This document shows positions 1 to 46,029 of a stretch of 46,029 nt of DNA, piece by piece. A model generated the notes under the pieces. It ran no database searches, was not told the origin of the DNA, and was given only the letters and a program-made list of their open reading frames with translations. Location of the stretch: contig NZ_BBAD01000018.1 in the NCBI RefSeq assembly GCF_001311075.1, positions 1 to 46,029 on the forward strand, in the 5' to 3' direction. This DNA comes from Secundilactobacillus similis DSM 23365 = JCM 2765. Lineage in GTDB: Bacteria > Bacillota > Bacilli > Lactobacillales > Lactobacillaceae. Position numbers and translations under genes: made by a program. Numbering within the stretch: position 1 is the first letter of the stretch; each line of letters begins with the position of its first letter.

Positions 1-250
1 GCTGTCGGTAACCAGAACCGTTGACTGTCACATATTGAAGTCGACGAAACTGTGTGCCGGCAACGTTAGACGATAACTCGACAACTGCAGAAGCAATTAT
101 GGTCAATGTTTAGTAACCGCCATGAACCAACGATTGCGCGATGCGGAAACGTATCAGTTGCACGTCATGTTTATGCCAATTCAGATATGCTATGTTGCCG
201 TGCAGAGCATTTTGAGATGTTCTGCGATAGTGCCAAATTACGCAATATGA

Positions 251-442
251 GATTCCGGTCAGCGACTAGGTGGAAGCTGTGTCGCGATAATTGGTGGTTG
301 TTGATGAACTTCCGACAACCGCCAATTATCGGGGACGAATTCAAGACTCGCACGGATTTTGGCAAGGCTTGAATTCGAGGACTGAGACCGCTTTTTGGCT
401 CAGGCCGGCCCCACAGCAGGAACCTAGTCGCTGACCGGAATC
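251..442. repeat. Multi-branched palindromic element, copy A1
   Basis: A 192-base element with an outer perfect 21-bp stem (251-271 with 422-442), an inner GCTGTG/CACAGC pair (276-281 with 412-417), and three hairpins enclosed in it: 286-300 with 316-330 (one G-T pair), 337-345 with 368-376 (perfect), and 382-386 with 399-403. A second copy lies at 25842-26020 with compensating base changes. It lies beyond the terminator of maltose phosphorylase. I do not recognise it as a named RNA or repeat family. The rest of 1-563 holds no gene; the flank around 443-512 is also shared with the second copy. Confidence 0.85.
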
Positions 443-485
443 GACAGTCTAAGCCAATCACAGCACTTCACAAACTAAACCGAAT

Positions 486-512
486 CACACTTACGCTGGA
501 CACAACCGACAG
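486..512. repeat. Short dispersed repeat with TTACGCTGGACAC core
   Basis: This core recurs at 13653-13679 in the same orientation and, inverted, at 13353-13370 and 45961-45984. It flanks palindromic elements in the intergenic regions and looks like a boundary module of these elements. Function unknown. Confidence 0.6.
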
Positions 513-515
513 TAA

Positions 516-552
516 AAAGTCCCTCAACGCAAGTAACGCGTTGAGGGACTTT
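516..552 (-). terminator. Terminator of maltose phosphorylase gene
   Basis: A perfect 15-bp inverted repeat (516-530 with 538-552) with a 7-base loop begins 11 bases after the maltose phosphorylase stop codon. On the minus strand the stem ends in T-rich sequence. Confidence 0.85.
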
Positions 553-563
553 CACTAAATCAA

Positions 564-2817
564 CTATGCAAGTTCAACCGCTTGGCCATCCAAATCAACC
601 GTCAAAGGTTCACCAGACAACAAGGTCAGTTTCGTGCCAGTCGAATCGACCCGAACTTGGATCGAGCGACCGCGGAACAGTACCCGGAATTGGTAGCTGT
701 TCCACTTCTTTGGCAGGAATGGCGCAAAGTGTAACTGGTCATTGCGGACCCGCATGCCGGCAAAGCCTTGGACGATTGCCAGCCAGCTCCCAGTCATGGA
801 CGTGATGTGCAAGCCATCGCTGGTATCGTTGTTGTAGTTGTCCAGATCCAACCGGGCAGTCCGTTCATACATTTCAACCGCTTTGTCTTCGTAGTGCAAG
901 TCAGCAGCTAAAATCGAGTGAATGGCCGCCGACAAGCTCGATTCATGAACGGTCAGTGGTTCGTAGAAGTCGAAATTGGCTTTCTTTTGAGCCGGTGTGA
1001 AGTCGTCGATGAAGTCCCAGACACCTTGTAACACGTCACCTTGCTTGATGTATGGTGAGCGCAAGATTTTATCCCACGACCAGTTTTGGTTGATTGGCCG
1101 TTGGTCAGCTGGAATGGCTGAGACTGGTTTTAAGTCCTTATCCAAGAAGCCGTCGTGCTGCACAAAGATGCCTAAGTCTTTGTCAGCTGGCAAATACATC
1201 CGATCGACAATATCTTGCCACTGCTTCTTTTCGCCATCCGTCACGGCTAACTTAGCTGCGACGTCATCAGAAACTTGATCCAGGATCTCCAACGTGTATT
1301 TCAACGTCCACTGCGCCAAATAGTTGGTGTACCAGTTGTTATCCACGTTGTTTTCGTACTCATCCGGTCCGGTAACGCCGTGGATCATGTACTGCTGGTT
1401 ACGTTCGCTAAAGTGAACCCGATCAGCCCAGAAGCGCGAAATTTCGGTGAGCACTTTGCTACCTTCGTTAAGCACGTAACTCGTATCGCCGGTGTAACGG
1501 GTGTAGTTGTAAATGGCGAAGGCAATATCACCATTCCGGTGAATTTCTTCAAACGTAATTTCCCATTCGTTATGGCATTCGATCCCATCAAAGGTCACCA
1601 TTGGGTACAAGGCCCCTTTGAGGCCCTGTTCGCGGGCGTAACGTAGGCGCCATCGAGTTGTTGGTACCGGTACATTAACAAGTTGCGCGTCACGGACGGA
1701 TCGGTGATGCCAGGTAAACGGGTACGGCGAAGGCTTCGGTGTCCCAGTAAGTTGCGCCACCGTATTTTTCACCCGTAAAGCCTTTTGGCCCGATGTTCAA
1801 CCGGCTATCTTCACCATAATAGGTTGAGAATAACTGGTAGAGGTTGAAACGAATCCCCTGTTGAGCGCCCGTGTCACCATCAATTTCAACGTCGGACTTT
1901 TCCCAACGGTCGGCCCAAATCTTTTCGTGGGCAGCAAATAGGTCGTCGTAACTCTTCATCGCAACCTGGCTACTCAAGGTCTTCATCGCAGTTTCCAAAT
2001 CAGCGCGGTTATCGTAATCCCGTGAGGTCACGACAACAACGTGCTTCGTCAGTTGGGTGCTTTGGTTAGGGGCAAGGTCACCACTGAACTGGTTAACAAC
2101 TGCGCTTGAGCTTGGTTTGATCACATCGCCGGCCGTGAGATCCGTGGTGTTCGTCATCTGAACGCCAACGGTAAACCGGGGTGTGCCAAAGGGATTTTCC
2201 TTCGTAATGGCAACGATTGAACCCGTTGTTGCGGTTTGATCCGTTTTTAACACGTTCCAGAACCGTTCATCGTAGTTGGCATCTTCGTTTTGAACATCGG
2301 CATCCAAGGCTGAACGGAAGGTCACGTTAACGGACTCTTGGCTCTGGTTCGTTACGGTTAAGCGAATAACGGCCAGTTCCTTTTGAGCGGCACTGATGAA
2401 CCGCTCAAACTTAAAGCCAATTTGCCGACCCTGCTTAGTCAACGTAAACGACCGGGTCAACTGTGAGTGTTGCATGTCCAAATCCAACGCAAAGTTACTG
2501 AACTGGTCCGTCGCCAAGTCAACGGGTTCACCGTTGATCAGCACGTTCAACTTAATGAAATTGATGGCGTTGATCACTTTCCCAAAGTACTTAGGATAGC
2601 CGTTCTTCCACCAACCCACTCGGGTCTTATCTGGGAACCAAACGCCGCCCAGATAGATGCCTGGCAACGTATCGCCGGAATAGTCTTCTTCAAAGAATCC
2701 CCGCATCCCCATGTTGCCATTACCTAAACTGGTCATGGATTCCTGAAGACGCTTATCTTCAGGGTTAAAGTTATGCGTGACAATGTGCCACGGTGTGATT
2801 TCAAAGGTTTGTTTCAT
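564..2817 (-). pseudogene. Maltose phosphorylase (GH65), two frameshifts
   Basis: Splits maltose with inorganic phosphate into glucose and beta-glucose 1-phosphate in the cytoplasm. The N-terminal part reads from 2817 to about 1710 and the C-terminal part from about 1640 to 564; together they give about 750 residues, the usual family length. The C-terminal part carries the [13 protein letters not shown] segment, which holds the catalytic acid Glu of family GH65. Two one-base deletions disrupt it: one near 1710 (CTGGGC expected, CTGGC seen) and one near 1640 (GTTAAC expected, GTTAC seen); the bases between them encode the expected residues in the third frame ([16 protein letters not shown]). 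The gene follows the MFS symporter by 33 bases and is likely co-transcribed with it. No beta-phosphoglucomutase is next to it. The frameshifts may be sequencing errors. Confidence 0.88.
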
Positions 2818-2850
2818 TTTTAGCTACCTCTTTCTCTAAAATGCTGACGG

Positions 2851-4227
2851 TTAAGCCGCCTTACGTGCCCAAACTTCTTTGACGATGCCAACACTGGCAG
2901 CGCCGACTGCTAAGAAGATACCGGACAGTAACAACATGGTTGGCATGTGTGAGCCCAACAGTGGGAAAATGGCGAAACTAGCAATTGACGCCACGATTTG
3001 TGGTAAACAGATACTACTGTTGAACAAGCCTAAGTAAGTCCCCATGTTGGCAGAATCTTCGATGGCGTTGGTCAAGAACGTGAATGGGAAGGCGTTCATT
3101 GCAGCCCAAGCGCAACCAATCAAGGCAAAGGAAATGAACAACGTGTACTTATCATGAATGAAGAAGATTGACCCGAAGCCAACGGCCCCCATGATCAAAC
3201 TTGCGGAGTAGAAGCCTTGTGGTGGTTGTTGTTAACCTTTGATAAAACTAAGGCCCAGATAACGGCCGCAATGGATTGAACGGCTGACATCACACCGTAC
3301 CAGTTCCCGGCAGCTTGGTAACCAGCGCTGGTTGGGTTGGTAACGCCCCAAACGTTGGAAGCAATGGCACCAGTTGCGTAGGTCCAAAGGTATTGGAAGC
3401 CCATCCAGCAGAAGAATTGCACAACGGAAACGGTCCAGAACACTTTAGGGGCTGACTTCAAAGCGGCGAAGATGCCCTTCTTTTCTTGGTTGTCTTCGAT
3501 GCCGTGGTACTTGGCGTAGGTCACTGGGTCGTATTCCTTAACCCGGAAGACCGTCAGCAAGCAGCAGAGTAACAGAATAATGGCACCGGCGTAAAATGAC
3601 CAAACAACCGATGGGGGAACGGTCCCCTTCTTAGCGGTGTTCGCTAACCCAAGTGCGGTTAACGCGAACGGGAAGATGCTGGCCAACAGGCCCCAGCGTT
3701 AGAACTGAAACTTTGAATGGCGTAAGCAAACCCCTTTTGCTTTTCGTTCACCATGTCACCAACCATCATCTTAAATGGTTGCATGGCGATGTTAGACGAT
3801 AGATCCATGAATAACAGTGAAATGGCGCCGAACCAAAGTGCGGCTAACGAAGCGAACCCGAAGCCAAAACTCCCGGCATTTGGTAACAGACACATCACGA
3901 TCATGGCAATAATGGCCCCAATCAACAGGTACGGGATTCGCCGACCGAATTTTGGTGACCAAGTCCGGTCTGAGAAATACCCAACGAGTGGTTGGACGAT
4001 CATGCCGGCTAATGGCGGTAAAATAAAGAAGAAGCCTAAGTTATTAGGATCAGCCCAATGGTTTGGAAGATCCGACCCATGTTGGTACTTTGTAATTGGA
4101 AGGCCATCTGAACACCCAAAAAACCGAAGTTGATCAGGAAAATGGTCGATGATGGCAACGCGGGCAACAAATCTTTTTTAGGTTCGGTTGCGACCGGCGT
4201 TGCGTCAGCAGTGCTAGATTCTGACAT
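2851..4227 (-). pseudogene. MFS sugar (maltose) symporter, three frameshifts
   Basis: A 12-helix major-facilitator sugar transporter of the proton- or cation-coupled disaccharide type, presumed to import maltose for the phosphorylase downstream. The start at 4227 has an excellent GAGGAGGA ribosome site. Reading is broken by three one-base deletions: near 4054 (GGGG expected in ATTGGGGCTGAT), near 3690 (GGGGCCCTG expected) and near 3215 (AAGGCCTTC expected). Restoring these bases joins four fragments (4227-4036, 4003-3659, 3686-3195, 3198-2851) into one protein of about 459 residues with the motif GYFSDRTWSPKFGRRIPY typical of MFS loop 2-3. All three events are in short homopolymers, so assembly error is the simplest reading. 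Substrate assignment rests on the neighbouring phosphorylase. Confidence 0.85.
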
Positions 4228-4255
4228 TCTGATTCCTCCTCGAACAAATTTGATG

Positions 4256-4272
4256 ATTGCAAACGCTTTCTA
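4256..4272 (-). promoter_or_regulatory. cre-like catabolite repression site
   Basis: A TTGCAAACGCTTTC motif lies between the promoter and start codon of the MFS symporter gene and resembles the CcpA cre consensus. It would link the maltose operon to carbon catabolite repression. Assigned by motif only. Confidence 0.5.
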
Positions 4273-4284
4273 CGAGACCTATTA

Positions 4285-4318
4285 TGCAACCGTTTGCAAA
4301 AGAATGCAACCGGTTGCA
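4285..4318 (-). promoter_or_regulatory. Twin LacI operators over maltose operon promoter
   Basis: Two 14-base palindromes, TGCAACCGTTTGCA (4285-4298, one mismatch) and TGCAACCGGTTGCA (4305-4318, perfect), lie in tandem. On the minus strand they contain a -35 TTGCAT and a -10 CATAAT 17 bases apart, so a bound repressor would cover both promoter elements. The likely ligand is the LacI regulator at 4394-5346. Confidence 0.75.
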
Positions 4319-4334
4319 CTAAAGTTTTTTAAAA

Positions 4335-4377
4335 AAGTGGATTCCCCTCAGCTCAAAACGCCTGAGTAGTCCCACTT
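4335..4377 (-). terminator. Terminator of LacI regulator gene
   Basis: On the minus strand an imperfect stem (AGTGG...CTCAG pairing with CTGAG...CCACT) is followed by a run of six T, 17 bases past the regulator's stop codon. Confidence 0.65.
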
Positions 4378-4393
4378 TCACAACCTCAATTTT

Positions 4394-5346
4394 TTAACGC
4401 TCAATCGTAAACGGAATCACTTCCGACTGGCGACTCTCATTAAACAGTACCCGAACCGCCGCTTCACCCATCTGTTGCGGATAAAGTTCAACAAACCGCA
4501 CTTGGTCACCCATCAGCATCCCCGTCTTATTCCGGTTAAAGCTGATTAACGGTACCGTATGACCTAGTTGCCACATCAACTGATAAATCATCAATCCCAG
4601 CAAATCATCCGTCGTCACGATGCCGTCCAACGTCTGCCGCGTCCGTAAAAACTGGGCAACGGCTTGATCCAAATGTTGCTGACTCTGCTTAGGCAGTTTA
4701 AGCACCTCAGCATCAACGCCAGCGCGCTTCATCGACGCCTGAAAGCCTAACCGCCGTTTGCGCTCAAATCCCAGTTCGGTTCTGATTCAACAAACAACGT
4801 CCGGTGAACGTCAAACTTATCGATCAAGTAATCACCAACTCGTTCACCCGCAAGATGATTATCGTTGTTAACGTACGCCTCGCCATCCTCATTAGGATCA
4901 CCAACGAGCACGTACCGAACGTCTTGTTGCTTCAACAAGGCAATCACTGGATCATCGCGTTTCGAATACAGCAAAATAAAGTACCGAATGAGGCCCTGAC
5001 TGATTAACGAGGCCACGTTTTGCACCAGTTCATCACTGGTCGTCGCAATTGCAACCGATAGCACCCCGTTACGCCCGTAGTTGCTGATTAATACCCATTA
5101 ACAGATCCACGTAAAATGGGTTGGCCGACGTACTCATCTCTCCCGGTGGAAAAACGACACTAACCGCATTGGAGACGCCGTTCGTCAGGGTCTTGGCATT
5201 GTAGTTCGGCAGATAACCCATTTCATCCGCGAGTTGTTTGATTTTCTTTCGCGTTTTCATACTGATTTTCGGGTGATCATTGAGTGCCGTGATGCCGTAG
5301 ACACCGACACCCCAGCCCGTTTCGCAATGTCTCGTATCGTAACCAT
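4394..5346 (-). pseudogene. LacI-family maltose regulator, three frameshifts
   Basis: DNA-binding repressor with an N-terminal HTH (residues 1-50; VTIRDIAKRAGVSVSTASRALNDHP when repaired) and a sugar-binding periplasmic-protein-like core. The true start is the ATG at 5346, which has a GGAGGA site 5 bases upstream; the longer start at 5359 is in the wrong frame. Three deletions interrupt it: one base near 5287 (CACGGGCACTC expected), a GC dinucleotide near 5075 (CGGGCGCGTAAC expected) and one base near 4767 (GATTTTGAG expected). The repaired protein has about 318 residues. It sits directly upstream of the maltose symporter and phosphorylase genes, whose promoter has twin palindromic operators, so it is most likely the local MalR-type regulator. 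Confidence 0.85.
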
Positions 5347-5435
5347 GTCGTTCCTCCATTGGGAAATCAGTCGCTTGTTGCGCCCGCTTCCGTTTAGTCC
5401 TACATAGTCTTATTTTGACCCTTTTACGGGCGATG

Positions 5436-5930
5436 TCAACGAGATTCTAGCGTTAATAGTTGGCGCTTTAAAGAAACACCACCCCGAAACTGACCGATGC
5501 TACCATCCTTGCGTAAAATTCGGTGACACGGCACCACGATCATCAACGGATTCTTAGCCACCGCGGTCGCCACTGCCCGGACTGCTGTTGGGTGTTCAAC
5601 TCGGTCAGCCAAGGTACTGTACGAAATGGTTTCACCGTAATTCAGTTGACTTAACGCATGCCAAACCTGTCGTTGCAGCGCCGTTCCCGTAACGGGCGCT
5701 AACGGCACATCAAAGTGGTGCCGGTTGCCCGCCAAATACTCCCGTAATTCAGTTGCCGCCTGCGTTAAAATCGGCGTTTCCTGCTGAACAAGATCTGCCG
5801 TTAACTGAAAATCGGCCAGTTCATCAACGCCAGCACCTGGTGTTCCGACAAAACACAACCCTTGATCACTAGCCGCTAAAATCATCGGCTGGTCCAATAA
5901 CGATACTGTTTGATACATCACTTTAGTCAT
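5436..5930 (-). CDS. ogt: Methylated-DNA-protein-cysteine methyltransferase
   Basis: Repairs O6-alkylguanine by moving the alkyl group to its own cysteine; a suicide enzyme. The active-site motif PCHRI is present about 35 residues from the C-terminus, preceded by the HTH recognition region (GETISYSTLA, RAVATAVAKNP). Length of about 164 residues is normal for the Ogt type. I place the start at 5930 because its ATG has a GAGGAGGA site; the upstream ATG at 5966 has none. The gene is divergent from the HhH-GPD glycosylase-like gene at 6006, with only 75 bases between them, so the two DNA-repair genes may share a control region. No Ada-like regulatory domain is present. Confidence 0.93.
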   Translation of the reverse strand: MTKVMYQTVSLLDQPMILAASDQGLCFVGTPGAGVDELADFQLTADLVQQETPILTQAATELREYLAGNRHHFDVPLAPVTGTALQRQVWHALSQLNYGETISYSTLADRVEHPTAVRAVATAVAKNPLMIVVPCHRILRKDGSIGQFRGGVSLKRQLLTLESR

Positions 5931-6005
5931 CAAAATTCCTCCTCGTTCAATCCAAATTCCCGACATTTAATGAGGACTGTGCTAAATTGGAATTACGCAT
6001 TCTAA

Positions 6006-6662
6006 TTGAAAGGCAGATGTCCTATCACAACTTCAATCGATCTCAATTGGCTCTACCAAGCCCTGCTCACCCATATGGGTCCCTCGGGTTGGTGGCCAGC
6101 CGAAACCAAACGCGACATTATCGTTGGCGCGATTCTGGTTCAAAACACGAACTGGCAAAACGCCGACCAGTCACTGCAAAACCTCAAACGAACTACTAAG
6201 CTTGATGCTGACGCCCTCTTAGCCCTTAGTCACGATGAACTAGTTGACCTCATTCGACCTAGTGGGTTCTATCAAAACAAGGCCAAGGCGCTCCATAGCG
6301 TCTTTCAGTGGTTCAATGACCAGCACTGGGATTACGCCCAGATTTGGCAAACCAATCGCGCAACCCTGCGTCAACAGCTACTTAAACTACCGGGCGTTGG
6401 TAACGAAACCGCCGATGTGTTTTTAGTCTACATCTTTGATCAACCCGCGTTTATCGCTGACACTTACACGCGACGCCTATTCCAACACCTTGGCTATGAA
6501 CACACGGATACTTATCAGCACCTGCAACGCCAAATCACGCTACCCCAATCCTTCACCTTCGAAATGGCACAGGATTTTCACGGGTTAATTGACGAGTTTG
6601 GCAAGCAGTACCTCCAACGCCCCGGTCAGTTTGAAACTAGTTTTTTAGCTGGGCTACTCTAG
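6006..6662 (+). CDS. HhH-GPD base-excision glycosylase-like protein
   Basis: Member of the endonuclease III/HhH-GPD superfamily that removes damaged bases from DNA. The helix-hairpin-helix LPGVGNETADVFL and the following catalytic aspartate (FIADTYTRR) are visible. The position of the endonuclease III lysine is Glu here (GNETA in place of GRKTA), so if active it would be a monofunctional glycosylase without lyase activity, as in the COG2231-type proteins. No C-terminal four-cysteine iron-sulfur motif is present. The start is uncertain: TTG at 6006 is the only good in-frame choice near the alignment start of the family, and there is no strong ribosome site. It ends in a single base overlap zone with the convergent secreted-protein gene, so the two stop codons overlap. 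Confidence 0.8.
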   Translation: MKGRCPITTSIDLNWLYQALLTHMGPSGWWPAETKRDIIVGAILVQNTNWQNADQSLQNLKRTTKLDADALLALSHDELVDLIRPSGFYQNKAKALHSVFQWFNDQHWDYAQIWQTNRATLRQQLLKLPGVGNETADVFLVYIFDQPAFIADTYTRRLFQHLGYEHTDTYQHLQRQITLPQSFTFEMAQDFHGLIDEFGKQYLQRPGQFETSFLAGLL

Positions 6663-7468
6663 TTCAACGCGTTTTGAGTCGGTACTAGGTAGATGCCCCA
6701 AGAGCCGTACCCACTCAACCAGTTTTTGTAATTACTGTCGTAACCATGTGGCGTAGCGTAGACACCAATTTGATACCCTTTAAACTGATTCCGTTTTGCC
6801 GTGGTATAACCCTGGTTCTCCAAACCCGCCTTGACCAGTTTAACGAAGTCGGTTTTACTGGTCGTCTTAGTCCAGTTATAGGCCGAAAAGATGCCCACCG
6901 CTTGCTTGTTCTTATTGGTTGCGGAGTAGTTGTTCGTGCGATTGATCCCCGCGTTTAAATCATTCCGGGCATCCGTCGTATACTGGTCATTCAGAATCGT
7001 CCCGGGGAACAGGGCTAAGATATCGACTTGCAACTTAGCCGCCTCACGAGCCGATTTGATACCCGCTAAACCGCCACCATATGACTTGACCAGTGGGTTC
7101 TTAGCCAACGCATCATTCGGGTTATCGCCCTTAGTCAGGTAATCTCGCCAAACCAGGCCTTCAATCTTACCGGTGTTATTCTTCACGCGGTAGTAGATGC
7201 CCGTGGTCTTGCCGATTCGCAGCTTATAACTCTTAGATAAGTACCACGTGGTTTTCGGGTAATTCTTTAAATTATGAATATGCTTGCTGTGCTTCAAATC
7301 CCACATATAGGCCGTTTTAGTGGTTTTAGCGTGCATCGCTAAATCACTGTACGCCTTCTTCTTCAAGACCTTCACGGACGCCGCCTGTGCTGATGGCGCT
7401 TGCCAGCCAGCAATACCGACAATCCCCAGCACGATCCCCATTAGTAACCACCAATTACGCTTTTTCAA
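6659..7468 (-). CDS. Secreted protein, SH3-like N-terminal domain
   Basis: Unknown function. It begins with a signal peptide (KKR charged end, hydrophobic stretch, cleavage after AQA near residue 30). A block at about residues 54-114 (core HNLKNYPKTTWY, ending YLTKG) is shared with the secreted protein at 22194-22874 and resembles the small SH3-like beta domains of lactobacillus surface proteins. The C-terminal part, about residues 125-269, is different from that protein and resembles no family I can name. I prefer the TTG start at 7468, which has a GGGGTGG ribosome site five bases upstream and gives a typical MKKRNWW signal start; a GTG at 7477 is the alternative. Likely exported and wall-associated without covalent anchor, because no LPXTG or membrane tail is seen. 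Confidence 0.8.
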   Translation of the reverse strand: MKKRNWWLLMGIVLGIVGIAGWQAPSAQAASVKVLKKKAYSDLAMHAKTTKTAYMWDLKHSKHIHNLKNYPKTTWYLSKSYKLRIGKTTGIYYRVKNNTGKIEGLVWRDYLTKGDNPNDALAKNPLVKSYGGGLAGIKSAREAAKLQVDILALFPGTILNDQYTTDARNDLNAGINRTNNYSATNKNKQAVGIFSAYNWTKTTSKTDFVKLVKAGLENQGYTTAKRNQFKGYQIGVYATPHGYDSNYKNWLSGYGSWGIYLVPTQNALN

Positions 7469-7547
7469 GTTATCCACCCCTAAACATACGTTCGCATTAG
7501 TTGGTTAAATCATATCATGCCGTTGATACCGCTGACAAGCCCTTTCC

Positions 7548-7613
7548 ATAAACAAACGCAAGCCCCCAAAACTGTCATTTTACCGACAATTTTGGGGGCT
7601 TGCGTTTGTTTAT
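7548..7613. terminator. Bidirectional terminator after alcohol dehydrogenase
   Basis: A perfect 24-bp inverted repeat (7548-7571 with 7590-7613) with an 18-base loop lies three bases after the dehydrogenase stop. It is A/T-rich at the base and G/C-rich above. Confidence 0.85.
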
Positions 7614-7616
7614 GAT

Positions 7617-8816
7617 TTAGTTATTAGCGCCTCGAAATGCCACTAACGAGTCTCGATAGATCCGTTGTGCATCCGCTGGCGTTACGGGAACGTATCCCCG
7701 CTTGATCAACTTACCATGATCAACGGCGTTCGCTGCCATGGCCTCAAAGTAAGTGTCGTCTTTAATACCAACTTCTGGCAACGTCATTTCAGCCCCCAAT
7801 GACGCAATCCAGTCATAGGTCTTTTGAACTGCATCCCGGGCAAGCTGTGCGTCATCGTCACCGCTTAACGCCCAGACGTTCCGAGCAAATCGTGCAAACA
7901 ACGCTACCGTACTCTTATCTTCCAACACCCAGTCCATCCAACGAGGCGTTAGAATGCCCAATCCGATACCGTGGGTGATATCGTAGTAGGCTGACAATTC
8001 ATGTTCCAAAGCGTGAACTGTCCAGCCACCCTCATTGGCCGCACCAACTAGCCCGTTCAAGGCCATCGTCGCCGTCCACATCAAGTTAGCCCGGGCATCG
8101 TAGTTGGTTGGGTCCGCAATGGCCACGGCGCCCACTTAATAACTGCCCGCATCAGCTTCGATCATCCCCTTAGACGCATCGTTTGCATCGTCACGGTCAA
8201 AATACTGTTCGGTCAAATGGCTAAAAATATCAATTGAGCCAGCAGCCGTTTGCCGAGCGGGCACGGTTTCAGTGAGTTCAGGATCTAAGAACGATACGGC
8301 TGGGGAGTTGGGACCTTGGGTGCCGTATTTTTCGTGAGTTTCTGGGTTGGTGATCACTGAACCAAAGTTCATTTCCGTGCCAGTTGCGGATAACGTGAGG
8401 ATGTCCACAATGGGAACTTGTGGTAAGACGTTTCGATCAGCGCCGTTCGCCTTGATCACGAGGTCCCAAGGATCACCTTCGTAGAACTTGGCCGAACCGA
8501 TCACCTTGCTGGCATCGACGACGGAACCGCCACCAACGGCTAGGATAACGTCAATATCATGTTCCTTGGCTAAACGTTGCCCTTCTTGAACCGAAGCTAG
8601 TTTAGGGTTAGGTTCAACGCCACCTAATTCAACGATGTTAAGGTCTGCTAGTAACCCCTTTACGCGATCATAAAGGCCTGATTTTTTGATTGATTGGCCA
8701 CCATAAACGAACAGCACGTTGTTCCCAAATTGGGCAACGGCATCGTGTAATTCGGCATCAATGTGATTGCGACCAAACCGAATATCAGTTGGGTTATGAA
8801 ATTTAAAGTCTTGCAT
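7617..8816 (-). pseudogene. Iron-containing alcohol dehydrogenase, internal break
   Basis: Group III NAD(P)-dependent alcohol dehydrogenase (butanol dehydrogenase YqhD/BdhA-like). The NAD-binding motif AVGGGSVVDASK is at about residues 93-104 and the metal-binding histidines occur in HLTEQYF and in HALEHELSAYYDITHGIGL. Reading stops at 8136, then continues in the same frame. The protein logic shows two deletions that together remove three bases: a GC dinucleotide near 8152 (GAAGCGCTGATG expected) and one C near 8127 (GCGCCCGTG expected); the repaired segment is IEALMRAVIKWAPVAIADP. Repaired length is about 400 residues, slightly longer than usual for the family. The gene has its own terminator. 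It would reduce aldehydes and reoxidise NAD(P)H in fermentation. Confidence 0.87.
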
Positions 8817-8888
8817 GTTTGTATCCTCCGAAGTTTAAGTTAACTTCTATTAAACAACTTAGAGGCAACTCTAAGTCAAGCAAAAAAA

Positions 8889-8929
8889 CATCAAGCAGTA
8901 GCGCTTAACGCAAGCGCTACTGCTTGATG
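8889..8929 (-). terminator. Terminator of transsulfuration operon
   Basis: A perfect 18-bp inverted repeat (8889-8906 with 8912-8929) with a 5-base loop, followed on the minus strand by seven T. It lies 29 bases after the stop of the second operon gene. Confidence 0.9.
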
Positions 8930-8958
8930 TCCATCGTTTAATTTAATTCTACTGATGT

Positions 8959-10131
8959 TTATCTTACTAAATTAGCCGCTTCAATCTTCTCAAAGGCCTG
9001 CTTAAAGTCCGCCTTCAAATCGTCAACATCTTCAACCCCAACGGAAAGCCGTAATAGGCCATCAGAGATACCCCGTTCGTGACGTTCATCCGCTGATAAT
9101 TCGGCGTGTGACATCTTTGGTGGGTAGGATAAGATGGTTTCCACTGCCCCAAGGGAAACGGAGAAGACCGGAATCTTCAGCTCTTTGACCAGTTTACGGA
9201 CGTTGTCTTCTGACCCAATATCAAAGGAAAGAACCGCCCCGCCAGATGTCGCTTGGCTGAATTGAATGTCGTGACCCTCAAAATCCGTTAAACCAGGATA
9301 GTTGACGCCTTCGACAATGGCTTGTTCTTGGAACCATTTGGCTAATTCGAGCGCACTTTCAGCTTCGGCTTTGACCCGAACCCCCAGCGTCTTGATGCCG
9401 CGAAGCAGTAACCAGCAATCGCTAATACCGAGTGTGGCACCCATGGCGTTTTGAATGAAGTAAACTGCATCACCCAATTCCTTGGTCTTCGTCACGATTA
9501 AGCCGGCCAAAATATCAGAATGGCCCGCTAAGAACTTGGTCCCACTATGGAGGACTAAATCAACACCCAAGTCCAATGGCTTCTGGAAAATCGGCGTCAT
9601 GAACGTGTTATCCGCAAAGACCAACGCATCGTGTTCGTGAGTAATACGAACAACTTGCTTAATGTCGGTCACTTTCAACGTTGGGTTAGCTGGGGTTTCA
9701 ATGTAAACCACTTTCGTCTTCGGCGTAAAGGCAGCCTTCAGCGCTTCTGGATCATTACAGTCAACGAATGTATAGTCGATGCCGTAGTTTGGCAAGAGTT
9801 GCGTCACTAAGCGGAACGTCCCGCCGTAAACGTCGTTAGTAACGATGACGTGGTCGCCTTGATGCAACGTTAAGAAAGCCGTTGAAATTGCAGCCATTCC
9901 GGTCGCAAACGCAAAGCCGCGCGTCCCGTGTTCAAGGGCAGCGATGCTATCTTCTAGCACGTCACGAGTGGGGTTGCCGCTACGGGTATAGTCGTATTTG
10001 CCAAAATGGTCCAAATCTGGTTGCGCAAACGTGGATGACAATTGGATTGGTGGGTTCAATGCGCCCGTTGCTGGATCGGGTTTGGTTGTGGTTTTGATCA
10101 CCTTAGTGGCGTCTGAAAATTCTTGGGTCAT
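8959..10131 (-). CDS. metC: Cystathionine beta-lyase / gamma-lyase family enzyme
   Basis: PLP-dependent transsulfuration enzyme of the Cys/Met metabolism family; probably cleaves cystathionine to homocysteine, with lyase activity on other sulfur amino acids possible. The PLP lysine lies in HSGTKFLAGHSDILAG, and the family motifs YTRSGNPTRDVLE and TPANPTLKV are present. I use the ATG at 10131, which has a GGAGGA site 7 bases upstream, in place of an upstream ATG at 10179 that lies inside the previous gene. It is the second gene of an operon, 13 bases after the O-acetylhomoserine/cystathionine synthase gene, under a methionine T-box. Sequence alone does not separate beta-lyase from gamma-lyase, so the symbol is provisional. 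Confidence 0.82.
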   Translation of the reverse strand: MTQEFSDATKVIKTTTKPDPATGALNPPIQLSSTFAQPDLDHFGKYDYTRSGNPTRDVLEDSIAALEHGTRGFAFATGMAAISTAFLTLHQGDHVIVTNDVYGGTFRLVTQLLPNYGIDYTFVDCNDPEALKAAFTPKTKVVYIETPANPTLKVTDIKQVVRITHEHDALVFADNTFMTPIFQKPLDLGVDLVLHSGTKFLAGHSDILAGLIVTKTKELGDAVYFIQNAMGATLGISDCWLLLRGIKTLGVRVKAEAESALELAKWFQEQAIVEGVNYPGLTDFEGHDIQFSQATSGGAVLSFDIGSEDNVRKLVKELKIPVFSVSLGAVETILSYPPKMSHAELSADERHERGISDGLLRLSVGVEDVDDLKADFKQAFEKIEAANLVR

Positions 10132-10144
10132 GGGCAATTCCTCC

Positions 10145-11272
10145 TTACTTCGTGGCGGCTTTGACAGTCGCAGCTTCAATGGCTTGGTTTAAATCGTCAA
10201 TTAAATCGTCGCTGTTTTCAAGGCCAACGGATAACCGCAACAAGCTCTTCGTAATGTGCTTAGCTTGGCGTTCTTCTTCGGTCAAATCAGCGTGGGTTTG
10301 GATGGCTGGGACGGTCAATAGACTTTCGACGCCGCCCAAACTTTCAGCAAACGAAATGATGTTGAGGTGTTGCAGGATCGAATCAACCCAGTCCTCATCG
10401 TGGACGTAGAAACTGATCATGCCGCCGTGACCGGGATATAACACTTTATCGACAGCATCGTTGGCTTCAAGCGCTTCAACAATGGCTTTGGCGTTGCGTT
10501 CGTGTTGTGCCAACCGCAATGGTAAGGTCTTCAAACTTCTCAACAGGAGCCAACAGTCAAAGGGATCTAAATTGGCCCCAGTGGTCATCAAGTTGCGGTC
10601 AAGCCATTCAGCGTCCTCTTCTGACTTGCAGACCACTGCACCGGCCAAGATGTCATTGTGGCCACTCAGGTATTTAGTGGCACTGTGAACCACTAAATCG
10701 GCCCCTTCGTTCAATGGTTGTTGTAATAATGGCGTGTAGAAGGTGTTATCCACGATCACTTTAACATCGTGTTCGTGAGCGATCGAGGCTGTTTTGGCAA
10801 TATCGATAATCTTCATTGTCGGGTTAGATGGGGTTTCAAGCCAGATCCCCTTGGCATGTTCCCGCGAAACTAAGGCGCTTAAGCGGTCAAAATCTTGACC
10901 GTCCCAAAGGTGGAACGTCATGCCGTAGTTATCGGTCAACAGGTCAAAGAACCGGAAGGAACCACCGTATAAATCATCTGAAACAATAATCTCGTCACTG
11001 GATTTGAATTGTGAAAATACCAACTGAATGGCTGCCATCCCAGAACTCAACGCAAAGGCCGCAACCCCGTTTTCCAATTTCGCTAACGTTTCTTGTAATA
11101 CGTCTCGCGTTGGGTTTGATTCCCGCGCGTAATCGTAGCCGGTCGATTGACCTAAGCCACCATGACGAAACGCCGTTGAAAAGTAAAGTGGCGTTGATAC
11201 GGAGCCTGTTTTGGCTTCATCCGTTCGGTTCCCTGCTTGTGCTAAAATCGTTTCAATATGTTCTTTTGTCAT
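10145..11272 (-). CDS. metI: Cystathionine gamma-synthase family enzyme
   Basis: PLP enzyme of the Cys/Met family, probably making cystathionine or homocysteine from an acylated homoserine. PLP lysine in [16 protein letters not shown]; substrate-phosphate loop region SSGMAAIQ; family motif [13 protein letters not shown]. About 375 residues, normal length. The ATG at 11272 has a GGAGGG site 8 bases upstream and is preferred to the TTG at 11278. It is the first gene of a two-gene operon, about 140 bases downstream of a T-box terminator; the pairing with a second family member downstream is the same as metI-metC of Bacillus subtilis. Expression should rise when uncharged methionyl-tRNA accumulates. 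Exact substrate specificity cannot be told from sequence. Confidence 0.82.
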
Positions 11273-11414
11273 ACTCAATTCCCTCCGAAGTCTGGCTTAT
11301 TTTGATGCGTGGCTTATGGGTAAAAGGCCCGGTTGACACGCAACAATTAGAAGTTGCCACGAACCAGCCGTTAAGCTGCTTCGAGCCGCGGCGCGCCACC
11401 TAATTGGTTTTGAA

Positions 11415-11695
11415 ACTAAAGAAACCCCCGTTCCGAGTTAATCGGGACGAGGGTTTCGCGTTACCACCTGAAATTTACTTGAACTTCACAGTTCAAATCT
11501 TGACAAGTACCGCTAAATACAGCGATACTCCGCATGATATCGTTTGCCAACGGACCAGGTAGCAGACTGCCACCCCTGGTCAAGCTCAGAGATCATCTTC
11601 AACAACTTGCGCCGACTACTTCTCACCAACCGTAGCTCTCTTTGCGGACCCGTCTTGTTTACTCTTCTCATCGTTGCCTCATATTTAATTGAAAT
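11415..11695 (-). promoter_or_regulatory. T-box riboswitch, methionine specific
   Basis: On the minus strand the leader shows a stem I with the GGTTGGTGAGA motif near 11630-11620, a specifier loop reading GAAG-ATG-ATC near 11599-11590, the T-box AGGTGGTAACGCG at about 11470-11456, and a terminator stem starting GAAACCCTCGTCCC. The specifier ATG matches the methionine genes downstream. Known mechanism: uncharged tRNA stabilises the antiterminator and allows readthrough. The apparent open reading frames across this leader are not genes. Confidence 0.94.
11420..11459 (-). terminator. T-box regulated terminator
   Basis: GAAACCCTCGTCCCGATT pairs with the GGAACGGGGGTTTC arm, followed on the minus strand by TTTA. 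The 5' arm overlaps the antiterminator, as the T-box mechanism needs. Confidence 0.9.
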
Positions 11696-11711
11696 CCTGA
11701 AATTATTTTCT

Positions 11712-11740
11712 AATTTAACTCTAATCTTGATGAGTGTCAA
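11712..11740 (-). promoter_or_regulatory. Promoter of metI-metC leader
   Basis: On the minus strand a -35 TTGACA (11735-11740) and a -10 TAAATT (11712-11717) are separated by 17 bases. This places the transcription start just upstream of stem I of the T-box. Confidence 0.8.
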
Positions 11741-11865
11741 GGGACTTTCACAAAGTATTTTTGAGGTTGAGTGAGTGCGCTTACGGCGCCATCGGTTTTC
11801 GGCGTTGCTTTGAGTGATCTGTTTTGTTGATTGGTTGGTTTTGTGATTGATTTTAGTTGTGTGTT

Positions 11866-11998
11866 CTGGCTACCACGCCGAAACGTGTTCCAAGAAGCAG
11901 AGACCTGCACCTAAGGACCACCCACCATAAACCCAAGCCCGGGGTTTATGGTGGGTGGCCCTTAGGCTCCGGTCTTTAGGCGCTTCTTTCCACACTCT
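11866..11998. repeat. Long hairpin element, copy B1
   Basis: Begins with the conserved CTGGCTACCACGCCGAAACG box, then a nested palindrome from 11893 to 11986. The conserved unpaired linkers TGCAC and GCTCC face each other between an outer stem (GAAGC...GCTTC) and a long apical stem with a CCC/GGG tip. Shares this architecture with the elements at 13551, 30256, 30627, 35481 and 41212. The space 11760-11866 has no gene; it contains a diverged copy of the GGCGCC-GTTTTCGGCG motif that also precedes the elements near 40930 and 41120. Confidence 0.8.
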
Positions 11999-12003
11999 GT
12001 ACA

Positions 12004-12201
12004 AAAAAAGACACCCAGGAAAAATCCTAGGTGTCTCAACGGCCACTTAATTGCTTAAATGGGCTCTCAAAAATCCACATTTCCTTTGAGCCAAGGCCTC
12101 CGTATATCCGACGGAGTAAACGGCCTGCCGTGCAAAAAGGTCACCGAGCTGCTTGCGCAGATCACCATTGCTGATGACGTGACATTCTCGACTCATCGCA
12201 T
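12004..12201 (-). ncRNA. Candidate structured ncRNA, possibly 6S-like
   Basis: No protein is encoded here, but a stand-alone transcription unit of about 198 bases is visible: a promoter with -35 TTCACA (12231-12236) and -10 TACGAT (12208-12213), 17 bases apart, and an intrinsic terminator at 12010-12035 followed by seven T. The interior folds into a long irregular hairpin with the tip CTCCGT/ACGGAG, followed outward by AGGC/GCCT, CCTTT/AAAGG and, at the base, weak pairing near the ends. Size and a mostly single long hairpin with a central open region recall 6S RNA, but I see no sequence signature that proves it. An unrelated small RNA is equally possible. Confidence 0.5.
12010..12035 (-). terminator. 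Terminator of candidate ncRNA
   Basis: GACACC-AGGA pairs with TCCT-GGTGTC around an AAAA loop; seven T follow on the minus strand. Confidence 0.85.
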
Positions 12202-12207
12202 AAAGCC

Positions 12208-12236
12208 ATCGTACCATACTTCAAGGATAATGTGAA
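12208..12236 (-). promoter_or_regulatory. Promoter of candidate ncRNA
   Basis: TTCACA and TACGAT hexamers on the minus strand with an ideal 17-base spacer, starting seven bases after the stop codon of the upstream gene. Confidence 0.55.
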
Positions 12237-12242
12237 GGGATT

Positions 12243-12761
12243 CTAGTCAGTTGCTTCTTCGTCTGAATCGGCCGCCTTTTTATCCGTTTGGGCATCTGCT
12301 TCAGCTGCAGCCTTTTGATTAGCTTCGATTTGCGCTAATTGGTCAGTGATCCAGTCCCCAACGGCCCCTGCCATATCAGCATTGTGGGCATCGAAATCGG
12401 CAACGGAAGCTACCTTATCGATTCGTAACGATGACGCGTTAACGTCGGGTGATTCAATGACACTGTAGACGTTGACCGCTAAGGTTTCATCATCAGATAA
12501 CATCTTCTTCATGGCATTAACGTACTGCAACGGCAAATTGATCACGCTAGTTTCAAGCCGAATCACAATGTCTGCATCCGTCACCGTTAACGCTACGCCA
12601 GCCAGTTGATTAGTCTTAACCGCGTCCGTTAACGCTTTAACTACCGGTTTAATCGCCTTTGCTGGATCCTTAGTCAAGGTGGCTAAGGTCGTGTCAAAGT
12701 CGGCTTGCGTGTAACTTTCGGCTTCAACTTGTTCAATAAAATCCTTCACTAAAATATCCAT
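12243..12761 (-). CDS. Hypothetical acidic cytoplasmic protein
   Basis: Not recognised. 172 residues, acidic, no signal peptide or membrane segment. The first 145 residues look like a folded alpha/beta domain; the last 25 (about 148-172) are a low-complexity tail rich in Ala, Asp, Glu and Lys. The gene follows the small membrane-protein gene by 12 bases and is probably translated from the same transcript. A candidate ncRNA promoter starts right after its stop codon. Function unknown. Confidence 0.75.
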   Translation of the reverse strand: MDILVKDFIEQVEAESYTQADFDTTLATLTKDPAKAIKPVVKALTDAVKTNQLAGVALTVTDADIVIRLETSVINLPLQYVNAMKKMLSDDETLAVNVYSVIESPDVNASSLRIDKVASVADFDAHNADMAGAVGDWITDQLAQIEANQKAAAEADAQTDKKAADSDEEATD

Positions 12762-12773
12762 GATCGACCTCGA

Positions 12774-13202
12774 TTACTTGTTTTGATTGAGTTTCTTTAA
12801 TAGTTCGTCATCGCGCTTGTTTTGGAGTTGCTTACGGTATTTGAACGCCACCGTTAACCAGTAGAAGTTAAATGCAACGGCGCCACAACCCACAAGAACG
12901 AGTATTGCGCGAATCCCCAGCGAGGCGTGACTTTGACCCCACACCGCCAGTATACCATTGACCAGTCCCAGCGAGTAGACCATGATCACTAGTCCCAGCA
13001 CGTAGTACCCCCAGTTCTGTCCTAACGCACCGATCACCATCGGCACTGCGTACAAGATCACCGAAATCACCAATGATTTAACGATGCTTCCCGCTTGAAT
13101 CGTATGGCCAAATGCCGCCAGTTTGGACGACATCACCAAGTTAATCACTGAAAACAGCGCCCATGACACTATTCCCAAGGAAATCAGTTGCTTCTTTAAC
13201 AT
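12774..13202 (-). CDS. Small membrane protein, four helices
   Basis: Not recognised by family. 142 residues with four hydrophobic segments (about 7-29, 40-60, 65-88 and 98-120) and a positively charged C-terminal tail ending in repeated Lys, which by the positive-inside rule faces the cytoplasm. It begins MLKKQLISLGIVSW and forms an apparent two-gene operon with the acidic protein gene downstream. The pairing suggests a membrane protein with a cytoplasmic partner, but that is inference only. Confidence 0.75.
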   Translation of the reverse strand: MLKKQLISLGIVSWALFSVINLVMSSKLAAFGHTIQAGSIVKSLVISVILYAVPMVIGALGQNWGYYVLGLVIMVYSLGLVNGILAVWGQSHASLGIRAILVLVGCGAVAFNFYWLTVAFKYRKQLQNKRDDELLKKLNQNK

Positions 13203-13352
13203 GTGAAAACTCCTTTATTCACTTCAATCAACTCTCCAGCAGCCCTTATTCGCCACTCGACCAGGTTTCCTGATCATCTCTCAAAATTGTAGCATAGTTC
13301 TTGAAGCGATAGCGTAAAAACAATTAGATTCTTATTTACTTCACATGCTAAC

Positions 13353-13370
13353 GTTTGTGTCCAGCGTAAG
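13353..13370. repeat. Inverted copy of TTACGCTGGACAC repeat
   Basis: TTTGTGTCCAGCGTAAG here is the inverse of the copy at 13653-13679. Together they bracket the 300-base intergenic element region 13350-13680, which contains hairpin B2 and no gene. An apparent reading frame across it lacks a ribosome site and family features. Confidence 0.55.
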
Positions 13371-13527
13371 GGTTGGGTACGATTGGGGTGTTGACTGTTT
13401 GTCGTCGCTTCGCTCGCCAAAGCCGCATAAAAATCAGCGCTCTCAGACTACAAAATTCGGCGTCACTTAAACTGTCATTTCTAGGGTTCCTGAAGTTGTG
13501 AAAACTTGTCAACCACGCGCTTTCTGG

Positions 13528-13650
13528 CCACCACGCCGAATGGTGCTGCGCGAGACTGAGAGCTGCATGCAAGGCGACATCGGTAAAAACGCCAGGCCCG
13601 GGCGCCTTCACCGATGTCGCCTTGCACACTGCTCTCAACCCGTCTCGCTC
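13528..13650. repeat. Long hairpin element, copy B2
   Basis: Starts with CTGGCCACCACGCCGAA (13524-13540 region), then an outer stem CGAGAC...GTCTCG and GAGAGC...GCTCTC enclosing the linkers TGCAT and ACACT, and an apical perfect stem ACCGATGTCGCCTTGC with its complement (13569-13584 with 13609-13624). Same layout as the other B elements but with entirely different stem sequence. Lies between the 3' end of lplA and the small membrane-protein gene. Confidence 0.75.
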
Positions 13651-13684
13651 CGCACACTTACGCTGGACACGAGCGACAGCAAAA

Positions 13685-13713
13685 AAACGCACTGTCAAAA
13701 CGACAGTGCGTTT
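13685..13713 (-). terminator. Terminator of downstream lplA
   Basis: Perfect 12-bp inverted repeat (13685-13696 with 13702-13713), followed on the minus strand by a T-run, 16 bases after the lplA stop codon. Confidence 0.85.
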
Positions 13714-13728
13714 AAGTGTTCAGTTCAA

Positions 13729-14739
13729 TTAAGCTAACAAGTCAACCAAATCGGTCTTTTCAATGCCCATAAAGTACTGGCTCGTATCAACATCAGCCAA
13801 AGCTTCAGTCAAATGTTCGCTATCGTAGCGAATACCAGTCAGGGTGTCAGCGAGTTCGCTGGCGTCCTTAGGGCCGAAGAAGTCGCCGAAGAACTTGATC
13901 TGTGAAATTTTACCTTGATCAACTAAGATCCGGGCATCAATTGTCCCAGAGGTAAAGTGCTTACGTTTCTTAACGGTGAACTCTGGTGAAGTCCCGTAAA
14001 CCCAGTCCCAGTTGTTGTAGTATTCTTCGTAGATCTTGTCGATTTCAACTTGGTCTTCGGGGGTGACTACGTATTCTTGATCCTTGATCTCATCTAGGCT
14101 GTCCACGTGGAACAATTCCTTCAACAAGATGTCCCGGAATTCAGGAACCGTAATGTTTTGGTATTCTGGTGCCAAGTATGGCTTCAAGTTAGTGACCCGT
14201 GACCGCACGGACTTAATGCCCTTTGACTTGATCTTGTCTTCTGGCACGTTCAAAGCATCCGCAATCACGCCTTGGTCAACGTCCAACATCAACGTCCCGT
14301 GAGAGAACGTCTTGCCGTTCTTCGTGTACATAGCGTTGCCTGAGAACTTCTTGCCGTCTACTAAGATATCGTTACGACCCGAAACCTCAACGCCAGTCGC
14401 ACCCATATCGTGTAACGCATCAACGATGGGTTGAACGAAAGACTTGAAGTCACCAAATTGTTCGGAATCGCTATCTAGCACAAAGCTAAAGCACAGGTTG
14501 CCGAGGTCTTGGTAGACCGCCCCACCGCCGGAAAGCCGACGGGTAACGGTGATGCCGTTTTCCTCCACGTATTTTTGATTAATCTCTTCTAGTGTGTTTT
14601 GGTTGCGCCCCACAATAATGCAGGGTTTTTCGTAATAGAACAGGACTAATGGTTCCCCAAAATCCTTGTTGTTCATCAAATACTGCTCAGTGGCCAAGTT
14701 CCGACCAATATCATGAGCTTTCATTGAAACGTAGCGCAT
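13729..14739 (-). CDS. lplA: Lipoate-protein ligase A (copy 1)
   Basis: Activates free lipoate with ATP and attaches it to lysine of lipoyl domains of 2-oxoacid dehydrogenases or GcvH. The catalytic-domain motifs RRLSGGGAVYQDLGN (about residues 69-83) and the lysine in DGKKFSGNAM (about 125-135) are present, as is the C-terminal accessory domain from about residue 250 (NWDWVYGTSPEFTVKKR). Length 336 is normal. The start ATG at 14739 lies behind a weak GAAGGGA site. It is a close paralogue of the gene at 14846-15856, in tandem with 107 bases between. No lipoyl-bearing enzyme is encoded in the window. Confidence 0.93.
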   Translation of the reverse strand: MRYVSMKAHDIGRNLATEQYLMNNKDFGEPLVLFYYEKPCIIVGRNQNTLEEINQKYVEENGITVTRRLSGGGAVYQDLGNLCFSFVLDSDSEQFGDFKSFVQPIVDALHDMGATGVEVSGRNDILVDGKKFSGNAMYTKNGKTFSHGTLMLDVDQGVIADALNVPEDKIKSKGIKSVRSRVTNLKPYLAPEYQNITVPEFRDILLKELFHVDSLDEIKDQEYVVTPEDQVEIDKIYEEYYNNWDWVYGTSPEFTVKKRKHFTSGTIDARILVDQGKISQIKFFGDFFGPKDASELADTLTGIRYDSEHLTEALADVDTSQYFMGIEKTDLVDLLA

Positions 14740-14845
14740 ATCCCAAACTTCCCTTCAAATATGATAACCAATCATGTAACCATTTTCTAGTTTACCACAT
14801 TCATGTAATCGGTTACAGCCACTCGCTTGTAGCCTATTGCGCAAG

Positions 14846-15856
14846 CTAGCCGAGTAACTGAACGAAGGTATCGACATCGATGCCGGAGAAGTACTGGGTG
14901 GTATCAATGTCCTTTAGCGCTTCACGTAATGAGGGTTGGTCGTAGCGAACGCCTTTTAGCTTTTCGGCTAATTCTTTCGCATCCTTTTCACCAAAGAAAT
15001 CGCCGAAGAACGTGATGGTCTTAATCCGGCCCCGTTCAACTAACACCCGAGCGTCGATGGTCCCCGCTGCAAAATGCTGCCGTTTCTTGACCGTGAACTC
15101 CGGTGAGGTGCCGTAGACCCAGTCCCAGTTATTATAGTAGTTATCGTACAGGGTTTTAATGTGCGCCTTATCGTCATCCGTTAAAACGTAGGCCTTATCT
15201 TTAATCTCATCTAAACTATCGACACCGTAAACCTTCTTCAAAATCGTATCGCGGAACTCCGCAATCGTGAGGTTTTGATACTCCGGTTTCAGGTATGGTT
15301 TCAAGTTTGTGACCCGCGACCGCACCGATTTGATGCCCTTCGAAGCCATTTTATCCTTTGGCACGTTCAGCGCATGGCCAATCACGCTCTGGTCAACGTC
15401 AAACATCAGCGTGCCGTGGGAGAACATCTTGCCGTTCTTCACGTACATTGCGTTGCCAGAAAACTTCTTGCCGTTGACCAGAATATCATTTCGGCCAGAA
15501 ACTTCGATCCCCGTAGCACCCATATCACGTAGCGCATCCACGATGGGTTTCGTAAACGCTTTGAAATCGCCAAATCGCTCATCATCACGATCCACCACAA
15601 AGCTAAACGACACGTTGCCGAGATCATCGTAAACCGCCCCACCACCGGATAATCGCCGCGTCACTTGAATGTTATGCTCCGCGATATATTCTTGATTAAT
15701 TTCTTCCAGCGTGTTTTGGTTCCGACCGACAATGATGCACGGATTCTGGTAGTAAAACAATAACAGCGGTTCGTCAAAGTCCTTGTCGTCCATTAAATAC
15801 TGTTCAGTAGCCAAATTATACCCAATATCATGTGAGGCCATGTTGTAGTAGTACAT
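14846..15856 (-). CDS. lplA: Lipoate-protein ligase A (copy 2)
   Basis: Paralogue of the neighbouring ligase with the same motifs: RRLSGGGAVYDDLGN, GKKFSGNAMYVKNGK and the C-terminal NWDWVYGTSPEFTVKKR. The start at 15856 (MYYYNMASHDIG) aligns with the first residues of copy 1 and has an AGAAGGA site 7 bases upstream; the upstream ATG at 15898 would add 14 residues without family support. The two copies differ throughout but keep all active-site segments, so both are probably active; tandem duplication followed by divergence is the simple explanation. They may prefer different acceptor proteins or one may act on GcvH/H-like carriers, which sequence cannot decide. Confidence 0.93.
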   Translation of the reverse strand: MYYYNMASHDIGYNLATEQYLMDDKDFDEPLLLFYYQNPCIIVGRNQNTLEEINQEYIAEHNIQVTRRLSGGGAVYDDLGNVSFSFVVDRDDERFGDFKAFTKPIVDALRDMGATGIEVSGRNDILVNGKKFSGNAMYVKNGKMFSHGTLMFDVDQSVIGHALNVPKDKMASKGIKSVRSRVTNLKPYLKPEYQNLTIAEFRDTILKKVYGVDSLDEIKDKAYVLTDDDKAHIKTLYDNYYNNWDWVYGTSPEFTVKKRQHFAAGTIDARVLVERGRIKTITFFGDFFGEKDAKELAEKLKGVRYDQPSLREALKDIDTTQYFSGIDVDTFVQLLG

Positions 15857-15898
15857 CAAACGTCCTTCTCTCTGCGATTTAGTGTGACTCGTTTTCAT

Positions 15899-16252
15899 TA
15901 GCGTCCGTCGTCAATTTCGCATGGCTTGACCAATCTACGTCACTTAACGCCACAATGACGACACGTCTTACTGTCGATTTTACAACAATTTGTGCAAAAA
16001 GAAACCGCTTTAATCCGTGCTTCTGGCTGGTATTTGTGAAATAAATGAGGATAAATCCTAATTTAACCGGGATTATAGCTCAATCTTTTTTCAGAAAAAC
16101 GGGCGGAAACTACTTTTTTCTTAATGGTATTTTATAGTTTATGTTAAAATAGAAGGTGAAGTACAAGTGGTTATCAACGTTGGGCAAGACCATGGCGTGC
16201 TTACGAGACAAGCTTCAACTTGAAACTTATAATAAGTGAGGGAGTGGCGTAT
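15899..16252 (+). promoter_or_regulatory. Divergent promoter region of lplA and usp genes
   Basis: No gene. AT-rich sequence with an extended -10-like ATGTTAAAAT near 16140-16150 pointing at the universal stress protein gene, whose leader is therefore about 100 bases. I see no convincing operator or riboswitch. Confidence 0.4.
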
Positions 16253-16723
16253 ATGGACCAACAATATCAAAACATTCTCGCACCAGTTGATGGATCAAAA
16301 GCCACCGATCCGGTGTTAGATAAAGCAATCGAAGTTGCAAAGTTAAACGATACCCATTTGGATATCCTGAACGTGCTAGAAGTAAATCAGTTTAGTGACA
16401 CTTACGGGGGCGCTGTGAGTGGCGATGTCATCTACAAGCTTTCCGAAGACGTCCAAGCGCGCTTGACCGAATTGAAACAAAAGGCCTTAGACGCTGGCGT
16501 GAAGTCCGTTGACATTCACGTGCGTTTTGGGAACCCAAAGCCCGTTATCGCCCGGGAATTCCCAGCTGACCATGACACCCAACTGATCGTCATTGGCTCA
16601 ACCGGTCTGACCGCCGTTGAACGGTTAATGATCGGCTCCGTAACCAACTACGTCAGCCGTTCCGCTGTCTGCGACGTTTTAATCGTTAAGCCAGCCGAAT
16701 TGTCAAAGTTAAACAAACAGTAA
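16253..16723 (+). CDS. Universal stress protein, UspA family
   Basis: Small cytoplasmic nucleotide-binding protein of about 156 residues. The ATP-binding signature is complete: N-terminal ILAPVDGS strand-loop and the glycine-rich GSTGLTAVERLMIGSVTNYV near the C-terminus, which fits the ATP-binding class of the family. I choose the ATG at 16253, with a GTGAGGGAG site upstream; a TTG-like start at 16220 would add residues not found in the family. It is a single-gene unit. Role in stress survival is known for the family; the exact trigger here is not visible. Confidence 0.9.
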   Translation: MDQQYQNILAPVDGSKATDPVLDKAIEVAKLNDTHLDILNVLEVNQFSDTYGGAVSGDVIYKLSEDVQARLTELKQKALDAGVKSVDIHVRFGNPKPVIAREFPADHDTQLIVIGSTGLTAVERLMIGSVTNYVSRSAVCDVLIVKPAELSKLNKQ

Positions 16724-16835
16724 TTTAAAATTACCTCTAAACGCCATGGCCGATTCCAGTTAGGATCAGCATGCGTTTTAACTTACATATATATAGAAAC
16801 TACCGTCCTCAATCTACCAAAAAAGGAGCTCTCTC

Positions 16836-17360
16836 ATGTCCCCCATTTACAGCACCGAGCGTCTCATCGTTCGACCACTTACCTCAGCTGATATCCCAGT
16901 GCTAAGCAACACCCTTCAAGACCCCATCGCCATGGCCGCCTACGCGCACGCTTTTAGCGACCAAGAAGTGACGGATTGGCTGAACAACAATCTACGTCGC
17001 TATCAAGAAGACGGCTACGGCTTGTGGGCGCTGATTTGCAAAACCGATGGTCAGTTCATCGGCCAATGTGGCCTGACCAACCAGAACTTTAACGGCCAAT
17101 CCGTTGTCGAAATCGGCTATTTGCTACAACGCGATTACTGGCATCAAGGCTATGCGATTGAGGCCGCTCAAGGTGCGAAACAGTACGCTTTTGATACGTT
17201 GCACGTACCAGAAGTGTGGTCGATCATCCGCGACAATAATTTTGCGTCCATGAACGTTGCCATTCGCAACGGGATGCTGGTTCGGGGCGTTACCATCAAA
17301 CACTATTACGGCATCGACATGCCCCACTATGGCTTTTCGGTCAAACGGGAGGTGATTTAA
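16836..17360 (+). CDS. GNAT N-acetyltransferase, RimJ/RimL type
   Basis: Acetyl-CoA-dependent acetyltransferase of 174 residues. It starts YSTERLIVRPLTSADIP, the typical N-terminus of ribosomal-protein-alanine acetyltransferase-like members, and has the acetyl-CoA loop region YLLQRDYWHQGYAIEAA (the Q-x-x-G-x-A form of motif A) at about residues 95-111. The start ATG has an AAAGGAG site. The stop codon is directly followed by the ATG of the pseudouridine synthase gene, so the two are probably translated together. The substrate cannot be told; a ribosomal protein or a small amine are both possible. Confidence 0.85.
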   Translation: MSPIYSTERLIVRPLTSADIPVLSNTLQDPIAMAAYAHAFSDQEVTDWLNNNLRRYQEDGYGLWALICKTDGQFIGQCGLTNQNFNGQSVVEIGYLLQRDYWHQGYAIEAAQGAKQYAFDTLHVPEVWSIIRDNNFASMNVAIRNGMLVRGVTIKHYYGIDMPHYGFSVKREVI

Positions 17361-18258
17361 ATGACCCAGTGGCAACTCACGGCAACCCTCCCAGCCGATT
17401 TCACCGCCAAACCCCTTCGACAACTACTGACGCAGGACTGGTGGTTACCTAAACATCTCGTTTTCAGTTTAAAGCGCGGGCAACGGGTGCTGGTCAATGG
17501 CAGTTACCGACCCGTTAACTTCGATGTCCTTGCAGGTGATCGACTTCAACTCACCTTTGTGCCGGAAGACTTCGACCATCCCTTCAGCAACGTCGATCCC
17601 GATAGCGCCGCCACGGTAGCCGTCCTGTACGAAACGGCCGACTTACTGGTCGTCAACAAAACACCGGGTAGCAAAACCCACCCCAACCAACCGGGTGAAG
17701 TCGGCACCACCCTCAACCACGTGGCCGCCTACCTTGAACCAAAGGGCCAGCAGCCCTACATTTTAAACCGCTTGGATCAAGAAACTAGCGGGGCACTACT
17801 GATCGCCAAAAATCCCGCCGTGGTGCCACCCCTCGTCCGCGCAATCAAGGAAAAGCAGGTTCAACGTACTTATTTGACTTGGGTCCACGGTCGCTTCAAC
17901 AGCGACACGGTACGATTGCGTTACCAATTGGACGTGACCTTGAAGATCAGCGAAAACGGCGGTCGATGGTGAACACGCCCAGTCAGCGATTACCCACTAC
18001 CAAGTGATTCAGCGGACCGAAACCGCGACCCTCGTTGCCATTCGGCTTCAAACCGGGCGAACACACCAGATTCGGGTGCATCTCTCTGCGTTGGGTCATC
18101 CAATCGTTGGCGACCCGCTGTACGCCCACGATGCACGGCAACAGCGGCTGTTATTGCATAGTTGGCAGTTGAAGTTGCCTTTGCCGTTTTCGTTTGCAGA
18201 AGTGCGGTTGGTGGCGCCGGTGCCGGATAGTTTTCGGGCGTTTGAGGTCACTCAGTGA
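17361..18258 (+). pseudogene. RluA-family pseudouridine synthase, two frameshifts
   Basis: Converts uridine to pseudouridine in rRNA (RluD/RluA group). The catalytic motif HRLDxxTSG appears here as NRLDQETSGALLIAK at about residues 133-147, with Asn in the usual His position; the family motifs GRTHQIRVHLSALGHPIVGDPLY are in the C-terminal part. Two one-base deletions break it: near 17940 (before GAAGATCAG) and near 17962 (CGGCGGGTCGATGG expected). Repaired, the segment reads RKRRVDGEHAQSAITHYQV, typical of the family. The N-terminus (1-85) forms the S4-like part. Translationally coupled to the GNAT gene. The deletions are in runs of C or G and may be artefacts. Confidence 0.85.
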
Positions 18259-19529
18259 GGATGTTGATGCCGGTCAAGCCAGTAGATCACGATACCGCTG
18301 ACCACCACCCCACCAGCAATCAAGTACGTTTGAAGCTGAAAGCTAAGCATGATGCCGACCACGATTCCTAAGGCTAAAACCGGCACCAACTGACCACCCC
18401 ATAAGCGCATTCCCGTGGGCAACGTTTGATCACGGCGAAGTTTAAAACTTGCTAGAATGGTGACCAGATACTGAATGAACGCCGCTAACACGATCAGATT
18501 CACTAAGAACAGGTAATCACCACTCACCACCAACAACATCGCTAATCCAGTAGTCACCAACACCGCCACGACCGGTGCTTGAAACCGATTTTGGCGACCA
18601 AATACCGCGGGTAACAACTGCTTTTCCGTTGCTAATGACGCGAGTCCAACCGGTGTGTCAAACGATACCGCTACTGCAACGCCAAGAATCGAGATCAACA
18701 TGCCAACCAGAATCACAACTTTTCCAATTGGCCCCACAACCTGTTCAAAGGCTAGCGCAACGGGTAACGTTTCTCCCGCCAATCGGTGGCCAAGCAAGCC
18801 AATCGTTACGATCAATGCTAAGCTGTAGATCACTGTGACCACTAACATGACTAGTAACAGCGCGCGTGGCAAATTGCGTTCAGCCCGCTGCATTTCTTTA
18901 GCCGCCGTTGGCAAAAATGAAAAACCCGTAAACATATAAAACGAGGTCGTCAAAGCCAGTATCCATTGACCATGAGTCGCGGGTGTGGTGATTACTGGCG
19001 GCAACTGGGCCCCTAACGTCATGGCGCCACCGATGATAAACCCGAGAAGTAGTAGCACCTTCAAGGCACTCGCCAAGTTATCTACAACTGACATCGTCCC
19101 CGGACCAAATAAGTTAATGATTGCTAACATGCCAATCAATCCCACCGCAACCACCACGTACCAGGTCCGTTGCTGTAACGCCGGGATAAAATCCGTTAGC
19201 GTCGTTAAAAACGCTGCAATTTCCGCACTGATCGTAATGACCCCCAGAAACCAACTCAACCAACCAATCTGAAAGCCCACTGCCGGTCCGAACGCTCGAT
19301 TTGCGTAGACCCAGGCCCCACCATCTTCATCAATTTTCGAAGCCAAGACCGCATAATTTAGCGCAACTAACGTCGTTGCTATACCAGCCAAAATAACGAG
19401 AAGGACACTCCAGTTTCCCGCCTGCTGGTAGAGGCTGCCAGGGAGTAGAAAGATTCCGGAACCGATAATGCCGTTGACGCCTAATAGAAGGACACTGCTG
19501 AAAGAGAGGCTTTTAGCGTGAGCGCGCAT
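18252..19529 (-). CDS. APC-family amino-acid permease
   Basis: Integral membrane transporter with about 12 helices in 425 residues. The first helix carries the unwound substrate-binding motif GIIGSGIFLLPG, a hallmark of the amino acid-polyamine-organocation superfamily. I place the start at the ATG 19529 with an AAAGGCGG site 8 bases upstream; a GTG at 19538 overlaps that site. The gene runs toward the pseudouridine synthase gene and the two coding ends overlap by 7 bases, with no terminator between. Substrate is not predictable; the family includes amino acid/proton symporters and exchangers. Confidence 0.88.
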   Translation of the reverse strand: MRAHAKSLSFSSVLLLGVNGIIGSGIFLLPGSLYQQAGNWSVLLVILAGIATTLVALNYAVLASKIDEDGGAWVYANRAFGPAVGFQIGWLSWFLGVITISAEIAAFLTTLTDFIPALQQRTWYVVVAVGLIGMLAIINLFGPGTMSVVDNLASALKVLLLLGFIIGGAMTLGAQLPPVITTPATHGQWILALTTSFYMFTGFSFLPTAAKEMQRAERNLPRALLLVMLVVTVIYSLALIVTIGLLGHRLAGETLPVALAFEQVVGPIGKVVILVGMLISILGVAVAVSFDTPVGLASLATEKQLLPAVFGRQNRFQAPVVAVLVTTGLAMLLVVSGDYLFLVNLIVLAAFIQYLVTILASFKLRRDQTLPTGMRLWGGQLVPVLALGIVVGIMLSFQLQTYLIAGGVVVSGIVIYWLDRHQHPH

Positions 19530-19761
19530 GGGAGTCACCGCCTTTTATTTTTATTGTATCAAGGGGGCATTTGGGGCGGTAGGGATTTGCTTGGTGGGGT
19601 TGGGAAGTTGCGGGATAAGCTGTATGAGACATAAAAGCCATAAGCTCCAAAGTGATTGGTGAGTTAAAAGCACCGCTTTCCGGCTACTGATTTTCGGCTG
19701 GTGGAAGATTATATTTCTTGGGGTTTCTGAAAGATTTTGGGATTGCTTACTTTTGCACCTT

Positions 19762-19894
19762 CTGGCCACCACGCCGAACGCGCGCCAAAACTCAGGCCCC
19801 GGCCATATAAGCCAATCAAAAACGTGAGTCCTGGTCTTGGGACTCACGTTTTTGATTGGCTTATATTCTGGGACCTAACCGAGTTTTATCGCGC
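19762..19894. repeat. Long hairpin element, copy B3 (variant)
   Basis: Begins with CTGGCCACCACGCCGAACGCGC, then a perfect 27-bp inverted repeat (19805-19831 with 19840-19866), enclosed by AAAACTC...GAGTTTT and CGCGC...GCGCG. It carries the same leading box as the other B elements but a different linker. The right base of the element lies two bases from the stop codon of the ABC permease gene. The space 19550-19762 has no gene. Confidence 0.8.
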
Positions 19895-19895
19895 T

Positions 19896-21116
19896 CTACC
19901 GATAACTCAACCCTCTCCTCAACCGATGCCAAAAATTCCCCTCATCGGCCTGCAGGATCAAGCCCTTGTAGATGCGACTGATATACCACACCATCAGGAT
20001 AATGGTTAACGCTAAAATGCCCAACGAAATGGCCACCGCCGTCACGCTCACGTTACCGTTGATCACCCTTAACGGCATGAAGTACGACGAGAAGAACGGC
20101 ACGTACGAGAGCACCTTGACCAACAGCGCATCCGCGTTACTTTGGAATGGGAACGTTGAGAAGAACGCGATCATACTCAAGTACACCGCTGGGTACGCTG
20201 CCTTTGACGCATCCTCCGCCTTCGCCACCAGCGCACCACTAAACGCCGCTAGTACCGTGTAGATGATGACACCTAAGAATAGGAATACTAAGTTCACACT
20301 CACCAGATTATGAACAACCTTGTCAACCAATGTCCCGTACTGGTCAAAGAACGGTTTCGCTGACGACAGTTGCCGCGCAACCGTCAGACTCGCCCAACCA
20401 CCAAGGACGTACACCAGAAGTTGAGTGGCAATGACCAGCAACACGCCCAAGATTTTACCACAGAAGTATTTGGCCGCCGTAGTACTTGAGAAGACGATTT
20501 CCATTACCTTGGTGCCCTTTTCCGACGCAATTTCCTGCGCGGTGATTGACGAGTAGGTCGTCAAAATCATGTATACCATGAAGACTAGGATCCAAAACGA
20601 CGCCATTTTGGCGATTTTGGCTAACCCGGTCTTCTTCTGGACAACTTCTTTGAAGGCAACCCGTTGCTGTAACGTTTGCAGCTGCTTCTTCGATAACTTC
20701 GCCTGCGCAACGTTTTGCTGCGTCTGAAGTTGGGTCAACGCACCGGTTAGCTGGCCCTTTTCGGTTGCATCGAGGCTGTCAGTGCCGTGATAAGTCGCTG
20801 CCAACTGCGTTCCCGACTTCAACACCACGTAACCTTTGATTTTCTCCGCCTTCACCGCTTTTTTAGCCGCAGCAACGGTGGTTACCGACCGCTTAACATC
20901 GCTTTTCGCTGTTTGTTTCAAATACGCTTGGCGCAACGCCGGCTGATCCGCCACCACCGCAATTTGATTACCACTAGACGCTGAATTAGCCGACACTAGA
21001 CCAACACCCAACGAAACGGCCATCATCAGAAATGGTGACAGCACTAAAATCACAAAGCTCCAAGACTTCACTTGGCGAAGATACGTTGTCGCGGTAACGA
21101 TCCATAGTTTTTTCAT
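19896..21116 (-). CDS. ABC transporter permease, NatB-like
   Basis: Membrane subunit of an ABC export system of the ABC-2 type. One N-terminal helix (about 20-40) is followed by a large extracytoplasmic domain rich in Lys, Gln and Ala (about 45-165), then five or six helices (about 170-385), the usual topology of NatB/YhaP-like subunits. 406 residues. Its start codon overlaps the stop of the ATPase gene, so the two subunits are translationally coupled. The substrate is unknown; relatives export sodium or antimicrobial compounds. Hairpin B3 abuts its stop codon and may serve as terminator. Confidence 0.87.
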   Translation of the reverse strand: MKKLWIVTATTYLRQVKSWSFVILVLSPFLMMAVSLGVGLVSANSASSGNQIAVVADQPALRQAYLKQTAKSDVKRSVTTVAAAKKAVKAEKIKGYVVLKSGTQLAATYHGTDSLDATEKGQLTGALTQLQTQQNVAQAKLSKKQLQTLQQRVAFKEVVQKKTGLAKIAKMASFWILVFMVYMILTTYSSITAQEIASEKGTKVMEIVFSSTTAAKYFCGKILGVLLVIATQLLVYVLGGWASLTVARQLSSAKPFFDQYGTLVDKVVHNLVSVNLVFLFLGVIIYTVLAAFSGALVAKAEDASKAAYPAVYLSMIAFFSTFPFQSNADALLVKVLSYVPFFSSYFMPLRVINGNVSVTAVAISLGILALTIILMVWYISRIYKGLILQADEGNFWHRLRRGLSYR

Positions 21117-22006
21117 CGCCCGTCACCCGCTTTCAACCGGAAAATCTCATCTAAAGTCGGTGGCTGCTGACTGAACTCTTCCAGATACTCGCCATTCGAT
21201 AATCGTTGAAAAATCAGTGGACCAGCTGCTGGATCATCCACCCGTAATAGGTAACGGTTCGCCGACAAGTTCACAACGGTCGTCACGTGGGGCAACTGGG
21301 CCAGATCACCTGGTCGCCAATCCGTTGTTACAAAGATCTCATTTTTACCAAATTGATCGCGCAACGCCCGAATCTCACCGTTGAGTACCATCTGCCCCTT
21401 GCGTAACATCACCAGCTGATCGCACACCGATTCAACGTTGCCCATGTCATGGCTGGAAAAAATAATCGCTGCGCCCTGATGTTTAGCATCCAAAATGGCC
21501 TGCTTCAGTAAATCTTCGTTCACAGGATCCAACCCACTGAACGGTTCATCCAAAATGATCAACGATGGCCGATGAATCAGCGTACAAATCAATTGCACCT
21601 TCTGCTGGTTCCCCTTCGACAGCGATTTAATTTTATCGGACCGTTTACCCTTCACTTCAAACCGCGCCATCCAGCGGTCAATCTCAGGTTTGATTTTCCG
21701 AGCCGATTGCCCCTTTAGTCGGGCTAAATACAAAATTTGCTGTTCCACCGTCATCTTCGGCATCAAACTCCGCTCTTCCGGCAAGTAACCGATTTGATTG
21801 AATACCCGCTCGTCAATCTGATGATCATCCCAGCTAATCTGACCATCGTAGTGAATAAAGTTCAAAATACTGTGAAAGGTGGTCGATTTACCAGCCCCAT
21901 TTTGACCAATCAATCCCATGATCTCACCCTTTTGAACCGAAAACGAAATCTTTTGCAACGCCTGCAAATCCCCGAAACGTTTGGAAAGTTCCTGTATCGC
22001 TAACAC
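21113..22006 (-). CDS. ABC transporter ATP-binding protein, NatA-like
   Basis: Nucleotide-binding subunit. Walker A GQNGAGKST (about residues 37-45), signature LSKGNQQKVQ (about 130-139), Walker B LIILDEPFSGLD (about 150-161) and the switch histidine in SSHDM are all present, so it should hydrolyse ATP. The C-terminal 70 residues form the DUF4162-like extension common in COG4152 proteins. Start is GTG at 22006 behind a GGGGGCG site. It forms an overlapping two-gene operon with the permease downstream. Confidence 0.9.
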   Translation of the reverse strand: MLAIQELSKRFGDLQALQKISFSVQKGEIMGLIGQNGAGKSTTFHSILNFIHYDGQISWDDHQIDERVFNQIGYLPEERSLMPKMTVEQQILYLARLKGQSARKIKPEIDRWMARFEVKGKRSDKIKSLSKGNQQKVQLICTLIHRPSLIILDEPFSGLDPVNEDLLKQAILDAKHQGAAIIFSSHDMGNVESVCDQLVMLRKGQMVLNGEIRALRDQFGKNEIFVTTDWRPGDLAQLPHVTTVVNLSANRYLLRVDDPAAGPLIFQRLSNGEYLEEFSQQPPTLDEIFRLKAGDGR

Positions 22007-22193
22007 CTGATCGCCCCCAATTGAATCGTCTTTGTTGCCTTAAGTTTAGCAGAGATTAGAGAACTTACCTAATCAAATTGAAAGCGGTTATCCTCCGCAT
22101 TATTTTTGAAAAAAAAATAGATGCTATGATGAACGTGTTTCAAATTAACACATCGTAATCAATTCGTTTTTATCGAAAGAAGGACATCCAACA

Positions 22194-22874
22194 TTGAATA
22201 AAACACTCATCAAAGGTCTCGCCTTCAGCGCCTTAGCACTAGGTATCGGTTTTACAACTCAACAAACCAACGCCGATGCTAGCACCGCTTATCGGACCGT
22301 CAAGACTAAGAGTTACTACAGCACTACGCCAGCTTATCATGCGAAGAATGCCACCAAATCTGTTTATATGTGGAATAGCACGATTACCAAAAAGCTGCAT
22401 AACTTGAAAAATTACCCTAAAACAACTTGGTATGTTCAAAAGAGTGTGAAACTAACCAACGGTAAGAAGACCGGTATTTTCTACTATGTTGAAAATGCAT
22501 CCAACTCTGTTCGTGGTTATGTTTGGCGCGGATATTTAACTAAGGGCAGTCTTTCAACTGCAACTAACACTAACAGTTTAACAACGGCTACCAGCAACAA
22601 TAGTATTACCTTTAACTTTGTTGATGATAATACCGGTGCAACTGTTAAAACTGCGCAATGGATCATTCCAAACAGCTATCTCAAGTCCGGTGCAACGCTT
22701 AAAAAGGGCGTACTTCTAAAAAACGTCCTTACTAATTTAGCTAAAGTTTGGACTGGCGCTAGTTCAGTAGGTCCTGATGGTTATGATATCATCGATACAT
22801 CCGGTACCGGTCAATCCACCTTAAAAGTTGGTGGCACCCTGACACTTAAAGTAACTGCTCAACCAACTAAATAA
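22194..22874 (+). CDS. Secreted protein sharing a domain with the 6659-7468 product
   Basis: Unknown function. Signal peptide at residues 1-28 with cleavage after NADA. Residues 58-118 (NLKNYPKTTWY core, ending GYLTKG) match residues 54-114 of the other secreted protein at 6659-7468. After a Thr/Ser/Asn-rich linker (119-136) comes a different C-terminal beta-rich domain (137-226) resembling small mucin-binding-like or ubiquitin-like surface modules, not a firm identification. Start is TTG at 22194, which has an AGAAGGA site 8 bases upstream. Single gene with its own terminator. Lower G+C than its neighbours. Confidence 0.8.
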   Translation: MNKTLIKGLAFSALALGIGFTTQQTNADASTAYRTVKTKSYYSTTPAYHAKNATKSVYMWNSTITKKLHNLKNYPKTTWYVQKSVKLTNGKKTGIFYYVENASNSVRGYVWRGYLTKGSLSTATNTNSLTTATSNNSITFNFVDDNTGATVKTAQWIIPNSYLKSGATLKKGVLLKNVLTNLAKVWTGASSVGPDGYDIIDTSGTGQSTLKVGGTLTLKVTAQPTK

Positions 22875-22898
22875 GTCATCGTATTAAAGTTTGACACA

Positions 22899-22936
22899 AA
22901 GAGCACCCTAGGCAGTAATTGCTAGGGTGCTCTTTA
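22899..22936. terminator. Bidirectional terminator
   Basis: Perfect 14-bp inverted repeat (22899-22912 with 22923-22936) between the convergent secreted-protein and ABC exporter genes, with A-run and T-run at its two bases. Confidence 0.9.
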
Positions 22937-22940
22937 AGGT

Positions 22941-24713
22941 TTATTTAAACGCGCCCTGCATCTGATTCTCCACGTACTCCCGGTACAACGAATGTTTCTT
23001 CAATAGTTCCGTATGCGTCCCGTGTCCACTAACTCGACCATGCTCGATAAAGTAGATCTGATTAGCATCCACGATTGTGCTTAACCGGTGCGCGATCACC
23101 AACGTGGTTCGATTGTGCATCAACTTCTCTAACGCTTTTTGAACCATCATTTCAGATTCAGAGTCCAAGCTAGCCGTGGCTTCGTCTAACATCAAAATCT
23201 TTGGATCACGTAGGAACGCCCGCGCAATCGCGATTCGTTGCCGCTGACCGCCAGACAGTTTCACGCCACGTTCACCAACCTGCGTTTCAAGCCCATCAGC
23301 CATATCGGCAACGAAGTCTTTAGCGTAGGCCATTTCAAGCACCTGCCAAAGTTGATCATCCGTGTAATCACCCTTCAACCCGTACGTCAGGTTGTAGCGA
23401 ATCGTTCCGGCCATAATCGTTGCATCTTGGCTAACGAGGCCGATCTGTTGACGCCAGTCGTTGAGGTTCAGTTGACTGACCACCGTATCACCGATTTTAA
23501 TCGTCCCGCTAGTTGGATCGTAGAAGCGTTCCAATAACTTAAAGATGGTTGACTTACCACCACCGGAAGGCCCCGCAAACGCCACAACACTGTTGGGTTT
23601 CGCTTCAAAGGACACGTCCTTTAGAATCGGCGCACTATCTGCATAACTAAAATCAACGTGGTCGACCGTCAACGTTTGGCCGTCAGCTTGAACGAATTCG
23701 CCGGAAGTTTGGTCTTCTTCGGGGGCATTTAACAGTTCTTGGATCCGGGCCGTTGACCCACTGGCCTTGGCGAGGTCCGAGAAGAACCGGCCTAACGTTG
23801 CGAATGGGCCAATCAGTTGAATCAGGTACATTAAGAAGGAAATCAGCGTCCCAAAGGTCATGCTGCCCGCTGCTACTCGACTGGCACCGTAGATCAGCAT
23901 GCCAATCACCAGTGCCATCATTACCATTTGCATGATTGGTGAGGCAATGGAATCATAAATGGCTTCCTTCAAGCCGATTTGGTATAACCGCTTGATTTTA
24001 GTGTGGCCGGCTTCGCGTTCAACCGTCTCAGCCGTTGAGGATTTGACCAACTGAATGTCACTTAACATTTCACTGGCTTCCCCGTTAAAGTCAGCCAGCG
24101 CATCCTGCCGAGCATGGGCGATTTTATGCGACTGTACTGCCACCGGCATGATCACTAGCACCACTAACGGCACCGCGATGAACATAATCAGCGTCATCTT
24201 CCAGTCCATGAACAGCATCAAGATCAACGCCCCCACCAACTGGAGGATCGAGGTCACCATGCTAGGCACGGAATTGGCCAACAGATCCTTTACCTGAGAC
24301 GTATCGTTGACGAGCCGCGAAGCAACTTCGCCGGAACGCACTTCGGTAAAATACCCGACTGGTAATTTTAAAACCTTATCCCATAAGAACTGCCGTAACT
24401 TGTTAACAACGTCTTCACCGAAGAATCCTAACACACTCCCCGATACAGCACTCACCAGTGCACTCAGGACAAAAGCCACGATCAACGTGATCACTAACCC
24501 TGAATTAAGCTGATGACCAAGTTGATTGATCAGGTTCTTCGCAAACTGCGGTACCAACAACTGCACGATGGTGGCAATCAACCCCAACCCCAAGCCAACG
24601 CCAAGTTGCCAAAAATGCGGTTTGATGTGGATCATCAATTGAACAAACTGCTTAAAGTTAAATTTCTCACGCGTGCCACCTTTAGTCTGTGGCCGCCCCT
24701 GCATCTCTCTCAT
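22941..24713 (-). CDS. ABC multidrug exporter, half-transporter
   Basis: Fused membrane and ATPase half-transporter of the LmrA/MsbA type, 590 residues. Six helices span about residues 35-320; the ATPase domain follows with Walker A GPSGGGKST (about 381-389), signature LSGGQRQRIAIAR (about 484-496), Walker B ILMLDEATA and the H-loop AHRLST. It should work as a homodimer and export hydrophobic compounds or peptides. It lies 17 bases downstream of a MarR-family gene, with which it shares a promoter carrying a strong operator. The arrangement predicts induction when the MarR protein binds a ligand. Confidence 0.92.
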   Translation of the reverse strand: MREMQGRPQTKGGTREKFNFKQFVQLMIHIKPHFWQLGVGLGLGLIATIVQLLVPQFAKNLINQLGHQLNSGLVITLIVAFVLSALVSAVSGSVLGFFGEDVVNKLRQFLWDKVLKLPVGYFTEVRSGEVASRLVNDTSQVKDLLANSVPSMVTSILQLVGALILMLFMDWKMTLIMFIAVPLVVLVIMPVAVQSHKIAHARQDALADFNGEASEMLSDIQLVKSSTAETVEREAGHTKIKRLYQIGLKEAIYDSIASPIMQMVMMALVIGMLIYGASRVAAGSMTFGTLISFLMYLIQLIGPFATLGRFFSDLAKASGSTARIQELLNAPEEDQTSGEFVQADGQTLTVDHVDFSYADSAPILKDVSFEAKPNSVVAFAGPSGGGKSTIFKLLERFYDPTSGTIKIGDTVVSQLNLNDWRQQIGLVSQDATIMAGTIRYNLTYGLKGDYTDDQLWQVLEMAYAKDFVADMADGLETQVGERGVKLSGGQRQRIAIARAFLRDPKILMLDEATASLDSESEMMVQKALEKLMHNRTTLVIAHRLSTIVDANQIYFIEHGRVSGHGTHTELLKKHSLYREYVENQMQGAFK

Positions 24714-24730
24714 CTCATACGCCTTCTTTA

Positions 24731-25285
24731 CTAATCGTTATCCCGCCGGTCGTTTCGGAAGAACCCGAATCGACCGAAGTCACCACCGAAATCATGATGG
24801 TGGTTAAAGTAATCGTGAAGTTGCTTGTGATCTGGCCAGTTTGGCATTTTCTCATCTAAGTCAGCCAGTAACTTCCGTAACGTCCCAGCTAACTGTTGTT
24901 GTTCTTCACTGGAAAGTGAGTCAAATAGCGATTCAGAAACGCCATCCTTCAACGACTGCGCCGCCGAAATAAAGTTGCGTCCCTTTTCAGTGAGTGAAAT
25001 CAACATCACCCGCTTGTCTTCTTCTGAATCGTGCCGCTCAATCAACCCGCCATCTTCTAGCTTGCTAACCAGCGCGCTGGCTGAACTAGGTCGAATATCA
25101 AGCTCGTCCACAATGTCCGAGTTCGTCAACTGTTCATGTTCGGACAACAGTTGCAACACCCGAATCTGTCCCCGGTTAGGCTGATGCTGATCAAATTTAC
25201 TGGTGCGCAACACTGCGCTCATAAACGTCCGTTGCTGGAATAAACGGCCAAACAATTGAATCAATTCTTGAGAATCATGGGTCAT
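24731..25285 (-). CDS. MarR-family transcriptional regulator
   Basis: Winged-helix repressor, 184 residues. HTH at about residues 45-95 (LTNSDIVDELDIRPSSASALVSKLEDGGLIERHDSEEDKR in outline), including the wing with the Glu-Glu-Asp-Lys-Arg turn common in MarR proteins. The last 30 residues are unusual: a His-Phe-Gly-rich tail (HHHHDFGGDFGRFGFF type composition) ending in Arg/Asp, which could bind metal or be disordered. First gene of a two-gene operon with the ABC exporter; probably represses its own operon through the inverted repeats upstream. Confidence 0.9.
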   Translation of the reverse strand: MTHDSQELIQLFGRLFQQRTFMSAVLRTSKFDQHQPNRGQIRVLQLLSEHEQLTNSDIVDELDIRPSSASALVSKLEDGGLIERHDSEEDKRVMLISLTEKGRNFISAAQSLKDGVSESLFDSLSSEEQQQLAGTLRKLLADLDEKMPNWPDHKQLHDYFNHHHDFGGDFGRFGFFRNDRRDND

Positions 25286-25313
25286 GGTTAAGTACCTCGA
25301 ATTATCGTTTAGT

Positions 25314-25398
25314 ATTTAGTTAGGATTCGTTTCTGCTAACTAACAAAATAGAGTATAGTTATTTAGTTAGTTCTTGTCAACTGAAACTAACTAAATAA
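25314..25398 (-). promoter_or_regulatory. Promoter and MarR operators of exporter operon
   Basis: A perfect 14-bp inverted repeat TTATTTAGTTAGTT / AACTAACTAAATAA (25359-25372 with 25385-25398) covers a promoter on the minus strand with -35 TTGACA (25375-25380) and -10 TATACT (25352-25357), 17 bases apart. A second, shorter TTAGTTAG/CTAACTAA pair (25316-25344) lies at the transcription start. This is the layout of autoregulated MarR operons. Confidence 0.85.
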
Positions 25399-25451
25399 TT
25401 TTGTTTGTACTATTTGTTTTCGTTGGTGCGTTGATTATGGGTGTGGGCACA

Positions 25452-25524
25452 GCCGGCCGGCCTGAAAATTTGGGCTGGAACGTCGTGGACACGGCTGAGC
25501 CCAATTTTCAGACCGACCTCTTGT
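25452..25524. repeat. Long intergenic hairpin
   Basis: CTGAAAATT-GGGCT pairs with AGCCC-AATTTTCAG around a 20-base loop, flanked by GGCCGG-type sequence. Resembles the other palindromic elements in style but lacks their conserved boxes. The stretch 25400-26092 has no gene apart from this hairpin and element A2. Confidence 0.6.
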
Positions 25525-25841
25525 TTGTGCGTTGTCGGCATCGAGACCGCACTCCCGAAAATTTATTATGAAGGCCAAACTGTCGCACGATGATAATTAG
25601 CGAACATCTCAGTAATGTGCTGAACGATAACGTTACTGTATTGCGTCAACAATATGCTCAAGCATGTTGAGTCAACGTTCAAAATAACTTAACGTTCGCC
25701 ATTACGAAGATGAAACATTAACCGCTGATCAATTTTAACAGTTGTTAAATCAACGTCAGGCGTAACAATTTTGCAGCAAACAGTTCAATTTATCGCTTGA
25801 GATGCTCTGCAATAGTCCCGAACGGCATCATGTAAGATGTA

Positions 25842-26020
25842 GGTAGCCGGTTAGGTGGATGCTGTGTCGCGATAATTGGTGGTTGGTGGTGCTTTCCCAA
25901 CAACCGCCAATTATCGGGGACGAATTGAAGACTCGCGCGGGTTTTGGCGAGGCTTCAATTCGAGCCTGAGACCGCTCTTCGGCTCAGGCCGGCCCCACAG
26001 CAGGAACCTAGCCGGCTACC
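25842..26020. repeat. Multi-branched palindromic element, copy A2
   Basis: Second copy of the element at 251-442, in the same orientation. Outer stem 25842-25856 with 26006-26020 (one G-T pair), inner GCTGTG/CACAGC (25861-25866 with 25996-26001), hairpins at 25871-25885 with 25901-25915, 25922-25930 with 25953-25961, and 25966-25970 with 25983-25987. Compared with copy A1 the outer stem differs at several positions and the second hairpin has C-G pairs exchanged for G-C pairs, yet all stems still close. It lies beyond the phosphoketolase terminator. Confidence 0.85.
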
Positions 26021-26092
26021 GGAATCGATAGATTACGCAAATCAGCGCACTTCGCAAACTAAACCAAAGAACGTTTACACTAGGTAAAACAA

Positions 26093-26122
26093 AAAATCCC
26101 CGACAAAATTGTCGAGGATTTT
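26093..26122 (-). terminator. Terminator of phosphoketolase gene
   Basis: AAAATCC-CGAC pairs with GTCG-GGATTTT, 24 bases after the phosphoketolase stop codon on the minus strand. Confidence 0.85.
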
Positions 26123-26145
26123 CGCATAACACATTAACAGTTAAA

Positions 26146-28522
26146 TTACTTAAGTGGTTGCCACTTCCAGTTATTAACTTCTGGTAAGTCGGTCCCGTTT
26201 TCACGAATGTAGGCATTGTGCTTAGCAACCATGTCGTCCATCCGTTGAGCGAAGTAAGCGCCCTTAACCGCGTAGTCAGGAATGCTCAAGACAGCATCCT
26301 TGGCCAAGTGGAACCGGTCGAGTTCGTTCAAGACCCGCATGTCGAATGGTGTGGTGATATCACCGTTTTCACGGTAACCGTGGACGTGCAAGTTGTGGTT
26401 GTGACGATCGAAGAAGATGTCCTTAACTAAGTCTTCGAAGCCGTGGAAGGCAAAGATCACTGGCTTGTCGACAGTGAAGTAACGATCGAATTCATCGTCA
26501 GTTAAGCCACGAGGGTCGTTCTTAGGTGAACGAAGCTTCAAGAGGTCGACCACGTTGATAACCCGAATCTTCATGTCTGGGAATTCGTCGTGTAACAATG
26601 AAACGGCGGCGAAGACTTCCCAAGTTGGTTCACTACCAGCGGCAGCGAAGACGATGTCTGGTTCGGCACCTTGGTCAGTTGAAGCCCAGTCAATGTAGCC
26701 TAACCCGTTGTTAACCAAGTTAGTGGCTTCATCAATTGAGAACCATTGTGGACGTGGGTGCTTTGACGTAACCAGCAAGTTGATCTTTTCGTAACTTGCG
26801 AAGGCCACGTTAGCAACGGCCAACAAGGTGTTGGCGTCACCTGGCAAGTATTCACGGATAAACTCTGGCTTCTTTTCAGCCAAGTGAGTCAGCATCCCTG
26901 GATCTTGGTGGGTGTAGCCGTTATGGTCTTGCTGGAAGACAGTTGACGTATCCACGAAGTTTAATGATGGGTATTGGTTCCGCCATTGTTGTTCAGCGGC
27001 TTTACGCAACCACTTCATGTGTTGGGTCAACATTGAGTCAACGACCCGGCCAAATGATTCATAAGTGGCGAAGAAGCCGTGACGACCAGTGAGGACGTAA
27101 CCTTCCAACCAGCCTTCAGCTTGGTGTTCAGACAATTGAGAATCAATGATCCGACCTTGATGGGCCATGTTTTCGTCATTAGGTTCCTTAATGTCTTCCA
27201 TCCATTGACGCTTACCTTCATCCAAAGCAGCGTACAACCGGTTAGACTTCGTTTCATCAGGACCAAATGCACGGAAATTGTTCGGGTTGAGCTTCATCGC
27301 TTCAGCAACCCATTCAGACCAAACTAACATATCCTGTGCTTGAGTAGCACCTGGGGTCTTAACGTCGATCGCAAATTCCTTGTAATCTGGCAACTTCATT
27401 GGTTCTGGCTTGATCCCACCATTGGTGATTGGGTTCATGGACATCCGTTGGTCACCCTTTGGTGCAAAGGCGCGAACTTCATCCTTGATTGAGCCATCAG
27501 CGTTGAAGAAGTCTTCTGGATGGTATGACTTCAACCAGCTAACCAACTTGTCAGCGTGTTCCATTTCACCAGCGGCAATTGGAAGTGGGACTTGGTGCGC
27601 ACGGAATGAGTTTTCAACGGGGTTACCATCGAAATCACTCTTAGGACCAGTCCAGCCCTTTGGTGAACGGAAGATGATCATTGGCCAGTTAGGCAACGAA
27701 TTGTCGTTGTTTTCGCGAGCGTTCTTTTGAATTGCTTGGATCTTTTCAATAGCGCTGTCCATGGCCTTAGCCATTGCTTCGTGCACTGGCATGTGGTCGT
27801 CTGGATCATCAACTTCAACGAATTCTGGATCCCAGCCCATCCCGGTGAAGTAGTTCTTTAAGTCTTCATCAGACATCCGTGATAGGATCGTTGGGTTCGA
27901 AATCTTGAAGCCGTTCATGTTAATGATTGGTAAAACAGCCCCGTCTTTAATTGTTGATGAACTTATCTGAGAACCATGAAGCCGCTAATGGGCCGGTTTC
28001 AGCTTCACCATCACCAATTTCAACAGCGGCGATGACGTCAGGGTTATCTAAAATTGCACCAGTCCCGTGGGAAAGTGAGTAACCGAGTTCGCCACCTTCG
28101 TGGATTGAACCTGGCGTTTCAGGCGCAGCATGGGAAGCCACACCACCAGGGAATGAGAACTGTTTGAATAACTTCTTCAAACCAGCTTCATCCTGAGTAA
28201 TTGCTGGATAAATTTCTGAGTAGCTGCCATCAAGGTACGAGTTTGAAACCATGACTTGGCCACCGTGACCTGAACCTTCAATGTAGAACATGTTCAGGTT
28301 GTACTTGTTAATGACCCGGTTCAAATGGGCATAAATGAACGTTTGTGAAACGATCGTGCCCCAGTGCCCGATAGGTTTAACCTTTACATCGTCAGAAGTT
28401 AATTCCCGGTTCAACAATGGGTTGTCCCGTAAGAATAGTTGGCCAACTGATAAGTAGTTAGCTGCACGCCAATAAGTGTCAACGCCTTCCAAGTACTGTT
28501 TGGAATCGTAATCTACTGCCAT
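26146..28522 (-). pseudogene. Xylulose-5-phosphate phosphoketolase, one frameshift
   Basis: Central enzyme of heterolactic sugar breakdown: xylulose 5-phosphate plus phosphate gives acetyl phosphate and glyceraldehyde 3-phosphate, with thiamine diphosphate. The N-terminal fragment (28522-27947) has [14 protein letters not shown] and the cofactor-binding [11 protein letters not shown]; the second fragment (27918-26146) contains the remaining domains. One base is lost near 27952: TTCATCAAC followed by AAAGACGGGG needs one more base to read [13 protein letters not shown]. Repaired length is about 792 residues, full length for the family. Very codon-biased, as expected for a highly expressed gene. 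As this enzyme is essential for a heterofermenter on sugars, the frameshift is probably a sequencing error. Start ATG 28522 has an AAAGGAGTG site. Confidence 0.92.
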
Positions 28523-28800
28523 TAGAGTAACACTCCTTTGATTGATTAATAAGATTCACTACATCATAAAGTTAAAGCTTGGTTCAAGGGTAAATCAGTT
28601 TGGTGACATACCCCGTTACTAATTTACACCCCTATCATAGACCGTTTTTTCGAAAAGTCAACCTTTTAAATAATTGATACGGTCCAATTATTTAAAAGTC
28701 GGTCATCACGACTTCACAAGTTGAATTATGCCAAATTCAATCGAGCAAGTCCAACAATTTGACCGACTTTACCAGAACTTTACATAGGTTAAGCAAAACG
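28523..28800 (-). promoter_or_regulatory. Upstream region of phosphoketolase with perfect palindrome
   Basis: No gene. Contains a perfect 14-bp AT-rich inverted repeat CTTTTAAATAATTG / CAATTATTTAAAAG (28663-28676 with 28685-28698, spacer 8). It is not a terminator of the ybaK gene, which has its own at 28806-28841. It may be an operator or an RNA leader hairpin of the phosphoketolase transcript. Confidence 0.45.
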
Positions 28801-28805
28801 CAAAA

Positions 28806-28841
28806 AAACACCCAGAATTCACAATCGAATCCTAGGTGTTT
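28806..28841 (-). terminator. Terminator of ybaK-like gene
   Basis: AACACC-AG pairs with CCT-GGTGTT, followed on the minus strand by TTTTTTG, 14 bases after the stop codon. Confidence 0.8.
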
Positions 28842-28854
28842 TCTAAATTTCTGA

Positions 28855-29361
28855 TTATTGCTCCAATAAATCCACGAATTTTCCGTGAACTAATTTGCAG
28901 ACGTCTTCCGCATTTAACTTAACGGAACGGCCAATTTGACCCGACGACACAATAATGTCGCCCTGTTCCTTGGCCGTGTTATCGAAGTAGATCGGGTACT
29001 TTAACTTTTCCCAGATGCCAACTGGCGTGTTAGCACCGTGTTCATAGCCCGTCGTTTTAACGAGTTCCTTGAGTGGCACCATGCTGACCTTCTTGTTGCC
29101 AGAGGCCTTTGCCAGTTTTTTGAGGTCCAAATGCGTATCAATCGGTAGTACCCCGACCACGGGACCGGTTGTTTTGCCGGATGCCACGAGGGTTTTGTAA
29201 ATGGTATGCTCGTCGTACTGATTTTCATCAATATCGACTTGCGCAACGTCGCCCTCTTCATGAGTGGCGAAGGTCAGTTGCTGATACGGAATTTTTGCCT
29301 TATCAAGAATCTGTTCAACCAACGTTTTATGTAGCTGACTACCTTTTTTCTTTTTTGCCAT
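28855..29361 (-). CDS. ybaK: Cys-tRNA(Pro)/Cys-tRNA(Cys) deacylase YbaK-like
   Basis: Trans-editing enzyme of 168 residues that removes cysteine from mischarged prolyl-tRNA. The family lysine/glycine core is visible: IYKTLVASG (residues about 55-63), GVLPIDTHLDLKKLAKASG, and GYEHGANTPVGI, followed by YFDNTAKEQGDIIVSSGQIGRSV. The start ATG at 29361 follows a GTGAGGA site. Single gene, divergent from the GntR regulator with about 165 bases between. Cytoplasmic. Confidence 0.9.
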   Translation of the reverse strand: MAKKKKGSQLHKTLVEQILDKAKIPYQQLTFATHEEGDVAQVDIDENQYDEHTIYKTLVASGKTTGPVVGVLPIDTHLDLKKLAKASGNKKVSMVPLKELVKTTGYEHGANTPVGIWEKLKYPIYFDNTAKEQGDIIVSSGQIGRSVKLNAEDVCKLVHGKFVDLLEQ

Positions 29362-29527
29362 AGGTCTGAATCCTCACTTTATTTAATATTGGTACAGCCC
29401 AGAAATCAGATTGAATAGAACCAATTTCTGAAATAGTGCGCTTCAAAGTAGGCGAACTGCTTAAAATCTGTTATACTCGATACAACTATAGAATCAGTCA
29501 GTTGGTTGCAAGGAGAACGCATCATCC

Positions 29528-30256
29528 ATGAAAGATTTAGTCTACCGAAGAGTGCTACACGATTTGAAAGCACGTATTCACGATAATCAGTTTCCAAACA
29601 AGCGACTACCAGATGAACGAAGCCTAAGTGAAGCATACAACGTTAGCCGCAGTTCAATCAAGCGGGCGTTGAGTGTTTTAGCAAATCAGGGCATTATTTT
29701 CAAAAAACGGGGTTCTGGCACCTTTATTAACCCGCTATATATGAAAAACCAAACGATCTTCCACTATGAAGGGTCGAATCTGGGGGTCACCGATAGTTTT
29801 CAAAGCGACGGTCAGACACAGAGTATCGATCTGTTGTCGTTTCAGGTTGTTCCGGCTTCAGAAGAGATGCAACAGGATCTCTTCTTGGAGAGCGGCGATT
29901 TTGTGTATGAGATCAAACGATTACGTAAGTTTGACGACAAGCCCTTCATGATCGAACGGGGCTTCATTCCGATCAAAATCGCGCCAGAATTGTCACAAAA
30001 GGTGGTTTCAGGCTCAATTTTTAACTACTTAGAAGAAGAGCAAAACAAAGTCGTCACGAAGTCATTCATGACGATGAAGGTGGCCCCTTCTAATGAGGAA
30101 GATCAAAAATTACTGAGCTTAAAACCAAACGAACCGGTTGCCATTATGGAAGGCATCTTCTTCCTGGATGATGGTACCCCGTTTGAGGTGTCCAACATGC
30201 GCTTGCGGTATGATTACTTTAATTATAATACGTTTGTGACGTTGGATGAGGAATAG
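29528..30256 (+). CDS. GntR-family regulator with UTRA domain
   Basis: HutC-subfamily repressor or activator, 242 residues. N-terminal winged helix at residues 1-70 (LPDERSLSEAYNVSRSSIKRAL, then GTFINP), C-terminal UTRA ligand-binding domain from about residue 90 (FVYEIKRLRKF, EGIFFLDDGTPFEVSNMRLRYD). The ligand is probably a small metabolite or sugar phosphate. Start ATG 29528 with CAAGGAGA site; a TGTTATACT extended -10 lies at about 29472. There is no obvious target gene on its strand. The stop codon TAG directly abuts hairpin element B4, whose first bases follow immediately. Confidence 0.9.
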   Translation: MKDLVYRRVLHDLKARIHDNQFPNKRLPDERSLSEAYNVSRSSIKRALSVLANQGIIFKKRGSGTFINPLYMKNQTIFHYEGSNLGVTDSFQSDGQTQSIDLLSFQVVPASEEMQQDLFLESGDFVYEIKRLRKFDDKPFMIERGFIPIKIAPELSQKVVSGSIFNYLEEEQNKVVTKSFMTMKVAPSNEEDQKLLSLKPNEPVAIMEGIFFLDDGTPFEVSNMRLRYDYFNYNTFVTLDEE

Positions 30257-30385
30257 AGCGCGAAGCAAAGCGGTTAGAGACTGGAGCATAAGGCCCCCTC
30301 GCCAGAAATCCCGGGTTTTGGGATTTGTGGTGAGGGGGCCTTATGTGCAAGTCTCTGCTTTGCGTAGCGCATTTCGGCGCAGTTG
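30256..30385. repeat. Long hairpin element, copy B4 (inverted)
   Basis: Outer stem AGCAAAG...CTTTGC and AGAGAC...GTCTCT, linkers GGAGC and GTGCA, long apical stem ATAAGGCCCCCTC with its complement, tip ATCCC/GGGAT. It has the TTTCGGCG box at the far end (30371-30378). The element begins within the stop codon of the GntR gene (TAGAGCGCGAAG), as element B7 does at another gene. The space up to 30600 has no gene. Confidence 0.8.
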
Positions 30386-30626
30386 CCTAAATGCGGTTCC
30401 GTGAGTAATTCTTCTAAATAAACGATAATGCGCCAAACTAAAGTCACATGAGGCGCCGAAACTAACGTAGTAGCAACGCTCGTCGCCACCACCACTCTAC
30501 CAACTTAACAAATCAATCCCCTCAGTGACTAAAAAGTCCATATTGGTAAACATCAAACTCGCTTCTCAACCCAAACCTAATTAAAAATTTTGCTCAAAAC
30601 TATTATCTAGCCTAAACGTGTTCCAA

Positions 30627-30735
30627 GAAGCAGGGAGCTGCACGTAAGGCACTTCCACCACAAACCCCAAAAACCGGGGTTTCTGGTGGAAGTGCCTTAC
30701 GCTCCGCTCCCTAACCGCTTCTTTCCACACTCTCT
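30627..30735. repeat. Long hairpin element, copy B5
   Basis: AGAAGC...GCTTCT outer pair, GGGAGC...GCTCCC second pair, linkers TGCAC and GCTCC, apical stem GTAAGGCACTTCCACCA with its complement, tip ACCCC/GGGGT. Ends with TTTCCACACTCT, like copy B1, so B1 and B5 form a subgroup. Located between the GntR regulator and the 3' end of the HD hydrolase gene. Confidence 0.8.
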
Positions 30736-30739
30736 CTGC

Positions 30740-31408
30740 CTACTTCAACCCATTCCACTCCGCCTTAAAATCTTCCAAAAACGTTGTCATGGTCTTCTGC
30801 CGGTTCTTAGCAATCCGCTTTGCAACCGGGGTGTTCATTTGGTCTGGCAGTTTCAGCAGTTTTTCGTAAAAGTGATTAATAATCGTTTCGTTATCTAAAT
30901 TCCGATATTCCGCCTTCGTCATGTTTTGACGTGGCGCAATCTTGGGGTCATAAATCTTTTCACTGTGATGACCACCATAGTAAATCGCCCGGGTGATCCC
31001 GATGGCGCCAATCGCATCCAAGCGGTCAGCATCCTGCACGATTTGCCCTTCTAACGGTAATGGTTGTTGGTCATCCGTAAGGGATTTGCTAAACGACATG
31101 TTGTTAATGATCAACATGATGGTTTGCACCTGATCAGCCGTAAATTCTAGCGAGGTCAGTAATCGCTCAACGTCCGCTTGCGCATCGGCGACATTGGCCA
31201 CTAACTTGTCGTCGATCACATCGTGGAGGTACGCTGCGCTCAGTGTCAGTAAATAACTTGCAGATGGCTCCTCCGCCAACAGCATCTTGGCGTTCGTAAC
31301 CACCCGGTGAATGTGGTCCAGTCCGTGGCCAGTTTGATCATCGGCTAACTTTTGCGCCGTATAGCTTTCGATTGCCGCTAATTGTTCGGTTGCTTCCAAA
31401 GTGTTCAC
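30740..31408 (-). CDS. HD-domain phosphohydrolase
   Basis: Metal-dependent hydrolase of 222 residues, YpgQ/YedJ-like. The HD motif is complete: HGLDHIHRVV (first His, residue about 28), LSAAYLHDVID (His-Asp, about 67-69) and a later Asp in VQDADRLDAIGAIGITRA. Family members hydrolyse nucleoside or other phosphates; the substrate here is not known. Start is GTG at 31408 with a weak AGAAAG site. Single gene; hairpin element B5 lies four bases after its stop codon and may be its terminator. Confidence 0.88.
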   Translation of the reverse strand: MNTLEATEQLAAIESYTAQKLADDQTGHGLDHIHRVVTNAKMLLAEEPSASYLLTLSAAYLHDVIDDKLVANVADAQADVERLLTSLEFTADQVQTIMLIINNMSFSKSLTDDQQPLPLEGQIVQDADRLDAIGAIGITRAIYYGGHHSEKIYDPKIAPRQNMTKAEYRNLDNETIINHFYEKLLKLPDQMNTPVAKRIAKNRQKTMTTFLEDFKAEWNGLK

Positions 31409-31614
31409 CCGTTCTTTCTAGAAAATTGCGTTATCAGTTAGCATATAAAATTAACATTAAAATACGATTAAAAACACTGTTTGATTTATGTCAACTTTTC
31501 CATATAACGACCTAAATCCACGCCATCAGAACGGGTTTTCTTGTGCTCAACGCCCAAACATGCTATCGTTTTTAATGATAATCTGATTAGACCAAAAAGG
31601 AGGCTTTTATTGCC

Positions 31615-32367
31615 ATGACGCCCATTTCTCTTAAAGGACTCCCCCTTGGGGCTGGAATACCAAAGATCTGCGTGCCGATAACCGGCACTGACGTCAACCA
31701 AGTCATCGGCCAAGCAGGCGAAATCGTGTCATCTTCTGCCGACCTCGCTGAATGGCGGCTAGACTACTTTAACGGTCTTGAAGAAACGGCCGGTTTAATT
31801 GCCACAACAAACCGATTGACTGAGATTTTAGGTGATCTACCACTGATCATTACCCTACGCGACCGCACTCAGGGCGGTAAACGCCAGATTTCTGATAGTG
31901 ATTACCAACAGCTCTACACAGCAATTTTACGCAACACCAACGTTGCAGCCATCGACCTTGAATGGCAACGAGACGCAACGCTTCTGAGCCAACTGATCGA
32001 CCTCGCTCATGGGCAACAAGTTCGAACCATCATCAGTTGCCACAACTATGATCAAGCGCCAACCGAGGCTGAAATGGTCGATCAATTGACCCAAATGGCT
32101 TTGTTAGGTGGTAACTTACTAGAATTGGCCATTACGCCAACAAATGCAAACGATGTTTTAGGTTTGATGAACGCCGCTCACGATGCCAGTCAGCGGGTCG
32201 AACAACCCATTATCGCCACTGCGATGGGGCCACTGGGTACCGTCACCCGAGTTGCAGGCCAAACGTTTAATAGCGCTCTGACCTTTGCGACGATTCGGAG
32301 TGAAACCGCTCCAGGTCAACTCTCAGTCGATCAGACGCGAACCATTTTAGATGTACTGGCACATTGA
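31615..32367 (+). CDS. aroD: AroD-family protein lacking catalytic Lys and Glu
   Basis: Member of the type I 3-dehydroquinate dehydratase family, 250 residues, TIM-barrel. It aligns without gaps to the E. coli numbering over the active site. Kept: Glu46 and Arg48 (AEWRLDYF), Arg82, His143 (ISCHNY) and the C-terminal APGQ. Changed: the Schiff-base Lys170 is Glu (NLLELAITP in place of DIPKIALMP; codon 32122-32124) and Glu86 is Gln. Normal type I chemistry needs Lys170, so the usual dehydration is unlikely. Stand-alone gene without other shikimate genes. ATG 31615 follows an AGGAGG site. The symbol reflects family only. Confidence 0.82.
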   Translation: MTPISLKGLPLGAGIPKICVPITGTDVNQVIGQAGEIVSSSADLAEWRLDYFNGLEETAGLIATTNRLTEILGDLPLIITLRDRTQGGKRQISDSDYQQLYTAILRNTNVAAIDLEWQRDATLLSQLIDLAHGQQVRTIISCHNYDQAPTEAEMVDQLTQMALLGGNLLELAITPTNANDVLGLMNAAHDASQRVEQPIIATAMGPLGTVTRVAGQTFNSALTFATIRSETAPGQLSVDQTRTILDVLAH

Positions 32368-32438
32368 GGTGAATCAGGTCGTTCATAACCCCTCAAATCA
32401 TCTGGTAACGCTCATTACCGAACTAATTTGCAGACCGC

Positions 32439-32497
32439 TTGAAATCGCTTTAACAATCTGTTATATTAATAACAGGATTTAACGTAAAACGTTTTAC
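32439..32497 (+). promoter_or_regulatory. Promoter and LacI-type operator of ribokinase gene
   Basis: -35 TTGAAA (32439-32444) and -10 TATATT (32462-32467), spacer 17, followed by a perfect 14-base palindrome GTAAAACGTTTTAC (32484-32497) downstream of the start site. A LacI-family repressor such as RbsR is expected to bind it. Confidence 0.75.
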
Positions 32498-32547
32498 TAG
32501 ATAACTTAACGATAACCCTAACAATCAACGAAATGAGGCTTCCTAAC

Positions 32548-33480
32548 ATGACAAACCGCGTAACCGTAATCGGTAGTTTGAACGTCGATACTATTCTTGA
32601 GATTCCCCGTTTACCTAAACCAGGTGAAACGCTCGCAATGCACAACCAATCTTTTGCTGGCGGTGGCAAGGGCTCTAACCAAGGGATCGCTGCTGGCCGG
32701 GCCGGTGCTGATACCTACTTTATCGGTAAAGTTGGCGACGATGCCAACGGTAAGTTTATGATCAATTCAATGACTGAATCAGGCATTAACGTTGACCAAA
32801 TCACTGTAACCAAGGATGCCAAGACTGGCCAAGCCTTCATCTTACTTGATGACGAAGGTCAAAACTCGATCCTCGTTTACGGTGGCGCTAACCAAGAATT
32901 AACGGCCACTGACGTTGAAAACGCCAAGGACACGATCGCCCAAAGCGACTTTATCATTACCCAATTCGAAACGCCATTAGACGTTGCCGAAGCTGCTTTC
33001 AAAGAAGCTAAAGCTAACGACGTTGTGACGATTCTCAACCCAGCTCCAGCTCGTGACACGATTCCAGCTAGCTTGCTGGCAGTGAGTGACTTAGTTGTTC
33101 CTAACGAAACTGAATGCCAAACGTTAACTGGCGTTGAGATCACCGATGAAGCGTCCATGATCAAGGGCGCTGAAAAGCTCCATGCGATGGGTGCCAAATG
33201 CGTGATCATCACCGTCGGCAGCAAGGGCGCCTTCTACCACACCGCTGATGGCGACACCGGCTTCGTGGACGCCTTCAAGGTCAAGGCCGTTGATACGACC
33301 GCTGCTGGTGACACCTTTATTGGCGCCTTGAGCTCTCAATTAAACAAGGACCTCAGCAACTTGCCTGATGCAATTCGCTTTGCTAACCGGGCGTCATCCA
33401 TTACGGTTCAACGGATGGGCGCTCACCCTTCAATTCCAACGTTAGCTGAAATTGAAGCCGCAGAAGCAGCTGCTAAGTAA
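32548..33480 (+). CDS. rbsK: Ribokinase
   Basis: Phosphorylates D-ribose to ribose 5-phosphate with ATP; PfkB family, 310 residues. Motifs: GGGKGSNQGIAAGRAG (sugar-binding, near residue 37), VTVGSKGAF, and DTTAAGDTFIGAL with the catalytic Asp. The ATG at 32548 begins MTNRVTVIGSLNVD, the normal family start; the upstream ATG at 32533 overlaps the GAGG site. It stands alone with its own operator and bidirectional terminator; no rbsD, rbsU or rbsR is adjacent. The product joins the pentose phosphate pool used by phosphoketolase. Some PfkB members act on other pentoses or nucleosides, but the match to ribokinase is good. Confidence 0.9.
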   Translation: MTNRVTVIGSLNVDTILEIPRLPKPGETLAMHNQSFAGGGKGSNQGIAAGRAGADTYFIGKVGDDANGKFMINSMTESGINVDQITVTKDAKTGQAFILLDDEGQNSILVYGGANQELTATDVENAKDTIAQSDFIITQFETPLDVAEAAFKEAKANDVVTILNPAPARDTIPASLLAVSDLVVPNETECQTLTGVEITDEASMIKGAEKLHAMGAKCVIITVGSKGAFYHTADGDTGFVDAFKVKAVDTTAAGDTFIGALSSQLNKDLSNLPDAIRFANRASSITVQRMGAHPSIPTLAEIEAAEAAAK

Positions 33481-33521
33481 GTTTTAATCGCAATAACTTT
33501 TCCTTAAACAACTCAAAAAAA

Positions 33522-33558
33522 GCGCCTCATCAAATCACAAATCGATTTGATGAGGCGC
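33522..33558. terminator. Bidirectional terminator
   Basis: Perfect 15-bp inverted repeat (33522-33536 with 33544-33558) between the convergent ribokinase and membrane-protein genes, with A-run and T-run at the ends. Confidence 0.92.
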
Positions 33559-33570
33559 GTTTTTTATCTG

Positions 33571-35410
33571 CTATTTCGTTTTTAACGCCGCATTCTTAAA
33601 CGTCGTTAACCCAACGTTGGCAGTAGCGAGTTGATTCTTATCCGTTGCCGTGGCCTTAAAGCTAACCTTGTCGCCCGCTTGCACGAACTGGAAGATTGGC
33701 TGGAAGTCCTTAGACGTGGTATCCATCCGGTAAACGTGGCTGTCACCCTTCAGGATAAACAGGATCTGTTTATCATCCGGTTTGACAACCCGTTCAACGG
33801 TGCCAGAAATCGTCTTCCCGGTTACCTTTGGTGCAGCTGTAGCTGTCTTACCGCCGACCCGTTGCTCGAACAGCGCTAACGTGCTACGCGCATCGTCGCC
33901 AACTGCGTAAGAACCGCTTTGGTTGTTACCGTCTGCCAGCAAGTAGACGTATTTCATAAACGAGTTATTATCCCGGTCCAACATGGAGACGACCCAGGTT
34001 GGGTCACCGTTGATCCGGTACAGCAGTGGTAAGGTCCCCTTGTAGTTCTGCGGGTTGATATCCTGTTGCGCGTATGAGATCGCCCGTTCTGGCGTCATCA
34101 CGTTACCGTGTTCGCGGTAGTAGTGCAACGTGTTCGTCCGGGCATCCACGAAGGCGTAGCCAAAATCGAACTTTGGTGACTATTGACACTGGTCATCCCG
34201 GTGAAGTAGTAGATCCGGCCCTTGTAGGCGTATGGCGTTAACTTGTCGCCGCCTTCAGTACCAGCTTCGGTTGCTTCATCACATCGTTATGACCGCCAAA
34301 ACTGGTGGCATTCCAGAACCCGTGACGGTATTTACCAAACATCGTCACTTCGTCTGAAACCAACTCAGGCGTGGCCGCAACGTCCACGAACTTCGGTACT
34401 TTGTTTGGTGAGTAAACTTTCACCTTACCCGTGATCGTGTTCAACACCGCAACCTTGTAGTGCTTAAAGTCGTAGTTGCGGTTGAAATACGACAGTGGTT
34501 TCGCCAACGTCCGAACGTAGTATGGCGTCCCGTTATTGTCGACTTCCAACTGCGACGTCTTGCCCACCATGGTGTAGCCCATACTGCGGGCGCTGATTCG
34601 ACGATCGGCATCCATGTTGAAGTACGCACTTGGCGTATAGCGCATTGGCTTCGAGACGAACTTCGGATCCGCGTTCTTATCCGTCGCGTTCGTCATGAAG
34701 TACCCTGGCACCTTTTGGTAGTGAATGTAGCGCCAGAAACCGCCGGAGAACTCAACGGGCGCCACGTAAACCATCTTGCCCTTGTACATCTGAACCCGCA
34801 TGTGGTTCAAATCGTAAACGTTGGAGTTCTTAAAGCTGTTCAGTGAGTTGTTCATATCGGTGGACACCGTTTGCGGGGCGTTCACAACGGGCGTTTCCGC
34901 GCTGTCCTTAATGACCGGCATTGGTGCGCCCTTCGTACTGTTGTTCATTTCCGTTTTAATGGAATTAACCGCCGGCGTTGGGTTCATCTGAGTGATAACT
35001 GCTGAAATACTGCCAAGAACCATCAACACAACGATCGCCCCAACGGCAGCCCCTAACAGTTTGCCTAACCACCCAACGGTCAGACCAAAGCGCTGGAAGA
35101 ACCGGGCGAAGATGTTATCTTCACTTTCGGCCCGGGCTTCCACCGCACCCTTGTTGAAAACAAATTTGCGTAAAACGGCAACGAGCACTAGTCCACCGAT
35201 CAGCCACATCAACCAGCCATCGATCATGGCCGGATAAGCCAGATCAGGCAAGTTAAAGTAGGTGTTCACATAACTGACGATAAACAGTGCAACAACGGCC
35301 AGCGTCCCCCAAAGACGCCAGCGTTTGGTACTCACGATCAGGAACCAAACAAACGGGATCAACAACCCCGAAAGTTTGACCAACGTGATTAACGCAAAAT
35401 AGCTCAGCAT
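33571..35410 (-). pseudogene. Large membrane-anchored protein, two frameshifts
   Basis: Not recognised. The N-terminal 130 residues have four hydrophobic helices with a charged cytoplasmic loop; a helix at about 120-142 leads to an extracytoplasmic region of about 480 residues with many Tyr, Lys and Asn and short beta-like repeats. The C-terminal end looks like an OB-fold-like domain (GKTISGTVERVV...VSFKATATDK). Two one-base deletions split it: near 34245 (AAGGGCGGCGAC expected) and near 34185; repaired, the junction reads GGDKLTPYAYKGRIYYFTGMTSVN...PKFDFGYAFVDARTN in outline. Repaired length is about 614 residues. Divergent from the ClC gene. Probably a cell-envelope protein; no function can be named. 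Confidence 0.75.
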
Positions 35411-35479
35411 ATAACGTCGCTCCTCTTTTCAAACCCCAAACTTTTGTATGTTGGAGAGTTGCTGGGTTCTATTATAACA

Positions 35480-35608
35480 GAGCGCGAAGCAAAACGGGTT
35501 GAAGTCGGAGCGTAAGGGCCTTCCTACATAAAGTCATGAACCTCGACTTTATGTAGGAAGGCCCTTACGTGCAGACTTCAGTTTTGCTTCGCGCGTTTCG
35601 GCGTGGCG
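35480..35608. repeat. Long hairpin element, copy B6 (inverted)
   Basis: GCGAAGCAAAAC...GTTTTGCTTCGC outer stem, GAAGTC...GACTTC second stem, linkers GGAGC and GTGCA, and a perfect apical stem of over 20 bp (35512-35534 with 35544-35566). The GTTTCGGCGTGGC box closes the far end. Lies in the divergent space between the membrane-protein gene and the ClC gene, where it could not be a simple 3' terminator of either. The rest of 35411-36035 has no gene. Confidence 0.8.
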
Positions 35609-36035
35609 GCCTTAAAACATCCCCGTTAACAATCCCACCACGAGGACGATTCGCGAAACATATCAGTCAACACTTAGTCGAAACCAACGTAGTAGTTACC
35701 TACTATCTCAAGTGAACTGCCAATGCTACACAACTCAATTACAATGACACCATTTAAAGATTATCTTAGTGCATCACATCCAGTCGAGTGCCACTCTCGC
35801 ACCAAAAGCCAGGCTTATCCTAACAGAGAAACTAGCTTGATATATCAATCATCTGGGAACCACAAATGGCTTTTATATGCTCAAATACAAGTTCGAGCCA
35901 GTCAAAAACGACCCCAACAATCACGCAACCTCCCCATCAACCATTCCGAATTCAAGTTGAATCTCACCGCCAACCGTGCTACCTTATTTTAGGTGGAAAA
36001 GTCCACATATCAGAATAAGAGGGAAATTGAATTAT

Positions 36036-37296
36036 ATGACAAAGACACGTGAAAGACTCATGCTGAGCATTTCAACCGTTGTGCTTGGCTTAATTGCCGG
36101 TTTAGGATCACTCATTCTAGCCAACTTTTTAGATATCATTGAAAAACTCTTTTTAAATTTTAACGAAACACCCCTGAGTCCGTTTGCGGCCAACGCTAGC
36201 GGCACTCGGCGATTAGTATCCATGGTGATTGGTGGCGTCATTGCGGCCATTGTGTGGTACTACATGCGAACCAAAATGAAGCCTACCGTTAGCATCGCTA
36301 AAGCGCTAGATGGCGAAACCATGCCGGTGTGGACGACTGCGGTTCACGTTTTCACCCAAATTTTCTTCGTCGCTACGGGCGGGTCAGTTGGCCGCGAATT
36401 GGCGCCACGAGAATTTGGAGCCATGCTATCACAAACGTGGCAACGATTTTTACAGCATTTCGGGATCACCTTTGATGAAGAGGACCGTAAGCTATTGATT
36501 GCAGCGGCTGCGGGGGCTGGCTTTGCGGCCATCTACATCGCACCGTTGACCGGGACCATGTTTGCTATCGAACTATTGTATAAAAAAGTCACTGGTAGAG
36601 CCGTCGCCGTGAGTCTCACCATGTCATCCGTTGCGATGTTAGTCGGGTCCACCTTGCGTGGTTTTCATCCGTACTACGCTGTGGGTAACGGTGACTTCTC
36701 ACCAATTTCAGTGGTGTTAGTCATTGTTGTTGGGCCATTGTGTGGCGTTGTCGGCGCCTACTTCCGCCGCTTCTTCCAATGGGCAAACAAGCACCAAGCT
36801 CGTGACCGTTCAATTCTGTGGTTACTGCCTGCTGCAGCCGTGTTAACCGGCGCGATTGCGTACTTCTATCCTGAAATTTCAGGTAATGGTCGCGCCCTGG
36901 CACAGCCGGCGATGACGAATCAGTCAGCTGGCTTGATCGGCATCTTCTTAATTGGTGGACTTGCTAAAGCCCTGGTCACTGTGTTCTCGTTAAGGGCCGG
37001 TGCCTCTGGTGGGACACTAACCCCTTCAATTGCCATTGGGGCCACGATTGGGATGAGTTTGGGCGTTGTCGCCCACATGTTGATCCCCGGCATCACGATT
37101 TGGCAAGGTGGCTTAATCGGCGCTGCAACGCTGCTAGCTAGCTCACAACAGGCGCCATTTATGGCACTGTTCATGATTTTTGAAGTCTGCCATCTCGATT
37201 ACTCAGCTCCTGCCATTAGGACTGGGTGTGGCACTAGCCAGTGCTTCGTCACAACTGGTGTTGCATCAGTCGAAGAAACCGCAACAACAACGATAA
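36036..37296 (+). pseudogene. ClC-family chloride channel/transporter, one frameshift
   Basis: Voltage-gated chloride channel family membrane protein, about 420 residues with many helices. Motifs seen: GGSVGRELAPREFGA (the GREGP-like selectivity segment), AAAAGAGFAAIYIAPLTGTMFAIELL, and GASGGTLTPSIAIGA. The start at 36036 has an AGAGGGA site; a TTG-like start at 35976 is unsupported. At the C-terminus a GC dinucleotide appears lost near 37206 (TCAGCGCTCCTG expected): the other frame gives a proper last helix, LLPLGLGVALASASSQLVL, and stops at 37296, while the frame as read runs to 37322 with an unlikely sequence. Role in anion or fluoride movement and acid tolerance is known for the family; the substrate is unknown here. 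Confidence 0.85.
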
Positions 37297-37327
37297 TAGG
37301 CGCACCAAAACTCAGATCCTAGACTAT

Positions 37328-37370
37328 AAAAATCCGTAGATTCCCCAAATCAGGAATTCACGGATTTTTT
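37328..37370 (+). terminator. Terminator of ClC gene
   Basis: AAAATCCGT-TTCC pairs with GGAA-ACGGATTTTTT, followed by T-rich sequence. Confidence 0.75.
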
Positions 37371-37409
37371 TATATTCTGGAACCTAAACGCATTTTGTCC
37401 CGCGCCTAA

Positions 37410-37726
37410 TCATGATAAACTCGCCGCATAAGTATCTAACAACTGTGCGACTTCTTTAATAACCGCTACGATATCAATCTTTTCCTTCGCAAAACTGCCC
37501 GTAGCTAACCGGTGAACGGCAGCAGCCTTGTCCGTTAATTCTAGATGATCTTTTTCTAAAATATTACTTAGTAGGTAGTCGGCACTAGTGTGACGGGCCT
37601 CTTGTAATTCAAAGTCCTCCGGGTGTCCCGAATCATTAACCCACATGGTAAACGTCTGAAGATTGCGACAAACGTGCGAAATAAAGTTTTATCTTCAGGG
37701 GTTAATAAAAAGATACTTTCAGTCAT
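37410..37726 (-). pseudogene. Small hypothetical protein, one frameshift
   Basis: Not recognised. The true start appears to be the ATG at 37726, giving MTESIFLLTPEDKTLFRTFV, with one base lost near 37647 before the codons MWVNDSGHPEDFE; repaired length is about 105 residues. All-helical by look, soluble, no signal. A short reading frame that starts at 37646 is only its C-terminal 78 residues. Single gene between the ClC terminator and the LacI regulator. Ribosome site weak (GGTGGT). Confidence 0.6.
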
Positions 37727-38043
37727 AATTAACCACCACTCTCAAAGTTATATCATCGTACTCTCATGTTTCTTTTATTTTACCATACTTTCCGTTGCTT
37801 TTTGACGATTTCGCTTATATTTAAAAGTGTTCGGTGACCGAGTTTTTGGCTAAAATTTCATTTTTAAATCCCACTCTACCGCATTCCCGAACATCCCCGG
37901 ATTAGTCTTAACCCCTATTCGGCTTCAGTTCCGAAATGCCCCGCCACAGCTGACTTTGACAAGTCATTATTCGGCTCAATTTGAAAAAACATGCATCAAT
38001 TTTGCATGTTTTTTCCGAAAATTATTTTCATTTTTTTGATCCA
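37727..38043. other. Intergenic region without gene
   Basis: 317 bases. AT-rich promoter area of the small hypothetical gene, then ordinary sequence, then the terminator of the LacI gene at 37984-38014. Nothing else seen. Confidence 0.5.
37984..38014 (-). terminator. Terminator of LacI regulator gene
   Basis: AAAAAACATGCA pairs perfectly with TGCATGTTTTTT around a 7-base loop, 30 bases after the stop codon. Confidence 0.9.
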
Positions 38044-39036
38044 TTAGCCAAACTTGGCCGGTTGGATTAGCTTTTGATGACTTAAATCAAGTTTTGGGTC
38101 CTGCAATTCCTGCAAGAGCAGTTCTGCAGCACTGGCCCCCATCAAGTATGGATTCTGCGTAATCAGTTGGGTATTTGGCGCTAATCGCCGGGCAGTATCG
38201 GTATCCGCAAAACCGGTTGCCGTTACCTGATGACCGTCTAGTAGCCCCTCGTTGATCAAATCTGGGATAAATTCAAGGAACCAGCGCTCCTTTAACGCAA
38301 ACACCAAGGTTCGTTCTGTTGAGCGGGTCAACGCCGCCTTCAACTGCTGATAAACAGCCGAATGATTATAGGACGTTTCCGAAACCTCAATCGTATCAAC
38401 GTTATCCGCCACGGACAAAATGCCGCGGTACCGCTCCTGCCGCGTCCGTGCTAGATGAACATCCGATGTCAGCACGATAACGTGCGTCTGGCCTTCGTCT
38501 AGAAAATGCTGCGTTGCCTGCCGCGCGATTTGATAGTTATCCGTCACCACTTGTGGCCACGTCCCCGCATCCATCTCCCGGTCAACGACAACCACTGGTA
38601 ACTGCCGCCGTAGCGCCTGTTGAATCGTTTGTGGGTCATTTTCCGGTTGAATGATTAACCCGTCAAACACTTGCCGCCCAATCACTTCCAGCAGCTTTTG
38701 CTCCCGAGCATGATCCGAGTCCGCATCAAACAACACGCCAATGTAGCCTTGACTCTCCAAGATTGAACTAATGCCTTTGAACAACTCGCTAGAAAAGTAG
38801 TCATCGATATTGGCTACAATGACCGCAATCATCTTGCTGGACTTGGTGATCATCTGGCGTGCGCTGGAGTTTGGGACGTAATTGAGCTTCTCAATTGCCG
38901 CCGCTACCTTCGCCGCTGTCACCTTGGACATCCGATTCGTTTCCCCGTTCAAATACCGGGAGATGGTCGCAATCGACACCCCAGCTAGCGCTGCCACGTC
39001 CTTCATGTTTGCTGATTTAGGTTGATTTGCTGTCAT
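38044..39036 (-). CDS. LacI-family regulator of the sugar operon
   Basis: 330-residue repressor with an N-terminal HTH (MKDVAALAGVSIATISRYLNG, starting at residue 11) and hinge (NYVPNSSARQM), then a ribose-binding-protein-like core. The core resembles KdgR-type regulators of sugar-acid or hexulose genes. It lies on the same strand as the sugar operon 45526-41326, downstream of it and separated by the IS110 copy and repeats, so the insertion may have split an older linkage. Palindromes with an AACGTT core upstream of the operon (45625-45640, 45711-45734) and at ribokinase (32484-32497) fit this class of regulator. Start ATG at 39036; ribosome site moderate. Confidence 0.88.
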   Translation of the reverse strand: MTANQPKSANMKDVAALAGVSIATISRYLNGETNRMSKVTAAKVAAAIEKLNYVPNSSARQMITKSSKMIAVIVANIDDYFSSELFKGISSILESQGYIGVLFDADSDHAREQKLLEVIGRQVFDGLIIQPENDPQTIQQALRRQLPVVVVDREMDAGTWPQVVTDNYQIARQATQHFLDEGQTHVIVLTSDVHLARTRQERYRGILSVADNVDTIEVSETSYNHSAVYQQLKAALTRSTERTLVFALKERWFLEFIPDLINEGLLDGHQVTATGFADTDTARRLAPNTQLITQNPYLMGASAAELLLQELQDPKLDLSHQKLIQPAKFG

Positions 39037-39141
39037 TAGTCGTCACCACTTATCCGTATTTTGTCTATTAGGTCTAGTTTATCACGTGGGTTGGGTTGTC
39101 GGGAGGGGGATTAGCGCGTTTTCTACTATAAGCAAGCCCCA

Positions 39142-39181
39142 ATTTCAAATAATTAGGATATTAAGTCTAATTATTTGAAAT
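39142..39181. repeat. Perfect AT-rich inverted repeat
   Basis: 15-bp arms ATTTCAAATAATTAG / CTAATTATTTGAAAT (39142-39156 with 39167-39181), spacer 10. Located between the LacI gene and the IS right end. Could be a terminator for transcription leaving the IS or an operator for the LacI gene. AT-rich arms of similar style occur upstream of phosphoketolase. Confidence 0.6.
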
Positions 39182-39276
39182 GTGCCAACCATGAAGTAGA
39201 AATCTTTAGAGCGTAATCAGAAAAAAGCGTATACCAAATAAACCTATATCCCATACCGTTTTTTTAGTGGTATGAT

Positions 39277-40515
39277 TTAGATATTGGAACGCATAATAGC
39301 TTTGTTGTAGTCATACACCTCACCGTGTTTGACTAGGCCTATTAACGTCCTAATTAGTCTGTGAATACAGGCGATAGTAAATTTTTTAGTCATTTTTTGA
39401 GCAGTCTTCCTGGCGAAAGACTGCTTTTTCTTTTGATAATAATCGGCAATGTGACAGAAATGGTTTGAGTTTTGACAAGTTCTATAAATCTGTTGAACGA
39501 TGCGATAAAGAACCTTTCTAGCTACCGCATTACCACGTTTACTGATGGTATCAGTACCGACAAACTTGCCCGACTCGTAGTGTCGAAGATCAATGCCAAC
39601 ATAGGCATTAACTTGAGAGGCCCGTTGAAAGTGCCGGCTATCACCAATCTCTGCCATTAATTGACAAGCAGAAATGGCGGAGATCCCAGGAATTGAGCAG
39701 TATAACCGATATTCAGGCAATGGTTCTGCCAGCTGGGTCATTTGAGTCACTAGGCTGTCCTTATCGGCCATCAACTCTAATACGCGTTGAGTCAGTTGAC
39801 GCAGACGCATAACCTCTGGTGAGTTTCTAGATAGACCGGGAACGGATTCGGCAGCGGCCTGTTGTAGAATCTTGGCGTATTTAGTCCAATGCGTCAGTGG
39901 ATGAGCGTCATGTAACGCGTCGTATAGCTGTGCGGTAATCTGCTCAGTAGTCAGGTCGCGGACTAGCGCCGCATGAGGAAACTCATGGAAGAGTTCATAA
40001 TAGAGTGGCAACTCGTTACTAACCGGAAATTTAACGAATGGAAAAACTTGTTGAAGCGCCCGATGAACGCGATTCTTAGCGGATACGATATCCTTATTGT
40101 CGTTTTCGTACCATTGATCGTATACCTTTAAATTTTCATACACATCAGTTTTGACAGACGTCACTGCGTAGTTTCGACTAGTTGCGATCTCCGCTAACTT
40201 AATCGCATCAACACGATCAGTTTTGTTTTGCCTTAAACGGGCGTTTAATTGACGCGCCATCAACGGGTTAATACAGTCAAAATCGTAGCTATTTTGATTA
40301 AAAAAAGTGGCGACTGATACCGAGTAAACGCCGGTAGCTTCAAATACGATGTGAGGTGTAGTCGGGAGAGTATCCAAAGTGTTCAGCAACTTTAGAAATC
40401 CGGCTGAATTCTTGGCAATACAGAAGGTTTGAAGTAACTCAGTATCGTTTAAAATCGCAACATCGAGTTTATAGGCACTGATATCAATGCCCACACCAAT
40501 TTGAGATGAGTTCAT
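39277..40515 (-). CDS. IS110-family transposase (DEDD recombinase)
   Basis: 412-residue recombinase. The N-terminal RuvC-like DEDD domain starts GVGIDISAYKLDVAI (first Asp), has the Glu in VFEATGVYS and the Asp pair in NKTDRVDAIKLAE; the C-terminal transposase_20 domain carries SIPGISAISACQLMAEIGD and the serine-containing region RHYESGKF...SKRGN. All motifs look intact, so the enzyme is probably active. The ATG at 40515 has a TTGGAGG site 8 bases upstream; the longer frame from 40554 adds residues not in the family. Known mechanism: a bridge RNA from the element's own non-coding end guides it to donor and target DNA. Confidence 0.93.
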   Translation of the reverse strand: MNSSQIGVGIDISAYKLDVAILNDTELLQTFCIAKNSAGFLKLLNTLDTLPTTPHIVFEATGVYSVSVATFFNQNSYDFDCINPLMARQLNARLRQNKTDRVDAIKLAEIATSRNYAVTSVKTDVYENLKVYDQWYENDNKDIVSAKNRVHRALQQVFPFVKFPVSNELPLYYELFHEFPHAALVRDLTTEQITAQLYDALHDAHPLTHWTKYAKILQQAAAESVPGLSRNSPEVMRLRQLTQRVLELMADKDSLVTQMTQLAEPLPEYRLYCSIPGISAISACQLMAEIGDSRHFQRASQVNAYVGIDLRHYESGKFVGTDTISKRGNAVARKVLYRIVQQIYRTCQNSNHFCHIADYYQKKKQSFARKTAQKMTKKFTIACIHRLIRTLIGLVKHGEVYDYNKAIMRSNI

Positions 40516-40589
40516 AAGATGCCTCCAAGTTAAGTAAAAAGTAAAACCAAACATAGTGACTACTCAATTAATTTTCTAAACACGGCTTT

Positions 40590-40745
40590 ATTTAGCAACA
40601 TACTGAGAACAAAATTCATAGTCTTATGAAACGGCCAATTTCGGCAACGACATCACAAAAGGCGTGTGTCAAACGCGCAAGCGGCCTAGGTTTCATAACT
40701 ACTTTATCAAAAAGTAGCGATAAAATACCGTCGTATTTTATCTGA
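40590..40745 (-). ncRNA. Predicted bridge RNA region of the IS110 element
   Basis: Upstream of the transposase, where IS110-group elements encode bridge RNA. It contains a 10-bp perfect hairpin (40719-40728 with 40733-40742), a 7-bp hairpin (40699-40705 with 40711-40717) and a large stem TTATGAAAC/GTTTCATAA plus GGCC/GGCC (40624-40636 with 40683-40698) that encloses about 46 bases with a further partly paired loop. A 5' stem-loop followed by large internal loops is the layout of the known bridge RNA. Exact ends and guide bases cannot be set by eye. Confidence 0.6.
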
Positions 40746-40862
40746 CTTTATCTTAGTATGATTTGAGCGATAATTGTTGAGTTGGTGGGGATTGTAGGGG
40801 GTTAAATCATGATATGGCTATGTAGGCGACTCCCGTAATACTGCCCCAAAGTCCGGAAATCG

Positions 40863-41290
40863 CTATTTAACTTGGCTGACTGCTGGCTTGCGACGTGCTT
40901 TACTACTACATTGTTTTCGGCGCCATTGGAACTTCTATTTTCCGCTTACCAACTCAATTATGAAGTTTGTCTGCGTTAGTTTATTCTGGCAGCCACGCCG
41001 AAACGCACTCCGCAAGGCAGCGACCTGCACATAAGCCCCTTTCACCACAACCCCCAAAAAACCGGGGATCACCGTTTAACTTAGCTAACTGCTGACTTGC
41101 GACGTGCTTTACTACTACATAGTTTTCGGCGCTATTGAAACTTTTGTTTTCCGCTTACCAATTCAATTATGAAGTTTGTCAGCGTTAGTGCGTTCTGGCA
41201 ACCACGCCGAAACGCGCTCCGCAAGGCAGAGACCTGCACATAAGCCCCTCTCACCACAAACCCCAAAACCGGGGTTTCTGGCAAGAGGGC
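40863..41290. repeat. Imperfect tandem duplication of about 210 bases
   Basis: Unit 1 (about 40863-41070) and unit 2 (about 41071-41290) share the sequence TTTAACTT-GCT, GACTTGCGACGTGCTTTACTA-type blocks, the TTTTCGGCGC box, and the start of a B-type hairpin (CCACGCCGAAACGC, AAGGCAG, CCTGCACATAAGCCCCT). Unit 1 stops at the hairpin tip (CCGGGG at 41064-41069) and lacks the second half. No gene lies in it. Confidence 0.75.
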
Positions 41291-41325
41291 TTATGCTCCG
41301 GTCTCTAAACGCCTTGCTCCGCGCT
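41191..41325. repeat. Long hairpin element, copy B7
   Basis: CTGGCAACCACGCCGAAACG box, outer stem CGC/GCG and AAGGC/GCCTT, GAGAC/GTCTC, linkers TGCAC and GCTCC, apical stem ATAAGCCC/GGGCTTAT with tip AACCCC/GGGGTT. Its end (AGAGCGCG on the minus strand) directly follows the TAG stop codon of the hexulose-phosphate isomerase gene, like element B4 at the GntR gene. Confidence 0.8.
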
Positions 41326-41867
41326 CTACTCCATATTACTATGCTCCGCCGCCGCACTATCATTCGACACATGATCCCGCCGGCTAAGCATCAAGCACAA
41401 AATGTCCAACGTTACGTGGACGCTTTGGTCAAACAACGTGCTTAATAGTTGAATGGATTTGACTCCATCGCCCGCCTTGGTTGCGCCTGGGACCACGATG
41501 GTTGCGTCGCCCAGTTGGCCTAATGGGGATTGGGCGTTGCTCGTCACACTAACGACCGTGACGCCGTTTGCCTTGGCCTTTTCTGCTAATTCCACGATGC
41601 TGGCCGTTTTACCTGAGCCCGAAACGGCCACTAAAACGTCGCCCGCTTGGACAGATGGCGTGATGGTTTCGCCAATCGCAAATACCGTATAGCAATGTGC
41701 ATTAACCGCATTGCGAAGCCCTTCGCCATTAAGCCTGAGCGACCTGCGCCCAGCACGAAGATCCGCTTGTCCTTTTGGATCAGTGCTTCCGCTTGGCTCA
41801 ATTGTGCTTCGTCCACTTTACCCATTACTTCGTTGATTTCACCTAAAACTTGGTCAATTACTGTCAT
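41326..41867 (-). pseudogene. 6-phospho-3-hexuloisomerase (SIS domain), one frameshift
   Basis: Interconverts 3-hexulose 6-phosphate and fructose 6-phosphate. SIS fold: FVLGAGRSGLMAKGFAMRLMH (residues about 36-56), then VAVSGSGKTASIVELAEKAK, VVSVTSNAQSPLGQ. One base is lost near 41693 (CACATTGGCTATACG expected, CACATTGCTATACG seen); repaired, it reads MHIGYTVFAIGETITPSV, typical of the family. About 180 residues, normal length. The start codon is one base after the end of the synthase-like gene with a GAGGT site inside that gene. Last gene of the operon. Element B7 abuts the stop codon. Confidence 0.88.
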
Positions 41868-41869
41868 CG

Positions 41870-42493
41870 TTATTTGATAACCTCCACAAATTGTTTTGCT
41901 GCTGCGATTGGATCCGCTGCCTTCATGATGCCACTACCGACGATCACGCTCTCAGCGATGCCCTGTTTAGCTAACCGCTCAGCCGTATCCAGGTTGATAC
42001 CACCTGCCACTGCGATCCGCTTCACGTTAGGGAATTGCTGGTGGAATTGCGCTGTCGTTTCAACCGCGTCAAAGTCCCCTTCAATATCCTTAGCGTGGTG
42101 GATGCCGTAGATGGCTTGGTCAAAGCCTGCAATCTCCGCCTTCTTCTCAGGCGTTGTTTTCATTAAGTCGATCAACATGTCCCGGCCAGCATCCGCCGTC
42201 ACCTGCGCCACCTTAGTCAGCGTATCTAGGGAAGAGGCCCCCATCACCGTCAAGATATCGGCGCCGGCTTCAAAGCCCTTTTCAAACTCGTAGACGCCTT
42301 CATCAATCGTTTTTAAATCGACCAATAACTGCGCGTGCTGTAGTTTCAAGCCACTTTCCTTAATTCCCAACAGCCCGTAGTCTTTCGGAATCGACGTCCC
42401 GAACTCAATAATATCAACCAACGGATCCAGCTTCTGAGCCATCTCTACCGCATACGCCAACGGGACGCGGTCAATCGCAACTTGTAATTTCAA
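41870..42493 (-). CDS. hxlA: 3-hexulose-6-phosphate synthase-like decarboxylase family
   Basis: OMP-decarboxylase superfamily, TIM barrel, 207 residues. Active-site segments: QVAIDRVPL (Asp8-like), IIEFGTSI (Glu), VDLKTIDEG (Asp-x-Lys-x-x-Asp), IHHAKD (His) and AGGINLDT phosphate loop, GSGIMKAADP. The DLKT-x-D-x-G form fits hexulose-6-phosphate synthase better than the DAKIADAG form of 3-keto-gulonate-6-phosphate decarboxylase. Synthase would condense ribulose 5-phosphate with formaldehyde or split the hexulose in reverse. Starts with an ATGA overlap on the kinase stop. The neighbouring isomerase supports the synthase reading; the kinase and permease suggest a catabolic role. Confidence 0.85.
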   Translation of the reverse strand: MKLQVAIDRVPLAYAVEMAQKLDPLVDIIEFGTSIPKDYGLLGIKESGLKLQHAQLLVDLKTIDEGVYEFEKGFEAGADILTVMGASSLDTLTKVAQVTADAGRDMLIDLMKTTPEKKAEIAGFDQAIYGIHHAKDIEGDFDAVETTAQFHQQFPNVKRIAVAGGINLDTAERLAKQGIAESVIVGSGIMKAADPIAAAKQFVEVIK

Positions 42494-43452
42494 TCTTCTG
42501 ATACTCCTTCTCGTTCGTAAAATGCCGCCAGTTCAGTCGGTGTTGGGTAGCCATCGTTATCACCAGCCGTTTGTACCTGCAATGCGCCAACCGCATTGCC
42601 CCGGCAAATGGCCGACTTCAACGGTTTATCTTCCAACAGCGCCGTGATAACGCCTAACGCAAAACCATCACCAGCGCCAACCGTATCAACAACGTGATCC
42701 ACTTTGAACCCAGCGACCGTAAAGCTTTCACCGGCCTTCGTCTTCACGTAAGCCCCGGCTGGGCCAACCTTCACGATCACCACCTGGGTCCGAGCACCCT
42801 TCAAGTAAAAGTCCGCAATCGTTTCTGGATCAGTTGAGCCCATCAAGATCTCACCTTCACCAACGCCCGGCATCACGATATCAGCTGAACCAGCTAGTTC
42901 GTTAATGGTTGCAATCATCTTCTCTTGACTGGACCACAGCGATGGCCGCAGGTTCGGATCAAAGGTGATGAGGATATTTTGATCAACCAAGCGTTTCAGC
43001 AACGTCCGGAACGTTTCCTCAGCCGTTGCCGAAATGGCGGGGAAGATGCCTGACATGTGGGCAATTTTAACACCGTCCAGTGATACCTTTTCAATGACGT
43101 CCTTGGTTAAATGACTCGCTGCCGAATTCTTCCGGTAGTTAAACGTCGCCGGATCACCCTTAGTTACCAGTTGTTTCAGTTGATGGCCCGTCCAGTGGTC
43201 TGGGTCTTCGCTGATGTAGGTCGTCCCGACCTTATGCGCCTTGATCGTCTTGATAACGTATTCGCCTAAAGGTTCATCGCCCACTTGAGAAATGTATTCG
43301 ACGGAATGCCCCAGACGTTGGACGCCAATCGCAACGTTTAGTTCAGCGCCACCCAGAATTTTATGAAATTCCAAGGCGTCGACTAAGGACGCATCCGGTT
43401 CAGTTGACGCAAAGGTTGGGACGGGTTCACCAATTGTAATGACTTCACTCAT
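42490..43452 (-). CDS. PfkB-family sugar kinase, KdgK-like
   Basis: 320-residue carbohydrate kinase. N-terminus ITIGEPVPTFASTEPDASL resembles 2-keto-3-deoxygluconate kinase; the sugar-binding signature GGAELNVAIGVQRLG and the ATP/catalytic signature DTVGAGDGFALGV are intact. It probably phosphorylates the sugar or sugar acid brought in by the permease upstream. ATG 43452 with a GAGG site; overlaps the synthase-like gene by 4 bases. Exact substrate unknown; ketohexose, fructose-like or ketogluconate substrates are possible. Confidence 0.88.
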   Translation of the reverse strand: MSEVITIGEPVPTFASTEPDASLVDALEFHKILGGAELNVAIGVQRLGHSVEYISQVGDEPLGEYVIKTIKAHKVGTTYISEDPDHWTGHQLKQLVTKGDPATFNYRKNSAASHLTKDVIEKVSLDGVKIAHMSGIFPAISATAEETFRTLLKRLVDQNILITFDPNLRPSLWSSQEKMIATINELAGSADIVMPGVGEGEILMGSTDPETIADFYLKGARTQVVIVKVGPAGAYVKTKAGESFTVAGFKVDHVVDTVGAGDGFALGVITALLEDKPLKSAICRGNAVGALQVQTAGDNDGYPTPTELAAFYEREGVSED

Positions 43453-43481
43453 GTTCGTTACCTCATTTCGTTTTGTAATGG

Positions 43482-44773
43482 TTAGCCAAAGAAGTAGAAG
43501 ACCAGTGCTTCGTTAATGATCGAGACGATCCACATCAGCGGAACGCCGAGTTTTAAGAAATCCTTTGATTCGACTTTCATATAATCCAATCCCCAAACGT
43601 TCCAGGACTGGGTGATATCCGTTGAAACGGCCAGTAAGGTTGGCACGTACAGTAGTGGTAGCAAGAAAGCATCGTTGAACAGGCCCGTTCCTGATAGCAC
43701 CGCCGCCGTAGCTGCCCCAGCGCCCCATACGTGGAAGGGTCCTCGGAAAAGCGCTAGTGGTGCTAAGATTCCAAACGCCAGTGCCAACACTAAGTGGCTG
43801 TGTGGCAGAATGGCCGCAAACAGTGGCCGGAACCGAACGGCATCCATCGAAGCTGCGCCGCTAAACATGATCAAGGCCATCAAGAACATGATCAACCCGG
43901 CAATGTCACTAATTGATTTTTGAATCGTACTGTTCAAGAAGTTCGTAAAGTCTTTGAAATTCTTCATGTTACCCGTGAGGAAAATTGCCAGTAACGTGGC
44001 CAGCGTCAGCGCTGGAATGGCGTCCTACTTGAATAACATGTTCATCAGCACGGGCACGACCGGAATAATAAAGGCAATTTTAGGCATCCGCTTGGTTTCA
44101 CTGTCCTGCCCCGTTTCAGCCCCGATAATCTTCAAATTTTCATCAGCCTTGCTGGGGTCGATCCGCTTCCGGTTGAGGAGTAACAGGATCACAACCGCAA
44201 TCAGTTGAACGACCATGGCCGCCGCACCGAAGATCAGGTATTTGCCACCATACTGGGCGTGAGGGAAGAACGCTTGATCTGGTTATAGAGCACAACGTTC
44301 AAGTACATTGGCGCTCCAATTGACAGCGAGAACACGGATAGGGCTAAATCCCGTGGCACCCCAACCGAGAGCAGGATTGGCAACAGAATAACGCCAATCG
44401 CAATCACGGAGCCCACACCATAAGCACTAACGAAAATCAAAGCGGTTACGAGAATCACCAGAATGCCGGCAATCAACGGTTTCTTCTTACCGACCTTGTT
44501 GGTTTCCTCCGAAATAGCGGGGGCAATGCCGCTTTCCACCAATACCCGGCCGAACCAGGAGCCAAACACGATGTAGATAATGGTTGGCCCGTAGTTCAAG
44601 GCTGGTTCAGCGAACACCTTTTGAATCACTTGGTCGGCGGGCACCATGCCCAAGATCGACCAGAGGATTGCCATCACGAAGAACCCAATCATCAGGTTAC
44701 CGCCCTTAACGACGTACCAGATAAAGCCAGCGAATGAAATTAACAGTAGAATGGCGCTAATCGTTGATAACAT
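43482..44773 (-). pseudogene. Ion-transporter-superfamily sugar/sugar-acid permease, broken
   Basis: Integral membrane transporter of about 430 residues and 11-12 helices, similar in look to GntP/CitMHS-type permeases (repeated Gly-rich re-entrant segments, GPFHVWGAGAATAAVLSGTGLFNDAFLLP). Two lesions: a one-base deletion near 44273 (CAGATCAAAGCG expected), after which the frame reads AFFPHAQYGGKYLIFGAAAMVV, and an in-frame TAG at 44025-44027 where a Trp (TGG) fits FKWDAIPALTLATLL. The remaining part continues in frame to 43482. Gene lies between the epimerase and the kinase and is presumably the uptake system for the operon's substrate. The nonsense change is the only defect in the window that is not a small deletion. 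Confidence 0.8.
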
Positions 44774-44776
44774 AAG

Positions 44777-45526
44777 TTATGCACCTACTCCTTTTCGAAA
44801 TAACGCAATTTGAGCGGTAATTTGGTCGTCCGATGCCATTGGGTATTCCAAGGCGTACTGGACGTTGGTTGGTAAGTTTGCGATGATCGTTTGCCAGTCG
44901 TAAATGCCGGTTGCCAGATCATCGGTAGTTTCAAGTTGGCCAGCCGTTTCAGCTGTGTTCTTCAAGTGAATGTAGTGGGTGTACGGCGCCAACGCCTGAG
45001 CGCTCGCAATCGCGTCACCGTGCGTAAAGGCCCAGTTACCGAGATCGTAAACGTACCCTAAACTCGTTAAGCCAGCTTCATGCGCAGCATCCAAGAACGT
45101 CTTGATTGCCGATACCGTTCCAGAAACGGCCGTTTGATCGTTTTCCACGTTCATTTCAATCGCATCCAGCGGTAAGTCGCTAAACGCCGTAGCAAGGTCG
45201 CCGGTGAAGTGGGCAAAGTCACCCGTGTTGAACTTGATCTTACTGATGCCCATTGTCTGCCCTTCTGCAAAGTACTGGCCTAGCTTCGGGTTCGCCTGAC
45301 CGCCTTCAACGAACACTTCATCCGGCACGCTGTAGTTTACGATTAATCCGTGCGCCTTCGCCCGTTCCGCAACGGCCGGTAATTCAGTGGCTAGATCCGT
45401 AAAGTATTCCCGACGCACTTCAATCCCATCAGCACCAAGTCGTGCAACCCGATCGACTAAATCAGCCTGCTTAACCCCCTGCTTCACATCAGCTTCAAAA
45501 ACCCAAGTATTTAAAATTAACGTCAT
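44777..45526 (-). CDS. TIM-barrel sugar-phosphate isomerase/epimerase
   Basis: AP-endonuclease-2/xylose-isomerase-like TIM barrel of 250 residues. Likely metal ligands: Glu in DAIEMNVEND, Asp in YVYDLGNW, His in HYIHLKN and Glu in QYALEYPM. Members include hydroxypyruvate isomerase, L-xylulose-5-phosphate epimerase and ketose 3-epimerases; this one probably epimerises or isomerises the operon's substrate. First gene of the operon. The ATG at 45526 with a GGGAG site is preferred over the ATG at 45535, which lies inside that site. The next gene starts 3 bases after its stop. Confidence 0.85.
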   Translation of the reverse strand: MTLILNTWVFEADVKQGVKQADLVDRVARLGADGIEVRREYFTDLATELPAVAERAKAHGLIVNYSVPDEVFVEGGQANPKLGQYFAEGQTMGISKIKFNTGDFAHFTGDLATAFSDLPLDAIEMNVENDQTAVSGTVSAIKTFLDAAHEAGLTSLGYVYDLGNWAFTHGDAIASAQALAPYTHYIHLKNTAETAGQLETTDDLATGIYDWQTIIANLPTNVQYALEYPMASDDQITAQIALFRKGVGA

Positions 45527-45624
45527 GATTGCCATCTCCCATAGCGACTGAGCTGGTGCGCCAGTCCGCTTAAATTTATGTTGTTCGCTACGTTTGTTAA
45601 AAGTGATATCGCTTTCGAAAATCG

Positions 45625-45734
45625 TGGTAAACGTTTACCAAAGATTTGTCAACAATCTTTATTCGTTGATGAGAACACTGCTATAAACAATATCAGGAGA
45701 GATATGGTAGATTTAGGTTAACGTTTACCTAAAT
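45625..45734 (-). promoter_or_regulatory. Two LacI-type operators and promoter of sugar operon
   Basis: A perfect 16-base palindrome TGGTAAACGTTTACCA (45625-45640) lies just downstream of a -35-like TTGACA (45647-45652 on the minus strand), so it covers the -10 and start site. A second, 24-base palindrome with one mismatched pair, core GGTTAACGTTTACC, lies at 45711-45734. Spacing of about 90 bases fits looping by a tetrameric LacI-type repressor. The regulator at 38044-39036 is the best candidate. Confidence 0.8.
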
Positions 45735-45761
45735 GTAGTCAGTAAATTTCAAAGCTCGTTT

Positions 45762-45777
45762 AAGTAAGCGCTTTCTA
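45762..45777 (-). promoter_or_regulatory. cre-like site upstream of sugar operon
   Basis: AGTAAGCGCTTTCT resembles the CcpA consensus and lies upstream of both LacI operators. By motif only. Confidence 0.45.
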
Positions 45778-45960
45778 AAACACTGAGTCATCCCGCTTCA
45801 GCATTGCGTTTCGAGTTGCTCAATCATTCACCAGAGCCGAAATCATTTTTATAAACTGACTCGCAATTTCAATTCACTTTTCCAACATTTCTTTCTTCAA
45901 ATAATTTAAAAATTAAATTTTGAGTAGTTGCTAATCCTTTAGGAAAATTGTGAGTATTCG

Positions 45961-45984
45961 CTGTCGTTTGTGTCCAGCGTAAGT
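45961..45984. repeat. Inverted copy of TTACGCTGGACAC repeat at window end
   Basis: CTGTCGTTTGTGTCCAGCGTAAGTG followed by AGTTTGTGAA matches, in reverse, the right flank of element A1 (near 455-512). A further inverted copy of element A probably starts beyond the window edge. Confidence 0.6.
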
Positions 45985-46029
45985 GCGCGGAGTTTGTGAA
46001 CCTTGGCTTCATTGACGCGTTAATCATGG

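Follow-up and report, generated by a model that had tools for sequence, protein, structure and literature searches.

Long dispersed hairpins, often placed at stop codons, in Secundilactobacillus similis and other Lactobacillaceae: candidate structured elements of mRNA 3' untranslated regions

The hairpins scattered over a 46,029-nucleotide stretch of S. similis DNA (the window) are best interpreted as dispersed structured RNA elements that reside in the mRNA 3' untranslated regions of Lactobacillaceae and have spread as a small mobile sequence. We give this reading a probability of about one half; the action as RNA is the part that we infer. The copies follow one structural plan with one selected strand, lie in sense orientation at stop codons, recur at orthologous stops, have discrete edges and are present in high copy number.

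Sequences and alignments

The assembly, labelled G000, comprises 3.45 Mb in 176 contigs (completeness 93%, contamination 7%), and its contig 18 is the window. Other Secundilactobacillus genomes are labelled G002-G006, G008 and G010-G014; L with a number denotes a fetched locus. When a 6-kb query was compared with 14 other Secundilactobacillus genomes, the best-matching stretches were mostly 72-81% identical, and one window protein had relatives in S. silagincola, S. pentosiphilus and S. mixtipabuli with 71-73% identity.

A covariance model (R1) was built from 23 hairpin copies. The best 150 of its 334 matches in fetched stretches formed alignment A2; many of the lower-ranked matches beyond A2 were the reverse strand of the same palindromes. 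A2 was split into 110 non-E copies and 40 copies of a subfamily, E, which was kept apart in orientation counts. Copies having no 5'-side gene in the fetched stretch (6 of the 110 non-E and 2 of the 40 E copies) were excluded from these counts. Open reading frames were called by a simple longest-ORF rule, with at least 100 codons for the gene-context count, and because of this rule single ORF calls may be wrong.

Copies in the window

Covariance-model search found seven full copies (B1-B7), and one half copy proved real as well; this is the same set that had been listed in an earlier, sequence-only reading of this DNA. That reading was silent on the strand of B4 and B6: the box lies on the + strand in B1, B2, B3, B5 and B7, and B4 and B6 sit on the opposite strand. 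The features are as follows (strands are functional strands unless stated otherwise).

11770-11880 (end approximate), −: tail of B1, with TTTCGGC/GCCGAAA boxes
11864-11999, −: B1 hairpin, R1 match, beginning directly behind the T-run of a terminator-like hairpin
13352-13675, no strand assigned: 324-bp MITE (subfamily E) of which B2 is part, terminal inverted repeat CGTTTGTGTCCAGCGTAAG
13522-13659, box strand +: B2 hairpin inside the MITE, R1 match
19760-19898, −: B3 hairpin, which with its first bases supplies the AG in the TAG stop of ORF 19896-21116 (−)
30254-30391, +: B4 hairpin; gene 29528-30256 (GntR/UTRA) stops at a TAG that consists of T plus the hairpin's first bases AG
30366-30488, +: tail of B4, including the last hairpin bases
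30597-30734, −: B5 hairpin; the TAG stop of ORF 30740-31408 (−) begins 8 nt before it
35478-35615, +: B6 hairpin, in the space that separates the divergent genes 34238-35410 (−) and 35976-37322 (+)
40887-41070, −: half copy, made up of the tail and of the 3' arm starting at the apical loop; a tandem unit on the downstream side of B7
41099-41205, −: tail of B7, ending in AAAGCACGTCGCAAG
41193-41328, −: B7 hairpin, at a TAG stop with offset 0

Four copies (B3, B4, B5 and B7) are thus stop-codon copies. The exceptions are B1, which has no stop codon at its start and follows the terminator-like hairpin, B2 in its MITE, and B6 in the divergent space, where the functional strand is sense to the downstream ClC-like gene. 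Read along the box strand, the half copy, near 40985, runs as far as the apical loop, and the left part of B7 comes after it. Just below 40887 another half copy, this one decayed, was noticed, and an IS110-family transposase gene (NF033542; 39277-40554, −) adjoins the half copy and B7, with no link shown. Elsewhere in the window the phosphoketolase ORF (26146-27918 / 27947-28522, −) lacks about 200 N-terminal model positions, which the preceding ORF may hold; the split possibly reflects a frameshift or an assembly error.

A box common to all copies had been proposed. It proved exact (CCACGCCGAAACG) in B1, B6, B7 and the half copy, with variants in B2-B5. Likewise, the proposed unpaired TGCAC facing GCTCC stood in B1 and B4-B7 and failed in B2 (TGCAT/CACTG) and B3 (CCGGCC/TTCTGG), whose loops belong to the same small set of matched pairs.

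The sole Rfam 15 match at gathering score in the window was Ref68 (12070-12200, −, 85.1 bits), and no family matched the hairpin; the B1 stretch alone gave sub-gathering matches, mostly to microRNA families. Lacto-3 RNA is another name of Ref68, which is sited apart from the hairpins; the terminator-like hairpin preceding B1 lies between the two, downstream of the Ref68 match. The motifs 'Lacto-1/2/3' reportedly appear in work by Tseng et al. from 2009.

Structure, loops and extent of the element

The genome of G000 contains at least 150 R1 copies, and the box CCACGCCGAA occurs 119 times in it, compared with 7 occurrences of the reversed control. On the mRNA strand the element reads: stop codon, AGAG, an outer stem with 14 positions, GGTT or GTTT as a 4-nt bulge on the 5' side, second stem of 7 bp, matched internal loop, apical stem of about 26 bp with a short loop, CGTTTCGGC and a species-specific tail. 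Standard pairs fill 95.0% of the cells of A2. Its covariation score was 0.738 (shuffles 0.211, slid structures 0.08-0.12), and two-sided changes were found at 42 of the 44 pairs. Together with the kept loops, these results support the proposal made from the window alone that selection acts on pairing and on the linkers, not on stem letters.

The linkers do not form the single fixed code that had been suggested. Several matched loop sets exist and differ between species at one orthologous site. Among the 110 non-E copies, read on the functional strand, the internal loop was GGAG/TGCA in 62, GGCG/CATA in 22, AGAA/TGGCC in 9 and GAAA/TGCA in 5. The two sides are tied: GGAG goes with TGCA in 62 of 63 cases and GGCG with CATA in 22 of 23. 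CAGTA or CAGGA opposite GGAG is frequent in G002, G006 and G011 and absent from the 110 non-E copies of G000. The internal loop is therefore a code with several words that changes as a unit. The bulge was GGTT or GTTT in 84 of the 110. At two loci of relatives (L206 and L212) the copy was paired across the place of the internal loop, as arm-to-arm copying would yield.

The element has sharp borders. In the best 45 of 306 non-E pairs with at least 80% identity, 36 alignments begin between −7 and +3 of the hairpin start, and most alignments end either around 135-143, which takes in the hairpin and the box, or around 230-276, which takes in the tail too. The tail, overlooked before, extends the element by about 100-120 nt past the hairpin. 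Its pattern was matched in 45 of the 110 non-E copies, and in 44 of them the extracted stretch, including the last hairpin bases, measured 120-124 nt (consensus CGTTTCGGCGyGGTGGCC ... GCGCCGAAAACAACGTAnnAGCAATGCACGTCGCCA). The sole helix in the fold of the tail, TTTCGGC/GCCGAAA, was invariant in 39 rows save two U-G cells; being near-invariant, it proves nothing about pairing in the tail. Several copies are followed by tandem 5'-truncated units that start near the apical loop. Such units could arise if a replicating strand stalled in the loop and slipped back to the tail.

The selected strand

A neutral palindrome, or one whose arms are copied from each other, should contain equal numbers of G·U and A·C among its imperfect pairs. 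These pairs were counted on the complement of the strand used in the sequence-only reading. The ratio G·U:A·C was 137:22 in the 110 non-E copies of G000 and 68:3 in the 40 subfamily-E copies. Since related rows make the counts partly dependent, they were checked on a representative set (80 non-E copies of G000, 88:14) and on a second species set (63 copies from 13 other Secundilactobacillus genomes, 127:16). After the four columns richest in such cells had been dropped, the 110 non-E copies still gave 73:22. On the strand assumed earlier A·C cells exceed G·U. The skew means that pairing is guarded in a single strand, and wobble asymmetry and gene context together show that the strand had been chosen wrongly: the functional single strand is its complement, which usually matches the mRNA.

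In three of the four wobble-rich columns the commonest pair was A-U, which suggests that cytosine deamination by itself does not account for the skew. Subfamily E, although found in both orientations, is skewed as well, and part of the wobble signal therefore belongs to the element itself. Because G·T counts as a mild mismatch in single-stranded DNA too, wobble alone is compatible with a folded DNA intermediate.

Gene context and stop codons

Non-E copies were sense to the 5'-side gene in 83 of 104 cases and antisense in 21, and subfamily E showed no bias (20 of 38 sense). The 5' ORF ended at the hairpin start, from 24 nt inside to 6 nt before, in 56 of the 83 sense non-E copies and in 0 of the 20 sense E copies. 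That many copies start at a stop codon had been overlooked. The most frequent form was T/AG, the slash marking the hairpin start. The adjacent stop was TAG in 49 of the 56, against a background of 174 of 559 ORFs of the same loci, although part of this excess arises by construction, the element supplying AG in T/AGAG. The exact T/AGAG form with an open frame of at least 80 codons was found in 32 of the 150 aligned copies. The base preceding AGAG in the 110 non-E copies was T in 60, C in 20, G in 17 and A in 13, and since it varies, TAG is no fixed tag. One further copy (L024, 2458-2598, in contig C9 of G000) appeared by eye to begin at the 3' CCA end of a tRNA gene.

The proteins ending at T/AG were examined for completeness. 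Six of the 20 scanned match their family model to its last or last-but-one position and continue for 0-4 residues past the match: PRK05313 (452/452), YchF (368/368), acetoin reductase (257/257), MTHFR (274/275), the 3H domain (97/97) and TenA (209/210). LtaS and RNase Y extend 60 and 14 residues past the model. For 8 of the 20 the matched Pfam domains leave the length unsettled, and when 10 of the 20 were scanned with NCBIfam, 4 had no match at 1e-30. The product of the gene ending at B3 (406 aa) aligned over its full length with 7 of 9 relatives; with the other 2 the alignment reached residue 404.

Orthologous stops and spread of the family

Nine genes that end at an element, out of 14 prepared, were followed into seven Secundilactobacillus genomes by means of their last 300 nt. 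The DNA after the stop was read in 50 loci, which include 20 of the 30 matches that lay outside the stretches fetched before. Occupancy varied with the gene. A hairpin was present at the stop in 7/7 loci of YchF, 5/6 of acetoin reductase, 5/6 of MTHFR and 2/3 of PRK05313 (one shortened), and in 2/7 of RNase Y (one degenerate, 32.6 bits), 1/5 read of LtaS, 0/2 read of 3H, 1/7 of GntR (with masked bases) plus one remnant, and 1/7 of TenA plus one locus (L225) in which the frame runs into the element. At the stop orthologous to that at B3, examined in nine relatives, G003 had a hairpin of the same plan (50.5 bits) and G002 an apparently shortened one by eye; no hairpin was recognised in the remaining seven.

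A survey of ychF in 41 genomes yielded 30 loci, half of them from Secundilactobacillus. The stop hairpin was present in 12 of the 15 Secundilactobacillus loci and in none of the 15 other genomes read. Of the exceptions, G011 has a remnant, and G008 and G014, with 6 and 2 R1 matches genome-wide, are empty, their intergenic DNA being diverged. No close relative offers a clean pair of empty and filled sites for reading a target-site duplication. In the 15 genomes outside the genus the downstream reading frame is usually close (by eye); three of the genomes without the ychF hairpin (G016, G017 and G024) carry the family elsewhere. The stops at the 12 sites are TAG in 7, TAA in 4 and TGA in 1, and the hairpins differ between species in both stem letters and loop sets.

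At lplA, read in genomes other than G002, G003 and G006, six species carry hairpins directly at the stop codon, and in G012 a remnant is left. Wherever the sequence was read far enough, an ordinary terminator was seen by eye beyond the hairpins of these relatives; in G000 lplA is followed by its own terminator and then by the MITE copy. Two loci from different genera (L110, 8370-8504; L160, 1501-1637) carry a hairpin at the stop of genes that are 75% identical across the 299 nt up to the stop.

With strict filters and a cut-off of E<=1e-5, R1 matches occurred in 67 of the 151 Lactobacillaceae genomes searched, a count that includes G000, and represented 22 of 40 genera. At E<=0.001, among 60 genomes, matches were found in 15 of 15 Secundilactobacillus (with G000) and in 8 of 22 other members of the family; of 23 genomes from the rest of the order, 2 matched with weak scores. 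The search for a phage source gave no phage match, and four box-motif matches in viral contigs were without a hairpin match in the stretch examined. Two plasmid queries had no match, and a third gave three weak partial matches to Secundilactobacillus and Levilactobacillus plasmids. On plasmids of S. paracollinoides and L. brevis (L152 and L181) weak partial similarity to the hairpin lies beside an MFS transporter gene, and the region in L152 folds as a long stem. Among the 60 of 214 flank-similarity matches listed, none represented a clean empty site inside G000.

Subfamily E and candidate mobility partners

Subfamily E is a 324-bp MITE that carries the hairpin, is inserted in random orientation and often lies beside T-runs; that B2 belongs to this separate element had been missed. 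Its terminal inverted repeats formed 23 repeat pairs 300-349 bp apart in the fetched loci, the window copy included; the spacing of the 22 outside the window was 323-335 bp. No terminal repeats were noticed in the other 110 aligned copies. Three stretches with terminal repeats 700-910 bp apart were inspected by eye for an autonomous partner and contained no convincing transposase ORF; a fourth repeat pair is 3,173 bp apart.

A REP-type transposase had been suggested as a partner. The Y1 transposase domain PF01797 has one match in G000 and is absent from G002-G006, G010 and G013, each of which has at least 48-54 R1 matches. Mobilisation of the REP/RAYT kind was rejected on the absence of this enzyme from these seven element-rich genomes of the genus, and a REP short palindrome with a conserved tetranucleotide tag was rejected too, the hairpin model being about 138 nt long and TAG unfixed. 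A retroelement or retron was dismissed as well: the reverse transcriptase domain PF00078 has one match each in G000, G002 and G012 and is absent from 12 of the 14 other genomes of the genus. Neither Y1 transposases nor reverse transcriptases track the copy number of the element.

Discussion

Gene context suggests that the element would act as RNA on the mRNA 3' end, directly after the stop codon. Its likeliest role would be that of a stability or processing structure. It might protect the 3' end of the coding sequence, for example as a barrier to 3'→5' exonucleases, or the bulge and the internal loop might define a site for a double-strand RNase or a binding protein. The family may have spread as a small mobile sequence and been retained at some sites. 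Occasional arm-to-arm copying could supply new stem letters, while selection on the RNA would purge A·C mismatches and preserve the loops. Several points tell against this reading, since transcription is deduced from context, 21 of 104 non-E copies are antisense, orthologous presence is patchy, and B1 and B6 are placed away from stops.

The same copies might instead be selfish mobile DNA of the MITE or REP type, whose folded strand is read by an enzyme and whose insertions survive mainly just after stops, with no host role. This is possible though clearly less probable than a function in the mRNA. It would account for the discrete edges in 36 of the best 45 of 306 non-E pairs, for the tandem truncated copies, for the MITE form of subfamily E with its terminal repeats and for the patchy occupation of many orthologous stops. 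However, stop adjacency to the base and the strong sense bias are hard to obtain from survival alone, because an antisense hairpin folds alike; occupancy of ychF in 12 of 15 species with pairing kept, and a copy number that follows neither candidate enzyme, also speak against it. A mobile RNA-structured element with the stop codon itself as landing site (T/AG, sense) appears unlikely. If insertion, not survival, set the placement, some factor linked to translation termination or to the end of the mRNA would have to direct it, and the differing loops and tails at the same stop would then represent replacement or renewed insertion there. Rather unlikely, too, is that pairing is a property of the DNA only, one arm templating the other in replication and perfecting the palindrome with no selection on RNA. 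Such a process predicts what alignment A1 shows, namely that 40 of the 44 pairs have two-sided changes with few one-sided intermediates, and it predicts copies such as L206 and L212, but it treats G·T and A·C alike, in conflict with the ratios of 88:14 and 127:16, and it would erase the bulge and the internal loop, both of which the great majority of copies keep.

Two further explanations concern the mRNA itself. Long intrinsic terminators would also come after stop codons, the stem of the G003 hairpin at the B3 site runs into ATTTT, and terminator-like sites downstream were somewhat rarer for element genes (21 of 58) than for controls (57 of 120; p=0.20). Yet those 21 sites mean that the hairpin often precedes a terminator, as it does at lplA in relatives, and in the G000 consensus CGTTTCGGC follows the hairpin instead of a U-tract. 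For want of a U-tract directly after the stem this candidate was rejected, and we regard it as very improbable. The claim that simple termination is insufficient, made originally from the position of B6 in divergent space, is supported. A recoding or readthrough signal resembling SECIS or PYLIS would explain a long hairpin at once after UAG, but all three stops occur at orthologous ychF sites, the proteins that can be judged end at the normal place, and the next stop in frame comes 21 nt into the element in 24 of 53 copies; we consider this explanation barely credible.

If it acts as proposed, an important group of bacteria from food and the gut would possess a very abundant family of structured RNA, and apparently an undescribed one: no Rfam family matches it, and no description of it was found in the open literature searched. 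It offers hundreds of natural variants of one fold with varying stem letters, many of them fixed at the stops of known genes, with which the effects of a post-stop hairpin on termination, mRNA 3' ends and decay can be tested. The loop sets that differ at the orthologous ychF site amount to a natural experiment in the recognition of non-canonical internal loops.

Relation to known systems

Integron attC sites and RNase III signals entered the comparison by analogy only. REP/BIME sequences with RAYT share with them dispersed palindromes in extragenic DNA, sometimes clustered, but the excerpted text of PMC3733652 gives 20-40 bp for REPs, and the hairpin is much longer, has no established GTAG/CGTC tag and occurs in seven element-rich genomes from which the Y1 transposase is absent. 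The stop-proximal stem-loops of low-GC Firmicutes are, in the excerpts of PMC1590033, mostly AT-rich and terminator-like, whereas the hairpins described here are without a U-tract and have one plan and conserved linkers in common.

The nearest precedents are YPAL, ERIC and NEMIS. These families probably conserve primary sequence more. The portions of PMC2229807 drawn upon describe YPAL/RU-2, ERIC/RU-1 and Correia/NEMIS as small mobile hairpin sequences transcribed with their neighbours; NEMIS RNA was proposed to be an RNase III substrate, and ERIC and YPAL were proposed to influence the stability of upstream transcripts. Like them (PMC2229807), the present elements measure about 100-200 bp, are intergenic and would form a long stem-loop in a transcript, transcription here being deduced from gene context. 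Unlike them, as far as those portions describe the three families, they combine widely variable stem letters with matched loop sets, start at stop codons in many copies and occupy some sites that are shared across a genus.
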